A stretch of 64,000 nucleotides of DNA, taken from positions 62,001 through 126,000 of the forward strand of contig DUBB01000010.1 of NCBI GenBank assembly GCA_012960535.1. Reading direction: 5' to 3'. Both the position numbers and the translations under genes were made by a program. The notes below the pieces were generated by a model that did no database searches, had not been told where the DNA came from, and worked only from the letters and a program-made list of their open reading frames with translations. This stretch comes from Gammaproteobacteria bacterium. Its GTDB lineage: Bacteria; Pseudomonadota; Gammaproteobacteria; Pseudomonadales; Azotimanducaceae. This document shows positions 1 through 64,000 of this stretch, piece after piece. Position 1 is the first letter of the stretch, and every line of letters begins with the position of its first letter.

Positions 1-1
1 G

Positions 2-766
2 GGATTGCAGAATCACTTCGTGATTGTCGATGCTCGTGAGAAACCTTATCATCCTGCGAAGAACGACGTAATCCGAATCTGCGATGGCTACATCGGAATC
101 GGTGCGGATCAACTGGTAGTCATAGAACCATCCGAGTTTGCTGATGCATTTATGCGTCTCTATAACGTCGATGGACAGGAAGCCCAGGCCTGCGGTAACG
201 CCACCCGCTGCGTTGCCGGTCTGCTAATGGAAACCACCGGGAAATCATCCATAACACTTGAAACCGTGGCCGGTCTGCTACACTGTGAGCGCACTGGGTC
301 CATGCACATCCGATGCGACCTAGGCCAGATCCAACGGCATCGCGATGCCGATCTGCTGGCCTCAATCTCTGAAGGCCCACTCAACAATGGCTTTGCAGTC
401 GATCTCGGTAATCCACATATTGTATTTTTTGTTGCAGACCCACAGACAATCCAATTAAAGCGTCTGGCTCCGAAGATCCAACAGAATCGCTACTTTCCAG
501 AAAGCGTCAATGTGGGTGTGGCCAGCATTACTTCCCGCACCGGACTCACCTTGAAGGTCTATGAACGGGGCGCTGGACTCACCATGGCCTGCGGCAGCGG
601 CGCCAGTGCCGCGGTCTTCGCTGCGCAGACTCAGTTGCTGCTCCAGCGCAAGGCGCCCTGCACCGTAAAAATGCCCGGTGGATCGGTCGAAATTGAAATC
701 AGCGAAGATCAAAGAGCCATTATGACGGGACCCTTCGCTTACTGCTTCGAAGGAACACTGCCGTGA
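2..766 (+). CDS. dapF: Diaminopimelate epimerase, 5'-truncated
   Basis: Interconverts LL- and meso-diaminopimelate in lysine and peptidoglycan synthesis, in the cytosol. The frame is open to the left edge, and its first residues (GLQNHFVIVD) match the family's N-terminal block just after the start, so only a few codons are missing. Both catalytic cysteines are visible, in ACGNATRC (about residue 63 of the visible protein) and MACGSGAS (about residue 196). About 254 residues are present against roughly 275 for the family. The motif GIGADQ replaces the usual GIGADG, and GLQNHF replaces GLGNDF, so this is a divergent member. The stop overlaps the next gene's GTG start, implying co-transcription. 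Confidence 0.88.
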   Translation, partial: GLQNHFVIVDAREKPYHPAKNDVIRICDGYIGIGADQLVVIEPSEFADAFMRLYNVDGQEAQACGNATRCVAGLLMETTGKSSITLETVAGLLHCERTGSMHIRCDLGQIQRHRDADLLASISEGPLNNGFAVDLGNPHIVFFVADPQTIQLKRLAPKIQQNRYFPESVNVGVASITSRTGLTLKVYERGAGLTMACGSGASAAVFAAQTQLLLQRKAPCTVKMPGGSVEIEISEDQRAIMTGPFAYCFEGTLP

Positions 767-1809
767 AAAACCAGATAAAGCTGTTAGCCCTGGGCTTCTG
801 CTTTTGCCTGCCAGGGTGTAATTCAACGCCCACATCAGAAATAGATGCGATCTTTGCGGACTACAGCGGTAACAGGCCTGGTGCAGCAGTACTTGTTATA
901 AAAGGGTCAAAGCCAATCCTGAAGCGAACTTACGGACAGGCAAATATTGAATCAAAGACTGCAATTAACGATCAGACTAATTTCCGCCTGGCCTCTATCA
1001 GCAAACATTTCACTGCACTGGCAATCCTGATGCTGGTAGATGAAGGCAAGATTCATCTCAATTCAACACTCTCCGAGATCTTCATGGATTTCCCAGCCTA
1101 TGGCGAGCACATTAGAATCGTACACTTGCTGCAGCATCGCTCTGGGTTACTTGACTACGAAGGCCTTGTAGCCACGGACGCTAAACATCAGGTGCATGAT
1201 AAAGACGTCTTGCAGTTGATGCGGCAACAGACCGGAACTTACTTCCCGCCGGGGACCGCTTATCGATATAGTAATTCTGCTTATGCAGTCCTGGCAATGA
1301 TCGTGGAACAGGTCTCCGGCAATCCCTTCCATGAGTTTCTCAAGCTACGAATCTTTCAAGTCAGCGGACTGGACCGAACGCTTGCCTACATCGATGGAGT
1401 AAACACCGTCGCTGAGCGTGCCTTCGGCTATACCGTTGCCAACGGTGAAGTAAGATCCAGCGATCAATCCCTTTACAGCGCGGTACTCGGTGATGGCGGT
1501 GTGTATTCCTCCCTTGCAGATCTCAGCCATTGGCACAACGTCAATTATGGTGCCGATCTGATCTCTGCGAACCTCATGCGCAGGGCGCTGACCCCCCAGT
1601 TAGAAAACTATGGCTTTGGATGGCGGATCGATACCTACCAGGGACATCGAAGGTATCATCACAGCGGCAGTACCAGCGGCTTTCGCAACTATATTGCCCG
1701 TTTCCCCGATGAGCAGCTGACCATCATAGTGCTGACCAACCGGGCCGAACCCGACGTGCAACCGCTGGCACAGGCTGTTTTGGATCTTTATCTTAAATCC
1801 AGAGACTAA
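763..1809 (+). CDS. Beta-lactamase-family serine hydrolase, lipoprotein
   Basis: Predicted class C beta-lactamase/esterase-fold serine hydrolase anchored as a lipoprotein. A short hydrophobic signal ends in a lipobox LPGC with Cys19. The nucleophile motif SISK (S78 to K81), YSN (169-171) and a late HSGS block are the three motifs of the family. The length of 348 aa is typical. The GTG start lies in a 4-nt overlap with the dapF stop. The substrate cannot be read from sequence; peptidase, esterase and lactamase activities all occur in this family. The 3' end overlaps the convergent antiporter gene by 17 nt. Confidence 0.88.
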   Translation: MKNQIKLLALGFCFCLPGCNSTPTSEIDAIFADYSGNRPGAAVLVIKGSKPILKRTYGQANIESKTAINDQTNFRLASISKHFTALAILMLVDEGKIHLNSTLSEIFMDFPAYGEHIRIVHLLQHRSGLLDYEGLVATDAKHQVHDKDVLQLMRQQTGTYFPPGTAYRYSNSAYAVLAMIVEQVSGNPFHEFLKLRIFQVSGLDRTLAYIDGVNTVAERAFGYTVANGEVRSSDQSLYSAVLGDGGVYSSLADLSHWHNVNYGADLISANLMRRALTPQLENYGFGWRIDTYQGHRRYHHSGSTSGFRNYIARFPDEQLTIIVLTNRAEPDVQPLAQAVLDLYLKSRD

Positions 1810-3211
1810 GCAGTATAAACCCGACAGCTGCTAAACCACCGGCCGTGAGCGCATACGGCAATTGCGTTCTTACATGATCAATGTGGTCCGTTGCTGAGGC
1901 CATCGAGGCCACCACTGTGGTGTCGCTAATCGGCGAAGCATGATCACCAAAGATGCCCCCCGAAATAGCAGCTGCGAGCAGCAAAGGTACCGACAGATCG
2001 AGCGTGGTTGCAATTGGGATTGCGATTGGGATCATGATCGCAAAAGTCCCCCAGCTCGACCCCACTGAGAACGCAATAAACCCCGCAACCAGAAAAACAA
2101 GCGGCGCCAGCAGGATCTGCGGCACACTGGAACTCGCGATTCCCGCCAGATAAGGTCCGGTGCCGACAAGTTTGGCGACATCGCCGAGGGTCAGCGCCAG
2201 CAATAAAATCATTGCAATCGGCAAAAGGTTTCCTGCCCCCTTCATGAAAACCTGCATCAATTGATTGAGGTTGGCGGTTCTGGTTGCAAACAGCATTATC
2301 CAGGCAGTAACAATGCCTGCGATTACAGCCCAAAGAATCGCGACCGAACCTGAACCTTTAATCAGATCCCCTTCTCCCGTTATCAACAACCCTATGGGCA
2401 TCATAATCAGCATTGCCAGGACCGGGGCCACCATATAGCTCGCCGAAGGAACTTGCTCAGTTTCATCGCTGCGTACAGCATCAAACTCGGCGACTTCAAC
2501 CAGGGGTGTTGTACCAGGCCAAACGAGCTCGCCGGCCTGGGTTCTGAGCTCTGCAGCCTGCATCTGAGGAAAATTCAAATTTTTCCAGGCCACCAATGCT
2601 GACAGTAAAATCGCCAGAATCGCGTACAGGTTAAGGGGTATGGAGGCCATAAATACTTCCAACGGGTTATCAATTCCCACACCTCCTATCAAGCCAATAA
2701 TCACAGCGCCCCATGCATTGAGCGGAATCAGCACGCAAACTGGCGCTGATGTTGAGTCAATCAGGTAAGCAAGCTTTTCCCTTGACACACGATAGCGATC
2801 AAACAACGGTCGGCAGACCGCACCGGCAATTAACAAGGTGATATTTGACTCAATGAATATAATGATGCCAATAAACCAGGCCAGGCACTGAGCCCGGAAT
2901 CCCGTGTGCACCCAGCGGCGCGTTTCAAGATAGCGCACAAATCCCCGGACGCCGCCAGAGTATTCTATGGTCGCGATCAGCGATCCTATCAGCAGCGTAA
3001 ATACCAGCACCCTGGCATCTCCTGGGTCGGTAAATACCTGGATCACAGCATCGATGCTGGCGGCGAGTCCCGTTAGCGGGTTCCATCCGCTTAACAGTGT
3101 AAAGCCCATCCAGATGCCTGCAAACAGCGACAGGATGACCTGTTTACTCCAGATCGCCAGCACTATGGCAAGGATAGGCGGGAGTATCGAATACCAGCTT
3201 GGCTCCATCAT
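1793..3211 (-). CDS. NhaC-family Na+/H+ antiporter
   Basis: Inner-membrane protein of 472 aa with about 11-12 hydrophobic segments, starting MMEPSWYSILPP. The pattern (ILPPILAIVLAIWSKQV near the N-terminus, GDHASPISDTTVVASMAS near residue 420) fits the Na_H_antiporter (NhaC-like) family, which exchanges Na+ for H+ or for organic anions. The start is an ATGATG preceded by AAGGAAACAGG. It is transcribed toward the serine hydrolase and overlaps its 3' end by 17 nt, so the two messages are antisense at their tips. The exact substrate is unknown. Confidence 0.85.
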   Translation of the reverse strand: MMEPSWYSILPPILAIVLAIWSKQVILSLFAGIWMGFTLLSGWNPLTGLAASIDAVIQVFTDPGDARVLVFTLLIGSLIATIEYSGGVRGFVRYLETRRWVHTGFRAQCLAWFIGIIIFIESNITLLIAGAVCRPLFDRYRVSREKLAYLIDSTSAPVCVLIPLNAWGAVIIGLIGGVGIDNPLEVFMASIPLNLYAILAILLSALVAWKNLNFPQMQAAELRTQAGELVWPGTTPLVEVAEFDAVRSDETEQVPSASYMVAPVLAMLIMMPIGLLITGEGDLIKGSGSVAILWAVIAGIVTAWIMLFATRTANLNQLMQVFMKGAGNLLPIAMILLLALTLGDVAKLVGTGPYLAGIASSSVPQILLAPLVFLVAGFIAFSVGSSWGTFAIMIPIAIPIATTLDLSVPLLLAAAISGGIFGDHASPISDTTVVASMASATDHIDHVRTQLPYALTAGGLAAVGFILLSLWI

Positions 3212-3706
3212 CCTGTTTCCTTAAAATTACCCAACATCAGGTTCAGCATCATTAAGGCTTACTCAAAGCTGTAATTCAAGTCTGCGCCGGTGACGGCCAA
3301 ACCGGCTCACGGAACAGCCACTCTGGCTTGACCAAGCCAGTGCCTGAAGCCGCCCGCAGCAGCCTATAGAAAAAACGGTGTTTCATGTGGCCCGCACCGC
3401 TCGCTACCAACGACCCTGAACAATTACCGTTCTTTTTTAACTCGGCCGGCAATATAAAGAATCGATCGGGTGAGCGAGCACAAATTGAACAAGCAATATC
3501 CGTTATCAGACTACGCAGGTCAATTAGACCCCGTTCAAATCCAGAGCAACGGCATGCCCAGCATCTCAAGTTCAGCATTCTTGTAGCGGCATGGGTAACC
3601 GGGCTGGATGAACCCAGTAGGGGTGAACCACTGATCTTTGCCAGTTACCTTAGCCAGCAGCGCTGGCGATAGCAGGGTTAACCATAGCCCGGCAAATCAA
3701 AGTCGA
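3212..3706. other. Intergenic region, no gene seen
   Basis: 495 bases between two minus-strand transporter genes. Short open frames exist on both strands but none has a recognisable protein pattern or a ribosome site. The 25 bases next to 3211 carry the ribosome site of the NhaC-type gene. No clear terminator hairpin with a T tract was found. Confidence 0.5.
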
Positions 3707-5068
3707 TCACCCGCCGATTCCCATAACGAAGATGAGCGCCACTGCCAAAGGCACCGGCCAGCGCACCAGAAACCACCACACCCTGAAGACAGGCTCGGAT
3801 TTCAGACCCAGTTCATCCTGGCTGGACTCCCGGCTTATCACCCAGCCAGCAAACACCGCTATCAACAGCCCACCCAGTGGCAGCAGGATCTGATTTGAAA
3901 AATAGTCCGCGACGTCATTCAGCGGCTTACCAAAAAGCTGCCAGTCAGACAGTACCGTGTATCCCAGCACACTGACCACGCTCAACAGTATATTAGCGCC
4001 TACGATGGTCACCGTGGCCTTATGACGTGTGAAGCCATGTAACTCCTCCAGCCAGGATACCAGCGACTCCAGCATGCCGACCATCGAAGTAAACGCGGCC
4101 ACCGACAGCAGCAGGAAAAACAGTCCAGCAAAAAAATAACCACCCGGCATCTGAGCGAACGCTACCGGCAGGGTCTGGAAAATCAAGCCCGTCCCGGCAG
4201 CTGGGTCCAGGCCATTGTTGAATACCGCAGGGAAGATCACCAGGCCCGCCAGCAGGGCTACCAACGTGTCTGCTGTGACGATAATGACCGCTGAAGACAC
4301 GATACGAGCGTCCTTTGGAAGGTAGGAGCCATAGGCCATCATGGCCGCCATGCCAACTCCAATGGAGAAAAAGGCCTGGCCCAGGGCGGCGAGAAGCACG
4401 CTGGCAGTGATCTTACTGAGATCAAATTTAAACAACCAGATCAACGCCTCAATGAAGCCGCCAGCAAACATGTTAAAGACCACTAGCAACAGCAATAACC
4501 CAAACAAGAGTGGCATCAACAGCGTAACCGCCCGCTCGATACCGTTCTTGACCCCTGCATAGAGAATGAAACCGCAGATCACCAGGCTGAGTGTAGTCCA
4601 GAACAGCATACCCGCAGTATCACTGATCACCGCATCATACTCCGCCGCGGCGGCGGTGACATCGACGCCTGCAAATCCAGTGGTTATCGCCTTGAACAGA
4701 TACCACAGAACCCAACCACAGATCACCGCATAGGTCACCTGGACCATGAAGGCGGCCAGCTGGTTCATATATCCAACGCCAATCCATTTAGGGGAACGCT
4801 GTTCCTGGTCTGCAACCCGCTTCATGGAGCCGGCGGCACCAGCCTGACCGCGGCGACCGATCATGATCTCTGCAATCACAATCGGCAGGCCAATCACGAA
4901 CGCGCAAATCAGATACACCAATACGAACGCGGCACCCCCATTTTCACCGGCGACGTAGGGAAAGCGCCAGATATTACCCAGTCCGACAGCAAAACCTACC
5001 GACGCCATCAGAAAACCAAACCGGGATGACCAGTGCGCATGTTCATGCACGGCTTCTCGAACTTTCAA
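3707..5068 (-). CDS. Sodium-dependent neurotransmitter-symporter (SNF/NSS) family transporter
   Basis: Na+-coupled amino-acid or amine symporter of the LeuT fold, inner membrane, 453 aa and about 11-12 TM segments. The N-terminal signature GFAVGLGNIWRFPYVAGENGG (residues about 25-45) is the family's TM1 sodium/substrate site. The frame starts at a TTG with a GAGG five bases upstream, the only well-placed ribosome site; no ATG precedes the signature in frame. The first 15 residues are hydrophilic. The substrate cannot be assigned. It stands alone, 495 bases upstream of the NhaC gene on the same strand. Confidence 0.9.
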   Translation of the reverse strand: MKVREAVHEHAHWSSRFGFLMASVGFAVGLGNIWRFPYVAGENGGAAFVLVYLICAFVIGLPIVIAEIMIGRRGQAGAAGSMKRVADQEQRSPKWIGVGYMNQLAAFMVQVTYAVICGWVLWYLFKAITTGFAGVDVTAAAAEYDAVISDTAGMLFWTTLSLVICGFILYAGVKNGIERAVTLLMPLLFGLLLLLVVFNMFAGGFIEALIWLFKFDLSKITASVLLAALGQAFFSIGVGMAAMMAYGSYLPKDARIVSSAVIIVTADTLVALLAGLVIFPAVFNNGLDPAAGTGLIFQTLPVAFAQMPGGYFFAGLFFLLLSVAAFTSMVGMLESLVSWLEELHGFTRHKATVTIVGANILLSVVSVLGYTVLSDWQLFGKPLNDVADYFSNQILLPLGGLLIAVFAGWVISRESSQDELGLKSEPVFRVWWFLVRWPVPLAVALIFVMGIGG

Positions 5069-5458
5069 TCGAACCTCATCTGTTAAGTTGTTAAATCGGA
5101 TTATGATTTAACAACCTGACCGTTTATTAAATCAAGTTATTTATAAAGGGCGTGGCTGCATAGGTCACCGAATTCACTCACGGAGCCGACCTGTCCACCA
5201 CCGGTCGACCGCGAACAAACCCAGCCCAAGAGCGCTTAGAATTCTTCTTCAGATCCTCCCTGGCCCGCCATTAAGGTGACCGCCCAGGCGACCAACGCGG
5301 TCGTCTGTCTCGATCGTCATCAGGCGACACTCAGGCGAAATACCTGCGCGCGGCTGGTTAACTTGGACCGGTATTAACAATCGATAACAGAAAGCTTAGA
5401 ATTGATAAGCTGGCTCAAGTTACATTAGAATTCCAGTCTTAAATTCAGGATACAACGA
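5069..5458. other. Divergent intergenic region with TTAGAATT repeats
   Basis: 390 bases between the divergent SNF symporter and ThDP-enzyme genes, so it must hold both promoters. The octamer TTAGAATT occurs three times (5236-5243, 5396-5403, 5425-5432), and the first two copies share GC before it. The last two copies are 29 bases apart and lie just upstream of the gene at 5459, a possible regulator site. AT-rich sequence at 5095-5150 may carry the leftward promoter. No gene seen. Confidence 0.45.
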
Positions 5459-7123
5459 ATGTCAGACAAACACTCAATGAGCGGCGGAGAAGCCATGATC
5501 CGGGCTGCCCAGGCTAACGGCATCAGTTGTATTTTCGGCATACCCGGTGCGCAGATCTATCCAATGTTCGATGCTATGTACCGCTTAGAAATAGAAACGA
5601 TCGTCACAAAACATGAACAGGGTGCGGCCTATATGGCATATGGCTATGCAAAAGCAACTGGAAACCCAGGTGCTTTCGCTGTTGTGCCAGGGCCTGGCGT
5701 ACTCAATACCACCGCAGCACTATGCACTGCTATGGGTGCAAACGCACCCGTGCTCTGCCTGACGGGTCAGGTTCCTTCTTCATACCTTGGACAAGGCCGA
5801 GGTCACCTGCACGAGCTGAAGGATCAGGCGGGGACACTCAGGACAATAATCAAAGATGCCTACCATATTAGCGAACCAGCTCAAACAAGTTCGACCATTA
5901 ATGAGGCATTCAAAACCCTGTTAGGCAACAGACCTGGACCCGTTTCGGTTGAGATGTGCTGGGATACAATGGCACAGGTTTATAATGACATTACTATCCT
6001 GCCCGGCAATGAATTCATTGATCAGCCACCGCTGGATGACGACCAGATTACCCTCGCGGCAAAGGCACTTGCCGAGGCTAACAACCCCATGATCATGTGC
6101 GGCGCTGGTGCGCAACACGCCAGTGAAGAAGTACTGGCTCTGGCCGAACTCCTGCAGGCCCCGGTCACAGCATTTCGGAGCGGCCGCGGTGTAGTCTCAG
6201 AGGATCATGCACTAGGCGTGTCATCGGTTGCAGCACGAGCACTATTTGATGAAGTTGATGTTCTGGTCGGCATCGGTTCGAGGCTTGAGATGATTTACAT
6301 GCGATGGAACAGCATGCAACTTTATGAAAAGTCGCCCCAGGGTGGGCCGACCCTGATACGCATTGACATTGATGAAAAAGAGATGGAAAGGCTGGTCCCG
6401 GACATTCCAGTGGTAGGTGACGCCGCAACTGCGTGCACAGCGCTTTACAATGCCCTGTCAAACAAGGTCAAGCCCAACCCCGACCGGGCTTCTCTAATTG
6501 CTGCAGCAAAAGTTAAAACACGTCAGGTCATCGACAAGATCCAACCTCAGATGGCTTACCTGGATGTGATCCGTGAAGTACTGCCTCGCGATGGTTTCCT
6601 TGTGCCCGAAGTATCGCAAATGGGATTCACATCCTATTACGGTATCCCTATTTATGAGCCCAGAACCTATGTTACAGAGGGGTTTCAGGGCACGCTGGGC
6701 TTCGGATTTCAGACCGCTTTGGGCGTCAAAGTCGCCTGCCCGGATAAGGCAGTTATCGCTGTCACCGGCGACGGCGGTCTGATGTTCGGCATACAGGAAC
6801 TGGCCACTGCGGTGAGCCACAATATCGGCGTTATCACGTTGGTTTTCAACAACCAGGGATTTGCCAATATCCGCCGGGATCAGACCAATGCCTATGCAGG
6901 TCGACTCATCGGCGCTGACTTTGATAACCCGGATTTTGTGAAACTGGCAGAATCATTCGGTGCTCGAGGCTACCTTTGTGATAGCCCTCAAACACTGAGA
7001 CCCATACTCGAAAAGGCCCTTCTTGAAGACAAGCCTGCGCTGATCGAAATCAAACAAACCAGAGGTAGTGAAGTATCGCCATGGGAATTCATCATGTTAA
7101 AAGAGAATCCTTTTACTCAGTAA
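5459..7123 (+). CDS. ThDP-dependent enzyme, acetolactate synthase-like
   Basis: Cytosolic thiamine-diphosphate enzyme of 554 aa with the three domains of the IlvB/benzoylformate decarboxylase family: N-terminal pyrimidine-binding domain (about 8-170), central domain (about 195-325), C-terminal PP domain (about 380-535). The conserved glutamate that activates the cofactor sits in TKHEQGAAYMAYGYA (about residue 54). The metal/diphosphate motif runs from GDGG to NNQ (about 435-465). ATG start with AGGA upstream. No regulatory ilvH-type subunit lies nearby, so it is probably not a biosynthetic acetolactate synthase. Oxalyl-CoA decarboxylase, sulfoacetaldehyde acetyltransferase-like or 2-oxoacid decarboxylase roles remain possible. 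Confidence 0.85.
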   Translation: MSDKHSMSGGEAMIRAAQANGISCIFGIPGAQIYPMFDAMYRLEIETIVTKHEQGAAYMAYGYAKATGNPGAFAVVPGPGVLNTTAALCTAMGANAPVLCLTGQVPSSYLGQGRGHLHELKDQAGTLRTIIKDAYHISEPAQTSSTINEAFKTLLGNRPGPVSVEMCWDTMAQVYNDITILPGNEFIDQPPLDDDQITLAAKALAEANNPMIMCGAGAQHASEEVLALAELLQAPVTAFRSGRGVVSEDHALGVSSVAARALFDEVDVLVGIGSRLEMIYMRWNSMQLYEKSPQGGPTLIRIDIDEKEMERLVPDIPVVGDAATACTALYNALSNKVKPNPDRASLIAAAKVKTRQVIDKIQPQMAYLDVIREVLPRDGFLVPEVSQMGFTSYYGIPIYEPRTYVTEGFQGTLGFGFQTALGVKVACPDKAVIAVTGDGGLMFGIQELATAVSHNIGVITLVFNNQGFANIRRDQTNAYAGRLIGADFDNPDFVKLAESFGARGYLCDSPQTLRPILEKALLEDKPALIEIKQTRGSEVSPWEFIMLKENPFTQ

Positions 7124-7364
7124 CATCATCTGCGCAGTCATATGCCGGACCAGCCACCACCGTTAAGCGCGAGATAAGATCAACAGCGCACCTTATAGAG
7201 GATCCACCAGCATATCAGTTTTAACATCATGGTATGGATGCCGCTATCGCATCATGCCTCAATGTCTCCTTATTAAGACAGGCGAGCAGTCCTATCTGCT
7301 CCACCCAGGAGCAGAATCCTGTTTCCACAAGCAGCACATAAAAATACAATGAAGTGTGCCGAGC

Positions 7365-7607
7365 TTAGCTATTCCAGGTCATTACTTTTAATGCCAGATA
7401 AGGCGTGACACTTAACAAAAGCGTGCCGTTTCGATACTGCATGACGGCCTTCAGGTAGACTAATTTAATCTCGTCGCTTGAGACCTCGAATAGATCTACC
7501 GCAAAATTTCGCAGTATTCTGCCCCTGATAAACAAGCCAAATATGAGCGCAATGTTAATTACGGAACACCAGCCAAAGAACGTGGTGAGCATGGTAATGT
7601 CAACCAT
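7365..7607 (-). CDS. Small membrane protein, DUF6868-like
   Basis: 80-residue protein with two hydrophobic stretches (about 4-26 and 58-76) joined by a charged loop. The pattern MLTTFFGWCSVINIAL at the N-terminus, an SxDEIKLVYLKAVMQYRN middle and PYLALKVM near the end match small proteins I know as DUF6868; that name is from memory. ATG preceded by GGGAGAAAA. It stands alone between long intergenic stretches. Function unknown. Confidence 0.7.
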   Translation of the reverse strand: MVDITMLTTFFGWCSVINIALIFGLFIRGRILRNFAVDLFEVSSDEIKLVYLKAVMQYRNGTLLLSVTPYLALKVMTWNS

Positions 7608-8162
7608 GGCAATTTTCTCCCTTGTTGTTTCAAGCTTCTATTGAGTGACCTTTCACACAATCTTTTTCCTCGTCAAAAGGCTAACTGCTTGCCTCAATTC
7701 AGCAGCTTAGTTGAGTTCTGTTACTCATCCAATTTCTTCTTATTCTGGTCAGTGACTTGATCATATATCAATCAGCGATAATGATCGCTGACCCATACAA
7801 GCCTTAAGCCAGACCCGACCGAACCACGAAAGGCTTCGAAAACCCGTTTGACCCCTGTTACCCGGGTATTTCCAAGTCGCTACAACACTGGCGCAGCTAT
7901 CGTCTCCTGAGGACACACCTATCTTAAGGCTGAAGCTGCGTAGCTTAAGTGAAACACAAACCTGGTAGGCAATTACGCCCAGGTTGCAACATCAACAAAA
8001 CCTGAATTGTAGATCCAAATGGGACACTCAATTACTCTGTAACAAGCCCGCTATTGGCCTAATGGGGATCCTGGGTACTGGCCCGGGCAAAGGTCTCGCT
8101 AGGCCCATATGAATGAAGTGACTGTCCCTTTTTTAATAACCTGTCCTGCGCGGGGCTCCTAC
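7608..8162. other. Intergenic region, no gene seen
   Basis: 555 bases between two minus-strand genes. It should hold the promoter of the small membrane protein at its left end. One short plus-strand frame (from 8109) overlaps the next gene's 3' end and has no protein-like pattern. No tRNA, repeat or convincing terminator was recognised. Confidence 0.45.
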
Positions 8163-9614
8163 CTAGGCATTAGCGGCCTTCTCTCTCCTGATGTTCAATT
8201 CTATAAGAATTTCCTCGTGCCGTTCTCGCGTCAGCTTATAATGACTGTAACACCAGAGCGATATAACGGCGAAGGCGGCTACAATCGGCCCATATAGCAG
8301 ACCAAGATTAATCAGGGTGTCTGCCGGGATATCTGCAGCAGTCTTGATATCTGCACCTCGGGGCCAATCAATAACATCCAACCCGATTCCACCAATAAAA
8401 TTCCCAAAACCTGAAGTAGCCTTGCTGGAAAAGGCGATGGCGCCAAAAAAGATGCCTTCCTGCCTGACCCCCGACTGATACTCGTGTTCGTCGGTAATAT
8501 CGGCCATCATCGATCCAAATGAGATAAACGCCTGCTGAAGAATAAGTCCCTGCGCGAACTTCATAATAACCAGGGTATAGGCCAGAACAGCAGTACCGTT
8601 TTCCGGAAACCATTCCAGCAGCCTGAACACCACAGGAATAAGCTGAAACACGGCCCAGGCACCTGTCCCCAGCAGGACACCAAAGAGTTTGCTGGTGAAC
8701 CGGTGCAGTGGTGCGGTCAGAAACACGCCCAGCAGCAATCCGACAATGGATGCAACCTGAAGAAGCAGCATCTGCTCCCCCGAGAACTCCCAGAAATACT
8801 GCAGCATGTAAAGGTCCAGGGCTCCATTTACGCCTGCCATAATAAAGACAATCAGCACACCGAAGAATAACCAGCGAAACGAGGTATTGCTGAATGCCTC
8901 TCTGACATCACGGGTCATCTGCAGGAAAGGATTGAGCTTTGGTCTTTCAAGCGGCTGAGACAGGTGGGGGATTTCTTTCTGCGTGCCCCAGGCTGACCAC
9001 CAGATGGTGATCACCATCATCACACCCAGGACTAGCGCATAGGGCGAATAGTTTTCCGCAGCCAGTCTTCCGCCGTTGTCGTCAGCAAAGAAATAACCCA
9101 GCCCGACAATTGCAGCCATGGCACCACCTGATGTGCCAAAAAACTGGCGGAAGGCAACAATTCGAGTGCGTTCCTGATAGTTCTCTGTCATTTCAGCACC
9201 CAGCGCCAGGTGCGGTACGTGGTACAGGGTCATGGCACCCCGGGTAAGCACTGCGAACACCGTCAGCCAGGCGAACAGGCCCCATTCGCTAATATCTTCC
9301 GGCGGGGAAAACAAGCCGTAAAAAGCAAGCGCTAAGGGTACTGCAGAGGCATACATGAAGGGGTGCCTGCGGCCAAGTTTTGATCTGAAATTATCAGATA
9401 AAGAGCCCGCCAGGGGGTCAGTCAGTGCATCGAACATCAATGCAATAAAAAGCGCGCCTCCCGCCAGGGTGCCGGAAAGCCCCAGTACCTGGTTATAGTA
9501 GAAAAGAATGAAAAGACCGAAGCCGGTGTTTTTAAGCCCCTCGGCGAACTGGCCTATACCAAAGGCAAGCTTGCTGGAAAAAGGTACCAGCCGGTCGTTA
9601 GTTGATTCTTGCAA
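8163..9614 (-). CDS. GPH-family (MelB-like) MFS sugar symporter
   Basis: Inner-membrane cation:glycoside/pentoside/hexuronide symporter, 483 aa with about 12 TM segments. The family signature around DALTDPLAGSLSDNFRSKLGRRHPF (residues 62-86) and a long cytoplasmic middle loop are present. Starts at TTG, chosen because AGAGGA lies 6 bases upstream and the family N-terminus follows directly (PFSSKLAFGIGQFAEG). It stands alone, with no neighbouring glycosidase, so the sugar is unknown. Relatives in marine gammaproteobacteria are often of undefined specificity. Confidence 0.88.
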   Translation of the reverse strand: MQESTNDRLVPFSSKLAFGIGQFAEGLKNTGFGLFILFYYNQVLGLSGTLAGGALFIALMFDALTDPLAGSLSDNFRSKLGRRHPFMYASAVPLALAFYGLFSPPEDISEWGLFAWLTVFAVLTRGAMTLYHVPHLALGAEMTENYQERTRIVAFRQFFGTSGGAMAAIVGLGYFFADDNGGRLAAENYSPYALVLGVMMVITIWWSAWGTQKEIPHLSQPLERPKLNPFLQMTRDVREAFSNTSFRWLFFGVLIVFIMAGVNGALDLYMLQYFWEFSGEQMLLLQVASIVGLLLGVFLTAPLHRFTSKLFGVLLGTGAWAVFQLIPVVFRLLEWFPENGTAVLAYTLVIMKFAQGLILQQAFISFGSMMADITDEHEYQSGVRQEGIFFGAIAFSSKATSGFGNFIGGIGLDVIDWPRGADIKTAADIPADTLINLGLLYGPIVAAFAVISLWCYSHYKLTRERHEEILIELNIRREKAANA

Positions 9615-10130
9615 GCTAATTCCTCTAATAAAAATTGCTTTGTGTCATGTTGCTTAAGCCCACATTTCCTGTGTGCTGTGCCATTAAGCCATTGATTCAA
9701 TGCCAGGCATGATCTCTGCTTAAGATCTTTGCCTTGTTCGTATTCCAATCACCCGTCCATTCGGTCAGAGCAAAATGGTGCGATGGCTCGTTGGTCGTGT
9801 TATCGATTTGCGCTTACCTGCGCCTTAACCGAGAGCGGGTGTATACCCTGATTTCTACAATGTGCTGATCACCCGACCCCTAGTGCGAACTAGGATAGCA
9901 GGCCATACAAACCTTGTCAGATCGGATGCGTACCTGCCTGAATCGTTGCCCTGCGCACCAACCAGGTTTCAGTAGGTCTGCCGTATTAGTATCAGCGATT
10001 TACCCAAAACGCATACATCCGGTTGATACCAGGCGTTACCTGATCAATGCAATTCTGAGATGCCTGGATTCTATATAAACGCCTGCCAGAATTAGACTCA
10101 GAAACCAGAATACGTTAGCATCGCCCATCC
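9615..10130. other. Divergent intergenic region
   Basis: 516 bases between the divergent GPH symporter and MMPL transporter genes. A perfect short inverted repeat, CCTAGT-GCGA-ACTAGG, spans 9879-9894 and has no T tract, so an operator is more likely than a terminator. No gene or RNA seen. Confidence 0.4.
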
Positions 10131-12509
10131 ATGTCGCCTAACTCAACTCAAAATTTTTCAGCCAGATTTGCTCATTTTGTGCTAAAGCATCATTGGCCTA
10201 TTATTGCTGTGGCGTTACTCGTCTCAGCTGTCTCTGGCTTTGGTCTTCAGTTCATCACCATATCAACAGAACCCAGGGATAACTTCGGTCCGGACAATCC
10301 TCAACTAATCGCTTTTGAAGATCTCGAAGAAAATTTCTCTCGTGTTGAAAACATTTTTATCGCTATTGCACCGGATGACGGCAATGTCTTTACACCACGC
10401 GTGCTGGGCATCATCGAAGAGATCACCGAGGAGGCCTGGCGGACGCCTTATGTCAACAGGGTTGACTCACTAACCAATTACCAGCACACCTATGCAGATG
10501 GTGATGACCTGATCGTTGAAAACCTGGTTGAATTCCCTGATTCACTTTCTGCAGAAGAACTGAAGGCAAAGCGGGCCATCGCGATCAGTGAACCGCTGGT
10601 GGTCAATCGCCTGATATCGAGCGATGGCCGAGTTGCGGGTATGAACCTTGATTTTGGCTTCAATAATGCCGGGGGAGATGTCCAAGAAAAGGCGGCCGAT
10701 TGGGTAAAAAATAAAAAAGCACAGATCATGGCTCGGTATCCCGATATCAAGATGTATACGACCGGTTCCGTCATGATATCTGCCTCATTTACGGAGACCG
10801 CGCAGAAAGACCTAACAACTCAGACTCCGTTGATGTACCTGTTCATTTTTATATTAATCGGCGTACTGCTACGGTCTTATGTCGGCGTGCTCAGTGTGTT
10901 TATGGTGACCATGCTCAGTATAATCTCAGCAATCGGCCTGTTTGGCTGGGCGGACAAGATTATTTCTACCATGTCATCCACCACACCGGTCATTATCCTA
11001 ACGGTGGTGGTCGCACATAGTATTCATATCCTTGTCAGCTACTATCAGGGTATTCGCGAAGGCCGTGAAAAATACCAGGCAATGCATGAAGCCCTGGACA
11101 TTAACCTGCAACCCGTGATTCTCACAAGCCTGAGTACTGCTATCGGTTTTCTCAGCCTCAATGTGCTCGCCGATGTGCCGCCCATACAGGATGTCGGCAA
11201 CATGGTCACGGTAGGCGTCCTGTTCGGGCTTATCTATTCCCTGACGCTACTTCCTGCGCTGATATACGTTCTGCCCAACGGGGTAAAGCCAAGACCATCC
11301 CGTACGGTCGCGTCGATGAATCGATTTGCAGACTCGGTGATCAAGCATCGTACCCGTCTGCTAATCTTCAGTAGCGTAACTGCAATTGTGTTAATGTCAC
11401 TGGCACCTCTCAATATCATCAGTGATCGATTTTCGAAATACTTTAAAGAGCACCACCAGTTTCGCATCGACACGGACTTTCTCGACGAATCGCTGGGCGG
11501 GCTTTATCTTATTGAGTACTCCCTTGATACGGGAATCGAGCAAGGCGTATCAAACCCAGACTATCTGAATCGGATCGAAGACTTTGCAAACTGGTACCGC
11601 GAGCAGCCAGAGGTAAAGCACGTCAGTACTTACACTGATATCGTCAAACGATTGAACAAGAACCTTCACGGCGATGATCCTGACTTCTATAGCCTGCCAG
11701 GTAGCCAGGACCTCGCGGCCCAGTATTTGTTGCTGTATGAACTTTCACTACCGTTCGGACTGGACCTGACTAATCAGCTGAACTTTGACAAATCCTCGTC
11801 ACGCATGCGTGTGTCATTTGCCAGCATGGAGACACCCCAGTTTATCGATGTACAGGAGCGCGCTAAAAACTGGCTACAACAACATTCACCGGAATTTGTT
11901 CAGGAAGGCTCGAGCCTGTCCATGATGTTCACCCACATTGGTATTCGAAGCATGAAGGGAAGCATCAAGGGAGCAATGATTGCCCTGGTGCTGATCAGTA
12001 TTGTACTCATTCTATCGCTCAAATCCGTACGAATGGGGTTGATCTCGATCGTACCTAACTTACTGCCTGGTATGGCAGGCTTCGGCATCTGGTATTTCAT
12101 TGAAGGCAGGGTGGGCATGTCGACTTCGATGGTGCTGGGTATAACCATGGGGATTGTGGTCGATGATACGGTGCACTTCCTCAGCAAGTACCTACGTGCA
12201 AGGCGAGACCGTGGCTTATCAGTTGAGGATGGCATCCGCTACGCGTTCAGCACCGTTGGAGTTGCCCTGTGGGTGACAACACTGGTACTCGTGGTTGGTT
12301 TCCTGATTCTTTCCACGTCGGACCTGGCTATTAACGGTGATACAGGGCTGCTGGTGGCAATTGTGATCGCGATCGCGCTCGCCTTTGACTTCATACTACT
12401 GCCACCCCTGCTGATGTTACTCGATAGAGAAAAACAAGGACCCCACCAGGCCTCAGCAACAACTAATCCTATCGACCCACCAGCGCAGATCCACACAAAC
12501 TCGTCATGA
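10131..12509 (+). CDS. MMPL/RND-superfamily exporter
   Basis: 792-aa inner-membrane RND protein of the MMPL/HpnN type. It has a TM near residue 20-40, a periplasmic domain (about 45-235), a TM bundle (about 235-385), then the pattern repeats (TM about 400-420, periplasmic domain 425-625, TM bundle 630-770). The second half carries the RND proton-relay-like VVDDTVHF at about 690; the first half has VVVAHSIHI instead. It forms an operon with a LolA-like protein and an outer-membrane protein, an arrangement expected for export of a lipid or other hydrophobic compound to the outer membrane. The cargo is unknown. Confidence 0.85.
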   Translation: MSPNSTQNFSARFAHFVLKHHWPIIAVALLVSAVSGFGLQFITISTEPRDNFGPDNPQLIAFEDLEENFSRVENIFIAIAPDDGNVFTPRVLGIIEEITEEAWRTPYVNRVDSLTNYQHTYADGDDLIVENLVEFPDSLSAEELKAKRAIAISEPLVVNRLISSDGRVAGMNLDFGFNNAGGDVQEKAADWVKNKKAQIMARYPDIKMYTTGSVMISASFTETAQKDLTTQTPLMYLFIFILIGVLLRSYVGVLSVFMVTMLSIISAIGLFGWADKIISTMSSTTPVIILTVVVAHSIHILVSYYQGIREGREKYQAMHEALDINLQPVILTSLSTAIGFLSLNVLADVPPIQDVGNMVTVGVLFGLIYSLTLLPALIYVLPNGVKPRPSRTVASMNRFADSVIKHRTRLLIFSSVTAIVLMSLAPLNIISDRFSKYFKEHHQFRIDTDFLDESLGGLYLIEYSLDTGIEQGVSNPDYLNRIEDFANWYREQPEVKHVSTYTDIVKRLNKNLHGDDPDFYSLPGSQDLAAQYLLLYELSLPFGLDLTNQLNFDKSSSRMRVSFASMETPQFIDVQERAKNWLQQHSPEFVQEGSSLSMMFTHIGIRSMKGSIKGAMIALVLISIVLILSLKSVRMGLISIVPNLLPGMAGFGIWYFIEGRVGMSTSMVLGITMGIVVDDTVHFLSKYLRARRDRGLSVEDGIRYAFSTVGVALWVTTLVLVVGFLILSTSDLAINGDTGLLVAIVIAIALAFDFILLPPLLMLLDREKQGPHQASATTNPIDPPAQIHTNSS

Positions 12510-12544
12510 GTATTGCATTCACTTTAGTAAAAGGAGTTACATTA

Positions 12545-13336
12545 ATGATAAGAAAGAACAATGTATTAAGCCTTTGTCTGGTCTGTATCGTTTTTGCAAC
12601 CATGGCATCTGCCGAAACCGCGGACGAAAAAGGTTTGGCTATCGCCATAGAAGCTGACCTGAGAGATCAGGGCTGGATCGACAGCAAGGTAGAAATGCAG
12701 ATGATTCTGCGCAATGCCAAAGGTAACGAAAGTAAAAGACAATTGCGCCTGAGGTCCCTCGAAGTTCCCGAGGACGGCGATAAGAGTCTGACCATTTTTG
12801 ACACACCCCGTGACATTAAAGGGACCGGTCTACTCACCTTTTCGCACAAGCAGGGCGACGATGACCAATGGCTCAATCTGCCCGCGCTAAAGCGTGTTAA
12901 AAGAATTGCTTCAAAGAACAAATCCGGCCCATTTGTCGGTAGTGAGTTTGCATTTGAAGACCTTTCCAGTCAGGAAGTCGAAAAATATACCTACCAGTGG
13001 CTCAGAGATGAAAACTATGAAGGGCAGGATGCTTATGTCATTGAACGTCGACCCATTGATCGCAACTCTGGTTATACAAGACAGGAAGTATGGATTGATA
13101 AAGATCACTACCGACTCTTAAAGGTAGATTATTACGACCGTAAGCAAAGCCTTCTGAAAACACTCAAATCAAGCGGGTTTAAACTTTATCTCGGCAAAAT
13201 CTGGCGCCCGGCAAAAATGTCCATGTACAATCACCAGTCCCGGAAAAGCACTGACCTCCTCTGGCGAGAGTACAGATTCAACACAGGCTTAACCGAAAAG
13301 GATTTCACCCGAAATAGCCTGCAACGAGCCCGCTAA
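12545..13336 (+). CDS. LolA-like outer-membrane lipoprotein-sorting protein
   Basis: Periplasmic protein of 263 aa. I chose the ATG at 12545 because AAGGAG lies 8 bases upstream and the protein then begins with a clean signal peptide (MIRKNNVLSLCLVCIVFATM, cleavage near ASA-E). An in-frame ATG at 12506 would overlap the MMPL stop but bury the signal. The body (GLLTFSH, WLNLPALKRVKRI, YTRQEVWIDKDHYRLLKVDYYD) matches the LolA/DUF4292-like half-barrel family found beside MMPL exporters. Inferred role: periplasmic carrier between the MMPL pump and the outer membrane. Confidence 0.8.
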   Translation: MIRKNNVLSLCLVCIVFATMASAETADEKGLAIAIEADLRDQGWIDSKVEMQMILRNAKGNESKRQLRLRSLEVPEDGDKSLTIFDTPRDIKGTGLLTFSHKQGDDDQWLNLPALKRVKRIASKNKSGPFVGSEFAFEDLSSQEVEKYTYQWLRDENYEGQDAYVIERRPIDRNSGYTRQEVWIDKDHYRLLKVDYYDRKQSLLKTLKSSGFKLYLGKIWRPAKMSMYNHQSRKSTDLLWREYRFNTGLTEKDFTRNSLQRAR

Positions 13337-13340
13337 CGCT

Positions 13341-15035
13341 GTGCGCCTACTGCTGTTTTATGCCCTGCTACTGATTCACTGCTCGACCAGTGCTGACGAA
13401 CTGATGTACTGGTCAGCTGGCAGCTACTCAAATCAGGATAGCGCCCACCGTGAAGCAGCACGTATCGCTGATACAATCCATGCAGAAACCCGGGTTCAAG
13501 CTGCACTTACCAAAGCGGGACTAATTCACCGCGTGTTGGTCAGTGCTTCGCGACCGAATATTAAATCAGCTCTTGAAAGCATCGACATTAAAGGTGCCTG
13601 GCGGGTGAGAATTAAAACTTCGGCGCAATCAGCTGTGGCCAATTCGCAGCTGACAGAAATGCCAGATGATGAAGCTCAGCATGCCCAACCGGGCCAGCTC
13701 GAGGTACTAGGGTACCCAGTAGATAACGGTGTATCTGACAGAGCAAGCTCGCTAACAGCCACAAACACAATGACTGCCAAGTCGTCTTACAATCCGGCAA
13801 GCCTAAACGGTGCAAGCCCCGATTTTTTTTTCGGACCGTCTACGCAGAATAAAGGGCGCTGGCGATCAGATATCAGCTTCGAGCACAGGACTTTTCAAAA
13901 CCCTGGGCTGGTTAATACAGAACAAAACCACGCCTCGGTCAGTCTGCAGAGTGAGTACTATCGTACCTGGAACGACGGCAACGACATATTTGCATTTGTT
14001 CCCTTCCTGCGTTTCGATGCCCAGGACAAACGGCGCAGTCATGCTGATATCCGTGAGCTAACCTGGGTACATGTTGCAGACAGTTACGAGCTTCGCTCGG
14101 GTATCCGCAAGGTATTCTGGGGAGTGACCGAGTCACAGCACCTGGTGGATGTCATCAACCAAACAGATACTGTTGAAAACCCCGATGGTGAAGAAAAACT
14201 GGGCCAGCCAATGGTTAACCTGTCCTGGCTTCGTAATTGGGGCGTAATCGATATCTACTGGCTAACGGGTTTTCGCGAACGAAACTTTTCAGGCAGGCAG
14301 GGCAGGCCAGGGTTTCCTTTCCAAATCGAGACTCACGAAGCAGTTTATGAATCCAGCGCAGGACAATACCGCAGCGATTTTGCCATCCGCTGGGTACATA
14401 ATATCGGCAACCTGGAATTCGGCCTTTCTCATTTTTCTGGGACCAGCCGGGAGCCCACGCTTGTTCCACGCTTCACGCTTGAAAATGGTATACCTGAATC
14501 GGTAGTGTTAATTCCCCACTACGACATCATTGAGCAAACAGCTATTGACAGCCAGTACTTTCTCGGCGACTGGGCCTTCAAGCTTGAAGCCATTAGCCGT
14601 GGTGGCCAGGGTAGTCGATATGAGGCAGCGACCGTAGGATTCGAGAAGACGTTTGTCGGTATTGCCGGCAGCAGAGGTGACCTTGGCTTAATAGCAGAGT
14701 ATTTATACGACGATCGAGGCGCTTCGGGCCCTGCCCTGGGACAGAACGATATCGCGCTTGGGGTTCGTTATGCCTTCAACGATGCATCAGCAACAACGGC
14801 TTTACTGGTCACCTTGATCGATCGTGAATCTCACGAGTATCTGACAACATTAGAAGCCAGCAGCCGTCTTGGTGAGCGGCTGAGAATCACCATTGAAGCA
14901 TCCTTGTTCGGTAATACGCGCAGTGTCCCCCCGGGGCTGCTGGGTTTTCTTGAGGTGCTGTCTGACCCTCATGCAGACCTTGCCTTTCTTCGGGATGAAG
15001 ATTTCATCAAGCTGGAACTTATCTGGTATCTGTAG
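13341..15035 (+). CDS. SPOR-like domain plus outer-membrane beta-barrel protein
   Basis: 564 aa from a GTG start 4 bases after the LolA-like stop. A signal peptide (about 1-18) precedes a region (about 20-95) with the layout of a SPOR peptidoglycan-binding domain (YWSAGSYSNQDSAHREA..., then HRVLVSASRPNIKSAL). From about residue 165 on, alternating aromatic/polar strands ending in LELIWYL look like an outer-membrane beta barrel of DUF1302-like type. The terminal aromatic/Leu residue suits BAM insertion. Third gene of the MMPL module and presumably its outer-membrane partner. The domain names are my reading, not a database match. Confidence 0.65.
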   Translation: MRLLLFYALLLIHCSTSADELMYWSAGSYSNQDSAHREAARIADTIHAETRVQAALTKAGLIHRVLVSASRPNIKSALESIDIKGAWRVRIKTSAQSAVANSQLTEMPDDEAQHAQPGQLEVLGYPVDNGVSDRASSLTATNTMTAKSSYNPASLNGASPDFFFGPSTQNKGRWRSDISFEHRTFQNPGLVNTEQNHASVSLQSEYYRTWNDGNDIFAFVPFLRFDAQDKRRSHADIRELTWVHVADSYELRSGIRKVFWGVTESQHLVDVINQTDTVENPDGEEKLGQPMVNLSWLRNWGVIDIYWLTGFRERNFSGRQGRPGFPFQIETHEAVYESSAGQYRSDFAIRWVHNIGNLEFGLSHFSGTSREPTLVPRFTLENGIPESVVLIPHYDIIEQTAIDSQYFLGDWAFKLEAISRGGQGSRYEAATVGFEKTFVGIAGSRGDLGLIAEYLYDDRGASGPALGQNDIALGVRYAFNDASATTALLVTLIDRESHEYLTTLEASSRLGERLRITIEASLFGNTRSVPPGLLGFLEVLSDPHADLAFLRDEDFIKLELIWYL

Positions 15036-15257
15036 CAACCCCTTTGCTGGCCAGGTGTGCCCTAGGCCAAACCGCCTAACAAGAACTCACTGCTCTGTTA
15101 ACAAGCTGACATCTTCAGCCTTTTTCATGAGCGCTACAATCCTGGCCATGCTGCTGATCCAACTTCTCCACAACTATTTTAGGCTGAGAACGCGCAGCAG
15201 ATATTCCGTTAAGTCAGTGACCCATGGCTTTCTACCGGATTACAGACCGGGACCCAG

Positions 15258-16406
15258 CTAAACAAAACCATACAGTCGTGCCGCATTATCACAGACAATT
15301 TTCTTCTTCTGGCCGGGCGGCAAATGGCCCAGCTCATTATCGATAAATTCCTGAGAATCGGGCCAGATACCATCTGGATGTGGAAAATCGGACCCCCACA
15401 TGATGTTGTCTTCTCCCAGTTCGGCTAATAACTTAATGCCCACCTTATCGCTCTGGTAGGTTGCTTTACACTGACCTCGCCAATATTCGGAGGGTTTCAT
15501 CTTCAATGTGAGGTCTTTGAACTGATCCTCCCACTCCAGATCCATGTGCTCAAGCAAATACGGGATCCAGCCGATGCCACTTTCACCTATGACAATGTTG
15601 ATATCAGTATAGGCTTCAAGCACGCCACCATAGATAAGTTCCATGATGATACGAGACATCTGCATCTGAAAACCTGTGATGAATACTGCAAATGCCTGAC
15701 GCCTTTGCAGCGGCGCCATCTTCTGGAAGTCTGGCGGTCTGCCACCGATGGTATGAAAGTGTACCGGCAATTTTACGTCGTTCAAGGCTTGCCACAACGG
15801 TGTCCACGACGGATCGAAAACAGGCTTCATATCCAGGGTATTGGCGACTTCAACACCCCGCACCTGGCCTCGCTCGGCCACTCGATAAATCTCTTTGACT
15901 GCGGCATCGATGTCATGGTTAGGGATGCAGGCAAGACCGGCGAATCGCTCAGGATAGGTTGCGCAGAAATCTGCAAGCCACTCGTTGTATATCCTCATAA
16001 CCTCGGTTGCAGCATCGCCATCATTCAGGCGCCCTGCAGCACCCAGGATACCGTAAAGCACTTCGGCCTGGACGCCATCACGCTCCTGATCCTGAATACG
16101 AAGTTCCGGGACAGTCAAACGGCGTATACCCTTCTTGCCATCTTCATAAAGACCGGTTGCGGCCATTGCATCTGATCGATGGATCTGTCCAGGAACGTAC
16201 TCACGACCCGCCGATCCCATGCCGTTCTGCAGGCCAAACACGGCACCCTGCTGGCTGACCCATAGCGGACCTTTGTCACTTTCCTTCACGTAAGGCATTC
16301 GATTCACCAGTTTCCCGCTGGCTTGAGACGTAAATAGATCTTCAGGCAACCAGATCAGGTCAATATGGCAATCTGCCGAGATGACGTTATATTCCATTTT
16401 TGCCAC
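15258..16406 (-). CDS. Amidohydrolase-2 family metal-dependent hydrolase/decarboxylase
   Basis: 382-aa TIM-barrel protein of the amidohydrolase_2 family (ACMSD-like). Metal ligands are visible: DCH near residue 11-13, HFH near 217, and the C-terminal WGSDFPHPDG near residue 340. Family members decarboxylate or hydrate aromatic acids or ring-cleavage products, or hydrolyse C-C or amide bonds. It stands alone beside an ABC binding protein on the same strand, so the substrate is open. ATG with AGGAAGTGGCAAAA upstream. Confidence 0.85.
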   Translation of the reverse strand: MAKMEYNVISADCHIDLIWLPEDLFTSQASGKLVNRMPYVKESDKGPLWVSQQGAVFGLQNGMGSAGREYVPGQIHRSDAMAATGLYEDGKKGIRRLTVPELRIQDQERDGVQAEVLYGILGAAGRLNDGDAATEVMRIYNEWLADFCATYPERFAGLACIPNHDIDAAVKEIYRVAERGQVRGVEVANTLDMKPVFDPSWTPLWQALNDVKLPVHFHTIGGRPPDFQKMAPLQRRQAFAVFITGFQMQMSRIIMELIYGGVLEAYTDINIVIGESGIGWIPYLLEHMDLEWEDQFKDLTLKMKPSEYWRGQCKATYQSDKVGIKLLAELGEDNIMWGSDFPHPDGIWPDSQEFIDNELGHLPPGQKKKIVCDNAARLYGFV

Positions 16407-16541
16407 TTCCTGTGATCATGAACAAAGATAATGTACTTTTAAATTACCGCAGGGGTCAAACATATCCCCGATATACACCTATTATCCCTGGGATTAGTGT
16501 CTCGGGGTCAGTATTCCTGGCACCTGACTCTGTTCCCAGTT

Positions 16542-17924
16542 TTACTCTGGCACTTTACTCTGGGCCGGTGCTGCTGAGCCGATGCTACCCGGCCAGACAA
16601 TGGCATCTTCATTAATGTGAAGGCTTCCTGTTTTTGGGTTAACAAAACCAACGGATACAAAATTCACTGTTTCCCCGTCAGCCTTGTAACCCTGGTTATT
16701 AAAAATCTGCACGGCCATACCAGCCCTATCATTGCTGCCAGGTGACAATGAAACCTGACCAGAGATGCCTGAGAAATCCATGTGCCGTAAATATTTCATT
16801 ACAGTCTCGCGATTCACGACCTGGCTATCGTTCTTAATGGACCTGATGGCATGGGCCACCGCCATTATGTGGTCATAACTTAACGCACTGGTTATAAAGG
16901 TGCTTGAAGCGGTATCAATCGATTTATTCAGTCGTGTCTCCAAAACCTTCTTGAAAAGCGTTAATTTTTCTGAAGCAGGAAGCATAGCTGCAGGCGCAAA
17001 ATAACCCAGGCTGCCATAGACCACTTCCGGGCTTTCATCGGACAAAATCATCTCAGCGGCGTAAAAGGTGAACCCAGGTTTATTGAGTCCATGATCGTAT
17101 AACGATTGAAAAAGCCTTACCGTATCCGGGGTGGGCGTGGTAATGAAGATGTGTTTGATTCCCGCATCTTTAACATCCCCCATGTAGCGCCTTAACTTAT
17201 CTTGATGCGTATCTCTGGCAAACGAATATTCTTTAACAATCTTGATTTTATGGCGACTAGCATGATCATGTATTACCTTACTGGCGCCGAGGCCCCAGGC
17301 ATCGGTGGTAAAAAAATAAGCGATTTCCTCGACGCCAAAATGGGCCGCCAGATCGATTAAATACCCTTCATTGGTTTCACTCGGGTTGACAACCCTCACA
17401 AACCAGGGAAACCGCTGAGGTGAGGACAGGGTGGACGCATTGGCACCATAAGAGATGACAGGAACCCGATATTTTTCTGCTACTTCCGCTATTTCAACAG
17501 CTGGGCCACTGCAGGCCGCTCCAGTCAATGCAATGATATTCTTTCGCATCAAGGTTTCAGCCATTAATCCGGCATTGTCCGGCCAGCAATGATAATCAAT
17601 GATATTTTCTGGACGCATCCGAAGAACATCATTGCCTAACATTTTTGAATTGTTAATATCGTCTATAGCAAGTCGGGCCCCTTGTAGCGCGAAGTCGCCC
17701 CAATTAGCATAGCGACCATCACGATAATGGTAGGTATACATTCCACCAAGGTCATAGACCTGTGCGGGTGCAGCCAAAGGAACCAGTAAAAGGGCCAGTA
17801 AAATAAAAAAGGCCAAAGCTGGCAGAGCAATCACAGATTGTGAAACTGCAGATATGACGCCTGCTGGGGCAGGCCTGGTGAAAAAATACCGTTTCATAGA
17901 CCTCTGGTTTTCTCTGGTGGTCAT
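16542..17924 (-). CDS. Periplasmic branched-chain-type ABC substrate-binding protein
   Basis: 460-aa Peripla_BP_6 (LivJ/urea/amide type) binding protein. A long N-terminal leader contains a hydrophobic signal (about residues 28-50) ending near APAQV. The alternative start nine codons in (MKRYFFTRP, 17897) has AGAGG just upstream. The mature part starts YDLGGMYTYHYRDG and carries GAACSGPAVEIAEVAEKY and PVISYGANASTLS blocks typical of the family. No permease or ATPase gene lies nearby, so it is an orphan component or a sensor-type binder. It lies upstream of the amidohydrolase on the same strand with a 135-base gap. Confidence 0.8.
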   Translation of the reverse strand: MTTRENQRSMKRYFFTRPAPAGVISAVSQSVIALPALAFFILLALLLVPLAAPAQVYDLGGMYTYHYRDGRYANWGDFALQGARLAIDDINNSKMLGNDVLRMRPENIIDYHCWPDNAGLMAETLMRKNIIALTGAACSGPAVEIAEVAEKYRVPVISYGANASTLSSPQRFPWFVRVVNPSETNEGYLIDLAAHFGVEEIAYFFTTDAWGLGASKVIHDHASRHKIKIVKEYSFARDTHQDKLRRYMGDVKDAGIKHIFITTPTPDTVRLFQSLYDHGLNKPGFTFYAAEMILSDESPEVVYGSLGYFAPAAMLPASEKLTLFKKVLETRLNKSIDTASSTFITSALSYDHIMAVAHAIRSIKNDSQVVNRETVMKYLRHMDFSGISGQVSLSPGSNDRAGMAVQIFNNQGYKADGETVNFVSVGFVNPKTGSLHINEDAIVWPGSIGSAAPAQSKVPE

Positions 17925-18192
17925 GCCGCAATCAACCTGCTACTTATCCTGAGTATGACTTATAACACGTTCAAACCATACCGGTCCTGCCAGGGTTGTT
18001 CGGATCCGTCAAGCCCAGATGTTGAACTGTAATGGGTACTTAAATTATGCACTATCGGTAAAAAAACAGCGTCTGGAAGGTCATGTCTCAGCGCCGCCCG
18101 ATATGGGGAATTCACCTGTACACAATTGTAACTGTGCTTTCTGCTAAGGGACGGATATAGTCGCAGGTCAACAGCTAATTTCGAACCTGTCT

Positions 18193-19602
18193 ATGAGAAG
18201 CTTAATACTGTTACTGCTGACCGCACTGATGTCATGTGATTCGGCCAGGCCTACATCCTGGTCAGCTACTGCCATTACTGACGTGACCGTCATAGATGCG
18301 ATCAATGGAGTACGCCACAATCAGACTGTGACTTTCTCCGGAGACGAAATTACCGCTATTGAGCCTACTGCAATAAACCCTGCTAACCACCATATCATCG
18401 ATGGAACGGGTAAGTTCCTGATTCCGGGGTTGTGGGATTTCCATGTTCACCTGACCTATGAACCTGAACTGACCGCACTAATGCCTCGACTGTTTTTGTC
18501 CTACGGAATTACCAGTGTACGAGATACCGGAGGATTGCTGCGGGACATCGTCCCAGTGGTGCAGAAAATGCAGAAACCAGGGGCCATAGCGCCAAGAGTG
18601 TTTTTTGCAGGTCCGTTACTCGACGGCTCAGATGTTGTCTATGACGGGAAATCACGACCGGAAATAGGTGTTCAAAATGCCACCAAGCAGCAAGCAAAAA
18701 CCACCATCGAAGCACTCAAGGCAGCTGGTGCCAGTTTCATCAAGATATACGAATTGGTTTCTGAAGAAATATTTTTTGAGATGGTTTCGGTCGCTCGAGC
18801 CCTTGATATGCCAATTGATTCGCACGTGCCATTATCAATGCTCGCGTCAATTGCGGGTCCGCAAGTGGATTCAATCGAACATCTGCGCAATATTGAACTT
18901 GATTGTGCAACTAACGCCGATGAGCTTCACAGGCAGCGCTTACTGGCCCTCAAAAACCCACAGGGACGGCCTGGATATGAAGTGAGATCCGCGTTACACA
19001 AAGCACAGCGATTACCCGCAATTACGGCCTATGACGAAGACCGGTGCACCCAGGTGCTGGCCAAACTCACAAAAACCCTGCAGGTGCCCACCCTCAGGTT
19101 GAATGCCCTGCAGAAATACCCCCCTTTCAGCCGAGACGACTGGCAGCAGGCGCTCAGTAGAATCCCCGATGACATGTCACAACGATGGCAGGCAATCGCA
19201 GACACACTGGAGAAAGCAGAACAAAGCGATACGCGTTTTGCAGAATGGAGTCTATTCCTGACCGGTAAAATGCATCAACAAGGTGTGCCAATAGGGGCGG
19301 GCACAGATACACCTATCCGTCTTTCAGTACCTGGCTATTCTCTACATTCTGAACTGGAGATGTTAGTACTGGCTGGCCTTACACCGCTTCAGGCAATTGC
19401 TGCAGCGACTATCGAACCCGCCAGGTACTTTTCCATTGACCACGGGATGGGTCAGATAGCCAAAGGTATGAAAGCTGATCTGGTGCTGCTGGAACAGGAT
19501 CCACTCAAAAATATCAAACATACCAAAGCCATAGCACTGGTGGTGAGTAAAGGCACGGTGATGACACCAGAGGAGATTCTTAGTTCTGCTGACCGCCAGT
19601 GA
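18193..19602 (+). CDS. Amidohydrolase (imidazolonepropionase-like), lipoprotein
   Basis: 469-aa metal-dependent hydrolase of the amidohydrolase_1 superfamily. The N-terminus is a lipoprotein signal (LMSC, Cys15), placing it in the envelope. Metal-site motif WDFHVHL near residue 80, a likely carboxylated-lysine or metal segment near FIKIYE (about 180), PIDSHVPL (about 200), and the C-terminal aspartate in GAGTDTPIR (about 373) are visible. Related proteins are peptidases or Xaa-Pro dipeptidases or act on cyclic amides. The substrate is not predictable. It is followed by a tandem-repeat tract. Confidence 0.83.
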   Translation: MRSLILLLLTALMSCDSARPTSWSATAITDVTVIDAINGVRHNQTVTFSGDEITAIEPTAINPANHHIIDGTGKFLIPGLWDFHVHLTYEPELTALMPRLFLSYGITSVRDTGGLLRDIVPVVQKMQKPGAIAPRVFFAGPLLDGSDVVYDGKSRPEIGVQNATKQQAKTTIEALKAAGASFIKIYELVSEEIFFEMVSVARALDMPIDSHVPLSMLASIAGPQVDSIEHLRNIELDCATNADELHRQRLLALKNPQGRPGYEVRSALHKAQRLPAITAYDEDRCTQVLAKLTKTLQVPTLRLNALQKYPPFSRDDWQQALSRIPDDMSQRWQAIADTLEKAEQSDTRFAEWSLFLTGKMHQQGVPIGAGTDTPIRLSVPGYSLHSELEMLVLAGLTPLQAIAAATIEPARYFSIDHGMGQIAKGMKADLVLLEQDPLKNIKHTKAIALVVSKGTVMTPEEILSSADRQ

Positions 19603-19937
19603 TGGCCTCGACGGTAGCTTCGATACAGCAAATACTCCACTGCCAGTAAGCCTATCCGAGCCTGTGTACTATGTCTGTGTACTAAATCTATGTACTAAGT
19701 CTACGTACTAAGTCTATGTACTAAGTCTATGTACTAAGTCTAAGTACTAAATTTATGTACTAAGCCTGTGAAAGAGGCCTTTGGAAAATAATTCTTCGCT
19801 GAGCACTACGATCGACGTTAACGCCGCTATCTCCTGGCAATTACACATAAATCTGGCAGGCAGCCCCAGCCTGATCAGCAGCATCTGAACAGCTTCAAGG
19901 GCCCGTTTTCTATCAACACAAGCTTCTCCTCAAATCA
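19603..19937. other. Intergenic region holding a 13-bp tandem repeat
   Basis: 335 bases between the convergent amidohydrolase and ligC genes. It contains the tandem array described separately (19663-19766). The rest shows no gene and no strong terminator, although two genes end here. Confidence 0.55.
19663..19766. repeat. Tandem repeat, eight copies of a 13-bp unit
   Basis: Eight direct copies of 13 bases, consensus TATGTACTAAGTC. Copies 3, 5 and 6 are identical to the consensus; the others differ at one to three positions, and divergence rises toward the edges. The unit holds the near-palindrome GTAC. It lies between two convergent gene ends, so it is not coding. Copy number probably varies by slippage. 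There are no spacers, so it is not a CRISPR array. Confidence 0.92.
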
Positions 19938-20885
19938 TCATTCACTCGCCAGTTCTTGCTCTAGTTGATGCAACACTTCATAGCAGGGTAGAACCTGGGC
20001 AATACTTGAATTCGGTTCCCGGCCTGCACTGATCGCCGCAAAAAACTCTCGGTCCTGTAATTCAATGCCATTCACTGAAACATCGACTTTGGTCACATCC
20101 ACAGCCTCTTCGTCACCTGTGACCAGGTCATCGTATCGCGCAATATAAGTACCCTTGTCACAAATGTACCGGAAGAACGTACCCAACGGCCCTTCATTAT
20201 TAAAAGACAGCGACAACGTGCAAATAGAACCATTAACGGCTTTTAGCTGGATGGACATATCCATCGCAATTCCCAACAGCGGGTGAATCGGCCCCTGAAC
20301 CGCATGGGCCTGCACCACCTTGCTGCCAACCTGATACTGAAACAGGTCGACAGTATGCGCTGCATGATGCCAAAGCAGGTGGTCGGTCCAGGATCGCGGT
20401 TCACCTGCAGCGTTAATGTTCTTGCGTCTGAAGAAGTAGGTCTGCACATCCAGTTGTTGAATAGCCAGTTCGCCAGCCGAGATTCGCTTGTGCAGGTATT
20501 GATGTGACGGATTAAATCGCCTGGTGTGACCTACCATGCAAACAAGACGGCTATCACGTTGTGCCTCCATAACGCTTAAAGCGTCGCGCCAATTATCTGC
20601 AAGAGGTATTTCTACCTGGACATGAATGCCAGCCTGCATACACTTGATCGCCTGCGCCGCATGCATCTGCGTTGGCGTACACAGAATCGCTGCGTTAAGC
20701 CCTGGTAGCTTCAAGGCCTCATCAAAGTCTGTAAAAACATCTGCAATACCATATTTATCGGCAATCTCCTGAGTCTGCTCTCGACGCCGTCCGATAAGCC
20801 CAACAACCTCGACACCTTCTATATTTCTAATGCCATCGAGATGCTTTTTGCCGAAGGCTCCTGCCCCTGCAACTATTACTTTCAT
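19938..20885 (-). CDS. ligC: 4-carboxy-2-hydroxymuconate-6-semialdehyde dehydrogenase
   Basis: Oxidises the cyclic hemiacetal of the protocatechuate 4,5-cleavage product to 2-pyrone-4,6-dicarboxylate with NADP+. 315 aa, the same length as LigC of Sphingobium SYK-6 as I recall it. A Rossmann motif GAGAFG sits at residues 7-12, followed by the Gfo/Idh/MocA domain. Blocks such as CTPTQMHAAQAIKCM, VGHTRRFNPSHQYLHKRI and SWTDHLLWHHAAHTVDLF are LigC-like. Last gene of the lig operon, 20 bases after ligB. Gfo/Idh members are broad, but the context makes LigC near certain. Confidence 0.93.
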   Translation of the reverse strand: MKVIVAGAGAFGKKHLDGIRNIEGVEVVGLIGRRREQTQEIADKYGIADVFTDFDEALKLPGLNAAILCTPTQMHAAQAIKCMQAGIHVQVEIPLADNWRDALSVMEAQRDSRLVCMVGHTRRFNPSHQYLHKRISAGELAIQQLDVQTYFFRRKNINAAGEPRSWTDHLLWHHAAHTVDLFQYQVGSKVVQAHAVQGPIHPLLGIAMDMSIQLKAVNGSICTLSLSFNNEGPLGTFFRYICDKGTYIARYDDLVTGDEEAVDVTKVDVSVNGIELQDREFFAAISAGREPNSSIAQVLPCYEVLHQLEQELASE

Positions 20886-20905
20886 GTCGCTATCGCTCCT
20901 TTCTA

Positions 20906-22135
<1,230 letters not shown>

Positions 22136-22136
<1 letters not shown>

Positions 22137-23038
22137 CAGTTATCATCCTCATCACTGAAATACAGGCGCATTGGGTTTTCGACTAATAGCTTGCGCCGAA
22201 GCTCAACGGTTGTCGCCACTTTGGGGATAAAATCCACAAGTTTTCCATCGTCCGGCATATGGCTTTTCATATTGGGATGCGGCCAATCCGTTCCCCAAAG
22301 CACTCGATCCGGAAATTCATTAATCACTTTTTTTGCAAATGGAATCACGTCCTGATAGCCATGCGGACCTGTCATTGACAGACGCTCAGGGCAACTGACT
22401 TTTGACCAAAAATTTTCATTGTCTCTGAGAAGGGATAGAAATAACTCGAATTGAGGGTCTTCTACACCCTTTGCAATATCGGGTCGGCCCATGTGATCAA
22501 CAATAATGGTGGTGGGAAGCGATTCAAAAAAATGATACAGCTCTGCGAGTTCCTGAGCTTCAAAATAAATCACAATATGCCAGCCCAGTTCCTTAATTCT
22601 TGCAGCAATTCGAGTCAAATCATCGAACGGCAAAGCATCTATCAGGCGTCTTACAAAATTAAAACGGACACCACGCACGCCCGCTGAGTCCAGGGCTTCA
22701 AGTTCTGAGTCCGATATGTCGACTGAAACACTGGCAACGCCTCGCGCCATACCATTGGCAGACAACAGGGCATCTACCAGCGCACTGTTATCGTTGCCGT
22801 GGCAGGTGGCCTGAACAATGACATTTCGCGAAATGCCCAAAAAATCTCGCAGCTGCCAAAGCTGCTGCTTGGAAGCATCGCAGGGCGTATACTTTCTGGT
22901 TTTAGCAAATGGGAACTGTTGCCCGGGACCAAACACATGACAGTGGGCATCTACCGCACCGTCAGGCAGACTGAACCGGGGTTTTGATGGGGCTTGATGC
23001 CAATGCAACCAATCTGCATCAGGCGTAAATGAATTCAT
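22136..23038 (-). CDS. ligI: 2-pyrone-4,6-dicarboxylate lactonase
   Basis: Hydrolyses the pyrone PDC to 4-oxalomesaconate. 300 aa from the ATG at 23038, chosen because GAGG precedes it and the family start (MNSFTPDADWLHWH) follows; a TTG eight codons earlier lacks a site. Amidohydrolase_2 fold with VDAHCHVFGPG (about 28-38), DHMGRPD (about 190) and WGTDWPHPN (about 250). The ATG overlaps the ligJ stop in ATGA. Confidence 0.93.
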
Positions 23039-24054
23039 AGCCCTCTGCCTTTGAGTAGCCAATCCATACGCGGGTAAACCCGTCTGGCATTACCTTCAAA
23101 TACCTTATATTGACTGGTATCGCTTAAATCAAGAGCATCAATGTAACGCTTGGTGTCATCAAAGTACTGGCCTGTCTGGGAATCAATGCCCCTGACGGCA
23201 CCAACCATCTCTGAACCAAAAAGAATGTTGTCAATATCAATGACTTCAAACAGTAAATCGATACCTGGTTGATGATAGACGCAGGTGTCGAAGAATACGT
23301 TGGTCATCACGTGCTCAGTCAACGGGGGGCGTTTTAGCATATCCACAAGACCCCGGTATCGCCCCCAATGATAAGGGACTGCCCCACCCCCATGCGGTAT
23401 GATGAATCTAAGATCCGGGAAATCCTTAAACAAATCACCCTGGATAAACTGCATGAACGCTGTCGTATCTGCATTGATGTAATGCGCGCCCGTGGCATGG
23501 AAATTGGGATTACACGAACTGGAAACGTGGATCATGGCAGGGACATCCAGTTCAACCATTTTTTCGAAGAAAGGATACCAGGATCGATCCGTCAACGGCG
23601 CTGCCGTCCAATACCCGCCAGAGGGATCGGGGTTTAAGTTACATCCGACAAAACCCAGTTGCAAAACGCAGCGCTCCAGTTCTCTTATGGATTGTTGTAT
23701 GGATGTTCCTAGGGATTGCGGCAGTTGGCATACGCCGATGAAAGATTCCGGATAAAGGTCGACCACCCGCTTTATAAGATCATTACAAGCGCGCGACCAC
23801 TGCTGAGCGAGAGCATCATCACCAATGTGATGCGCCATGGCGGAAGCCCTCGGCGAAAACAGAGTCATATCTGCGCCTCTCTCAGCCAGCAATTTCAACT
23901 GATTCTGCTCAATACTCTGTCTAATCAGGTCATCGCTAATGTAGGGGATCTCAGGTAACACCAGGCCCTTATCATAAGCCGCGATCTGAGCCTCACGGAA
24001 TTGCTGGTGGGGTTCTGGAGCGGTTGTATAATGGCCATGGCAGTCAATAATCAT
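23035..24054 (-). CDS. ligJ: 4-oxalomesaconate hydratase, amidohydrolase type
   Basis: Adds water to 4-oxalomesaconate to give 4-carboxy-4-hydroxy-2-oxoadipate. 339 aa from ATG 24054 (MIIDCHGHYTTAPEP), which matches the family start; a longer frame to 24090 would overlap galD. Metal motif DCHGHY (3-8), PHGGGAVPYHWGR (about 223-235) and FGSE (about 280) are visible. This is the LigJ amidohydrolase type, not the unrelated GalB (PIG-L fold) of Pseudomonas. Sits between galD and ligI. Confidence 0.92.
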   Translation of the reverse strand: MIIDCHGHYTTAPEPHQQFREAQIAAYDKGLVLPEIPYISDDLIRQSIEQNQLKLLAERGADMTLFSPRASAMAHHIGDDALAQQWSRACNDLIKRVVDLYPESFIGVCQLPQSLGTSIQQSIRELERCVLQLGFVGCNLNPDPSGGYWTAAPLTDRSWYPFFEKMVELDVPAMIHVSSSCNPNFHATGAHYINADTTAFMQFIQGDLFKDFPDLRFIIPHGGGAVPYHWGRYRGLVDMLKRPPLTEHVMTNVFFDTCVYHQPGIDLLFEVIDIDNILFGSEMVGAVRGIDSQTGQYFDDTKRYIDALDLSDTSQYKVFEGNARRVYPRMDWLLKGRGL

Positions 24055-24070
24055 TGTATTTTCTTTCTGG

Positions 24071-25186
24071 TTAGTTGGCTTTGATGGCAACTGGATTGCC
24101 CTCAGGAATCATCACTTCGCCTCTCATTAACAACCTTGCAGTTCTTAACAGAGCTGCCCGTTGTACAGTAACCACCCCGCTGGCAGAAAACTTCAATTGC
24201 ATTTCCACTGAAAAGGAACCCGACGGATGTTCAACTGCATACTCCCTGACAGATTCGGCATTGGACAGACTGCCACTCACCATCGCGTAGGCCAGCGTAT
24301 CCGGGATCAAACAGGCGGTAGCGACACTGACAGAACCAAGTACGCCAATGGCCTCATGAACTCGATGTGGAATGAAGGTACGCGTATTGATCAAGCCACC
24401 ATTTTTCGCGGGTGAGATAAGACACATCTTGGGTACCGTTTTCGCTTTCACATCTCCAAGGTTCATGCGCTGGCCCACCTTCAAGCGGATGTTCTCCAGT
24501 CTGGACTTTAGCGTCTGATCTGACTCGAGCTGCTCAGGCGTCTCATAACCCGACAAGCCAAAATCAACCGCCCTCATCAACACCACCGGCATACCATTAT
24601 CAATACAGGTGACATCAACACCTTCCAGGTTTTCCATTGCCTGACCGGTCGGCAGTAGCGCTCCGCAGCTGGACCCTTCTATGTCTGTGAACTCAATACT
24701 GACAGGAGCAGCGGCACCCGGGACACCATCTATCCGTGTCGTTCCTGAGTAACGTACCGCATTACCGGGAGTTTGGACTCGGGCAACTGCCTGAGCACCC
24801 GTATTATCAAGATAGATTCGAACATCGGTGCTGTCTCCGCTCGTTTCAACCAGGCCCTGTTCAATGGCAAAAGGACCTACTCCCGCAAGAATGTTGCCGC
24901 AGTTCTGATTCGTACTGACTTCAGGCTTTTCAAGCGCTACCTGTAAGAACAGATAATCGACATCCACATCTGGTTTTTCTGATTTTCGAACCACAGCAAC
25001 CTTGCTGGTGAGCGGATGGGCCCCACCCAGGCCATCTATTTGCCTCTCATCGGGAGAACCCATAGCTGCAAGGAGCACCGCATTGCGTTCCCGTTCGTCT
25101 AGCGGCAGGTCCTGCTCCAGGAAAAATAATCCTTTTGAGGTGCCCCCTCTATACAGTGAACAGGGTATGGCTTGCTGAGTCGTCAT
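24071..25186 (-). CDS. galD: 4-oxalomesaconate tautomerase, PrpF/GalD family
   Basis: Isomerises 4-oxalomesaconate keto/enol or allylic forms so that LigJ can act; the SYK-6 counterpart is LigU. 371 aa with the two-domain diaminopimelate epimerase-like fold. PrpF-family blocks include [14 protein letters not shown] at the N-terminus, [18 protein letters not shown] (about 113-130) and [15 protein letters not shown] (about 293). The ATG overlaps the ligK stop by 4 nt, and 16 bases separate its stop from ligJ. The GalD-versus-LigU label depends on which reference is used. Confidence 0.9.
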
Positions 25187-25875
25187 TCTTCCTCCGCATT
25201 AAAACTGACATACTCAATTCCCTGCTGCTTTAACCGCTCACGCATCTTGTAGATATCCAAACCTAATTCCCCCTGTGCCAATCGACGGCGGACAGCCAGT
25301 TCATTTTCCATGCGACGCTTCATTTTTACAGCGACTTCATCACCCAAGGCTCGCGGTACTACCACTACCCCATCGTCATCAGCGATCACAATATCTCCTG
25401 GGTTGACCAGCTGACCAGCGCAGACTATAGCAACGTTAACATTGCCCAGCGTCTCCTTAACTGTTCCCTGTGCAAATACGGTCTTTGACCACACCGGAAA
25501 CCTCATTTCAGTCAAGCCAGCGATATCTCGCACTCCTGCATCAATGACAAGCCCGCGAACACCTCTTGAGATAAGGGAAGTAGCCAGGAGGTCCCCGAAA
25601 TAGCCATCATCACAGGGGCTCGTTGGCGCGACCACTAATACATCTCCAGGCTGGCACTGTTCTACCGCCACGTGAAGCATCCAGTTATCGCCGGGTGTAA
25701 CCTCGCAGGTAACCGCCGGCCCGGCTATCCTGGCCGGACGAAAGATCGGCTTCATGTAGGCTGCCAGCAAACCCTTTCGACCCTGCGCCTCATGAACGGT
25801 AGCCACCTCGGCATCTTGAAACTTTGCCATAGTCTCTTTTTTCGGGCGGGGTATATCAGTGACGCAGGTTGCCAT
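25183..25875 (-). CDS. ligK: 4-carboxy-4-hydroxy-2-oxoadipate aldolase / oxaloacetate decarboxylase
   Basis: Last catabolic step: cleaves CHA to pyruvate and oxaloacetate. 230 aa, RraA/HMG-aldolase fold, the same size as LigK (about 228). Signature [13 protein letters not shown] (about 25-37), [21 protein letters not shown], and [18 protein letters not shown], which holds the Arg and Asp of the metal/substrate site (about 103-120). ATG with AGAGG 8 bases upstream. First gene of the seven-gene lig operon. A T-N11-A dyad lies about 145 bases before its start. Confidence 0.93.
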
Positions 25876-26019
25876 AATTTAAACCTCTATTTAATGAACT
25901 AGATTCGAAAATCAGAGATCAGCCTTTTTAAAATGAATTACTCAAAACCCGTCCCTCACCCGGACTGGGCTCAAACCCTTTGATATTGAGCTGCTGTTCC
26001 ACCCCTCTCTGCACCTTAA

Positions 26020-26032
26020 TCATGGTTCATGA
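26020..26032. promoter_or_regulatory. Putative LysR-type operator before ligK
   Basis: TCATGGTTCATGA is a T-N11-A box with perfect inverted arms (TCATG/CATGA), extended by one matching base on each side. It lies about 145 bases upstream of ligK. In SYK-6 the ligK-led operon is under the LysR-type LigR, so the position makes sense. No such regulator gene lies next to the operon here. Confidence 0.45.
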
Positions 26033-26100
26033 TGGTGACCACTTATCTTCAACAAAGCAAAGATTAGCTTACCCATTCAATCGCCATTAGCCAGAGCCGG

Positions 26101-26117
26101 CTGACCTGAAAGGTCAG
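26101..26117. repeat. Short perfect inverted repeat between pobA and ligK
   Basis: Arms CTGACCT and AGGTCAG around GAA form a stable 7-bp stem on either strand. It lies downstream of pobA. The absence of a T run argues against a simple intrinsic terminator; it could be an operator or an mRNA 3' hairpin. Confidence 0.45.
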
Positions 26118-26199
26118 TCATATGAGCCTGATAGCCACACTACTGGCTAAGCGCTGCAACACCGTACCCGCAAATCAACGACCTGTGCAGCAAATCTCC

Positions 26200-27372
26200 T
26201 CAATAGGGCAAGCCTACATAACTTTCGGCAAAAGACATGCGAGCGGCCTGAGATGTCGCCAGGTATTCAAATTCAGCTTCGCGAATTCTGTTGCTAAATG
26301 CACTGCCATCTTCATAAAAATCATGTAGCAATCGCGTCATTGACCAGGAAAATCGACTGGCCTTCCATACCCGGTCCAGCGCCCTCTGCGAATAATTATC
26401 CAACCCTTCAGTCGCTTTATTCTGATAAAACTCAGATAGCGCCTGCGACAGATAGCGCACATCAGAAACCGCCAGATTCAAACCCTTGGCACCCGTGGGT
26501 GGAACAATGTGTGCCGCATCACCCGCCAGGAACAGTGAGTTCCAGCGCATGGGCTCGCACACGAAACTTCGTAACGGTGCTATTGATTTCTCGATTGAAG
26601 GCCCTGTAATTAAATTCCGAGCAGCCTCTGACGGCAAGCGCGTATTCAGCTCGCTCCAGAACCGGTCATCCGGCCAATGATCGACCCGCGCGTCAAGCGG
26701 GACCTGGATATAGTACCTGCTTCTTGTTTTTGATCGCATTGAACACAGGGCAAAACCGCGCTGATGATAAGCGTAGATGAGCTCCTCGGACACGGGTGGC
26801 GTTTCCGATAGGACACCTAACCATGCAAAAGGGAAACTGGACTGATATTCACGTTTTACCTTGCTGGGTATGGCCGCTCGGCTCACGCCATGGTAACCAT
26901 CACAGCCAATCACAAAATCACAATCAAGCGTCTTGGCCTGCCCATCGTGATGGAATTGGATTTTTGGCCTTTCAGTATCAATACCGGCCAAGGTGACATC
27001 CGTAGCCTTGTGCAAAATACGGCCTCCGGTTTTCTCACGCGCCTGGTAAAGATCCCGGGTGACCTCAGTTTGCCCGTAAATCGTCATCTTCGAGCCAGTA
27101 AGCTCAAAAAAATCAATTCGGCAGTTTCTACCCTTATAAACAAGCTCAACCCCATCATGCTCCAGCCCGTTTTTATTCAGGCTGGCAGCCACCCCAGCCT
27201 GCTGGAGCATTTGCACTGTTCCCCGCTCTAACAGGCCGGCGCGAATTCTGCCCAGAACATGTTCTCGAGAATGCTTTTCCAGGACCACACTCTCGATTCC
27301 ATTGACATACAGTAATTGGGACAACAGTAACCCTGCGGGCCCGCCGCCGATAATTCCTACTTGTGTCTTCAT
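26200..27372 (-). CDS. pobA: 4-hydroxybenzoate 3-monooxygenase
   Basis: FAD- and NAD(P)H-dependent hydroxylase that makes protocatechuate from 4-hydroxybenzoate. 390 aa, close to the 394 of Pseudomonas PobA. The FAD motif GIIGGGPAGLLLS sits at the N-terminus, then the ribose/NAD(P)H motif CDFVIGCDGYHGVSR (about 150-164) and the second FAD motif GDAAHIVPPTGAKGLN (about 282-297). It feeds the adjacent lig operon and lies downstream of an AAHS-family permease on the same strand, 606 bases away. Confidence 0.94.
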   Translation of the reverse strand: MKTQVGIIGGGPAGLLLSQLLYVNGIESVVLEKHSREHVLGRIRAGLLERGTVQMLQQAGVAASLNKNGLEHDGVELVYKGRNCRIDFFELTGSKMTIYGQTEVTRDLYQAREKTGGRILHKATDVTLAGIDTERPKIQFHHDGQAKTLDCDFVIGCDGYHGVSRAAIPSKVKREYQSSFPFAWLGVLSETPPVSEELIYAYHQRGFALCSMRSKTRSRYYIQVPLDARVDHWPDDRFWSELNTRLPSEAARNLITGPSIEKSIAPLRSFVCEPMRWNSLFLAGDAAHIVPPTGAKGLNLAVSDVRYLSQALSEFYQNKATEGLDNYSQRALDRVWKASRFSWSMTRLLHDFYEDGSAFSNRIREAEFEYLATSQAARMSFAESYVGLPY

Positions 27373-27978
27373 TATGGATTCGCCATCTCACTCTGGGAAC
27401 AATGTCTGCTCGCTGTACAACAGCAACCCCGCCAGCACATACCAAATAGGCTTATTTTAACCATGCCACGTGTTGCTATTTATTTCACTCACAAAAACAC
27501 GCCACCGGACGGGTTATCAGCACAGTGTTAGGCAACGCAAAACCGTACCTTTTATACACCTATATGACTTCAATACAAATCACTCAAGGCCGGATAGAAA
27601 AGACAGGCCCGTTATAAACAGCCTGTTATAAAGCGCCATTAATGGCAGAACCACGGCAATTTAAAGCCCGCCAAGGCTCACCTCCAAACACCAGCAATGT
27701 CCTTGAAGGGCCTATGCATTGCGCACAAGGATCCTCAACCGGCCGTACCCTAAGAATAGAATGGAAAGCGGCTCGCCCTATGACATCGCTTACAGGCGAT
27801 AACAATGTAATGTACGCATGGGCCATCGAAAAAACGAGCTCAATGGCCCATATCCTGATTTTCAATTACGGCCAGCCAGAATCCAAGGGGCGCTCCGAAG
27901 TAGGCGAACAACCTGACCTCATGTCGAGCCAGCAAATGATTTTGCCCCGGTTATGGCGTAATAATTCATACATTTACA
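27373..27978. other. Long intergenic region with an unassigned open frame
   Basis: 606 bases between the AAHS permease stop and the pobA start. A 135-codon plus-strand frame runs from ATG 27642 to 28049 and overlaps the permease 3' end. It has no clear ribosome site, no hydrophobic segments and no family I know, so I do not call it a gene. The sequence next to 27372 must carry the pobA promoter. No tRNA or repeat was recognised. Confidence 0.4.
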
Positions 27979-29280
27979 CTATCGCTGAAAGGCTCTGGCC
28001 TTCAAAAAAACAAGCACAATTGCGGCCACTACAGAACCAAAGGCCATAAACGTTGCAACAAGTGAGAGCCCGTAACCCGCTGTAAATAATATGCCAGCGA
28101 TGATAGGACTGGCGGCAGCGCCACCACGGCCAAGGCCTATGGAAAACCCGGTTCCACTTGCTCTCAGGTTATCTGGATAGTGATCAGCAAAAAGTGCATA
28201 CAAGCCAACGACACCGCCATTAATAAAAAAACCTGCAATACACGCTACTGCCGATAGCTGGTCTAACTCTGAATACCCTTTGCCAAATACATAGATCATT
28301 ATGGAAGACATGACCAGCGCAACAAACATCAGGTTTCGAGTTGCAAAGCGACTGGACAGCAGGCCAAACAGAATTGAACCCGTCAGCATACCCAAATTTG
28401 CCCAGACCAAGACTCCGCCCGCCGATGAGGCTGAATAGCCCATATCTACCACAATTTTTGGCGTCCATTTGAGCAGAAAATAAAGCGTCATAATATGCAT
28501 AAAGTAGGCTACTGTAAGCACAATCGTGGTTCGCAACATCGCAGGCTTAAACAGTTCGAGAAGGGACGTTTTAGGCTTCTCAGTAACATCAGGCAAAGCA
28601 GCAATAGGTTCTTTGCCCATTTTTTTCAAGCTGGAATTAATTCTAACCAGCGAATCGGTGCCGCGCTGAATGGTATGGTAAGCCACAGATTCAGGAACCA
28701 GAAACCAGACTAAAGGGAAAAAAGAAATCGTGGCGATTGCCCCAAATTCAAAAATGGCGCGCCAGCTGTCGTGTGCTAGCAGGCCGGAAGCGATCGTTCC
28801 ACCAATAACCACGCCGAGGGGATAACCGCCTGCCATCAGCATCACACACAGACTGCGGTGCCTACGATTTGAAAATTCAGCGACCATGGCGTTGGTGGTA
28901 GCCAACATACCGCCTATAGCGAGCCCAGTGTAAAAACGATGAACCGACAACTCGTTTACCGACTGGGCGCCACTGGCAAAATACATCCCCATTGCCATTA
29001 CGGCTAAACAAAAGAGAATAATGGGCCGGCGGCCAATTTTATCGGCAACGTTTCCGAGAATAACCGAACCCACCGCCATGCCCATTAATTCCATGGAGAG
29101 TACAACGCCTAAGACTGCACGATTGATCTCAAACTCCTGGGCAATCCCAGGTGATGCAAAGGCGATTGATAAAACATCGAATCCATCAAGAGCATTGAGC
29201 AAGATGCACATCATTACAACGATTATCTGCATCCACGCCATCGGCGAATTATCAATTAAACTACCGGGATTGTTGTTCAT
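27979..29280 (-). CDS. AAHS-family MFS permease (4-hydroxybenzoate/protocatechuate, PcaK-like)
   Basis: 433-aa inner-membrane MFS carrier with 12 TM segments. The TM1 motif NALDGFD is the aromatic acid:H+ symporter hallmark, and GNVADKIGRRPII (about 78-90) is the MFS loop 2-3 signature. PcaK-like carriers take up 4-hydroxybenzoate and protocatechuate. Position upstream of pobA and lig on the same strand supports that role. ATG preceded by a weak site. Confidence 0.87.
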   Translation of the reverse strand: MNNNPGSLIDNSPMAWMQIIVVMMCILLNALDGFDVLSIAFASPGIAQEFEINRAVLGVVLSMELMGMAVGSVILGNVADKIGRRPIILFCLAVMAMGMYFASGAQSVNELSVHRFYTGLAIGGMLATTNAMVAEFSNRRHRSLCVMLMAGGYPLGVVIGGTIASGLLAHDSWRAIFEFGAIATISFFPLVWFLVPESVAYHTIQRGTDSLVRINSSLKKMGKEPIAALPDVTEKPKTSLLELFKPAMLRTTIVLTVAYFMHIMTLYFLLKWTPKIVVDMGYSASSAGGVLVWANLGMLTGSILFGLLSSRFATRNLMFVALVMSSIMIYVFGKGYSELDQLSAVACIAGFFINGGVVGLYALFADHYPDNLRASGTGFSIGLGRGGAAASPIIAGILFTAGYGLSLVATFMAFGSVVAAIVLVFLKARAFQR

Positions 29281-29614
29281 ATTAAGATGTCATTCTCTGT
29301 CTAAGATCGGTAACAAGGCTAGCTTTCTCAGGCCGACCTAGAAACGAAGATTATCTTTCGATTCAAAGTTAAGCAATACGGCGCCTGTAATTCAGCTGAT
29401 AGCGACTACCTGGGGGCGATTAAGTGATTATTGTTCAAATGCATGATTCATCGCTGCGGTCTTCAGCGACTCTCGCCTATACGCGGGCAGCTATGCAAAA
29501 TCCAGAAAAGCTCTATGCAGAACCCCCACCCAGCGCCAATCGCAAGCGCGACAATAAGGGCTGCTCGTAAAAAACAGGCAGGAAAGCCAATTGGATCCTG
29601 GCGCTTCGCCCGGA
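29281..29614. other. Intergenic region, no gene seen
   Basis: 334 bases between the permease start and the decayed GGDEF gene. It should carry the permease promoter. Only short frames without protein features are present. Confidence 0.45.
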
Positions 29615-31155
29615 TCAGGTCGTATCGACCCGGGCTTCCTCTGAAACAGCCTGCTCGACACTAATCCACTGAATACAGTTCCTGCCCGCGGATTTCGCCT
29701 GGTAAAGCCCCTTATCAGCTGTGTTAACGACCGTTCGCAGATTCAACTCCAACGAGGGCATGGCTGTGGTTAGCCCACGCTGATGGTCACCACAGGCGCT
29801 GTGGGTGAGCTGCTATGCGAAATATTAAGCAACTCCACCGCCCTTCGGCAGGATTCAGTGATTTCCATGGCACCCACTTGTGTGCAGTCTGGTAATACCA
29901 GTAAGAATTCCTCGCCACCATATCGAGCTACAAAATCCGAATCGCGGCGCAGCGCATCCCGCAGCGCTATTGTTACTTGGATCAAACACTGGTCACCGGA
30001 CTGATGTCCATAGGTGTCATTGAAGTTTTTGAAATGGTCAACATCAAACAGCGCAACGGTCAGAGGGAGTGTGGGGTAGATTGCTCGGCGCCACTCGACT
30101 TCAAGGACGCGTTCCAGCTCCCGACGGTTTGGAATTCCGGTCAACGAATCCAGGCGGACTGTCTTCTGAAGGTGATCCCGGCGTGTCTTGTTGGTCAAAT
30201 GCACGCGCACTCGCGCATGGATCAACTGCGTATCAGCAGTGGTCTGGAAGTAACCGGCAGACCCACTTCGAAGAAATTCCAATTCCCGTGTCGGATCAGC
30301 ATTCTGGTCAACGACCATAATAGGAATATCCGCCGCAAGCGGTGCCTTCCGGAGCTGATTGCAGGGGGATAAAGCATCGTCGTCCTGAGTTGAAGGCAGC
30401 AGTAGAAGGTCAGGCCGAAGGCCATTTTCTACCCGCTTCAGAGCCCAGGAAATATCCGCAGCCGCCAGCGAATCACTTCGGGTTGAAGCGCATCAATGAG
30501 ATGCCAGATCGCTGTTGGATTGCCCATAACCAGGACCACGAGGCCAGGCACAAGCTCGCACACACCACTGGGTTCCCCTGCCGGTTCGCGTCCTGCCAGA
30601 AATCATTCTATATCCCTAGGGGCGCTTAATCCGATCAGACTGCGACTGTCCGATGCAGTCATGATAGGGATCCGCCGATCAGGATCCGCTGCCTGCCACT
30701 GACTCTGGAATGCAGTCAATTGGGCTTTCCCGTTCGAAGCGATCTGAGGCATATCAATGCCCAGTTCTGCCAGCAGGTTCGCGATAACCTCATCATTAGA
30801 AATATCCAGCCCTTCTGCCCAAAGTGCCTCAAAAACACGAGCGCGGAATTGCTGCGCCGGCAAAACATTTTGGTTTAACAGCGCTATCAGGATCAAATTA
30901 GCTGGGCCTGAATCAGGCCGTCGTTGCGGCATGGAGATTGCGACCTCAGGCTCCCTGTGCCGCACTGTAAATACCTCCGAGGCCAGCTGCGCCATGTCCT
31001 CCACATTAGCCAGGTTCATCTCGTTGGGAACATGCTGTATAGGTCGCCACTCGATGTCCTGACAGTCTTTGTATAGATGCAAACGCTCCTCAAGCGCATA
31101 ACAAAAAGGAAAATTAAAATCACCAAAACCTGAAAGAACATCATAGTAAGGTCAT
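29615..31155 (-). pseudogene. Broken DsbA-like / receiver-like / GGDEF diguanylate cyclase gene
   Basis: Pieces of one protein lie in order on the minus strand but in different frames. A DsbA/thioredoxin-like part (about 31125-30606, from FPFCYALEERL to SAPRDIE) ends in TGA at 30603. The frame goes on with VLVMGNPTAIWHLIDAL, then shifts near 30470-30500 into RPDLLLLPS and a receiver-like end. It continues through DSLTGIPNRRELE and the active-site RYGGEEF of a GGDEF domain. It stops at TAA 29770 after TISVG, where loss of one base shifts the rest (ADKGLYQAKSAGRN, down to 29615). The first ATG (31155) is also out of frame. The GGEEF motif is intact, but the gene cannot make the full protein. 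Clustered sequencing errors are the alternative. Confidence 0.72.
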
Positions 31156-31442
31156 GTCTTTTTTCCTATTGTTAAAATCCAGCTACTGCCCATAGGGAGA
31201 CCTTATTCTCGTTCAGCACCTATCATCCAGACAAATAACCATGAATATCCGAACTAGATAAACTAATATATCCAATGGCATTTTATAAAGACCGGACATG
31301 CAAATCATTTTTCATCTTCAATCGTTGACTTGACACCCATATGGAGAGCTAATGGAGCGTATCCTTGGCTGCCAAATCAGATATCTGGGCAGGACAGAAG
31401 AAAGAACCCTATTCTTGCCTTACCGCCAACAGCAGGTGATCC

Positions 31443-32390
31443 ATGAACAGCAAACAAACTGCCGCCTTCACTGAAGAACATGACATTGCCGTACCCTACA
31501 TGCAGAGACTGCGCGACTATTATCTTGCTCTGGGTTACTCAAACCCCTATCGCTGGGCTCAATACGCCGATGTTCCGTTTACGCCTTTAGGTATCACCCT
31601 GGATCAAGCCAGGGTAGCCCTGATCACAACGGCTGCTCCTTTTAAGGAAGGCGCAGGCGATCAAGGTGCTGGTGCAGTCTACAATGCTAAGGCAAAATTC
31701 TACAAAACCTACAGCCAATCAACCTCAAACCCGGGTTTCCTTGGAATCTCACACCTGGGTTACGATAGAAAATACTCTACCGCCGCTGACCTCAATTCTT
31801 TTTTCCCGCTTAACGCCCTGACGGCGGCGGCCCAGCAGGGTCGTATCAAGGCGGTTGCAGCACGGTTCTATGGCACGCCAACCAATAGAAGCCAAGTCAC
31901 CACTATTGAACAGGATTGCGTTGATCTACTGGCCCTGCTTACAGAGGATGAGGTCGATCTAGCTATTCTTACTGCCAACTGACCTGTCTGCCACCAGACC
32001 GTGAGTCTGACAGCCAGGTATCTCGAGGCCCATGGTATCCCAACGGTTATCCTAGGCAGTGCCAAGGATATCGTTGAGCATTGCGGGGTCCCGCGATTCG
32101 TCTTCAGCGATTTTCCGCTCGGCAACTCGGCAGGCAAACCAGATGATCTTGACTCCCAGACAGCGACACTGGAACTCGCCTTCAGAATGTTAGAAACAGC
32201 GCCGGCGCCACGCACCACTATCCAGTCGCCGCAGCGCTGGTCCGCCAGTTCAGATTGGAAGCTGGACTTCCAGAATGTAGATCGCATAGCCGATGCCGAG
32301 ATAAAAAAAAGACGGGTCGAATTTGACAAGATCAAGGCAATCGGTCAGAAAGTGAGAGACCAGGCGCTGAGTAATCAAACCAAGAACTAG
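31443..32390 (+). CDS. Selenoprotein, glycine/sarcosine/betaine reductase selenoprotein B (GrdB-like) family
   Basis: One 315-aa frame with an in-frame TGA at 31980-31982 (codon 180). The reading continues without another stop to TAG at 32390. The junction reads TAN-U-PVCHQTVSL, a UxxC redox motif in which the selenocysteine of GrdB/PrdB-type proteins is expected. Both halves look like one family: ARVALITTAAPF and LGISHLGYDRKYS before the TGA, IPTVILGSAKDIVEHCGVPRF and FSDFPLGN after it. A SECIS-like hairpin follows the TGA directly. Conventional ORF calling would split it into a 179-aa protein and a GTG-started 129-aa protein. Family members reduce amino-acid derivatives or act as oxidoreductases; the substrate here is unknown. 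Decoding needs SelA, SelB, SelC and SelD elsewhere in the genome. Confidence 0.88.
31983..32018 (+). promoter_or_regulatory. Bacterial SECIS-like hairpin
   Basis: Immediately 3' of the in-frame TGA. Inner stem CAGAC (31995-31999) with GTCTG (32005-32009) closes a five-base loop CGTGA. Outer pairing CTGT (31984-31987) with ACAG (32010-32013) leaves a bulge on the 5' side. The loop starts 17 bases after the TGA and has a G at its second position, both within the published bacterial SECIS consensus as I remember it (16-37 bases, G in the first two loop positions). The element is also coding. Confidence 0.7.
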
Positions 32391-32711
32391 CGCCGCAACG
32401 CTAGGGCTGCTTGAACCGTGTGTCAGCTATGAGAAGGGCAACACTGTAATTCGCCACGACCAGGATAATCAGCTCTTTCTGGCAATTGGGCAGGTACCGA
32501 TCAGTAGCTGGTATTGCCCCCTAGGGCAATGTTCGGGTTGACCCAATCTTGCCAGGTGCTACCTGATCCACTGCAAAGAACCTATCAATTGCATAAAAGC
32601 CGCGCCACTATCAGGCCGCTCAGAATGATTTCATAAATCTGCAGGCGATGCCCTTACAGACATCTCGCTGTGCTAGAGTGCGTGCTAGAGTTTAACGATT
32701 TATGAAGTTTA
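32391..32711. other. Intergenic region after the selenoprotein gene
   Basis: 321 bases between two plus-strand genes. An inverted repeat CTAGCG-CCGCAA-CGCTAG (32387-32404) spans the selenoprotein stop codon but is not followed by T residues. The last 60 bases before 32712 probably carry the promoter of the MFS gene. No gene seen. Confidence 0.45.
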
Positions 32712-34025
32712 ATGAGCAATATTTCCACTTCAGCGTTGTTTCCACCCCGCTACAGAAACTATGCCCTTGGAGTTCTATTCCTGGGATACGTGGTTAATTT
32801 TATTGATCGTTCGATCCTGGCAATCCTGCTGGAACCCATCAAGCATGACCTGAGCCTCTCTGATTCAGAACTCGGGCTGTTGGGAGGACTGGCATTTGCC
32901 CTGTTTTACGCAACCCTGGGCATTCCCATTGCAGCGCTTGCTGATCGCTGGTCTCGGGTAAAGGTACTTGCCATCTCGATGATAATCTGGAGTGCCATGA
33001 CCGCCCTGTGTGGTATGGCATCTAACTTCATTACATTACTCATAGCAAGGATTGGTGTCGGCGTTGGCGAGGCTGGAGCCAGCCCACCCTCGCACTCACT
33101 GATATCCGATTACTTCCCCATCGAATCGCGGGCCACCGCCTTATCTATTTACGCGCTTGGCATCCCATTTGGGTCCATGGTTGGAAACTTCGTTGGTGGC
33201 TGGGGCGCCGAAGAACTCGGCTGGCGTACGACTTTTTTCCTGGTCGGCATTCCAGGGATTCTGGTAGCGTTTTTAATCCTTGCAACGCTAAAAGAACCGC
33301 CCAGGGGACTTTCAGAAAAACGCGAAATTAAAGCAGACAGTACTGCGCCCCCGACAATGAAGGACGTATTTAAATTTCTCTGGACCAAAAAATCATTCCG
33401 CCACATCGGCTTTGCTGCGGGCCTACATGCTTTTGTGGGTTACGGGGCAGGCACCTGGAACGCACCCTTTTTAATCAGAAGTCATGAAATGCCCATTACC
33501 GAAGTCGGTAGCTGGTTAGCTATTATCTCTGGCATCGGTGCTATCGGAACTTTTGCTGGCGGTTATCTCGGTGATAAAATCTCTGATAGAACGGGTGATC
33601 GCCGCTGGTATCTCTGGGTCTGCGGCATATCCACTCTGATCATGGTGCCTTTCCAGCTGACTGCTTACCTGTACGACGAACTGTGGGCAGTTATCCCATC
33701 ACTATTCGTGGTATCGATTCTCGGCGGCATGTATCTTGGCCCCTCTTTTGCTATGACGCAGGGGTTGGTCACACTCAGGATGCGGGCGGTAGCATCGGCC
33801 ATTTTATTGTTCATGCTGAACATTATTGGCATGGGACTGGGGCCCTATTTTGTAGGTATTGCCAGCGACCTGCTAGCACCCAATTTTGCCATTCACTCGC
33901 TACGCTACGCCCTGTGCATGGCAGTACTGGCGAATTTATGGGCAGCGTCCCATTATTTTCTTGGCGCGCGGACGCTGCGCGAAGACCTTGGCGATACCGA
34001 AGCTTTATTGAAGCAATCAGCTTGA
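32712..34025 (+). CDS. Spinster-type MFS transporter
   Basis: 437-aa inner-membrane MFS carrier with 12 predicted TM segments. The N-terminal segment YVVNFIDRSILAILLEPIK (about 26-44) and the block GEAGASPPSHSLISDYFP (about 117-134) are typical of spinster-like (Spns) carriers, often found beside aromatic or lipid catabolic genes. The substrate is not predictable. Monocistronic in appearance, downstream of the selenoprotein gene. Confidence 0.85.
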   Translation: MSNISTSALFPPRYRNYALGVLFLGYVVNFIDRSILAILLEPIKHDLSLSDSELGLLGGLAFALFYATLGIPIAALADRWSRVKVLAISMIIWSAMTALCGMASNFITLLIARIGVGVGEAGASPPSHSLISDYFPIESRATALSIYALGIPFGSMVGNFVGGWGAEELGWRTTFFLVGIPGILVAFLILATLKEPPRGLSEKREIKADSTAPPTMKDVFKFLWTKKSFRHIGFAAGLHAFVGYGAGTWNAPFLIRSHEMPITEVGSWLAIISGIGAIGTFAGGYLGDKISDRTGDRRWYLWVCGISTLIMVPFQLTAYLYDELWAVIPSLFVVSILGGMYLGPSFAMTQGLVTLRMRAVASAILLFMLNIIGMGLGPYFVGIASDLLAPNFAIHSLRYALCMAVLANLWAASHYFLGARTLREDLGDTEALLKQSA

Positions 34026-34380
34026 CCGAATGCATTCGCTGCAAACAAAACCTGGTAACCCCAAGCCATCACACCACCGACAAAGGCCATCAAGTTTATC
34101 TTCGCCCGCGCGCTGCAAGATACCGAGCTATCATCACACCTACTGAACTGAAGGCATAGGCGATGATAGGTAGATAATGTACTCGAGGTTAGATGTAAAC
34201 CTTTCTCTGCGCTTTTTTATGTTCAAAAATGAGCCAAAAAAACATTTGATCTGCAAGATGGAGATCTAAATTCGCTGCTTTTTATTTCCCTGATGCATAA
34301 TGGCCTAAGGTACAGGTATACTCAGGAATTGTTCTCAATCTCAAATCTAAATTGAAAAAAGCATCAATAAGGAATTAAAT
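34026..34380. other. Intergenic region, no gene seen
   Basis: 355 bases between two plus-strand genes. A 10-bp palindrome GAATGCATTC (34028-34037) follows the MFS stop. The AT-rich part from about 34200 on likely holds the promoter of the zinc-ribbon gene. No RNA gene recognised. Confidence 0.4.
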
Positions 34381-34755
34381 ATGCAGTGCCCAAAATGTAA
34401 AGGGGTAATGGAAGAAGCGACTTACGGACGTAATATGACCATCGATCGATGTGTCGAATGCAGGGGAATCTGGTTTGATACGGGAGAAGCAGAAAAATTA
34501 AAAGGCAAATGGATGTCCGATTTTCTAGACTCTGGCGATGTTAAAACGGGAAAGGTTAATAACAAGATAACTGATATTAACTGCCCCCGATGTAGCGTTG
34601 AGATGACTCATGTTAAAGATATGGAGCAACCGCATATTGGTTATGAGATCTGCGAAGAACACGGTATGTATTTTGATGCAGGCGAGTTTACCGACTACAA
34701 ATACGAAACCATTGTCGAAAAAATACTGAAGCTCATACCAAGAAATCAGACCTAG
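34381..34755 (+). CDS. Zinc-ribbon protein (zf-TFIIB type)
   Basis: 124-aa soluble protein with two zinc-knuckle repeats. The first has CPKC (3-6) and CVEC (28-31) followed by RGIWFDTGEAEKL, the classic zf-TFIIB pattern. The second has CPRC near 64 and an EICEEHGMYFDAGEF tail near 92 that keeps Cys and His ligands. ATG with AAGGA 7 bases upstream. Function unknown; proteins of this type are thought to bind zinc and perhaps nucleic acid or partner proteins. Confidence 0.85.
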   Translation: MQCPKCKGVMEEATYGRNMTIDRCVECRGIWFDTGEAEKLKGKWMSDFLDSGDVKTGKVNNKITDINCPRCSVEMTHVKDMEQPHIGYEICEEHGMYFDAGEFTDYKYETIVEKILKLIPRNQT

Positions 34756-34770
34756 GCCAGCGGAACTGGA

Positions 34771-34794
34771 GGATAACCTATTTAACGGTTATCC
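34771..34794. repeat. Perfect inverted repeat after the zinc-ribbon gene
   Basis: GGATAACC and GGTTATCC flank eight bases, 16 bases past the stop of the zinc-ribbon gene. It would form a strong hairpin in its transcript. No T tract follows on either strand, so it may stabilise the mRNA end or be a weak terminator. Confidence 0.5.
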
Positions 34795-35029
34795 CCGGAT
34801 TGAAAGATGGTAAGGCTAAGTTGCACTACCTAGCAGCCAATCATATCTAAACCCTCATAGCCTGGTCACTGAAGGCTCAGTAACGTTTCTTTGTGTTATG
34901 CCGACTTGAGCAGCCCATAACCATTGCTGCAATAAAAGGGAGACTACACCATCGTCGGATTTTTGTTCGCCCATGATAGCAGGGCATAATCTCGTACCAG
35001 AGACCGTCCAGGCCAGGCCCCGCTATTTT

Positions 35030-36343
35030 TCACACTCTGGCTGAAACGCGATACGGCTCTCGCAAATAAATATAAACCATGACCAGAACACTGTAACCCA
35101 GTAATAGTAACCAGCCGGTGTTGCCAATGAAATCCCATGAAGAGTAGATGCCGTAACCGTAAATGACCACGGCGGTAAGGGGTAGGAGTCTGGTTAGCAG
35201 CACTGGCAATCTGAACGGTGCCAGACGATAAGCTTCAGGATTGCGTTTAGCTAGATTATAAAGAGCAACCACTGGAAACAATCCAAAAATGGCACCCACT
35301 GCATTTCCGAGAATGGCCACGTAAGTCAATGTCATACCTGTCAGGATAGGTAGCATGCCAACTGCAAAAAATACCGTGAGGAAAATATATGGGGTTCCAA
35401 ATCGATTTACGACTGCCAACCTGGCCGGTAACCAGCCATCTTCTGTGGCCATATACAGGCCGCGAGTACACCAGGCAAAGATGGCATTAAGTGAAGTCAC
35501 TAGCGATATCATGATGCCACCTGCAATAAAAGCAATGTAAACACCAGGAGAAAAGATAATCTTAGCTGTTACAGCCAGATTCCTGCCTGCAAGCTGGTCA
35601 AGCGGCAGCACGCCAGTGGCCACCACCGCAATAAGAATGTAAAGCAGGCTGACAACCAGCAAAGAGATGCCCATCACCAGGGGAATCATCCTGCCAGGAT
35701 TCTCCATTTCATCCCCGAACTCAGATATAAACTCGGAGCCAATCAGGCTGAGACGCAGCAAAAATGCTGCAGCGAAAAAACCACCAAAACCGTTTGGCAT
35801 GACTGTGGGCAACTGCCTATAAGGCGCATAATCCTGAACGTGTGTAAGACCAAGCGCAATGTACACAGCCAATGCTGCGAGCAGACCCAAAACCATCACG
35901 CTCTGAAATCGTGCGGCGGTTTTAATCCCAAGTAAATTAGCGATAAAGCAAAGCAGCATGATGGTTGCAGCAACCAAAGTCATATTCAGCCCAGGCACCA
36001 ATGCGTCGCCATATTCTGCGAAGCCGATCGCATAACTTGACAGTATCACCTGCCCTGCCAGCAGCAGCGCCAGATAGAAAAAAGAAATCTTGCTGCCCAG
36101 GAGATCTCGCACGTAGGTATAATTGCCACCCGTGCTGGGAATAGCCGAACCCAGGGCAGCGATACATATGGTGGGAATGGCAACAATCCCTAACGCCAGT
36201 AAAAAGGCCCAGGGGGCTCCATGGCCAGTCATGCCAATGCTGACCCCAGTTAAAACAACAACACCAGTGCCGATAATCTGGCCTAATGAAATACTCATCA
36301 GGTCCCAAAACTTCAACACCTTGCCTTCAACTGGTTGGTTCAT
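35030..36343 (-). CDS. APC-superfamily amino-acid permease
   Basis: 437-aa inner-membrane permease with about 12 TM segments. The TM1 block SISLGQIIGTGVVVLTG (about 17-33) carries the unwound-helix GTG motif of APC transporters, and GSAIPSTGGNYTYVRDLLG (about 65-83) is the TM3 region. Last gene of an operon with a Cys/Met PLP enzyme, mtnP and mtnA, 73 bases after the former. It therefore probably moves methionine, methylthio compounds or a related amino acid; this is inferred from context. Confidence 0.85.
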   Translation of the reverse strand: MNQPVEGKVLKFWDLMSISLGQIIGTGVVVLTGVSIGMTGHGAPWAFLLALGIVAIPTICIAALGSAIPSTGGNYTYVRDLLGSKISFFYLALLLAGQVILSSYAIGFAEYGDALVPGLNMTLVAATIMLLCFIANLLGIKTAARFQSVMVLGLLAALAVYIALGLTHVQDYAPYRQLPTVMPNGFGGFFAAAFLLRLSLIGSEFISEFGDEMENPGRMIPLVMGISLLVVSLLYILIAVVATGVLPLDQLAGRNLAVTAKIIFSPGVYIAFIAGGIMISLVTSLNAIFAWCTRGLYMATEDGWLPARLAVVNRFGTPYIFLTVFFAVGMLPILTGMTLTYVAILGNAVGAIFGLFPVVALYNLAKRNPEAYRLAPFRLPVLLTRLLPLTAVVIYGYGIYSSWDFIGNTGWLLLLGYSVLVMVYIYLREPYRVSARV

Positions 36344-36416
36344 TGTAAAGCCCGCAGGGTTTCTTTTATTTCATAGCACTGAAACTGACGGCAACAGTTA
36401 GATCAATCCAGCAATA

Positions 36417-37691
36417 TTACCTTATCTGCTGTATCGCCTGATCCAGATCAGCAATCAGGTCTTCGATATTTTCTATACCAACAGAAAGCCGCACTGTATT
36501 GTCCGCAATACCGGCTTTTTCCCTTTCTTCTCTGGGTGTCGCACTATGCGTCATGCTGGCAGGATGCTGAATCAGACTATCCACGTTACCCAGGCTCACG
36601 GCAAGCGTTGGAATGGTCACAGCATTGGTAAATATCATACTATTTTCTAAACCACCGCTAACCTTAAATGACACCATGCCGCCGAATCCATTGATCATCT
36701 GCCGCTTTGCCAGATCATGATAAGGATTATCAGGTAGACCAGGATAGAACACCGCTTCGATCTGAGCTTGCTCCTGCAACCAGGTGGCCACCGCCAGGGC
36801 ATTGTCAGCGTGCTTCTGCATCCGCACTTCAAAGGTTTTTAAGCCAACATTTATCAGCGACGTATCTGTAGGGCTTGGCGCGACCCCCAGCATTTTATAG
36901 GTCAGACCAACGCCATTACCACCGGGGGCCATATAATCAAGGTGGGTGCTAACGATGGCACCACCGATAACCTGGCCATGACCGCTGATATACTTTGAGG
37001 TGGAATGTAGAACTACATCACAACCGAAGGTTAGCGGGCGCTGGTGGTAGGGTGTGGCGAAGGTATTATCAACCATAACCCAGATATCCTGTGCATGCGC
37101 GATCGTTACAAGATGTGCCAGATCCACAATTTCAATATTCGGGTTTGAAGGTGTTTCGAGAAAAATCATTCTTGCATCAGTATTTTCAGAAATTACCCGG
37201 GTAAGGCTTTCTGGCCTGACATCAGTGAACCAGACCACCTCTATGCCAAGACGGGGAGCGAGCTCATACCACCACTTGAAGCTATTACCATACAAGCCGC
37301 GTTGCACAATGGCCTTGTCGCCACTGCCAATTTTTGCCAGCACCGCCGCCGAGGTCGCGGCCATACCTGAAGAGGTTACCTTTCCTGACACAAGTTCAGA
37401 CGGATCAATATCAGGCTGTGATCGAATCAGATCGATACCTTCCATATAAGCGATCTTGTTTGCCAGATGATCCATATTCGGGTTGTGGGTTCGTGTATAG
37501 GCATAACCCTTTTTCTTGCCAGCAAATACATCACCTGCCTCTTGCACCGTGTCAAAGCCAAAGGTTGAAGTCTGATAAATAGGCATGAGATGGGCGTGTT
37601 TGTCATGACTGCCCTCTCCCACGTGGTTAACGATGGTACCCATACCATGTTCTGGCTTTACTTTTTTCCCCGTCATGCTGGTTTCCTGCAA
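36417..37691 (-). CDS. Cys/Met-metabolism PLP enzyme (methionine gamma-lyase or O-acetylhomoserine sulfhydrylase type)
   Basis: 424-aa fold-type I PLP enzyme. YAYTRTHNPNMDHLANKIAYMEG (about 48-70) and the PLP lysine in HSTSKYISGHGQ (about 231-242) are family signatures; MVDNTFATPYHQRPL precedes it. The family holds methionine gamma-lyase, cystathionine lyases and OAH sulfhydrylase, which sequence alone does not separate here. Sitting between mtnP and a permease, it could reuse methanethiol or release it. It is 39 bases downstream of mtnP. Confidence 0.85.
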   Translation of the reverse strand: MQETSMTGKKVKPEHGMGTIVNHVGEGSHDKHAHLMPIYQTSTFGFDTVQEAGDVFAGKKKGYAYTRTHNPNMDHLANKIAYMEGIDLIRSQPDIDPSELVSGKVTSSGMAATSAAVLAKIGSGDKAIVQRGLYGNSFKWWYELAPRLGIEVVWFTDVRPESLTRVISENTDARMIFLETPSNPNIEIVDLAHLVTIAHAQDIWVMVDNTFATPYHQRPLTFGCDVVLHSTSKYISGHGQVIGGAIVSTHLDYMAPGGNGVGLTYKMLGVAPSPTDTSLINVGLKTFEVRMQKHADNALAVATWLQEQAQIEAVFYPGLPDNPYHDLAKRQMINGFGGMVSFKVSGGLENSMIFTNAVTIPTLAVSLGNVDSLIQHPASMTHSATPREEREKAGIADNTVRLSVGIENIEDLIADLDQAIQQIR

Positions 37692-37730
37692 ATGATTAAT
37701 GGGCTGCGCGATTAGACTAGCAACAACGCG

Positions 37731-38483
37731 TTATAACAGAACTGGCGGTACGCATTGTGTATCCGTTGTCTGCCGAAGAACATCCAGCATCAGGCTGACC
37801 ATGTTTGATCTCACTTGACTGATGTTACCGCCAACCAGCGTGATCTTCTCTTCCAGGCCTGCCGCGAGATTGATGGGCAGAGCAACAGCCGCGAAACTCA
37901 TGCCAAGCTCAGCTGCAAGGTAAACCTCAGGGCAGCAGGTCATCCCCACGACGTGTCCACCTAACTGGTGATACATCCTGATTTCTGCCGGAGACTCAAA
38001 TCGCGGACCATTGGTCGCCACATAAGTTGCACCGTCATGAACCTTGACGTCATGCTTAGCACCCAGTTGCAACATGCACTCACTCATAACCGAGCAGAAT
38101 GGCTGGCTCATTTCAACGTGGCCTACACTTTCGTCAATTTGGTCAAAGAAAGTAAAATTCCGGCCGTGGGTAAAGTCAAGAAAATCTCTAAGCACAGCAA
38201 GTTCAGACACAGGATAATCAGCTGAAATAGACCCTACCGCGTAGGTAGACAGGATGCGCTGCACCCCGAGATCCTTCATTGCCCTGATATTGGCACGATA
38301 GTTTATCTTATGCGGCGGCGTAGAATGATCCGTGCCGTGCCGGGTTAGAAAAATAATATCTTCATGTTCACCTTTGCCGACATAAATCTGTGCTATTCCA
38401 TATTGGTTTTCGACCTGCTTCGCGTCAACTTCAACGCCTTCAAGACTATAGATTCCAGTACCACCAATAACTGCGGCAGGCAT
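37731..38483 (-). CDS. mtnP: Methylthioadenosine/methylthioinosine phosphorylase
   Basis: 250-aa PNP/MTAP family enzyme that phosphorolyses 5'-methylthio-nucleosides to a purine and 5-methylthioribose-1-phosphate. Phosphate-binding motifs GGTGIY (7-12) and RHGTDHSTPPHKINYRANI (about 49-67), then NGPRFESPAEIRMY (about 159) and MTCCPEVYLAAELGMSFA are visible. Near residue 203, where MTA-specific enzymes carry Asp, this protein reads PINLAAG with Asn. That resembles the methylthioinosine phosphorylase of Pseudomonas, so the preferred base may be hypoxanthine. 19 bases after mtnA. Confidence 0.87.
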   Translation of the reverse strand: MPAAVIGGTGIYSLEGVEVDAKQVENQYGIAQIYVGKGEHEDIIFLTRHGTDHSTPPHKINYRANIRAMKDLGVQRILSTYAVGSISADYPVSELAVLRDFLDFTHGRNFTFFDQIDESVGHVEMSQPFCSVMSECMLQLGAKHDVKVHDGATYVATNGPRFESPAEIRMYHQLGGHVVGMTCCPEVYLAAELGMSFAAVALPINLAAGLEEKITLVGGNISQVRSNMVSLMLDVLRQTTDTQCVPPVLL

Positions 38484-38502
38484 AATGATTCCTTCTAGTT
38501 AA

Positions 38503-39612
38503 TTACCATTTTTGTAAACCAGACAAATCGTAAGGGCTAACAATGCCCTGCAGAGTAACAACGCCGGAAACATATTCTGGCGGCGTGATGTCAAAGGCAG
38601 GATAGCAGGCCTGTACAATATCAATCGTCGTAGCAGTCCCTAAGGCAAGCTTTACCTCTGCCGGATCTCTTTGTTCTATCACGATATCATCTCGGCTTTT
38701 CTTGCGCTCATCCCGGCCCCAGGCAAATGCAAAAAAAGGTATATCATGGGCACGAGCGGCAATAGCGTTCTGATAGGTGCCAATTTTGTTTACGACATGG
38801 CCGTCTAGGGTGATTAGATCTGCTGCGGTAATGTACTTCTGGATTTTCTGCTCCGACATGAAATGTGCAGGCATGTTGTCCGTAATCAGATTGACCTTAA
38901 TGCCCATCTCCCGTATGGCTGGCGCCGTGAGTTTTGCACCCTGAAAATAAGGCCTGGTTTCCGGGCTATAGACCGTAATATCTTTACCATCTCTGGCTGC
39001 AAAAGCGAGCGACAGTATAAAACCGGCCTCGCCGAAACAGTGGGTAAGGATACCCTCTCCATCTTTGATCTGATCTGCCATAGCCCTGGCTCGCAGGGTG
39101 TAGTCATCAAAAATGTCCAGAAGCATCGCCGTTATGCCCCCAGCGACGGCTTTATCCACATCGTCACCTTTAGTCACAGCCTCTTCGGCGATAAAGATAA
39201 TCTGATCCAGGCGCTGTTTCATCGCCGTATTGGTCGGACGAGTGCTTACTAATGCCGCTCGGGCCTGGCCAAGCGCCTTGAGCAATGCTGCGCGCCGCTT
39301 TATGCTGGCGCTAAGCGCCGCTTTATGTCTGCACGTCAGCAATCGCAATGCATTGACTGCAGCAAGCCAGGGTCCACTGCCCTGGGTAACCATATCCTGA
39401 ATCGCTCTGGCTACATCGTCAATATTATCGCAGCTGACAAATGACTGCTCGAAAGGATATTTGCGCCGGTCGCCAATGAGTACCTTACCCGATTCAAAAC
39501 GGGCAATATTCTCTGGCTTTAATATGAAGGGCAGAAGTTTGTAAGTACCTTCCTGTTCAGCAGGAGAGGGTTGAATTGATGGTGTAAGTCTTTGGCTATC
39601 CATGAACAACAT
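38503..39612 (-). CDS. mtnA: S-methyl-5-thioribose-1-phosphate isomerase
   Basis: Converts MTR-1-P to methylthioribulose-1-phosphate, the step after MtnP. 369 aa of the eIF2B/MtnA fold. The catalytic Cys in ILTHCFGEAGF (about 192) and Asp in LITLDGHVVNKIGTY (about 271) are both present, and TQGSGPWLAAVNALRL matches the N-terminal domain. The family usually reads THCNTG, so FGEAG is a variation. Starts at ATG 39612 or three codons later. First gene of the salvage operon mtnA-mtnP-PLP enzyme-permease. No mtnB, C, D or K gene is in the window. Confidence 0.85.
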   Translation of the reverse strand: MLFMDSQRLTPSIQPSPAEQEGTYKLLPFILKPENIARFESGKVLIGDRRKYPFEQSFVSCDNIDDVARAIQDMVTQGSGPWLAAVNALRLLTCRHKAALSASIKRRAALLKALGQARAALVSTRPTNTAMKQRLDQIIFIAEEAVTKGDDVDKAVAGGITAMLLDIFDDYTLRARAMADQIKDGEGILTHCFGEAGFILSLAFAARDGKDITVYSPETRPYFQGAKLTAPAIREMGIKVNLITDNMPAHFMSEQKIQKYITAADLITLDGHVVNKIGTYQNAIAARAHDIPFFAFAWGRDERKKSRDDIVIEQRDPAEVKLALGTATTIDIVQACYPAFDITPPEYVSGVVTLQGIVSPYDLSGLQKW

Positions 39613-40076
39613 GCCTGCTAAAATATCACCCTATAAGCGCCAGTCAACGGCTCGGCGCCAATAGCATTGGTCCATTCAACCGAAGCAGTTGGAATCACCG
39701 ACATTCTTAACCTTGACGCTGTTCAGGTGCTATCTGTTTCGTTTTGGATCTATCAACCTGAACAGTACAATAGCACTTCTGGTAGGTGTCCACTACCATC
39801 CGAGAATCTTCCAAATCGCCGTTATTCCCCTGGGAGTCTCTAGACTATGCGATGAACTGCCGCATAACAGCGGTAAAGCGTAAGTAACCAATATCAATAG
39901 GCTATATAATCTTTCACCTATTAATGGCTATTCGATCAACCCAAAGAAAAACCTGAGCCACACGGTAATTTCTCGTCTCCTGGATGGCGGATTCCCTGTC
40001 CGAATGAACACAGGGATAAGCAGGGTTAGATTCGAAAAGACTTTATAGCCACCGACATCTGAGAATCGAGTACTAA
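39613..40076. other. Divergent intergenic region with an inverted repeat
   Basis: 464 bases between mtnA and the RND operon. It must hold both promoters. An inverted repeat lies at 39993-40016 (separate entry). I looked for a SAM or other sulfur riboswitch before mtnA and saw none. Short frames within show no protein features. Confidence 0.45.
39993..40016. promoter_or_regulatory. Possible operator upstream of the RND pump
   Basis: TCCCTGT and ACAGGGA form a perfect 7-bp dyad around 10 bases, ending 60 bases before the adaptor gene start. The spacing suits a dimeric repressor of TetR or MarR type, which often control RND pumps. No regulator gene is adjacent. Confidence 0.4.
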
Positions 40077-41300
40077 ATGATTATGAAATTTCTGATACCC
40101 CTCAGCATCATTGCTGCAGGAATAGGTATCTACGCTTTTTTGCAAGCCGTTAAACCAGAACCCCCGACCAAACAGGATAAGCCGAGAGCGATCAGCGTAT
40201 TTGTAGAACCCGTTCGCAAATTCAATTTACCACCGAAGATATTTGCTCAGGGGGAAGTTAAAGCTAGAACAGAAGTCGATGTGGTGGCTCAGGTGGCAGG
40301 CAGGGTTACACTCATTTCAGAAGAATTTGTTGCTGGCGGCAGGGTTCGCCCAGGCGAATCGTTAATAAGCATTGATGAAACCGATTATCAATACGCCGTA
40401 TTGCAAGGCGAAGCCAGCGTAGCTGAAGCCAAAGTGTGGGTCCAAAAAGCCAAAGCAGATGCAGACGTTGCAAAACACCAACTTCGACAGGTTCACAAAC
40501 CATCAGAATTAGCCCTCAAAAAACCTCAACTGGATCAAGTCCTTGCACAACTTAAAGCTGCCACTGCTGAACTCGAAAAGGCGAGAACCAATTTTTCGCG
40601 AACCCGGGTAACGATGCCTTTTAACGGTCGAGTTATTAACAGAAATGTATCGATAGGGCAGTATGTAACGCCGGGAACGGTCCTAGGCAGAGTTTTCGGC
40701 ATTGATAAGGTTGAGATCCGACTAGCCTTCAGTGATGTCCAACTTGCTTCCCTTGGATTGCCCATTGGTTATGTTGCACAGACTGGACAGGGACTGCCTG
40801 TCATCCTCAGTGCTCGAATTGCAGGACAAAAGCACACCTGGCATGGCAGGTTAAACCGGCTTGATGCCGCAATCAATCGTGCGACCAGGACACTATATGG
40901 GTTGGTCGAAGTAAAGGAGCCCTATGGTGCGGGTGCATCAATCCTGGGGATGCCGCTGGCGATAGGACTTTTCGTCGATGCTGAAATCTCTGGTCGGGAA
41001 ATACAAGATGCATTGGTTATTCCACGTCAAGGCCTAAGGGCGGGAAACCAGGTTCATGTAGTCAATAGTCTTGGCAAACTTGAGATTAGAAACGTCAAAG
41101 TATCATATAGCTCGGACACTGAGGCGGCAATTTCCCGAGGATTAATGATAGGAGATCAGGTAGTGATTTCATCTCTTCGCAATCCAATTCAAGGGATGAC
41201 ACTTGAGGCCATGCCGGTTCAGCACCAATCAACAGCCCTTAATGCAAAAAAAATTGATTCTGAGCTTGATAAAAAATCCACTCAAATCATAAAAGGCTGA
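40077..41300 (+). CDS. RND efflux periplasmic adaptor (membrane fusion protein)
   Basis: 407-aa HlyD/AcrA-family adaptor linking an RND pump to an outer-membrane channel. N-terminal membrane anchor (about 4-22), then a lipoyl half (VDVVAQVAGRVTLISEEFVAGGRVRPGESLISID, about 70-103), an alpha-hairpin (about 110-175), the second lipoyl half (TRVTMPFNGRVINRNVSIGQYVTPGTVLGRV) and beta-barrel domains. No lipobox, so it is anchored by the TM. Three bases separate it from the pump gene. No outer-membrane TolC-like gene follows. Confidence 0.88.
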   Translation: MIMKFLIPLSIIAAGIGIYAFLQAVKPEPPTKQDKPRAISVFVEPVRKFNLPPKIFAQGEVKARTEVDVVAQVAGRVTLISEEFVAGGRVRPGESLISIDETDYQYAVLQGEASVAEAKVWVQKAKADADVAKHQLRQVHKPSELALKKPQLDQVLAQLKAATAELEKARTNFSRTRVTMPFNGRVINRNVSIGQYVTPGTVLGRVFGIDKVEIRLAFSDVQLASLGLPIGYVAQTGQGLPVILSARIAGQKHTWHGRLNRLDAAINRATRTLYGLVEVKEPYGAGASILGMPLAIGLFVDAEISGREIQDALVIPRQGLRAGNQVHVVNSLGKLEIRNVKVSYSSDTEAAISRGLMIGDQVVISSLRNPIQGMTLEAMPVQHQSTALNAKKIDSELDKKSTQIIKG

Positions 41301-41303
41301 ATA

Positions 41304-44300
41304 GTGCGTCCTCTGATAGCGTGGTGGGCAGAAAATCCTGTAGCAGCAAATCTCCTGATGATTGGCATCCTGCTATCAGGCTTGCTTGGCTTTCAGAATG
41401 TGGAAAGAGAAGCTTTTCCGCTCTTCAAAGATAACAGTGTCGAAGTCAACATCTCCTGGCCTGGTGCTGCACCGCAGGAAATCGAAGAGCAGGTTCTTTT
41501 TCGCGCTGAAGATGCCTTGCAAGGCATCGACGGAATAAAACGTATTTATTCCTTTGCCGAGGAGGGGTTTGGCAGGGTCGAGGTAGTGACTCATGCGATG
41601 GATGATATCTCTCGAATCGTTGATGAAGTTAAAAGTGCCATAGATTCCATTAATGGCTTTCCAAGAGATATTGATAAGCCGCAGATTCGTAGGCAGATAT
41701 ACCGGGATGAAATCGTTCGAATCGCCTTACACGGAAACCTTACCGAGAGACAGTTAAACGATTTAGCTGAAGATCTGCGCAGCGAAGTAGCCGCCTTGCC
41801 TTATGTTTCCATCGTAGAACTGTTTGGAATTCGCCAAAAAGAGGTCGCTATCGAACTATCAGAGCAAGCGATGCGCCGATACAGCGTGACTTTCTCCGAG
41901 GTTGCTGCTGCTATTCGCAGCAGTTCCATCAATCTTTCATCAGGCAGAGTTCGAACCAACGCGGGCGATGTGTTGCTCCGGGCAAGAAACATGGCTGAAT
42001 CGGAAGCAGATTTTGGTGCGATCATCATCAGACAATTGGCTGATGGTGGTGCTGTCAGAGTAGGAGATGTCGCACGTATTGTCGATGGTTTTGAAGACGA
42101 AGAAATTTATGCCTCAATAAATGGTCAACCTTCAGTGTTAATTCAGGTACTTGCAATGGAAAACATGCAAGTGGTGAAAACGTCAGAAGAAATCAAGCGA
42201 TGGATGGCACGGCGACAAGAGACCCTACCTGCTGGTGTCAATTTAACTCTCTGGTTTGATTCAGCTGACATTTACAAAAGTCGCATGAGTACCATTGGAG
42301 AATCAGCCATTCTAGGACTTTTTCTAGTCTTTGTGGTTCTACTGCTTTCTTTGCGCGCGCACATTGCACTCTGGGTAACCGCTGGAATTGCTGTTGCTTT
42401 CCTGGGGGCCTTTGCCTTCTTACCAGCCAACGACGTATCGCTGAATATTTTTTCCACCTTTGCATTTCTTCTGGTTCTGGGCATCGTTGTTGACGATGCC
42501 ATCGTCGTTGGAGAAAGCATCCATCAGCACTCTAACAACCTTGGGGGAGGACTCAAAGCTGCGATTGAAGGCGCTAACGCTGTTAGCAAACCCGTTGTGT
42601 ATGCGGTACTAACAACAATAATTGCCTTTTCTCCCTGGTTCTTTCTATCAAGTACAGATGCCCAGGTTGCACGACAGTTTTCTATCGTCATCACGCTTGC
42701 TCTAACAGTTTCACTGATTGAAACCTTTCTGATTCTACCTTCACACCTCAGGAATCTACAAAATAAAGCTGCAACTAATATATTCTCTAAATGGCGACAA
42801 AAAATAGAACTGGGAATCATCGACTTTGCTAATAATCGTTACCGCAGAACCGTTCTGTTATGTGCTCAGCATCGATATGTCACTGTTGCCGTTTTCATAG
42901 CATGCTTTATCGTCAGCCTGGGCTTATTCAATAACGGTTGGGTCAAGTTTAACTTTATGCCCGAAGTCGAAAACGAAAGTATTTATCTGAACGTTGAGTT
43001 ACCCGCTGGAACTCATTATGACCGTGCCCTCGAGGTACTCAATCAGTTGCAACGCGCTGAGCTCGAACTAATTCGCGAAGTTGAAGAAGCCGCGCTACTC
43101 AATGAAGGGTCCGGCAAGATCATTGACGGTTGGTACACACGATCCAGAAGAGACAGCGTTATTGCAATTATAAAACTGGCGCCACCTGAGTTAAGAGACC
43201 TCACTGCAAAACAGGCAGCTACCAGGTTAAGGCAACTGGTGGGTGATGTGCCGGATGCGGATAATATAGAAATTAATTATAACCTAATGAATAACGGGCC
43301 GCGCCTGAGTTACATTCTCAAACATCGGAATATGGACCTGCTTCGAGAGGCCAGCTTAAAACTGCAAACTAAATTACACACTTTCGAGGGTACTTATTTT
43401 GTAAGAGACAACCTCAAAGGGCGTATAGATGAATTACACCTCAGCCTGGTCCCAGGCGCGGAAACGCTTGGCATTAAGCTATCTGATGTTTCCAAACAGG
43501 TAAGGCAGGCCTTCTATGGAGAAGAGGTACAAAGGCTCTCTCGACTAGATGGCGACATAAAAGTCATGATTCGTTATCCCAGAGCAGACCGAAACAGCCT
43601 CGAGAGTCTGAAGAATTTCAGGGTCAGAACTCAAGATGGAAGAGAGTTGCCTCTGCTATCAGTAGTTAACATCGAGTCAACCAAAGGCGTACAACGCATC
43701 CAGAGGCGCGATAAATCAAGAATGGTTCGGGTCAGTGCCGAAGTTGCCGAAGAACTGGCACACGATATTGATACACAACTGAACGATCATTTTCTGCCAG
43801 AACTGCAGAAACTATATCCAGAGTTGGTGGTGGGTCGAAGCGGCCAGCTGGAAGGCGAAGCGAATTTTTTTAACGAATTAAAAGCTCTCTATGCTATCGC
43901 TTTTTTTGCTATGTATGCCTTAATAGCGGTAGCCTTTAAATCTTATTTTTTACCATTGCTAGTCATGACAGCGATACCATTTGGCTTCATGGGTGCTGTC
44001 TATGGACACCTCATGTTTGGTGTCCCCATGGCTTTATTTTCTTATTTCGGCATTGGTGCCGCAGCCGGCGTGGTAGTAAATGACAATCTAGTACTGGTTG
44101 ATTACATAGGCAAGTTGAGGGACCAGGGTTCTGGTCCTATTGAGGCAATAAGCGCAGCAACCATATCTCGATTCAGACCCATTGTCTTGACTTCATTGAC
44201 TACTTTTGTCGGCCTGATGCCAATTATGGCCGAGCGCTCGACCGATGCTCAATTTCTAAAACCCGCAGTACTTTCGCTCGCTTTTGGCGTTGTTTTCGCA

Positions 44301-44423
44301 CTCTTTGTCACCCTGTTTATGGTTCCAGCACTTTATCTCATTGGTGAGGATATCAGACAAAAAGTAGCCAGGCTTGGGCTTCTCAGTCCATGGAAATCCC
44401 TGCCTGCCAAACTAAAAACATAG
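41304..44423 (+). CDS. RND efflux transporter, AcrB/HAE family
   Basis: 1039-aa inner-membrane proton-driven pump with the usual layout: TM1, large periplasmic domain (about 35-330), TM2-6, TM7, second periplasmic domain (about 555-865), TM8-12. The proton-relay aspartates are in LGIVVDDAIVVGES (about residue 395). The second half has AGVVVNDNLVLVDY. Starts at GTG directly after the adaptor stop. Substrate unknown; the sequence is of the divergent MdtB/NolG-like group common beside catabolic regions. Confidence 0.9.
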   Translation: MRPLIAWWAENPVAANLLMIGILLSGLLGFQNVEREAFPLFKDNSVEVNISWPGAAPQEIEEQVLFRAEDALQGIDGIKRIYSFAEEGFGRVEVVTHAMDDISRIVDEVKSAIDSINGFPRDIDKPQIRRQIYRDEIVRIALHGNLTERQLNDLAEDLRSEVAALPYVSIVELFGIRQKEVAIELSEQAMRRYSVTFSEVAAAIRSSSINLSSGRVRTNAGDVLLRARNMAESEADFGAIIIRQLADGGAVRVGDVARIVDGFEDEEIYASINGQPSVLIQVLAMENMQVVKTSEEIKRWMARRQETLPAGVNLTLWFDSADIYKSRMSTIGESAILGLFLVFVVLLLSLRAHIALWVTAGIAVAFLGAFAFLPANDVSLNIFSTFAFLLVLGIVVDDAIVVGESIHQHSNNLGGGLKAAIEGANAVSKPVVYAVLTTIIAFSPWFFLSSTDAQVARQFSIVITLALTVSLIETFLILPSHLRNLQNKAATNIFSKWRQKIELGIIDFANNRYRRTVLLCAQHRYVTVAVFIACFIVSLGLFNNGWVKFNFMPEVENESIYLNVELPAGTHYDRALEVLNQLQRAELELIREVEEAALLNEGSGKIIDGWYTRSRRDSVIAIIKLAPPELRDLTAKQAATRLRQLVGDVPDADNIEINYNLMNNGPRLSYILKHRNMDLLREASLKLQTKLHTFEGTYFVRDNLKGRIDELHLSLVPGAETLGIKLSDVSKQVRQAFYGEEVQRLSRLDGDIKVMIRYPRADRNSLESLKNFRVRTQDGRELPLLSVVNIESTKGVQRIQRRDKSRMVRVSAEVAEELAHDIDTQLNDHFLPELQKLYPELVVGRSGQLEGEANFFNELKALYAIAFFAMYALIAVAFKSYFLPLLVMTAIPFGFMGAVYGHLMFGVPMALFSYFGIGAAAGVVVNDNLVLVDYIGKLRDQGSGPIEAISAATISRFRPIVLTSLTTFVGLMPIMAERSTDAQFLKPAVLSLAFGVVFALFVTLFMVPALYLIGEDIRQKVARLGLLSPWKSLPAKLKT

Positions 44424-44502
44424 GATGAGGCAGCGTTTTCTAGTGCCCAGTATGGCTTCTTCATAAGACCTTTTCATAAAACAGCATAGCGCAAGAATCT
44501 CA

Positions 44503-44778
44503 ATGCAAGAGATATTGGACAGGCCTCTCCCTCGCCAATTACAATATGCTTGGACTGCAGTGGGTGCCCTGCTAAATAAAGTAAACGCTGCCTATCCAGA
44601 CTTTATGGAATGCACCACCTGCCATATTGGATTACAGCACCAGTTGGCAACATTGATGGCCATTCGGGATGGATATCTCAGTGAGCCCTGGCCATCCTGG
44701 ACCGCCATCGGAATCCTAGAACTCAACATTGAAGGTGCACAATTTGAAATCAGGGTCACAGCACGATTATGCCAATAA
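44503..44778 (+). CDS. Hypothetical 91-aa protein
   Basis: Small soluble open frame starting MQEILDRPLPRQLQYAW. It contains a CTTCH sequence (CxxCH, about residues 38-42), which in a secreted protein would suggest heme c, but there is no signal peptide. No family recognised and the ribosome site is weak. It lies 80 bases after the RND pump and is followed by a hairpin. It could be real or chance. Confidence 0.35.
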   Translation: MQEILDRPLPRQLQYAWTAVGALLNKVNAAYPDFMECTTCHIGLQHQLATLMAIRDGYLSEPWPSWTAIGILELNIEGAQFEIRVTARLCQ

Positions 44779-45258
44779 AAATAGGCACTTCAAGTGCCTG
44801 ACCTGAGTACGATGTTATCAATGACTGGCTATAAAGCTGGCAGAGCGACTATCGCTACATATTGAGCGACTCGAAAGGCACGTCCTTCTTCTACAGCTGA
44901 CGCTTAGCTGGGATGCCTTCGAAGCATCGTAAACAGATAAACAGTGCGAATGATTCTGGGGAGGTAGCGTGTAGCAAGGCAGAAATCCAAAACTAAACGG
45001 ATCTGACCTTAACGCGGGGCTTACAATATCGCGTCAGGCCTTAAACTGTTCCGCTATTACCCCAGTCGAGTTGCATTGGGAGTACGAGGCAACGGCTGTC
45101 TGGCAAGCATGGCAAGAAGCACCGATGCAGCACTTGCTCATCAAATACACGCTGATCTATAAACTCGTCGCCAGCGTCTAAACATTCTTGTAAAAATGAA
45201 TTTTTTGCTATTCAATGGTTATCAGCCTATAACAAGAAGTGCTTTCTAGGAGCCGTCA
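44779..45258. other. Intergenic region with one hairpin
   Basis: 480 bases upstream of the GST gene. A perfect hairpin AGGCACT-TCA-AGTGCCT (44783-44799) follows the small frame's stop. On the minus strand it is followed by ATTTTTATT, so it has terminator form only for leftward transcription, yet no leftward gene lies near. The AT-rich part at 45180-45240 may hold the GST promoter. No gene seen. Confidence 0.45.
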
Positions 45259-45927
45259 ATGTCAGTTGTACCTGCTCTTATTCTTTACTATTTCCCTCGG
45301 GCCTGTTCGCTGGCTGTGCACATTGCACTGGAGGAGTCCGGGCTGGATTATGAGCGCCGCATAGTGCATCTGCCCAGCAAACAGAATCATTCGCCCGCTT
45401 ATCTGGCCACCAATCCAAATGGTGCCGTTCCTGCGCTAAGCATCGGTCAACAGACACTAACCGAAACCCATGCCATTCTCACCTATGTGGGTGACCAGGT
45501 TCCCGAGGGGAAACTATTGCCTCTCCCAGGAGACCTGCTTCGTTACCGCGCCCATGAGTGGATGAATTTCCTATCCAGCAGTGTACACACCTACGTGCGT
45601 TCAATTTTTCGCTCGACGGTATACGCAGGTGAGGATAACGCGACCTGCCTGGCTGTGAATGCCCAGGGCGTAAAGAACCTGGCCAAAGCTACAGCCATTA
45701 TTGAGAGGCGGCTGGGTGACCAGACATGGGCACTTGGAGACGCGTTCTCGGTTGCCGACGCCTACTTATTTGTAATGTATCTATGGACTACCGACGAGCG
45801 AGTATCATCAGTACCCGAACGATCCCGCTGGGATGCGCTGGCGAAACGGGTGTGGCAGCGTCCAGCGGTGCAACGCGTTGTTGCAATTGAACGGCAGGAC
45901 CGCAATTATGAGATTCCCTGGGAGTGA
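45259..45927 (+). CDS. Glutathione S-transferase family protein
   Basis: 222-aa cytosolic GST. N-terminal thioredoxin-fold domain (about 7-85) with ILYYFPRACSLAVHIALEESG and the glutathione-binding NPNGAVPAL and ETHAIL motifs. All-helical C-terminal domain (about 93-205) contains the WALGDAFSVADAYLF N-capping motif. It is the first gene of a set with LigA-like and LigB-like proteins. A role in glutathione-dependent isomerisation or ether cleavage of an aromatic substrate is possible but unproven. Confidence 0.87.
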   Translation: MSVVPALILYYFPRACSLAVHIALEESGLDYERRIVHLPSKQNHSPAYLATNPNGAVPALSIGQQTLTETHAILTYVGDQVPEGKLLPLPGDLLRYRAHEWMNFLSSSVHTYVRSIFRSTVYAGEDNATCLAVNAQGVKNLAKATAIIERRLGDQTWALGDAFSVADAYLFVMYLWTTDERVSSVPERSRWDALAKRVWQRPAVQRVVAIERQDRNYEIPWE

Positions 45928-45951
45928 GGACAGTATGAGGAAATCTTTTCT

Positions 45952-46266
45952 ATGAGCCTCTACTATGTACAAAAGCTGCTTTATAAACTAAACCGAGACC
46001 CTACCCTCAAGCAGCGTTTCGATTCAGATCAAAATACCGTTCTGGATGAGTATTCTCTGTCGGAAGAGGAGATTTCAGCACTAAAAAAACCTGATATCGG
46101 CCTGCTCTATGTGCTCGGTGTTAACGGCCAGTTACTGATGCACTATGCAACCATGAACGGTTACAGCTGGCCGGAATATATTCAGGCCATGCGTGACGGT
46201 GTAGAACATTTTGGTCCAGTTCGTAAAGGGCTTTATGCGATGATTGATGGCAAGGGAGCCACCTAA
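45952..46266 (+). CDS. LigA-like extradiol dioxygenase small subunit
   Basis: 104-aa helical protein of the LigA family. QKLLYKLNRDPTLKQRF, IGLLYVLGVNGQLLMHYA and YIQAMRDGV are typical of stand-alone LigA subunits. It differs from the ligA at 21.7-22.1 kb and is shorter. The gene sits 24 bases after the GST stop and 9 bases before a LigB-type catalytic subunit, so it should form the small half of that enzyme. Confidence 0.85.
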   Translation: MSLYYVQKLLYKLNRDPTLKQRFDSDQNTVLDEYSLSEEEISALKKPDIGLLYVLGVNGQLLMHYATMNGYSWPEYIQAMRDGVEHFGPVRKGLYAMIDGKGAT

Positions 46267-46275
46267 GGATAAATT

Positions 46276-47100
46276 ATGAGTCTGGTGTACGCTGGTACCT
46301 GCTGTCACTCACCCGGCATCACGTCCCGAGGCGAGTTGGCCGACCCGGAGATAAGGCAACAGCTGCTCAAAGCTTTTGATCGGCAACGCCAGGCAATTGA
46401 AGACGCAGATACACAGGCTATTGTAATGGTATCCTCGGAGCACTTCGCCAACTTTTTTATGGATAACATGCCAACCTATGCAATCGGTATGGCCGATGAA
46501 TATGAGGGTCCCATTGAAGACCCTGAATGGCTTAAGATTCCCCGCACTCGAATACCCGCAAACCCAGGCTTATCACTACGAATTATCAAACAGGTCCTGC
46601 AAAGCGTTGACGTCAGTTACGCCCAGGAATGGAAATTTGATCATGGTATGGTGGTTCCCCTTCACTTTCTGACGCCCGATTACAAGATTCCCATCATCCC
46701 CGTTAACATTAACTGCCAGAACCCACCCTTCAGCCCGCTGAGCCGAACCTGGGAGCTGGGCAAAGCACTGCGCAAGGCAATCGATATTGCGCCTGAGAGA
46801 ATTGCTCTGATTGGCACAGGCGGCACCTCTCACTGGCCCTGCACACCAGACTCCGGGAAAATCAATGAAAGCTGGGATAACGAAATGATTAACCACCTCA
46901 TCAATAAGCGTAAAGAGCCTCTTTTAGCTTATACAGATGAAGCGATTTATCAGCAAGCTGGACCTGGGGGATACGAAGTTCGCACATCGATTTGTATTGC
47001 TGCTGCCACCGAAGAGCAGACTGGAGAAATCTGGTTCTTCGCTCCCATACCGATTTTCGCCACGACCTGCTGCATTACCACGCTTTATCAAATAGAGTAA
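46276..47100 (+). CDS. LigB-family extradiol dioxygenase catalytic subunit
   Basis: 274-aa class III non-heme Fe(II) ring-cleavage dioxygenase. Iron and active-site residues are visible in CCHSPG (9-14), SSEHFANFF (about 54), KFDHGMVVP (about 117) and GTGGTSHWP (about 178). It pairs with the LigA-like protein just upstream. The ring substrate cannot be told from sequence; it is a second LigAB-type enzyme distinct from the protocatechuate enzyme. ATG with AAGGATAAATT upstream. A hairpin terminator begins at its stop codon. Confidence 0.88.
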   Translation: MSLVYAGTCCHSPGITSRGELADPEIRQQLLKAFDRQRQAIEDADTQAIVMVSSEHFANFFMDNMPTYAIGMADEYEGPIEDPEWLKIPRTRIPANPGLSLRIIKQVLQSVDVSYAQEWKFDHGMVVPLHFLTPDYKIPIIPVNINCQNPPFSPLSRTWELGKALRKAIDIAPERIALIGTGGTSHWPCTPDSGKINESWDNEMINHLINKRKEPLLAYTDEAIYQQAGPGGYEVRTSICIAAATEEQTGEIWFFAPIPIFATTCCITTLYQIE

Positions 47101-47137
47101 AAAGCCTGAACTGTTTCAGATTCTCCCTGCTTTTTAC
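47097..47137 (+). terminator. Intrinsic terminator-like hairpin after the LigAB-type operon
   Basis: GTAAAAAGC (47097-47105) and GCTTTTTAC (47129-47137) are perfect complements, with an inner CTGAA/TTCAG stem. The T run forms the 3' arm, and the mirror A run makes it symmetric, so it could also stop the convergent cytochrome operon. The two gene ends are about 100 bases apart. Confidence 0.6.
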
Positions 47138-47203
47138 CCAAATCGATATCACCTAGGCAGTATGCGATCAGACCACCTTCATAGGTGCAGACAAAGCTCT
47201 CTT

Positions 47204-47791
47204 CTACTTAGGTGTGAATATACGTAGAAACACATCATCATCGTTAAACATTAAATGTTTGAGCGCTCCAGCGGCATGCACTAGCGTTACCACAATGACG
47301 GTCAAGCCACTGTAGCCATGCACGCTTGCACATATTTCATGGAGAACGGGGTGCCTATCAAAAGGGCCCGGTATGCCAATCCAGCCAAATACCCCGATTT
47401 CATAACCGTCGGACCAGACCACTAGCGGACCGGTCAGCAGTAGCACTGCAATTGCAAGTAACAGCACGGAGTGAGCCAACTTCGCGACCTTGTGATCCAG
47501 ATCACTTTGATTGTCTAGCCTTGGATGCCTGCTTTTTATACGCCAGCCTATCCTTAACCACAGAAATACATACGCACTGGCAGCAATAGAAATGTGCAGA
47601 CTGATCTGCTGTCGCTGTTCCTGCTGGGTATCCAGTATTGAAGCAGAGTCAGCAATGAACCAAAGTGTCAGGACAATGCCTGTAGTTAACCAGTGCAGCA
47701 TGATAGAAACCCAGCCATAACTGCTTGGGCTATCTTTGAATTGCAAATCTATCTCCCTGGTTGCTGGCCGCAGGATATCACTGATTGACAA
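47204..47791 (-). CDS. Cytochrome b561-type membrane protein
   Basis: 195-aa integral membrane protein with four TM helices and conserved histidines for heme b in IMLHWLTTG (about 33), SLHISIAAS (about 65), LAHSVLL (about 106) and HAAGALKHLM (about 170-178). It is the usual Ni/Fe-hydrogenase/b561-like electron carrier fold. Starts at TTG within a 14-nt overlap with the cytochrome c gene, so the two are likely made together. Last gene of the membrane redox operon. Inferred role: electron transfer between quinone and the periplasmic cytochrome. Confidence 0.8.
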   Translation of the reverse strand: MSISDILRPATREIDLQFKDSPSSYGWVSIMLHWLTTGIVLTLWFIADSASILDTQQEQRQQISLHISIAASAYVFLWLRIGWRIKSRHPRLDNQSDLDHKVAKLAHSVLLLAIAVLLLTGPLVVWSDGYEIGVFGWIGIPGPFDRHPVLHEICASVHGYSGLTVIVVTLVHAAGALKHLMFNDDDVFLRIFTPK

Positions 47792-48224
47792 CGCCTGGGT
47801 TAAATATCAGGTGGCAGCCCTCGCAGGGAGGGTAGAGCTCATAGCCCGCATCGAGAAGTCTGTCGATGTTTTTGTCGCGCGCTGCCTCAAGAGAATCTCT
47901 TGCCGCCTTATCCAAGGCATTGGAAAAAACCTGCCAGTTAGGGTCCTTGACCCATCTGTTATCGTCAGGGCCCGTACCGCCTAGATCCATCAGATATCTG
48001 GCTGCAATGGTTCTGATAGCCGCATCCTCAAGTACCTGCCATTCCTCTTCGGTCTGAGGGTCGTCTGCCGCCCATAGCGTGTCTGATGCCGGGACTATAA
48101 TGGACTCCATCACTTCCTTAATGGTCAGGGCGGCATGAGAATTCGCTTCAGATCTGGCGCTAGCAGAGGCGACTAGAACCAGTCCAATCGCTAGAATCCT
48201 TACAAATAACCATAGATGAAACAT
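47778..48224 (-). CDS. Exported c-type cytochrome, cytochrome c'-like
   Basis: 148-aa protein with a signal peptide (about 1-23, ASA-R) and a single heme site PCEGCH close to the C-terminus (about residues 133-138). The preceding part is predicted helical. A C-terminal CxxCH after a four-helix bundle is the cytochrome c' layout. It overlaps the b561 gene and lies 46 bases after the membrane anchor gene. Confidence 0.78.
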   Translation of the reverse strand: MFHLWLFVRILAIGLVLVASASARSEANSHAALTIKEVMESIIVPASDTLWAADDPQTEEEWQVLEDAAIRTIAARYLMDLGGTGPDDNRWVKDPNWQVFSNALDKAARDSLEAARDKNIDRLLDAGYELYPPCEGCHLIFNPGVVNQ

Positions 48225-48270
48225 AACTTATATCTCTCCAGTAACATTACTTGGTGGATGCCAGGATGGT

Positions 48271-48876
48271 CTAAATCTGGGGCCCTATGTCAATATACTC
48301 ATGACTATCAAAGTTCCCACTGATCTGCACTCTGATGTTTATAGGTCGGGTTTCCAGATTCAAAAAGTACCAGCCATGATCACCACCGAAGGGGGTATGG
48401 AACTGACCTGATTCTCCCGTGCCTTCCTGTGTTTCCAGATACCTGACAACTATTTCCTCTTCACCTTCGTCTCCCATAACTAGCGTGTGGCCGTGAAGGT
48501 CAGCGTAAACCAGATCGGTACCACTATGCCAAAGGTAAGACAGCTCGGCATTTGCCTGCATTTTTAACTTGAATTCACCCTGCCCATAGGGCTCAAGTAC
48601 CAAATCCACATCGACAAACTTAAGCGGTGGCTGGTGATGAATATGCAGTGGACTGGGGCCCCCTATTGCGTTCTCTCCGGTCTCAGAGTTAACACCTTCT
48701 ACCACAGCCTGGTGTGAAAGTCCGCTGATTCCCAGGACTGAGCCTACACCCGTCGGATCTATGTCAAATTCTGCTGGCAGTATAATCGTTAGCAGTAACG
48801 TTATAGCTACGAGCGCTGCTACACCCGTATTTCTGATCAACTTATCTTTAGAGACGCGAACATTTTCATTAGACAT
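48271..48876 (-). CDS. Membrane-anchored exported protein of unknown function
   Basis: 201 aa. One N-terminal TM helix (about 17-33) after a short positive tail anchors a periplasmic domain. The domain carries HIHHQPP near residue 78 and HTPFGGDHGWYFLN near 157, suggesting metal or heme contacts. Proteins like this, often called transmembrane anchor protein, accompany HupE/UreJ genes; that name is from memory. It starts 5 bases after the HupE-like stop. Function unknown. Confidence 0.72.
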   Translation of the reverse strand: MSNENVRVSKDKLIRNTGVAALVAITLLLTIILPAEFDIDPTGVGSVLGISGLSHQAVVEGVNSETGENAIGGPSPLHIHHQPPLKFVDVDLVLEPYGQGEFKLKMQANAELSYLWHSGTDLVYADLHGHTLVMGDEGEEEIVVRYLETQEGTGESGQFHTPFGGDHGWYFLNLETRPINIRVQISGNFDSHEYIDIGPQI

Positions 48877-48881
48877 ATTAA

Positions 48882-49595
48882 TTATCCTTGCAGTATCAGG
48901 TAACCGGTTAGCTGATACCCTACCAGGACAAAGCCGGCCATCATTAATAGTGTATTAGCCAGGATCGTATTACGTTGAAACTGATTACTTCTTCTCAACA
49001 GGCCAAACACCATAATTAGAAAAGTCAGCGCAACCAGTTGTCCCAGTTCCACTCCCACGTTAAAAGAGATCATATTGGTTATAAGACCATCCTGGGAGAT
49101 TTTCAAATCCTGCAACTTAGTCGCCAGGCCAAGGCCATGGACCAGCCCAAACAGAAAAACAGCAACCCGCGTATCCAACCATGAATCAAAATAGGCACGA
49201 AAGCCGCCCAGGTTTTCAAATGCCTTATAAACAACCGACAACCCGATTATTGAATCCACCAGATAAGGATTGACATGCCAGCCTGCCAGCACCCCCCATA
49301 ACAGGGTAATGCTATGCCCCAGGGCGAACAGGCTGACAAACACAGCTACGTCACGAATCCGGAACAGGAAGAAAATAACACCCGCCAGATATAGCAGGTG
49401 ATCAAAACCCGTCACCATGTGTTTAGCGCCAAGATAGATATAGGGTATGACTTGAGCGCCACTGCTCTGTTCTAAAAATGCCTGATCACCACCGCCAATT
49501 TTATGCGCCGACACATTCAACGCAAATAGCAGGGAGAATGAAAGCAGTGTTACTGCTACCAATAGACCGTTAATTTTACCCTGGCGTCTGATCAT
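48882..49595 (-). CDS. HupE/UreJ-family membrane protein
   Basis: 237 aa from ATG 49595 (MIRRQGKINGLLV), preferred over an upstream start inside the next gene because a signal peptide begins here. Cleavage near NVSA leaves HK at the mature N-terminus. Six or so TM segments follow, with the HupE/UreJ_2 blocks GFDHLLYLAGVIFFL, FALGHSITLLWGVL and LFGLVHGLGLATKL holding histidines in membrane positions. Classical HupE moves nickel or cobalt; this subfamily's substrate is open. Confidence 0.8.
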   Translation of the reverse strand: MIRRQGKINGLLVAVTLLSFSLLFALNVSAHKIGGGDQAFLEQSSGAQVIPYIYLGAKHMVTGFDHLLYLAGVIFFLFRIRDVAVFVSLFALGHSITLLWGVLAGWHVNPYLVDSIIGLSVVYKAFENLGGFRAYFDSWLDTRVAVFLFGLVHGLGLATKLQDLKISQDGLITNMISFNVGVELGQLVALTFLIMVFGLLRRSNQFQRNTILANTLLMMAGFVLVGYQLTGYLILQG

Positions 49596-49609
49596 GTACT
49601 TTATTGACC

Positions 49610-50098
49610 TTATCCCGTGCCAACATAGGGAATCATTCGACCACAGATTAGCACGCTGAACCACAATACCAGGGATGTTGAAGCAATGACCTTAGCAAGG
49701 GCAGGCGGCGTGTTGGGATCTAGCCAGGTATACATTTTCCTATCGACCTTTAAATAGAACCAGAGGACATTAAGACCTGCCAGGAGAATCAATGCAAACT
49801 TGACTTGGAAGCCAATGTTTATGGCATAACGACCTGGGTCCCCAAAGAAAAACAGTATGCCAGAAGTAAGATTAATACCGAATCCAATGACCACAATGAT
49901 TAACAGTTTATGAGTGGCTCTTGCCGGTATCTGAGTTAAAAAACCCATATACCGTAAATCGATAAGCAGAAGGCCACCCAATAGTAGCGTAAGCCCCGTA
50001 AAGTGCAGTATTTCCAGTATCACCCAGGTCCAGTTCCAGCTCAACACCCACTCATTTAAGGGTGTTGCGACAGCCCAATCAACCAGTACTTGTAACAT
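49610..50098 (-). CDS. Four-helix membrane protein, DUF6644-like
   Basis: 162 aa with four TM segments. WVILEILHFTGLTLLLGGLLLIDLRYMGF (about 25-53) and GFGINLTSGILFFFG (about 72-86) are the family pattern, with an in-membrane His that could bind heme or metal. It is a paralogue of the next gene upstream. Lies 26 bases after it and 14 bases before the HupE start. Function unknown; the DUF name is from memory. Confidence 0.75.
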   Translation of the reverse strand: MLQVLVDWAVATPLNEWVLSWNWTWVILEILHFTGLTLLLGGLLLIDLRYMGFLTQIPARATHKLLIIVVIGFGINLTSGILFFFGDPGRYAINIGFQVKFALILLAGLNVLWFYLKVDRKMYTWLDPNTPPALAKVIASTSLVLWFSVLICGRMIPYVGTG

Positions 50099-50124
50099 TA
50101 TTCTGCTCCCTTTATTGACAGCAA

Positions 50125-50601
50125 TTAATCTATATAGGCTATTAATCTACCAGCGATGATTGCTGTAACCCACAGAGCAAGTGACACCAGCGCCAGAACC
50201 TTTGCTCGACCCGGAATTGCACCTCCCGAGTCCCAATACTGACCCTGTTGCTTGATCAAACTCTGAATAAACGCTGCGTTAACTAAAGCGAAAATGATGG
50301 CGGTGATTTTTATCAGGAACGCGATATGGGTCGCAAAAAACGTTGCCTGAGAGATAAACAACGAAATTCCTGATATGAGATTGATCAAAAACCCTGACCA
50401 TGCCAGCTTGAGCAAAGAGCTCAGACCGACAATGGGGATATCCGAAAAGAACCCGAGCAGGCGCATATTCAATACAAACAGAATACCCACTATTATTGCC
50501 AATCCTACAGAGTGGGAGGTCAGCAGAATCGGATAACCCCAGGCCGATGTGCCCACCCAATCAGCAAAGGCACTGTATTCAAGCCATTCTAAAAAAGCCA
50601 T
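50125..50601 (-). CDS. Four-helix membrane protein, DUF6644-like, paralogue
   Basis: 158 aa with four TM segments; shares the layout HSVGLAIIVGILFVLNMRLLGFF and SGFLINLISGISLFIS with the downstream gene. The conserved His is in LLTSHSVG (about residue 30). First gene of the leftward operon DUF6644-DUF6644-hupE-anchor-cytochrome c-b561. Divergent from the LysR gene, with the shared 46-bp element between them. Confidence 0.75.
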   Translation of the reverse strand: MAFLEWLEYSAFADWVGTSAWGYPILLTSHSVGLAIIVGILFVLNMRLLGFFSDIPIVGLSSLLKLAWSGFLINLISGISLFISQATFFATHIAFLIKITAIIFALVNAAFIQSLIKQQGQYWDSGGAIPGRAKVLALVSLALWVTAIIAGRLIAYID

Positions 50602-50766
50602 AAGTCTATCCTGCTTTAATTATCGTTGGATGCGGTTTTTTTCTCATGCTGTTCCCCACAATTTAATACAAGCAGGCATGGTCATGATGACGCCAAATCT
50701 ATTCTGCTTTGCATGACCGGAGCAGCCTCCCGTGTAGACAAGGGTCAATGTAACTGACTCACCTGA

Positions 50767-50812
50767 TTTAATAAAACATTAAATTATTATATGATCATTC
50801 AATTTAATTGAT
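50767..50812. promoter_or_regulatory. LysR-box element, copy 1
   Basis: AT-rich 46-base block that aligns without gaps to 55265-55310 at 36 positions. It contains the T-N11-A dyad TAATAAAACATTA (50769-50781) and the shared TATATGAT. It sits between the divergent DUF6644 operon and the LysR gene, the usual place for an autoregulated LysR site. Confidence 0.68.
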
Positions 50813-50853
50813 ACGTGTTAAGCACTTATTATAGAGATGATAGCCTCGCCTGG

Positions 50854-51783
50854 ATGGAACTACGACACCTAAAATATTTTGTTGCGGTTGCAGAAACCAA
50901 GAGTTTAAGCAATGCCATCAAGCGCCTGCACATCGCTCAACCTGCGCTAAGCCATAGCATCAAGAACCTGGAAGAAGAGCTCGATACAGCGCTATTCATC
51001 AGAAGCCGCAAAGGCATGGAGCTTACAGGCACAGGAGAGTCGTTTCTGATCAGCGCCAAATCGATCCTCAATGAAGTCGCCAGGGCCAAAGAATCTGTAA
51101 AAGAAGCCGAACAAAATCCGAGCGGATCAGTATCCATTATTATTGTACCCAGCGTCAGTAGCGTTCTGTCGGTTCCTCTATTTCGAGAAGTAAAAAAGCA
51201 CTATCCCAACATCGTGCTAAGGATCGATGAATCCACAACGCTGGATATTCGCCAGTCATTTGATACCGGTGCGCTTGATCTACTAGTTTACTTCACTGCC
51301 GACGGGGTCGAAAACATAGAGATAGAACCCCTGTTACGAGAAGAACTCTATCTCGCTAGTCAATACAATCAGGATCATCAATTACCCAAGGAAATTGAAT
51401 TTTCGCAGCTGAGCGGCTATCCACTGATGTTTCCTCAGGTTTCACAACATGTTGATAGAACCATCGCTGATACTGCAAAAAAACTCGGCGTAAGGGTAGA
51501 CGTTCATCCGAGCACCGTCGCCATATCAACTCTCATCAAGCTAGTAAGAGCAGGCGTAACCTGTGGTGTTGTACCCTGGTCGCTGATTTACGAATCCGTC
51601 AACAATGGCGAGCTGAATGCTGCAAAAATAGTTAACCCTTCTGTACAGCGAACCATCAACCTGATCAGTCCGACAAATCGTCACCGAAGCAATGCTACCA
51701 TCGTAGTGATGAACCTAATTCGCCAGATTACCAGACAACTTCACGCCAAGCGTGTCTGGAGAGGGCAGTTACTTGTCGACTGA
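50854..51783 (+). CDS. LysR-family transcriptional regulator
   Basis: 309 aa from ATG 50854 (MELRHLKYFVAVAE), the standard LysR start; a GTG 13 codons earlier is possible but would lie in the operator. Helix-turn-helix with SLSNAIKRLHIAQPALSHSIKNLEEEL (about 18-44), then a ligand-binding domain (about 90-295). The C-terminal part is NAC/CatR-like. It is divergent from the membrane redox operon and probably controls it and the mhpB/DUF6152 region, which shares the same operator. The effector is likely an aromatic compound (inferred). Confidence 0.87.
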   Translation: MELRHLKYFVAVAETKSLSNAIKRLHIAQPALSHSIKNLEEELDTALFIRSRKGMELTGTGESFLISAKSILNEVARAKESVKEAEQNPSGSVSIIIVPSVSSVLSVPLFREVKKHYPNIVLRIDESTTLDIRQSFDTGALDLLVYFTADGVENIEIEPLLREELYLASQYNQDHQLPKEIEFSQLSGYPLMFPQVSQHVDRTIADTAKKLGVRVDVHPSTVAISTLIKLVRAGVTCGVVPWSLIYESVNNGELNAAKIVNPSVQRTINLISPTNRHRSNATIVVMNLIRQITRQLHAKRVWRGQLLVD

Positions 51784-51844
51784 TCTTTCCTGATCTGAGT
51801 TAAGCCAAAGCAGCACTAACAAGTTCGTTGAATACCAGGCCTGA

Positions 51845-52708
51845 TTAACTGACCAGCAAACATCGCATGCTGATACTACCCTTGTAGAAGGTAGCATTGT
51901 GCCAGCTCAAAGCATCACTCTGGCTGGCAACACCAAGTACATACAGCAAAGGCAGAAAATGTTCATTGGTAGGATGAGCCAAGCTGGCCAGTTGTCCCAG
52001 TGATTGGTAGTTGGCGACATCGGCAAAATTCCCTTGCAGTACCTTCCTGGCGATAATGTGATCGAATTCCTCTGCCCAGTCGAATGCTGCTGCTTCCTGT
52101 TTACGCAGGCGCAAATTATGTACCAGATTCCCACTACCCAAAATGAGTACCCCACGATGCCTTAACGCCGATATTTCTCTTGCTAAACTCAGGTGCTGCA
52201 CCGGCGATAGATCAGCATTGATACTTAACTGAACAACGGGAATGTCGGCTTCGGGGTACATATGCACCAGAACACTCCAGGTGCCGTGGTCAAGGCCCCA
52301 GTCTACTGTGGTACCGATTCCCTGCTGAAGACCCTCGGACAGCATTTCCTGCTTAAATCCTGGAAACCCTTTCACTGGATATTTAACGTCATAGAGCGCC
52401 TCTGGAAAACCATACATATCATAAATAATTTGCTGCTGCGGATTGCTCGTTAGAAAGCTACCATTTCTTGATTGCCAGTGCGCCGAGATTGCCAGGATAG
52501 CCGTCGGTCTGGTCACCTTGCTGGCAAGTGACCTCCAGGCGAGGGTGTGCTGGTTCTCGGCAATCGCGTTCAATGGCGAACCGTGTCCGATAAAAAGCGC
52601 TGGCATGCGCTCGGTCTTTTCTAAGCCACTGGCAATAGTTGAATCGATCAGGGTTGATAAACTCAAAATTGATGTTGCGCGAAGGAACTCTCTTCTTTTA
52701 ATTAGCAT
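51845..52708 (-). CDS. DODA-type (YgiD-like) extradiol dioxygenase with Tat-like signal
   Basis: 287 aa. The body (from about 35) is the LigB-fold 4,5-DOPA dioxygenase family with metal/active-site residues in FIGHGSPLNAI (about 39-49), SAHWQSR (about 75), LDHGTWSVL (about 127), GSGNLVHNL (about 183) and AHPTNEHFLPL (about 237). E. coli YgiD has no leader, but this protein begins MLIKRREFLRATS followed by a hydrophobic stretch, a twin-arginine pattern. It may therefore act in the periplasm. It lies 12 bases after a DUF6152 gene on the same strand. Confidence 0.83.
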   Translation of the reverse strand: MLIKRREFLRATSILSLSTLIDSTIASGLEKTERMPALFIGHGSPLNAIAENQHTLAWRSLASKVTRPTAILAISAHWQSRNGSFLTSNPQQQIIYDMYGFPEALYDVKYPVKGFPGFKQEMLSEGLQQGIGTTVDWGLDHGTWSVLVHMYPEADIPVVQLSINADLSPVQHLSLAREISALRHRGVLILGSGNLVHNLRLRKQEAAAFDWAEEFDHIIARKVLQGNFADVANYQSLGQLASLAHPTNEHFLPLLYVLGVASQSDALSWHNATFYKGSISMRCLLVS

Positions 52709-52720
52709 TGGTAGAATTTA

Positions 52721-53956
52721 TCAGCCAGGTAACGAGAGGTTATCCGTGTAAATACAAGTAGCTTCCTTTACGTCGGATCTCAGAACACGATCACGAAACT
52801 TGATATGTTTCCATTCACCAATCCAGTGATCAGGATCGGTCATGATAAGTTCCATGACTAGCGTGTTGCTATCGTTAATCATGCGATAGCGTTCGATAAT
52901 TTTCAGTTTCTTGCCGGATTTTATGCCGGCTTGTATCAAGTGGTTTTCATCGGTAAAACCCGTCGTTTCAACGACCAGCGTATCTCCCTGCCAATAGCCC
53001 AATGATTCACCACCCCAATTTCGATCCAGATTGCTCTGCGCAAGCCTGGCCCGACCATCTAGGTAGATTACACGGTATTCATTACTTAACCGCGAGATCA
53101 TAAAAACAGCCGTTGGGTACTGCAACATCATTAACGAGCCGTAGCGGGTCATTATCCGCGGCATACCTGCTGGATAACATTGCGTAGCAGGATCACCAAA
53201 ACGAACACCAGTAATGGCTTTTTCTTTATATAGGTTGTAATAAGCTTCCGCTTCTGGTGTGAGTTGCGGCGTGGGTTTGAATTCATAAGAGCCGTAATTA
53301 GCCCGGAGCTCATCTTCGCCGCGATACTGCCATACCCCCGTCATATCAAATGCGGCTGACGCTCTTGCCCTAGCCAGATTTTCAGGATCGAGTGCACCTG
53401 CTGAAGTGCCTGTGGCAGCATCATCCCCGGCAGATTGTCCTTTTGAAACAATAGGCAACTGGCTCGGTCGCGTTTTCTTTTCGCGCACCTGCCAGGTCTC
53501 GCCCACGGGTGGCGGCACATATTTGACAAGGCTAGGTGCCACCTGGCGCGCTCGGTCCTGCTTCTTATATTTTTCTTCTACCTGTGAGCTATCCATTGAA
53601 TAGGAGGAACCATCCGACGCCACCAGGCCCTGTAACAGGCCGCCAGGTTTGCCTGATTTCAGAGGGCGCATTTTGACCGTTATCAGATCGCCCTTGTTAA
53701 CGGAATCCCGATTAAATCCCATTGCCGTCAAAGCAGCTACACTTTGACCTTCTATTTTCCAGAGCTCGGGTTTTCCATCAGACCCTTTCACTTCCATATT
53801 AATAATCAGATGCGGATTGCGATAGATAAACCGGGTGACAGTGCCGGTCCTCTCAACGGATGCCTTCCGATCAAAAACAGTAGCACCATGGTGCGCAGCT
53901 GCGCTGCTTACAACTAAATATACAACGGCTGCTAAAAGACCTTTTGTTAATTTCAC
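52721..53956 (-). CDS. Exported DUF6152-family protein
   Basis: 411 aa. Signal peptide (about 1-21) with cleavage after SSAAA would expose HHG at the mature N-terminus. The N-terminal domain (HHGATVFDRKASVERTGTV, NPHLIINMEV, SGKPGGLLQGLV) is DUF6152-like. The larger C-terminal part (about 205-405) has WQGDTLVVETTGFTD and is similar in plan to the next gene. Function unknown. In marine and sphingomonad genomes these sit in clusters for aromatic or terpenoid degradation. Confidence 0.72.
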   Translation of the reverse strand: MKLTKGLLAAVVYLVVSSAAAHHGATVFDRKASVERTGTVTRFIYRNPHLIINMEVKGSDGKPELWKIEGQSVAALTAMGFNRDSVNKGDLITVKMRPLKSGKPGGLLQGLVASDGSSYSMDSSQVEEKYKKQDRARQVAPSLVKYVPPPVGETWQVREKKTRPSQLPIVSKGQSAGDDAATGTSAGALDPENLARARASAAFDMTGVWQYRGEDELRANYGSYEFKPTPQLTPEAEAYYNLYKEKAITGVRFGDPATQCYPAGMPRIMTRYGSLMMLQYPTAVFMISRLSNEYRVIYLDGRARLAQSNLDRNWGGESLGYWQGDTLVVETTGFTDENHLIQAGIKSGKKLKIIERYRMINDSNTLVMELIMTDPDHWIGEWKHIKFRDRVLRSDVKEATCIYTDNLSLPG

Positions 53957-54043
53957 TGGGCACTCCTGTTGTATTGCCAGCGAACTTCGTCGCCGAATTT
54001 GCTTTGGGTGATGGGATGTAATCTCACTTTAACAGTGCTTTTC

Positions 54044-55072
54044 CTACTCTCCCGTTAGGTACATTTTTGCACTTTCAGTCGTGCAAGCCGCCGTTACCAA
54101 CTCCCTGTCAGCGAGCTTTCTTACCTTATGCATGATGGTTACAGGCTCGGTAAGATAGACCGGATCAGTGACAAGCATTTCAATTGTAATAGCCAGACCA
54201 TCCTTGGATAAAGACAGACGTTCCACCAGGTGTTTCTGATCACTTGAATCGACCCCCGTGTAGGTACCCCAGCGATCTGCAATAAAATTATCAGTCTCAA
54301 TAACCAGTTCTTCACCCTCGAACCATGCAACAGAGTGACCCTGCACTGAAGGCGCCCCTGCCAAGTGGTTTTTATCAAAGTAGATCGTACGCGGAATATT
54401 TCTCCCCTCGTAGATGATCGTCATGGTGTTATCACTGTTGCGGATAATCTTCATGGGATAGGGCAGGATGGTCGCTTTGGGCGGCCCGGGATTGATGCAA
54501 TCAGTTAGCGGCGTCTGGCTGCCATCAAACTTGGCAATATTTTCCTTTGCCAAGGCTGTAAATGGCCAGTCATCCTGCGGTAAATAACGCTTGGGAACAC
54601 TCAGGTGCCTGGACCACAGACCTGAAAAATCTCTGGATGGTATTACAGCCTCAGGGTGCAACTTCAGAGTCAATCTGGTGCCATCAGATTTTTCCAGCCA
54701 ATTCAAACCTGAGTAGTACCGGCTCGGATTTTTATCACTTGCGCCACTCCAGGTTACAACATCACCTTTCTTCAATGACCTCCTGGTCCAGCCCCTCTCC
54801 AACATACCAGGCGGATGTATCATCTCAATACTGTAGCGAACAATCTTGCCCTGCGGGTTGGGCGCATCTACCTTGATATACACATGAGGCATGCTCCAAC
54901 CATACTTAACGACGGTACCCTTGTTAACTAGGATGTTTTCTCTATCGAGATTAGCGTGCGAATGGTGGGCGTATGCACTGTCGAACCGCACCAGAAGCAT
55001 TAAGAAGAAAACGACAGTAAGGACCTTGATATTTCGCGTACCATAAAAGACAGGTTTTGCCAAAAAGCTCAT
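54044..55072 (-). CDS. Exported DUF6152-family protein
   Basis: 342 aa. Signal sequence (about 14-35, DSAYA) with predicted HHS mature start. N-terminal domain (HHSHANLDRENILVNKGTV, MPHVYIKVDAPN, HPPGMLERGW, LKKGDVVTWSG) is DUF6152; the C-terminal part shares WFEGEELVIETDNF with the neighbour. Paralogue of 52721-53956. First gene of the leftward set, divergent from mhpB across the copy-2 LysR element. Function unknown. Confidence 0.72.
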   Translation of the reverse strand: MSFLAKPVFYGTRNIKVLTVVFFLMLLVRFDSAYAHHSHANLDRENILVNKGTVVKYGWSMPHVYIKVDAPNPQGKIVRYSIEMIHPPGMLERGWTRRSLKKGDVVTWSGASDKNPSRYYSGLNWLEKSDGTRLTLKLHPEAVIPSRDFSGLWSRHLSVPKRYLPQDDWPFTALAKENIAKFDGSQTPLTDCINPGPPKATILPYPMKIIRNSDNTMTIIYEGRNIPRTIYFDKNHLAGAPSVQGHSVAWFEGEELVIETDNFIADRWGTYTGVDSSDQKHLVERLSLSKDGLAITIEMLVTDPVYLTEPVTIMHKVRKLADRELVTAACTTESAKMYLTGE

Positions 55073-55449
55073 TGGGAACTCCTTGAGTTAGTATTACCGT
55101 TAGGACTCAGCAATAGTATAGAGAAGTTGAGGCTAACATTGTTGGTTTTTGTCCACAGACAACTTTTACTGTGGCGCGTGTATGTGTCCTTTTTTACTTG
55201 TCTGGCCAATCTGGCAAGCTTTGTTGCCACGCTAACTAATAAACAACTTATATGAGATAGTGCATTTAATAAAATATTAATTATTTATATGATACTTCAA
55301 TATTTTTAATGGATTGAGCCATCTCCGAGCAGATCATTCAAGTTTGAACAGGAAGCCAAAACTTATATGTTAATCACATAATAAGGAAAAGTGTTAAATA
55401 ATAAGTCCGCTGTAGCGGTTAAATACTCACAAAACTGAACGGAGGCTCC
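55073..55449. other. Divergent promoter region
   Basis: 377 bases between DUF6152 and mhpB. It holds the copy-2 LysR element (55265-55310). The sequence from 55390 to 55449 leads into the mhpB ribosome site (ACGGAGG just before the ATG). No gene seen. Confidence 0.5.
55265..55310. promoter_or_regulatory. LysR-box element, copy 2
   Basis: 46-base block matching 50767-50812 at 36 of 46 positions. The dyad here is TAATAAAATATTA (55267-55279), again T-N11-A, followed by the shared TATATGAT and TTCAAT. It lies in the divergent region before DUF6152 and mhpB, pointing to common control by the LysR protein at 50.9 kb. Confidence 0.68.
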
Positions 55450-56406
55450 ATGCCCACAGCGCTTGTCTGCTCTTCTCATAGCCCCCTGTTGTATTGTTTC
55501 GACAAAGCACCACTTGAATGGGATACTATTCAAGCTGGATTTCAAGCAAGCCGAAAGTTTGTTGAAGATTATGATCCCGAGCTCGTCTTCATCTTCGGCT
55601 GTGATCACTTCAACGGTTTCTTTCTTAATAACATGCCTGCTTTCTGCATAGGCCTGGCTGCCAATGCGGCGGCCGATATCGGTGGTTTCACCGGTAAGGT
55701 TGATGTGCCGCAGGATATTGCTGTGGCCGCCGTTGAACACCTGCGATCTAATGACCTTGACCCTGCTGTTTCTTATCAAATGATCATCGATCACGGTTTC
55801 TCACAGACACTTCAGGTAATGACCGGCGGCCTTGATGCAATACCCACTGTCCCCATTTTTATTAACTGTATTACCAAACCCTTTGTACCTTTTAGCCGGA
55901 CCATGCTACTGGGTGAGATGTTAGGTCAGTTTGCCAATAACCTGGACAAACGCGTTCTCTTTCTGGCATCAGGGGGCATGTCGCATCATCCCACCCGCTA
56001 TTACCCGCCTTTTGGGGAAGGCGAGACGCAAGTCATTGCATGGCAGCTTTCAGGCGGCAAGGACCCGCGATCCATGACATCTGAGCAGTGGCTAGAGCGA
56101 CTGGACACCATGCATCATGAGGGGGCCCGCATGATTACCCGTGGCGAACGTACTGCCAAGGACATGCGCTTAAATGAGGTAAGTGATCGTCGATTCCTGG
56201 ATGTTCTACTAAAGGGAAATTTAAAAGAGTACCGGAACTGGGACCAAGACCTTCTCGTACAAGCCGGGGGTATTGGTTCAATGGAATTACAGACATGGAT
56301 AGCGGCTACAGCTGCCCATTTAACCTGTGGCGGAGACACGCCGTCATTGGATGTATACTCCGTTGCACCGGAAATCGGCATTGCCTGTGGCATTATTCAT
56401 GGATGA
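55450..56406 (+). CDS. mhpB: MhpB-like 2,3-dihydroxyphenylpropionate 1,2-dioxygenase
   Basis: 318-aa class III extradiol dioxygenase, close to MhpB (314 aa). Iron ligands and acid/base histidines are present: SSHSPLL (8-14), CDHFNGFF (about 51-58), IDHGFSQ (about 114-120, the His115 equivalent) and SGGMSHHPT (about 177, the His179 equivalent). PAFCIGLAA and PVDVPQ-type blocks also match. MhpB cleaves 3-(2,3-dihydroxyphenyl)propionate, but no mhpC-like hydrolase is near, so the real catechol may differ. ATG with CGGAGG upstream. Confidence 0.82.
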   Translation: MPTALVCSSHSPLLYCFDKAPLEWDTIQAGFQASRKFVEDYDPELVFIFGCDHFNGFFLNNMPAFCIGLAANAAADIGGFTGKVDVPQDIAVAAVEHLRSNDLDPAVSYQMIIDHGFSQTLQVMTGGLDAIPTVPIFINCITKPFVPFSRTMLLGEMLGQFANNLDKRVLFLASGGMSHHPTRYYPPFGEGETQVIAWQLSGGKDPRSMTSEQWLERLDTMHHEGARMITRGERTAKDMRLNEVSDRRFLDVLLKGNLKEYRNWDQDLLVQAGGIGSMELQTWIAATAAHLTCGGDTPSLDVYSVAPEIGIACGIIHG

Positions 56407-56677
56407 GACCTGCGTTCTACCAATTGCGCTAACCCTTTAAATTCGAGGCAGATTAACAAGGGTAGGCGTATATTCTGGCGAAGATGCTTTATGCGCAAAT
56501 ATTTCTTATGATGATGGCAGGCTAGCAAGCGTTAATAGGGAGGGGAGTAAAAACCTGAAATCACTACACCCATCTAAGATCGGTAAAATGTGTTTGCCAG
56601 GATCCACTTTCTTCTAATTTACGTCTGAATAACTTATCACCCGAAACGAAGTGCCAACACAGACAGGGACACGAACA

Positions 56678-58594
56678 ATGGCAAATAAGCGAACAAATAC
56701 ACCAGCGGATAAGGGTAACCGAATTAGCCGAAGGGGATTTATCGGCGCGAGTGTTGTCGGTGGTGCCACAACGGTACTGGCCCCGGCAGCATTAGCTGGC
56801 AGTACCGGAATATCGGATAAGAACCAACCGAAATCGACGCCGCCCAGTGAGCAAAAAATGGAGCGGGAAGTGGGTAGCTCCGTACCGCCTAAACCGGTCC
56901 AGAGTGTAAGGCGAGCTGCTTCAGACTTAATGGTTCAGGTGTTAAAGGACCTTGAAATCGAGTATGTAGCACTCAATCCAGGATCCAGTTTTGAAGGTTT
57001 ACAGGAATCACTGATTAACTACGGTGACAAGCCGAACAGCATGCCAGAAGTCATATCTGCCTTGCACGAAGGATCGGCGGTCGATATGGCCCATGGCTAT
57101 GGACGCTCGGAAGGCAAACCGATGTGCGCGCTGATACAGGGAACGGTTGGTCTTCAGAATGGATCAATGGCTATTTATCAGGCCTTCCATGGACAGACGC
57201 CCTTGATTGTTCTGGCTGGCAATGATGAACACAACTTTCTGAAAGTGCATACTGGTGAAGACATTGCAGCACTGGTACGGCCCTTTACCAAATGGGATGC
57301 ACAACCCGAAACACTTGAACAGACACTGCTGGCACTGCAGGAAGCGTATCGACAGACTATCACCCCACCGTGCGCACCCGTCCTGGTGGTTCTAAACTCA
57401 GAAATTCAGAAACAGGAAGCAGGTGATCTTCAGGTTCCCATATATAGCCCGCCCAAAATCAGTGGTATCAGTCAGCAACAGGCAGATTCGATTGCCCAGA
57501 ACCTGATACTGGCGAATAACCCACGCATCTCTGTTGGTCGGCTACGTACGCCGGAAGGCATTAACAGCGCAGTAGAACTGGCCGAGCTGGTAGCAGCGTC
57601 GGTGCAAACATCGGCAACAACAGGGCCTATGAGCTTCCCCCAGCGACATCCCCTGGTGGGCCCGGGATCCAACAACAGTTACGACTATCATCTGGGACTC
57701 GAAAAAGCCGCCGCACAGGTATCAATAACGGGTCCCGACCTGAAATCGCTAATTGAACGAGATGTTGCTGGTGTCCGGTTTGGATGGAAGGAGGATCCAA
57801 CGCTGAGGCGGGGGCCAAAACCGGAAACCTTGATAAGCGCTGATGCAGAAGCGAGCATCCCCTTGATTGTTAGTGCAGTTAAAGAACAGCTCAAAGCCAG
57901 CATCAGGAAATCCATAGCTGAAAGGTTGCAGGCGAGCACTAAAGAAAACCATGTTTTCAGAATGAAATCCCTGCGCCAGGCGATCGAGAAGAAAAGGCCC
58001 GGCTGGAATGACACGCCAGTGAGCCTGGCTCGTATGTATGCTGAGCTATGGCCTTTGATCAAGGATCTGGATTGGTGCCTGGCCTCGCCTACCCATTTCA
58101 GCGGACGTCATCATCGAGAACTCTGGGATCATGATAAGCCTTACAGCTACCTGGGCCAGTTCCCTGCAGCTGCACTGGGTTATGGCCTGGGGTCATCAAC
58201 CGGCGCCGCTCTAGCCGCCAGAGACAGGGATCGGATCGTGATTAATATTCAAGCCGACGGCGATTTTAACTATATGCCGGGGTCAATCTGGAGTGCAGCC
58301 CATCACAAGTTACCGATGCTAATCATCATGCACAACAATCGCGCCTGGCACATGGAGCTGATGTATGTTCAATACATGGCAGGTGTCCGAGGTCGGGGAA
58401 CAGACAGGGCCCACATTGGTACAACCTTCAGGGATCCTTATATCAACTTCGCAAAGATAGCCGAGGGCTATGGGATGAAAAGCGAAGGACCAATAAGTGA
58501 CCCGAAGCAGATGGTTGCTGCTCTAAAACGGGGTATCGATGCCGTCAGAAACGGTGAGCCTTACCTCATCGATGTCCTAACACAGCCTAGGTAA
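56678..58594 (+). CDS. Tat-exported ThDP-dependent enzyme
   Basis: 638 aa from ATG 56678, which has AGGGA 8 bases upstream and starts MANKRTNTP; a GTG nine codons earlier is weaker. A textbook twin-arginine signal (ISRRGFIGASVVGG ... APAALAGS, cleavage near residue 41) directs a folded, cofactor-loaded protein to the periplasm. Three ThDP-enzyme domains follow: the catalytic Glu in LHEGSAVDMAHGYG (about 128), the middle domain (about 255-350), and the diphosphate motif from ADGDFNYMPGS to HNNRAW (about 525-560). Longest similarity is to acetolactate synthase/benzoylformate decarboxylase types. The next gene, 5 bases on, is a cytochrome c, so a periplasmic oxidative decarboxylase is inferred. 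Substrate unknown. Confidence 0.8.
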   Translation: MANKRTNTPADKGNRISRRGFIGASVVGGATTVLAPAALAGSTGISDKNQPKSTPPSEQKMEREVGSSVPPKPVQSVRRAASDLMVQVLKDLEIEYVALNPGSSFEGLQESLINYGDKPNSMPEVISALHEGSAVDMAHGYGRSEGKPMCALIQGTVGLQNGSMAIYQAFHGQTPLIVLAGNDEHNFLKVHTGEDIAALVRPFTKWDAQPETLEQTLLALQEAYRQTITPPCAPVLVVLNSEIQKQEAGDLQVPIYSPPKISGISQQQADSIAQNLILANNPRISVGRLRTPEGINSAVELAELVAASVQTSATTGPMSFPQRHPLVGPGSNNSYDYHLGLEKAAAQVSITGPDLKSLIERDVAGVRFGWKEDPTLRRGPKPETLISADAEASIPLIVSAVKEQLKASIRKSIAERLQASTKENHVFRMKSLRQAIEKKRPGWNDTPVSLARMYAELWPLIKDLDWCLASPTHFSGRHHRELWDHDKPYSYLGQFPAAALGYGLGSSTGAALAARDRDRIVINIQADGDFNYMPGSIWSAAHHKLPMLIIMHNNRAWHMELMYVQYMAGVRGRGTDRAHIGTTFRDPYINFAKIAEGYGMKSEGPISDPKQMVAALKRGIDAVRNGEPYLIDVLTQPR

Positions 58595-58599
58595 ACCCT

Positions 58600-59034
58600 A
58601 TGATCAAAATACTAATTTCGACCCTATTGATTTCCGTGGTGAGCTCTCTTGCATCAACTGTATTGAAAGCGGCCCCGGCCACACCGGCAATGATCAGTGG
58701 AAATGCAGATAAGGGCGAGGCGCTTTATTACAACCATGGCTGTTACGCCTGTCATGGCTATAACGGCATCGGTAAACACAATCTCGCCAATGACGTCAGT
58801 GGCATCATGATGAGCGAAGCGGTCTATCTTATTTTCCTGCGGGCTCGTAGCGAACTCAATCCGCCTTTGCCTACCCAGCGGATGCCGCACTATCCAGAAA
58901 GCAGTCTGTCAGATCAGGAAGCGCTGGATATTTACGCCTATATAAGAACCTTTAAGGACACGCCGCCAGAGGCGGAGTCGAACGCAACAATGCGGGCAAT
59001 TATCAATTCCGCACAATCCCAGGCGCCGCAGTAA
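58600..59034 (+). CDS. Exported class I cytochrome c
   Basis: 144 aa. Signal peptide (about 1-24, ending LKA) then a short linker and heme site CYACH (about 47-51) in GCYACHGYNGIGKHN. A distal Met is in RMPHYPE (about 95), and DIYAYIRTFKDTP is the usual C-terminal helix. The start lies 5 bases after the ThDP gene, so they are co-transcribed; the cytochrome is the likely electron acceptor of that enzyme. Confidence 0.85.
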   Translation: MIKILISTLLISVVSSLASTVLKAAPATPAMISGNADKGEALYYNHGCYACHGYNGIGKHNLANDVSGIMMSEAVYLIFLRARSELNPPLPTQRMPHYPESSLSDQEALDIYAYIRTFKDTPPEAESNATMRAIINSAQSQAPQ

Positions 59035-59259
59035 CTGATTAGTAAAAAACTTACCTGGAATCTAGCGAGCTTCATCGAGCTTTATCTCTGGTGGTGACTT
59101 GATGCAGTCCGCCGGGTGTTCGAAATCGGCTTGCCGTGATCAGGCTACTACCCATCGGCAGCGCTTACATCGCCAATATTAATCGCAGGCCGAAGATCAT
59201 AGAGATAACACACGGCTACCGCGCCAGCGCTAAAATGTCGATCTAATCAGCTATTGGCA

Positions 59260-60597
59260 TTATCTGACGCGCAACTGGTAAGCCAGTATTCCACCGACCA
59301 TCATAGGTATCGCGAAGGTCAGGAAGTTGGTAGTAATCGAGATTCCGGCAGCAATCATGTAACCTGCCACTCCCGGGCCGATTACTGCCCCCAATCGTCC
59401 CAATCCAATCGCCCAGCCAACACCGGTACTGCGGATCTCGATAGGGTAGATTTTGGCTGCGACAGCATACAGGCCCGTGTATCCACCTTGAAGACTGATG
59501 CCAATCACGAAAATAAGCGTCATTAATATGGCTTGACTGGCCTGGAATGATGCCGCAGCAGCGAATACCCACATCAGTGCCGCAGCAGTAACTGCAAAGA
59601 TGCTGATCAGCGTGGATAGCGACCACCTGGATGCTAGCCACCCCAAGGTGAAGATTCCAAGGACGCCACCGAAATTAAATAGCGTGAAAGCCAGGTTACC
59701 CGCCTCCGCGGGGTAACCGAGATCTATGATGAGTTTGGGTATCCAACTCATCAGAAAGTAGAGTGTGCTGATGCAAAGGAAAAAGGTGGCCCATAAAATC
59801 AGGGTAGAACGCTTCAGCTCCGGGGTCAGTAGCGACAACATTTTCTGCAGGATACCCTGGCGGTCAGCTTCGACGACTCCGTCTGACTGATTGATTAAAG
59901 GCATCTCGGTTAAAGGCTGAACCGAAAACCTGGCTAACACCCTGTTGACCTTCTTCAATGCCCCTTCGGGTTGTTTTTTACACAGAAACTGGAGTGATTC
60001 CGGAACCAGCAGGAATGCAACGACCGCGAGACCAATGGTTATCGTGCCACCAACTGCAAACATGCCCCGCCAGCCAAATTCAGGCACAATGCTGCTGGCA
60101 ACAAGCCCCGTCATCATAGCACCCAGGGGATAGCCAGACGTTACCGCAGTCACTGATAACGCTCGAAATCGTTCAGGACTGTACTCGGAGGCGAGTGTAG
60201 CAACACTGGCAAGCATGGCGCCAGCACCAAGACCGCTGACAAATCTGAGGAAGATCAGCATCGGCAACGAATTTACCAGTGCAGTCAGTATTACCGTCGA
60301 ACCCACTAACAACAATGTGATGATAATCATGGTTCGCCTGCCGATGATGTCAGACAGAGTTGCAAGAAACATGGCGCCCATCATCATGCCGGCAAGCGAG
60401 AAACTGAAAACGAGACCTAGCTTGTCAGCAGTCAACTGCATGTCTTCACCGATCTGGTGAGCCGTCACAGCCATGGCGGTAATATCGAAACCATCAACCA
60501 TATTGAAGATAAGACAGAGCGCGACAATCATGATCTGTTGTGCAGAAAAATTACCACGATCGATGAACTCACTGATACTGAGGGGGGCTGTGGTCAT
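59260..60597 (-). CDS. AAHS-family aromatic acid MFS permease
   Basis: 445-aa inner-membrane carrier with 12 TM segments. FNMVDGFDITAMAV (about 31-44) is the AAHS TM1 motif and LSDIIGRRTMII (about 80-91) the MFS loop. Its ATG shares one base with the P450 stop (TAATG), so it is coupled to that gene. Likely takes up the aromatic substrate of the P450/HpaR locus. A paralogue of the permease at 28-29 kb. Confidence 0.86.
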   Translation of the reverse strand: MTTAPLSISEFIDRGNFSAQQIMIVALCLIFNMVDGFDITAMAVTAHQIGEDMQLTADKLGLVFSFSLAGMMMGAMFLATLSDIIGRRTMIIITLLLVGSTVILTALVNSLPMLIFLRFVSGLGAGAMLASVATLASEYSPERFRALSVTAVTSGYPLGAMMTGLVASSIVPEFGWRGMFAVGGTITIGLAVVAFLLVPESLQFLCKKQPEGALKKVNRVLARFSVQPLTEMPLINQSDGVVEADRQGILQKMLSLLTPELKRSTLILWATFFLCISTLYFLMSWIPKLIIDLGYPAEAGNLAFTLFNFGGVLGIFTLGWLASRWSLSTLISIFAVTAAALMWVFAAAASFQASQAILMTLIFVIGISLQGGYTGLYAVAAKIYPIEIRSTGVGWAIGLGRLGAVIGPGVAGYMIAAGISITTNFLTFAIPMMVGGILAYQLRVR

Positions 60598-61895
60598 TAT
60601 GTTTCATCCCATTTAGCGTAAAGTTTTAAAGGACCCCTGAAGGTGATATTCGGGGCAAACGAAAAGTCCTGGTTATCAACCAGGCGAAGGCTGGGAACAC
60701 GCGTCACCAGCGCTTCAATTGCAATCTGTGCTTCCAGACGAGCGAGTCGCGCGCCCAAACAGAAATGGATGCCATAACCGAAAGCAATATGCTTACTGGC
60801 GTTAACGCGATCAATATTAAATTCAGCAGGCGCTGAGAACAGCGCCGGGTCACGGTTGGCCGAACCCAGACTGATAAAGATTCGAGTTCCCTTGGGAATG
60901 TCAACGCCACCAAGACGGGTATCCTGAGTCGCAACACGACGCCAGCTTATCTGAGGAGAATCAAAGCGAAGCACTTCTTCCAGCATACCGGGTATGAGTG
61001 ACAAATCATTGCAACAGGCTTCCCACCTGTCACGCCTGGGCAGAACATTCTGCAGGGTCAGACCGATAAAGTTGCTGACGATTTCGTGACCGGCAAAAGA
61101 CAGACCATAGATAATGGATTCGACTTCACGGTAGGTTAGTTCTTGCGGATTTTCTTTGTGTGCAGCGAGCAACTCAGAGGCAAGATCATCCGCTGGCTGT
61201 AAATTTCTACTGGCAACAAAGTCCCGGCAATAGCGCCAGTACCTGAGCATATTCTCAGCAATCTCTACCTGTTCTTCATCTGTGGGCTTACCCCAGGTAA
61301 AGATCAATCGATTCGAAGTCCAGTAGATCAGCTTCTCATCATCAGCTTCAGGAAAGCCAATAAACCGGAATATGACCTGCCCGGGCAACGGGTGTGTAAA
61401 AGACGAAATAAATTCGGCTGGACCGCCTTGATCAAGAATCTGGGTCAGTAATCTATCGGTGGTTTCCCGAATATAGGGTTCAAGCAGTTTCATACGCCGC
61501 GCATTAAAGCCGTCGCGCGTGTACTTACGAATTCGGGTATGCTCTGGCTGCTGGCTATTAGACATCACAGCCTGAGGGTTATAGTCGTCTGCGGACAGGA
61601 TTGCCTTTGCCCTTTCGCAGACCGGGAAAACAGGGTCCTGGACATTTTCTGATGAGAAGACCTCATGGTTCTTCAGCACTTCCATCACATTGTCCATTCC
61701 TGTGACAACAAGATATCCCAGTTGCTCCGCGAAAAAAATAGGCCTTTCGGCACTCAATTGTTCCAGTTGCGGATAGGGGTTGTTCAGATAATCCGGATCA
61801 AAGGGCGAAAATGCGCTATCGACAGGGCAGCCAGTAGGCTGGGCAGACGGTGGGATACTGATTTTATGATAGGCATCCGATTTTTTATGACTCAT
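60597..61895 (-). CDS. Cytochrome P450 monooxygenase
   Basis: 432-aa soluble bacterial P450. The heme-thiolate motif FGYGIHFCLGARLARLE (Cys near residue 376) and the ExxR region (MLEEVLRF) are clear. In the I-helix the usual AGxET is AGHEIVSN (about residue 247), so the conserved oxygen-activating threonine is replaced by Ile. No ferredoxin or reductase gene lies nearby. It sits in the operon FAH-hpaR-P450-permease, so an aromatic acid or ether substrate is plausible; O-demethylation is one option. Confidence 0.9.
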   Translation of the reverse strand: MSHKKSDAYHKISIPPSAQPTGCPVDSAFSPFDPDYLNNPYPQLEQLSAERPIFFAEQLGYLVVTGMDNVMEVLKNHEVFSSENVQDPVFPVCERAKAILSADDYNPQAVMSNSQQPEHTRIRKYTRDGFNARRMKLLEPYIRETTDRLLTQILDQGGPAEFISSFTHPLPGQVIFRFIGFPEADDEKLIYWTSNRLIFTWGKPTDEEQVEIAENMLRYWRYCRDFVASRNLQPADDLASELLAAHKENPQELTYREVESIIYGLSFAGHEIVSNFIGLTLQNVLPRRDRWEACCNDLSLIPGMLEEVLRFDSPQISWRRVATQDTRLGGVDIPKGTRIFISLGSANRDPALFSAPAEFNIDRVNASKHIAFGYGIHFCLGARLARLEAQIAIEALVTRVPSLRLVDNQDFSFAPNITFRGPLKLYAKWDET

Positions 61896-61985
61896 TGGGC
61901 CTCCCAGGTAATTTGGATATTGTGCTCGCCTTGCTCACTTTGAAGTAGCTTTTCCAGGTTTAGGTCGTTCTGTATCGGTTTATTT

Positions 61986-62456
61986 TCAACGGGTATTAAC
62001 CGCCTGGTCTTCATCAATTTTCTCAATTAATTCATCCAGCAGTTCATAAAGCAGTTCCAGTTTACCGTATCCAAATTTTTCCGTGATGAGGTTATAACGT
62101 TCCACGGATGCGGGGGCAATTTTCTTAAATAGCTTTTCACCAGCCAGGGTCAGTGAAATCACAGATCGTCGATTATCAGCCTCCGAGTGGCTTCGTGTGA
62201 CCAGTATACGCTTTTCCAGATTCCGGATAATCCGGGACAGACTTGGCATCAACAGAAAGCAGCGGTCACCTAGTTCAGTAATATCAAGACCTTGTTCCTC
62301 ATTCAGTGCGCGTATTACCCGCCACTGCTGGGAAGAAAGGTCATTTTCACGCAAAGACGGAATGAATTTCTTCATCACAGCCTCCCGTGCTCGAAGCAGC
62401 GCCATGGGAAGAGAACGGCTAAAGCCGCGTAGCTCTTTGCCGGCGGTAGCCACCAT
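61986..62456 (-). CDS. hpaR: MarR-family regulator, HpaR-like
   Basis: 156-aa winged-helix repressor. SLPMALLRAREAVMKKFIPSLRENDLSSQQWRVIRALNEEQGLDITELG is the hallmark of HpaR, repressor of homoprotocatechuate catabolism; DNRRSVISLTLAGEKLF is the wing. Its ATG shares a base with the FAH stop (TGATG). Palindromic sites in the divergent region 63.33-63.42 kb are its likely targets. Confidence 0.85.
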   Translation of the reverse strand: MVATAGKELRGFSRSLPMALLRAREAVMKKFIPSLRENDLSSQQWRVIRALNEEQGLDITELGDRCFLLMPSLSRIIRNLEKRILVTRSHSEADNRRSVISLTLAGEKLFKKIAPASVERYNLITEKFGYGKLELLYELLDELIEKIDEDQAVNTR

Positions 62457-63316
62457 CAGACAACCTCGTCAATCACTTCATTAGATAAGACACCCACGCC
62501 TTGAACTTCCACCTCAACAATATCTCCAGCTTTCAAATAAATGGGTGGATCAAACCTGGCTCCAGCACCATTGGGGGTTCCCGTGGCAATGATATCCCCT
62601 GGCTTGAGATTGAAGAACTGCGACATATAGGCGATCTGGTATTTTATCGGGAACATCATGTTGGCAGTGGTATCATTCTGCCGCTGTTCACCATTGACCC
62701 GGGTTTTAACGCGCATATCCTCAAAGATAGACGCGTCAAATTCATCAGCACTGACCATCCAGGGGCCTATACTGCCAGAGTGATAGAAGTTCTTTCCCTG
62801 GGTTACATTGAACTTCGAGTGCCGCAGCCAATCTCGGATAGTGCCTTCATTCATGATGGTTAACCCGGCAATGTGGTCATAAGCATCGTCTTCAGAAATA
62901 CGATGGCCCTGTTTGCCAATAATTACCGCAATCTCGCCCTCATAGTCCAGTTGCTCAGATTCAGGCGGTCGCAGCAGATAGTCAGTGTGCGCTGTCAGTG
63001 AATCGGGCGTTCGCATAAACAGGCTGGGGAACTTAGGTGCTTCAGACCCATCTTTGTACTCGGCATTACGATTTGCATAGTTAACGCCGATACAGGCGAT
63101 TTTTTCCGGACCGGCTATAGGCGGCAGATAACTTATGTCGGCAGTGGCGATATCGGGCGTCAAACCAGCTGCCAGGGTCTTTGCTTCATCGAGGCGATCA
63201 GTGACCAGGGCCTGCTTAAAGTCGCAGCCCATCCGGCCGCCCAGGTCTATGACTCCATTACTGTTAATCATGCCCCACGACGAACTATCGGCCGTCTTGA
63301 AAGAAAGAAATCGCAT
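62456..63316 (-). CDS. Fumarylacetoacetate hydrolase-family protein (HpaG-like)
   Basis: 286 aa from ATG 63316, which has GAGG about 7 bases upstream; the longer frame begins with a TTG that is part of that site. C-terminal FAH fold with metal-binding DYEGEIAVIIGKQ (about 118-130) and KPGDIIATGTPNGAGA (about 250-265). In homoprotocatechuate loci this enzyme isomerises or decarboxylates the ring-cleavage product. Beside hpaR and divergent from the aldehyde dehydrogenase. Confidence 0.84.
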   Translation of the reverse strand: MRFLSFKTADSSSWGMINSNGVIDLGGRMGCDFKQALVTDRLDEAKTLAAGLTPDIATADISYLPPIAGPEKIACIGVNYANRNAEYKDGSEAPKFPSLFMRTPDSLTAHTDYLLRPPESEQLDYEGEIAVIIGKQGHRISEDDAYDHIAGLTIMNEGTIRDWLRHSKFNVTQGKNFYHSGSIGPWMVSADEFDASIFEDMRVKTRVNGEQRQNDTTANMMFPIKYQIAYMSQFFNLKPGDIIATGTPNGAGARFDPPIYLKAGDIVEVEVQGVGVLSNEVIDEVV

Positions 63317-63339
63317 AGTCTGCCTCAATCATAATGTTT

Positions 63340-63349
63340 AACCTGTTAT
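63340..63349. promoter_or_regulatory. Putative HpaR half-palindrome near the FAH start
   Basis: TAACCTGTTA differs by one base from the perfect palindrome TAACATGTTA at 63404. It lies 24 bases upstream of the FAH start, in the region expected for the leftward promoter. It is probably the second operator of a divergent MarR-controlled unit. Confidence 0.5.
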
Positions 63350-63403
63350 ATATATTACACAAAAAACTCGGCGTATAACTAGCCTTTAGTCGATTTTATT
63401 ATT

Positions 63404-63413
63404 AACATGTTAT
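63404..63413. promoter_or_regulatory. Putative HpaR operator, perfect palindrome
   Basis: TAACATGTTA is self-complementary and lies 27 bases upstream of the aldehyde dehydrogenase start, near its expected transcription start. Together with the near-copy 64 bases away it fits a MarR-family repressor that binds both divergent promoters. Confidence 0.55.
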
Positions 63414-63439
63414 GTAAATTGACCAAACAGGAGCAATCC

Positions 63440-64000
63440 ATGACGGGCTATGAAGACAATCTTACAAAGGCGCAAGATTACCTTCGTCGATTCCGTGAGA
63501 ACGTGACTGGCCATTTTATTGATGGTCAGTTTGAGGTGCCATCCGAGGCACAGACTTTCGAAAACCTGACCCCTGCCGACAACACCTCGCTGGGCGATAT
63601 AGTTGCCGGCAGCGAGCAGGATATAGATCGGGCCTGCGAGGCTGCTCAGGCAGCGTTTGCCGAATGGCGCGATGTGCCCGGAGCAACCCGCAAGAAACTG
63701 CTCAATCATTTTGCCGACATGATTGTCGAACGCGCCGAAGAAATTGCCCTGGTTGAATCCATGGACTGCGGCCAGCCGATTCGGTTTATGAAACAGGCTG
63801 CATTACGAGGCGCTGACAACTTCCGATTTTTCGCCGACAAGGCGCCAGAAGCCGTTAATGGCCAGGCTCTCTACCAGGAGGCGCACACCAACTATACCAT
63901 GCGCTCACCGGTGGGCCCGGTGGGTATCATTACGCCCTGGAATACGCCCTTCATGTTGTCAACCTGGAAAATCGCACCGGCACTGGCTGCGGGATGTACT
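63440..64000 (+). CDS. Aldehyde dehydrogenase, HpaE-like, cut by window end
   Basis: 187 residues visible from ATG 63440 (AGGAG 7 bases upstream); the frame runs off the right edge. N-terminal ALDH domain with FIDGQFEVPSEAQTFENLTP, SPVGPVGIITPWNTPFML (about 156-173) and IAPALAAGC, the NAD+-binding blocks. The position next to hpaR and an FAH gene points to 5-carboxymethyl-2-hydroxymuconate semialdehyde dehydrogenase of the homoprotocatechuate pathway. The catalytic Cys and Glu lie beyond the window. Confidence 0.82.
   Translation, partial: MTGYEDNLTKAQDYLRRFRENVTGHFIDGQFEVPSEAQTFENLTPADNTSLGDIVAGSEQDIDRACEAAQAAFAEWRDVPGATRKKLLNHFADMIVERAEEIALVESMDCGQPIRFMKQAALRGADNFRFFADKAPEAVNGQALYQEAHTNYTMRSPVGPVGIITPWNTPFMLSTWKIAPALAAGCT

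Follow-up and report, generated by a model that had tools for sequence, protein, structure and literature searches.

A putative selenocysteine-containing PrdB/GrdB homologue with no PrdA- or GrdE-type partner detected in its draft genome

Reading of the in-frame UGA

A gene at 31443..32390 (+) of a 64-kb window (the whole stretch of DNA analysed, C10:62001-126000 of the source genome G000) is interrupted by one TGA codon, which raises the question of whether it encodes a single selenoprotein and, if so, in which kind of reaction such a protein would take part. A sequence-only reading had held that the frame is broken solely by the TGA at codon 180, that automated callers would report two proteins and that the UGA lies in a U-P-V-C redox motif, and all three points were borne out. 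With the TGA read as Sec, a single 315-aa frame runs to a TAG stop and has codon 180 (31980..31982, +) as its sole internal TGA; a plain ORF list made without recoding gives two pieces of 179 aa and 129 aa. The UxxC motif is supported by homologues, in which Cys occupies the second motif position in 82/82 loci. This residue, Cys183 (TGC, 31989..31991, +), is likely the resolving thiol. A possible ribosome-binding site, AGGTG at 31434..31438 (+), was read from the sequence 5' of the ATG.

Coding on either side of the TGA is indicated by the comparison of the window gene with its relative L027, to which it is 82% identical: the differences per codon position are 29/18/76 before the TGA and 14/9/55 after it. 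Past the TGA, 44 codon changes are synonymous and 19 are non-synonymous. Judged by these substitutions, coding constraint persists 3' of the TGA in the window gene.

We then compared codon 180 across 82 homologous loci and found TGA in 32, TGC in 38 and TGT in 12, with no other codon. Homologues thus have either Sec or Cys at this place (TGA in 32/82, Cys in 50/82), and the reading frame continues in the Cys homologues. The ratio of Sec to Cys is biased, because the loci are the best-scoring 80 of 322 relatives plus two plasmid records, and because one of the six scan patterns represented the motif with Cys. One locus (L028) has an ambiguous residue beside Sec, and in three others (L051, L060 and L076) a further TGA, close to residue 300 of the match, was taken as the normal stop. 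An order-level scan covered 293 whole genomes and gave 28 matches in 16 of them, 28/28 with exactly one internal TGA; a phylum-level scan covered 398 and gave 21 matches, again in 16 genomes, with one TGA in 6 and no internal stop in 15. TAA or TAG, either of which would have spoken for a genuine stop, occurred neither at codon 180 in the 82 loci nor inside the matches of the two scans.

The source genome, a draft of 4.24 Mb in 53 contigs that is 93.6% complete, contains all four Sec genes looked for: SelA (569.7 bits, cut-off 268), SelB (425.8 bits, cut-off 242), SelD (255.3 bits, cut-off 125) and a tRNA-Sec (49.8 bits in Rfam, gathering 47) with the anticodon loop CUUCAAA. All lie on contig C42, where selA adjoins selB and the tRNA-Sec gene adjoins selD. 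ARAGORN called the tRNA-Sec gene (L011:1501-1589, -) a tRNA-Lys; this call was set aside for the Rfam assignment, and a scan of that type could miss the Sec trait of this genome. The SelD match (L023, G000:C42:133749-134645) lies inside an open frame of 746 aa, far beyond the 311-position model, and this frame is possibly a fusion.

A search of 31000-33000 against Rfam matched no family, and a hairpin just after the TGA, at 31995..32009 (+), was therefore tested separately. With the T of the TGA numbered 0, bases 15-19 (CAGAC) and 25-29 (GTCTG) form the stem around the loop CGTGA. All five pairs form in 48/55 Sec genes vs 2/50 Cys genes. This count covers the 105 of 110 loci that have the motif as searched; the other five (L120, L122, L130, L131 and L133), each with one internal TGA in the order-level scan, were left out of the hairpin, neighbour and codon counts. 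When codons were resampled synonymously from each gene's own usage (2000 draws), the Sec genes gave a mean of 3.1/55 and a maximum of 8, so that no draw reached 48, and the 2/50 of the Cys genes was at chance, being reached by 727/2000 draws. One of the pairs is A-T in 41 sequences, T-A in 7 and broken in 7; the swap accompanies amino-acid changes, and the two-sided change is perhaps a single event. GC content does not explain the hairpin, since at loci of at least 60% GC the codon in its 3' arm is AGT in 17/18 Sec vs 1/34 Cys genes; AGT makes up 6/282 of the other Ser codons within the same Sec genes. The location of the hairpin and the GU in its loop resemble the E. coli fdhF element. The comparative evidence points to a bSECIS-like element serving Sec decoding.

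Taken together, the SelA/SelB/SelD/tRNA-Sec set, the restriction of codon 180 to TGA or Cys codons and the Sec-specific hairpin make the Sec reading, as originally proposed, well supported. From these sequence data there is little doubt that UGA 180 is decoded as Sec, and the case for a selenoprotein gene is well supported. That the TGA is instead a true stop, through a pseudogene, a sequencing error or two separate proteins, agrees with the two pieces of standard ORF calling, but is extremely improbable given a TGA at the same codon in so many loci, the single internal TGA in every order-level match, selection on both sides of the TGA, the hairpin and the Sec machinery.

Family placement, partner subunits and paralogues

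The gene product had been assigned to a GrdB-like family. The superfamily part of this assignment stood, as PF07355 scored 36.1 bits against a gathering value of 22, the match being confined to positions 206-346 of its 347; within the superfamily, however, the protein is nearer to PrdB than to GrdB and below the equivalog cut-offs. The PrdB model TIGR04483 was the top NCBIfam model with 88.3 bits, under its equivalog cut-off of 300, and the models for sarcosine GrdF (44.6 bits), betaine GrdH (43.5 bits) and glycine GrdB (38.7 bits) each scored below cut-off, as did the broad protein-B subfamily model (40.4 bits, cut-off 65.45). TIGR01917 reached 38.7 bits vs a cut-off of 602.2, matching profile positions 221-422 of 431, and the window protein also scored below the cut-offs of TIGR01918, NF040794 and NF040795. 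The match to NF041046, the UGSC family (seleno)protein, was 14.5 bits (E 0.027), under the cut-off of 125. The GrdB match of the window protein is limited to the C-terminal half, and the window TGA aligns with the TGA codons of E. raffinosus PrdB and P. acidaminophilum GrdF. The two relatives from plasmid records, 58% and 49% identical, have Cys for Sec and are annotated 'glycine/sarcosine/betaine reductase selenoprotein B family protein'. Sequence comparison thus identifies the window protein as a homologue of PrdB and of the C-terminal half of GrdB.

Canonical enzymes of this kind have partner subunits, and the earlier claim was that none is encoded here. The PrdA proprotein model TIGR04480 had no match in the source genome (draft, 93.6% complete) and matched 0/45 of the relatives' genomes, drafts of unstated completeness, which are those of 45 out of the 80 best-scoring loci; a control in the same search gave 969.5 bits. 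This model matched 3/3 control records, 2 of them above cut-off, and also sees GrdE-type subunits, since it scored 84.9 bits at the P. acidaminophilum place annotated grdG. The claim is supported, in this draft genome, for the GrdE-type subunit, with working controls; for GrdA (PF04723), likewise without a match in the source genome, the model was run without a positive control. A PrdA/GrdE-type subunit appears to be missing in these draft genomes.

These searches bear on whether the protein is simply PrdB of an ordinary D-proline reductase whose PrdA is encoded elsewhere or was missed. Although PrdB is the best NCBIfam model, its Sec site lines up with the one in E. raffinosus PrdB, and passages of marine selenoproteome papers label such proteins PrdB, we regard this as very unlikely, as the score of 88.3 bits stands against a cut-off of 300, PrdA had no match in the source genome or 45/45 relatives' genomes with positive controls working, and long branches, of unsure placement, part the family from PrdB in the tree described below. 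As the protein apparently functions without any PrdA/GrdE-type subunit, it most likely belongs to none of the D-proline, glycine and betaine reductases, and we are fairly confident that it is not a canonical Prd/Grd reductase.

The gene had also been described as standing alone. This is true of the locus, but four further Sec paralogues exist in the same genome, and many relatives have a CoA-transferase gene downstream (see below). A protein search detected all five copies, each with one TGA: the window gene on C10, C31:24784-25554, C8:121618-122385, C43:2661-3464 and C31:61858-62556; a Pfam search detected three of the five. One paralogue has U-P-L-D in place of U-P-V-C, with Asp for the second Cys, so by its sequence a resolving thiol would not be universal in the family. 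This UPLD paralogue (L002:1-1875, G000:C31) overlaps its downstream gene by 4 bp, and the overlapping gene reads like a SAM-dependent methyltransferase.

A quick ML tree was built from 105 members of the family, PrdB and GrdF serving as the outgroup. It requires three changes between Sec and Cys, two of them imposed by well-supported branches; Sec occurs throughout the outer branches, the Cys forms are nested, and long branches leave the root unsure. An AlphaFold2 model built from 45 sequences (mean pLDDT 91.3, pTM 0.90) places residue 180, modelled as Cys, between a strand (173-177) and a helix (183-196) that begins with Cys183. Foldseek against the PDB gave no match at E ≤0.001 (best 0.016). 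The best VIA-align matches (Z 8.5) were LacI-type and Rossmann-like chains over residues ~50-275, which we read as a common arrangement only. A methyltransferase matched in a PDB sequence search at E 0.56 was taken as chance, and a PDB search with the alignment gave no match, an absence that shows little.

The position of the UxxC/CxxC motif at a helix start would also suit a general thiol/selenol disulfide or peroxide reductase for redox maintenance or stress, in which UxxC acts as in thioredoxin or peroxiredoxin. Five diverse Sec paralogues within one genome fit such a role, as does the aerobic life suggested by oxygenase-type neighbours (an FAD monooxygenase in the window, a Rieske oxygenase and a P450 in relatives). 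The homology, however, lies with the Grd/Prd family, and none of the families matched is of thioredoxin type; the alignment of 45 sequences has 58 invariant columns (K85, H104, R109, N148, R149, H184, D209, E212 and R218 among the residues concerned), as for a substrate pocket; one paralogue is without the second Cys; and no recurrent stress-gene neighbour was noticed among the identified neighbours, which are a minority. We therefore consider a general redox role unlikely. A role in an aerobe other than anaerobic amino-acid reduction is plausible, and our preferred explanation remains a reductase of the Prd/Grd superfamily.

Gene neighbourhoods of the family

A first clustering of neighbours was swamped by apparent shadow ORFs in GC-rich loci. 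A codon-position filter gave 16 adjacent CoA-transferase genes but left gaps of ~1.2 kb in other loci, and the count was therefore redone with tblastn, using four query proteins that belong to the resulting set. Among 105 loci examined, 100 have at least 600 bp downstream, and in 38 of these 100 a family III CoA-transferase gene (PF02515) lies directly downstream on the same strand, near-copies being counted singly; the linkage was not seen in the other 62. Linked loci divide into 19/54 Sec and 19/46 Cys loci, come from Gamma-, Alpha- and Betaproteobacteria, Rokubacteria/Methylomirabilota and one actinobacterial bin, and show a 4-bp overlap of the two genes in 15/38. The CoA-transferases are alike in 36/38 loci (at least 58% identity to a query), with more distant forms in L099 and L103 (33% and 39% identity). 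Pairwise identities of the reductases and of their CoA-transferases are correlated, with r 0.80 for all 38 loci, 0.91 without L099 and L103, and 0.80 for 18 loci thinned to <80% identity, each value being reached in 0/2000 permutations. This fits inheritance of the two genes as a unit, by descent or transfer. The Cys form with an adjoining CoA-transferase gene occurs in named strains of Belnapia and Siccirubricoccus, which makes a reading based on CoA testable.

The window lineage has a different arrangement. No adjacent CoA-transferase gene was found in the window or in its nearest relatives L071 and L027, the 64-kb window has no significant CoA-transferase match, and among 37 CoA-transferase matches in the source genome none exceeds 38% identity to the linked group. 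CoA activation is thus argued from relatives and may not apply to the window gene. Here, an MFS transporter gene (PF07690, 32712..34025, +) follows 321 bp downstream, with a similar place in L071 and L027, and it is uncertain whether it belongs to one unit with the selenoprotein gene. By tblastn (E 1e-20), this MFS gene is found beside the reductase gene in the window, L071 and L027 only. As a partner across phyla it was rejected: the MFS gene of L104, which follows a reductase gene and its CoA-transferase gene, is ~32-35% identical and not an orthologue.

Families were looked up for 30 chosen neighbour proteins, and these are mixed: symporter, sulfatase, TauD, EamA, amidase, P450, AMP-ligase, S/N-oxide reductase, Sir2, peptidase, enolase and others. 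A sodium:solute symporter gene lies downstream in ten loci (L031-L035, L039-L041, L046 and L108), including bins of the K189A clade; four of the ten have a sulfatase gene immediately upstream, three have TauD at that place, and in seven a Glyoxalase_3-type gene lies further downstream. This symporter context is a second recurrent neighbourhood, without a CoA-transferase.

Several other genes were observed along the way. In the window, Amidohydro_2, PrpF, RraA-like and FAD_binding_3 genes are consecutive at 23035-27372 (-), a row that we take to look like a 4,5-cleavage protocatechuate/gallate pathway (LigJ/LigU/LigK/PobA), and another MFS gene is nearby at 27979-29280. An ORF with a GGEEF motif at 29770-30318 (-), read from its translation, is probably a diguanylate cyclase domain. 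A Cys/Met metabolism PLP-dependent enzyme is encoded at 36417-37691 (-), and genes of the same cluster lie near L132 (another paralogue), L036 and L066. On a Roseomonas plasmid (L025:9878-11350), the Cys homologue is arranged tail to tail with a gene annotated SelO.

Proposed chemistry and comparison with known systems

We propose that the window gene encodes a Sec protein homologous to PrdB and GrdB that acts as a single-chain reductase without a PrdA/GrdE-type subunit. Leaving the substrate chemistry aside, we find this explanation as a whole reasonably likely. UGA 180 would be decoded by the genome's own SelA, SelB, SelD and tRNA-Sec, aided by the hairpin immediately 3'. The Sec180 selenolate would attack a polarised carbon of a small carboxylate, at a C-heteroatom bond alpha to an activated carbonyl; the leaving group would depart, Cys183 would resolve the selenoether to a selenenyl-sulfide, and cellular thiols would re-reduce it. 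In many relatives, the substrate would probably be activated as a CoA thioester by the product of the downstream CoA-transferase gene.

The CoA-transferase gene directly downstream in 38 of the 100 loci suggests that the protein could be a selenol/thiol reductase acting on activated carboxylates independently of PrdA. In the canonical systems, PrdA and GrdE presumably supply a pyruvoyl carbonyl. CoA-activated reductive cleavage by the family is a tentative possibility. A more specific form of the idea seems doubtful to us: that the marine 'PrdB' proteins and their Cys relatives are separate, O2-tolerant, single-subunit reductases of CoA-activated carboxylates, in which CoA replaces the PrdA/GrdE-type subunit, an alpha substituent is removed from CoA thioesters and a dedicated family III CoA-transferase is encoded by the next gene in many carriers. 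Among the open-licence papers searched, we found no mention of a CoA-transferase link to the family; queries on this link or on GrdB/PrdB-like naming returned nothing, or papers that, judged by title and abstract, deal with clostridia or rumen Synergistota. Polarisation of the C-N bond in Grd systems is ascribed to a Schiff base. Passages of one paper call the activating carbonyl of GrdB systems unidentified and suggest a modified Ser of the STUG motif in GrdB as its source instead (PMC10838667). Loss of the partner subunit may therefore not alone exclude amine substrates. No STUG-type Ser two places before Sec was found in the family loci listed.

Sec in this family is not new. Excerpts of a Sargasso Sea metagenome study report 42 'Proline reductase PrdB' selenoproteins with UxxC (PMC1088965), and those of the GOS survey count 235 Sec and 110 Cys sequences of 'PrdB', an abundant selenoprotein (PMC2398784). 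In a later set, proline reductase makes up 6.4% of selenoprotein genes (PMC9402790); the enzyme is counted among bacterial selenoproteins elsewhere (PMC1794560, PMC5029168), and the name D-proline reductase is kept in the reviews as excerpted (PMC13188914, PMC9312934). The Sec itself was thus expected, and what is of note is the missing partner together with the CoA-transferase neighbour. 'PrdB' is among the more abundant sea-water selenoproteins (PMC2398784). It is named after an enzyme of anaerobic clostridia. If the PrdA-independent reading is true and the marine sequences are the same family, a sizeable share of marine selenium use would serve an undescribed reaction.

Among known systems, PrdB (TIGR04483) is homologous, and its Sec falls in the same alignment column (UGTCH in the E. 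raffinosus protein, UPVCH in that of the window), with 28.5-31.0% identity among the matches listed. It differs in that the window protein is far below the PrdB cut-off, is longer (315 aa vs 241 aa in E. raffinosus) and has no PrdA match in its own or the 45 relatives' genomes. GrdB, GrdF and GrdH (PF07355, TIGR01917/01918) belong to the same superfamily and share UxxC, with Sec at the aligned GrdF codon; in the window protein, by contrast, the match to GrdB is confined to the C-terminal half and falls under the cut-offs, and the genome has no GrdE-type match and no GrdA match, the latter from a model without a positive control. The marine 'PrdB' family is alike in its UxxC with Sec, in its occurrence in marine bacteria and in its GOS listing under pfam07355, and the window gene, matched by this published description, probably belongs to it. 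It is unlike in being named PrdB, and the passages seen leave a missing PrdA and a CoA-transferase neighbour unmentioned; the usual name misfits the gene content of the family. Lastly, the FarB protein of the Cloacibacillus porcorum fluoroacetate reductase operon is, like the window protein, a GrdB-like selenoprotein, with an MFS gene in its operon. It differs in coming from an anaerobe, in having a FarE component and in being predicted to feed a GrdA/GrdC system (PMC10838667). According to passages of the same paper, fluoroacetate strongly induces this operon, including the MFS transporter gene, and C-F cleavage is proposed (PMC10838667). By analogy, these induction data suggest that GrdB-like chemistry may reach beyond amino acids.
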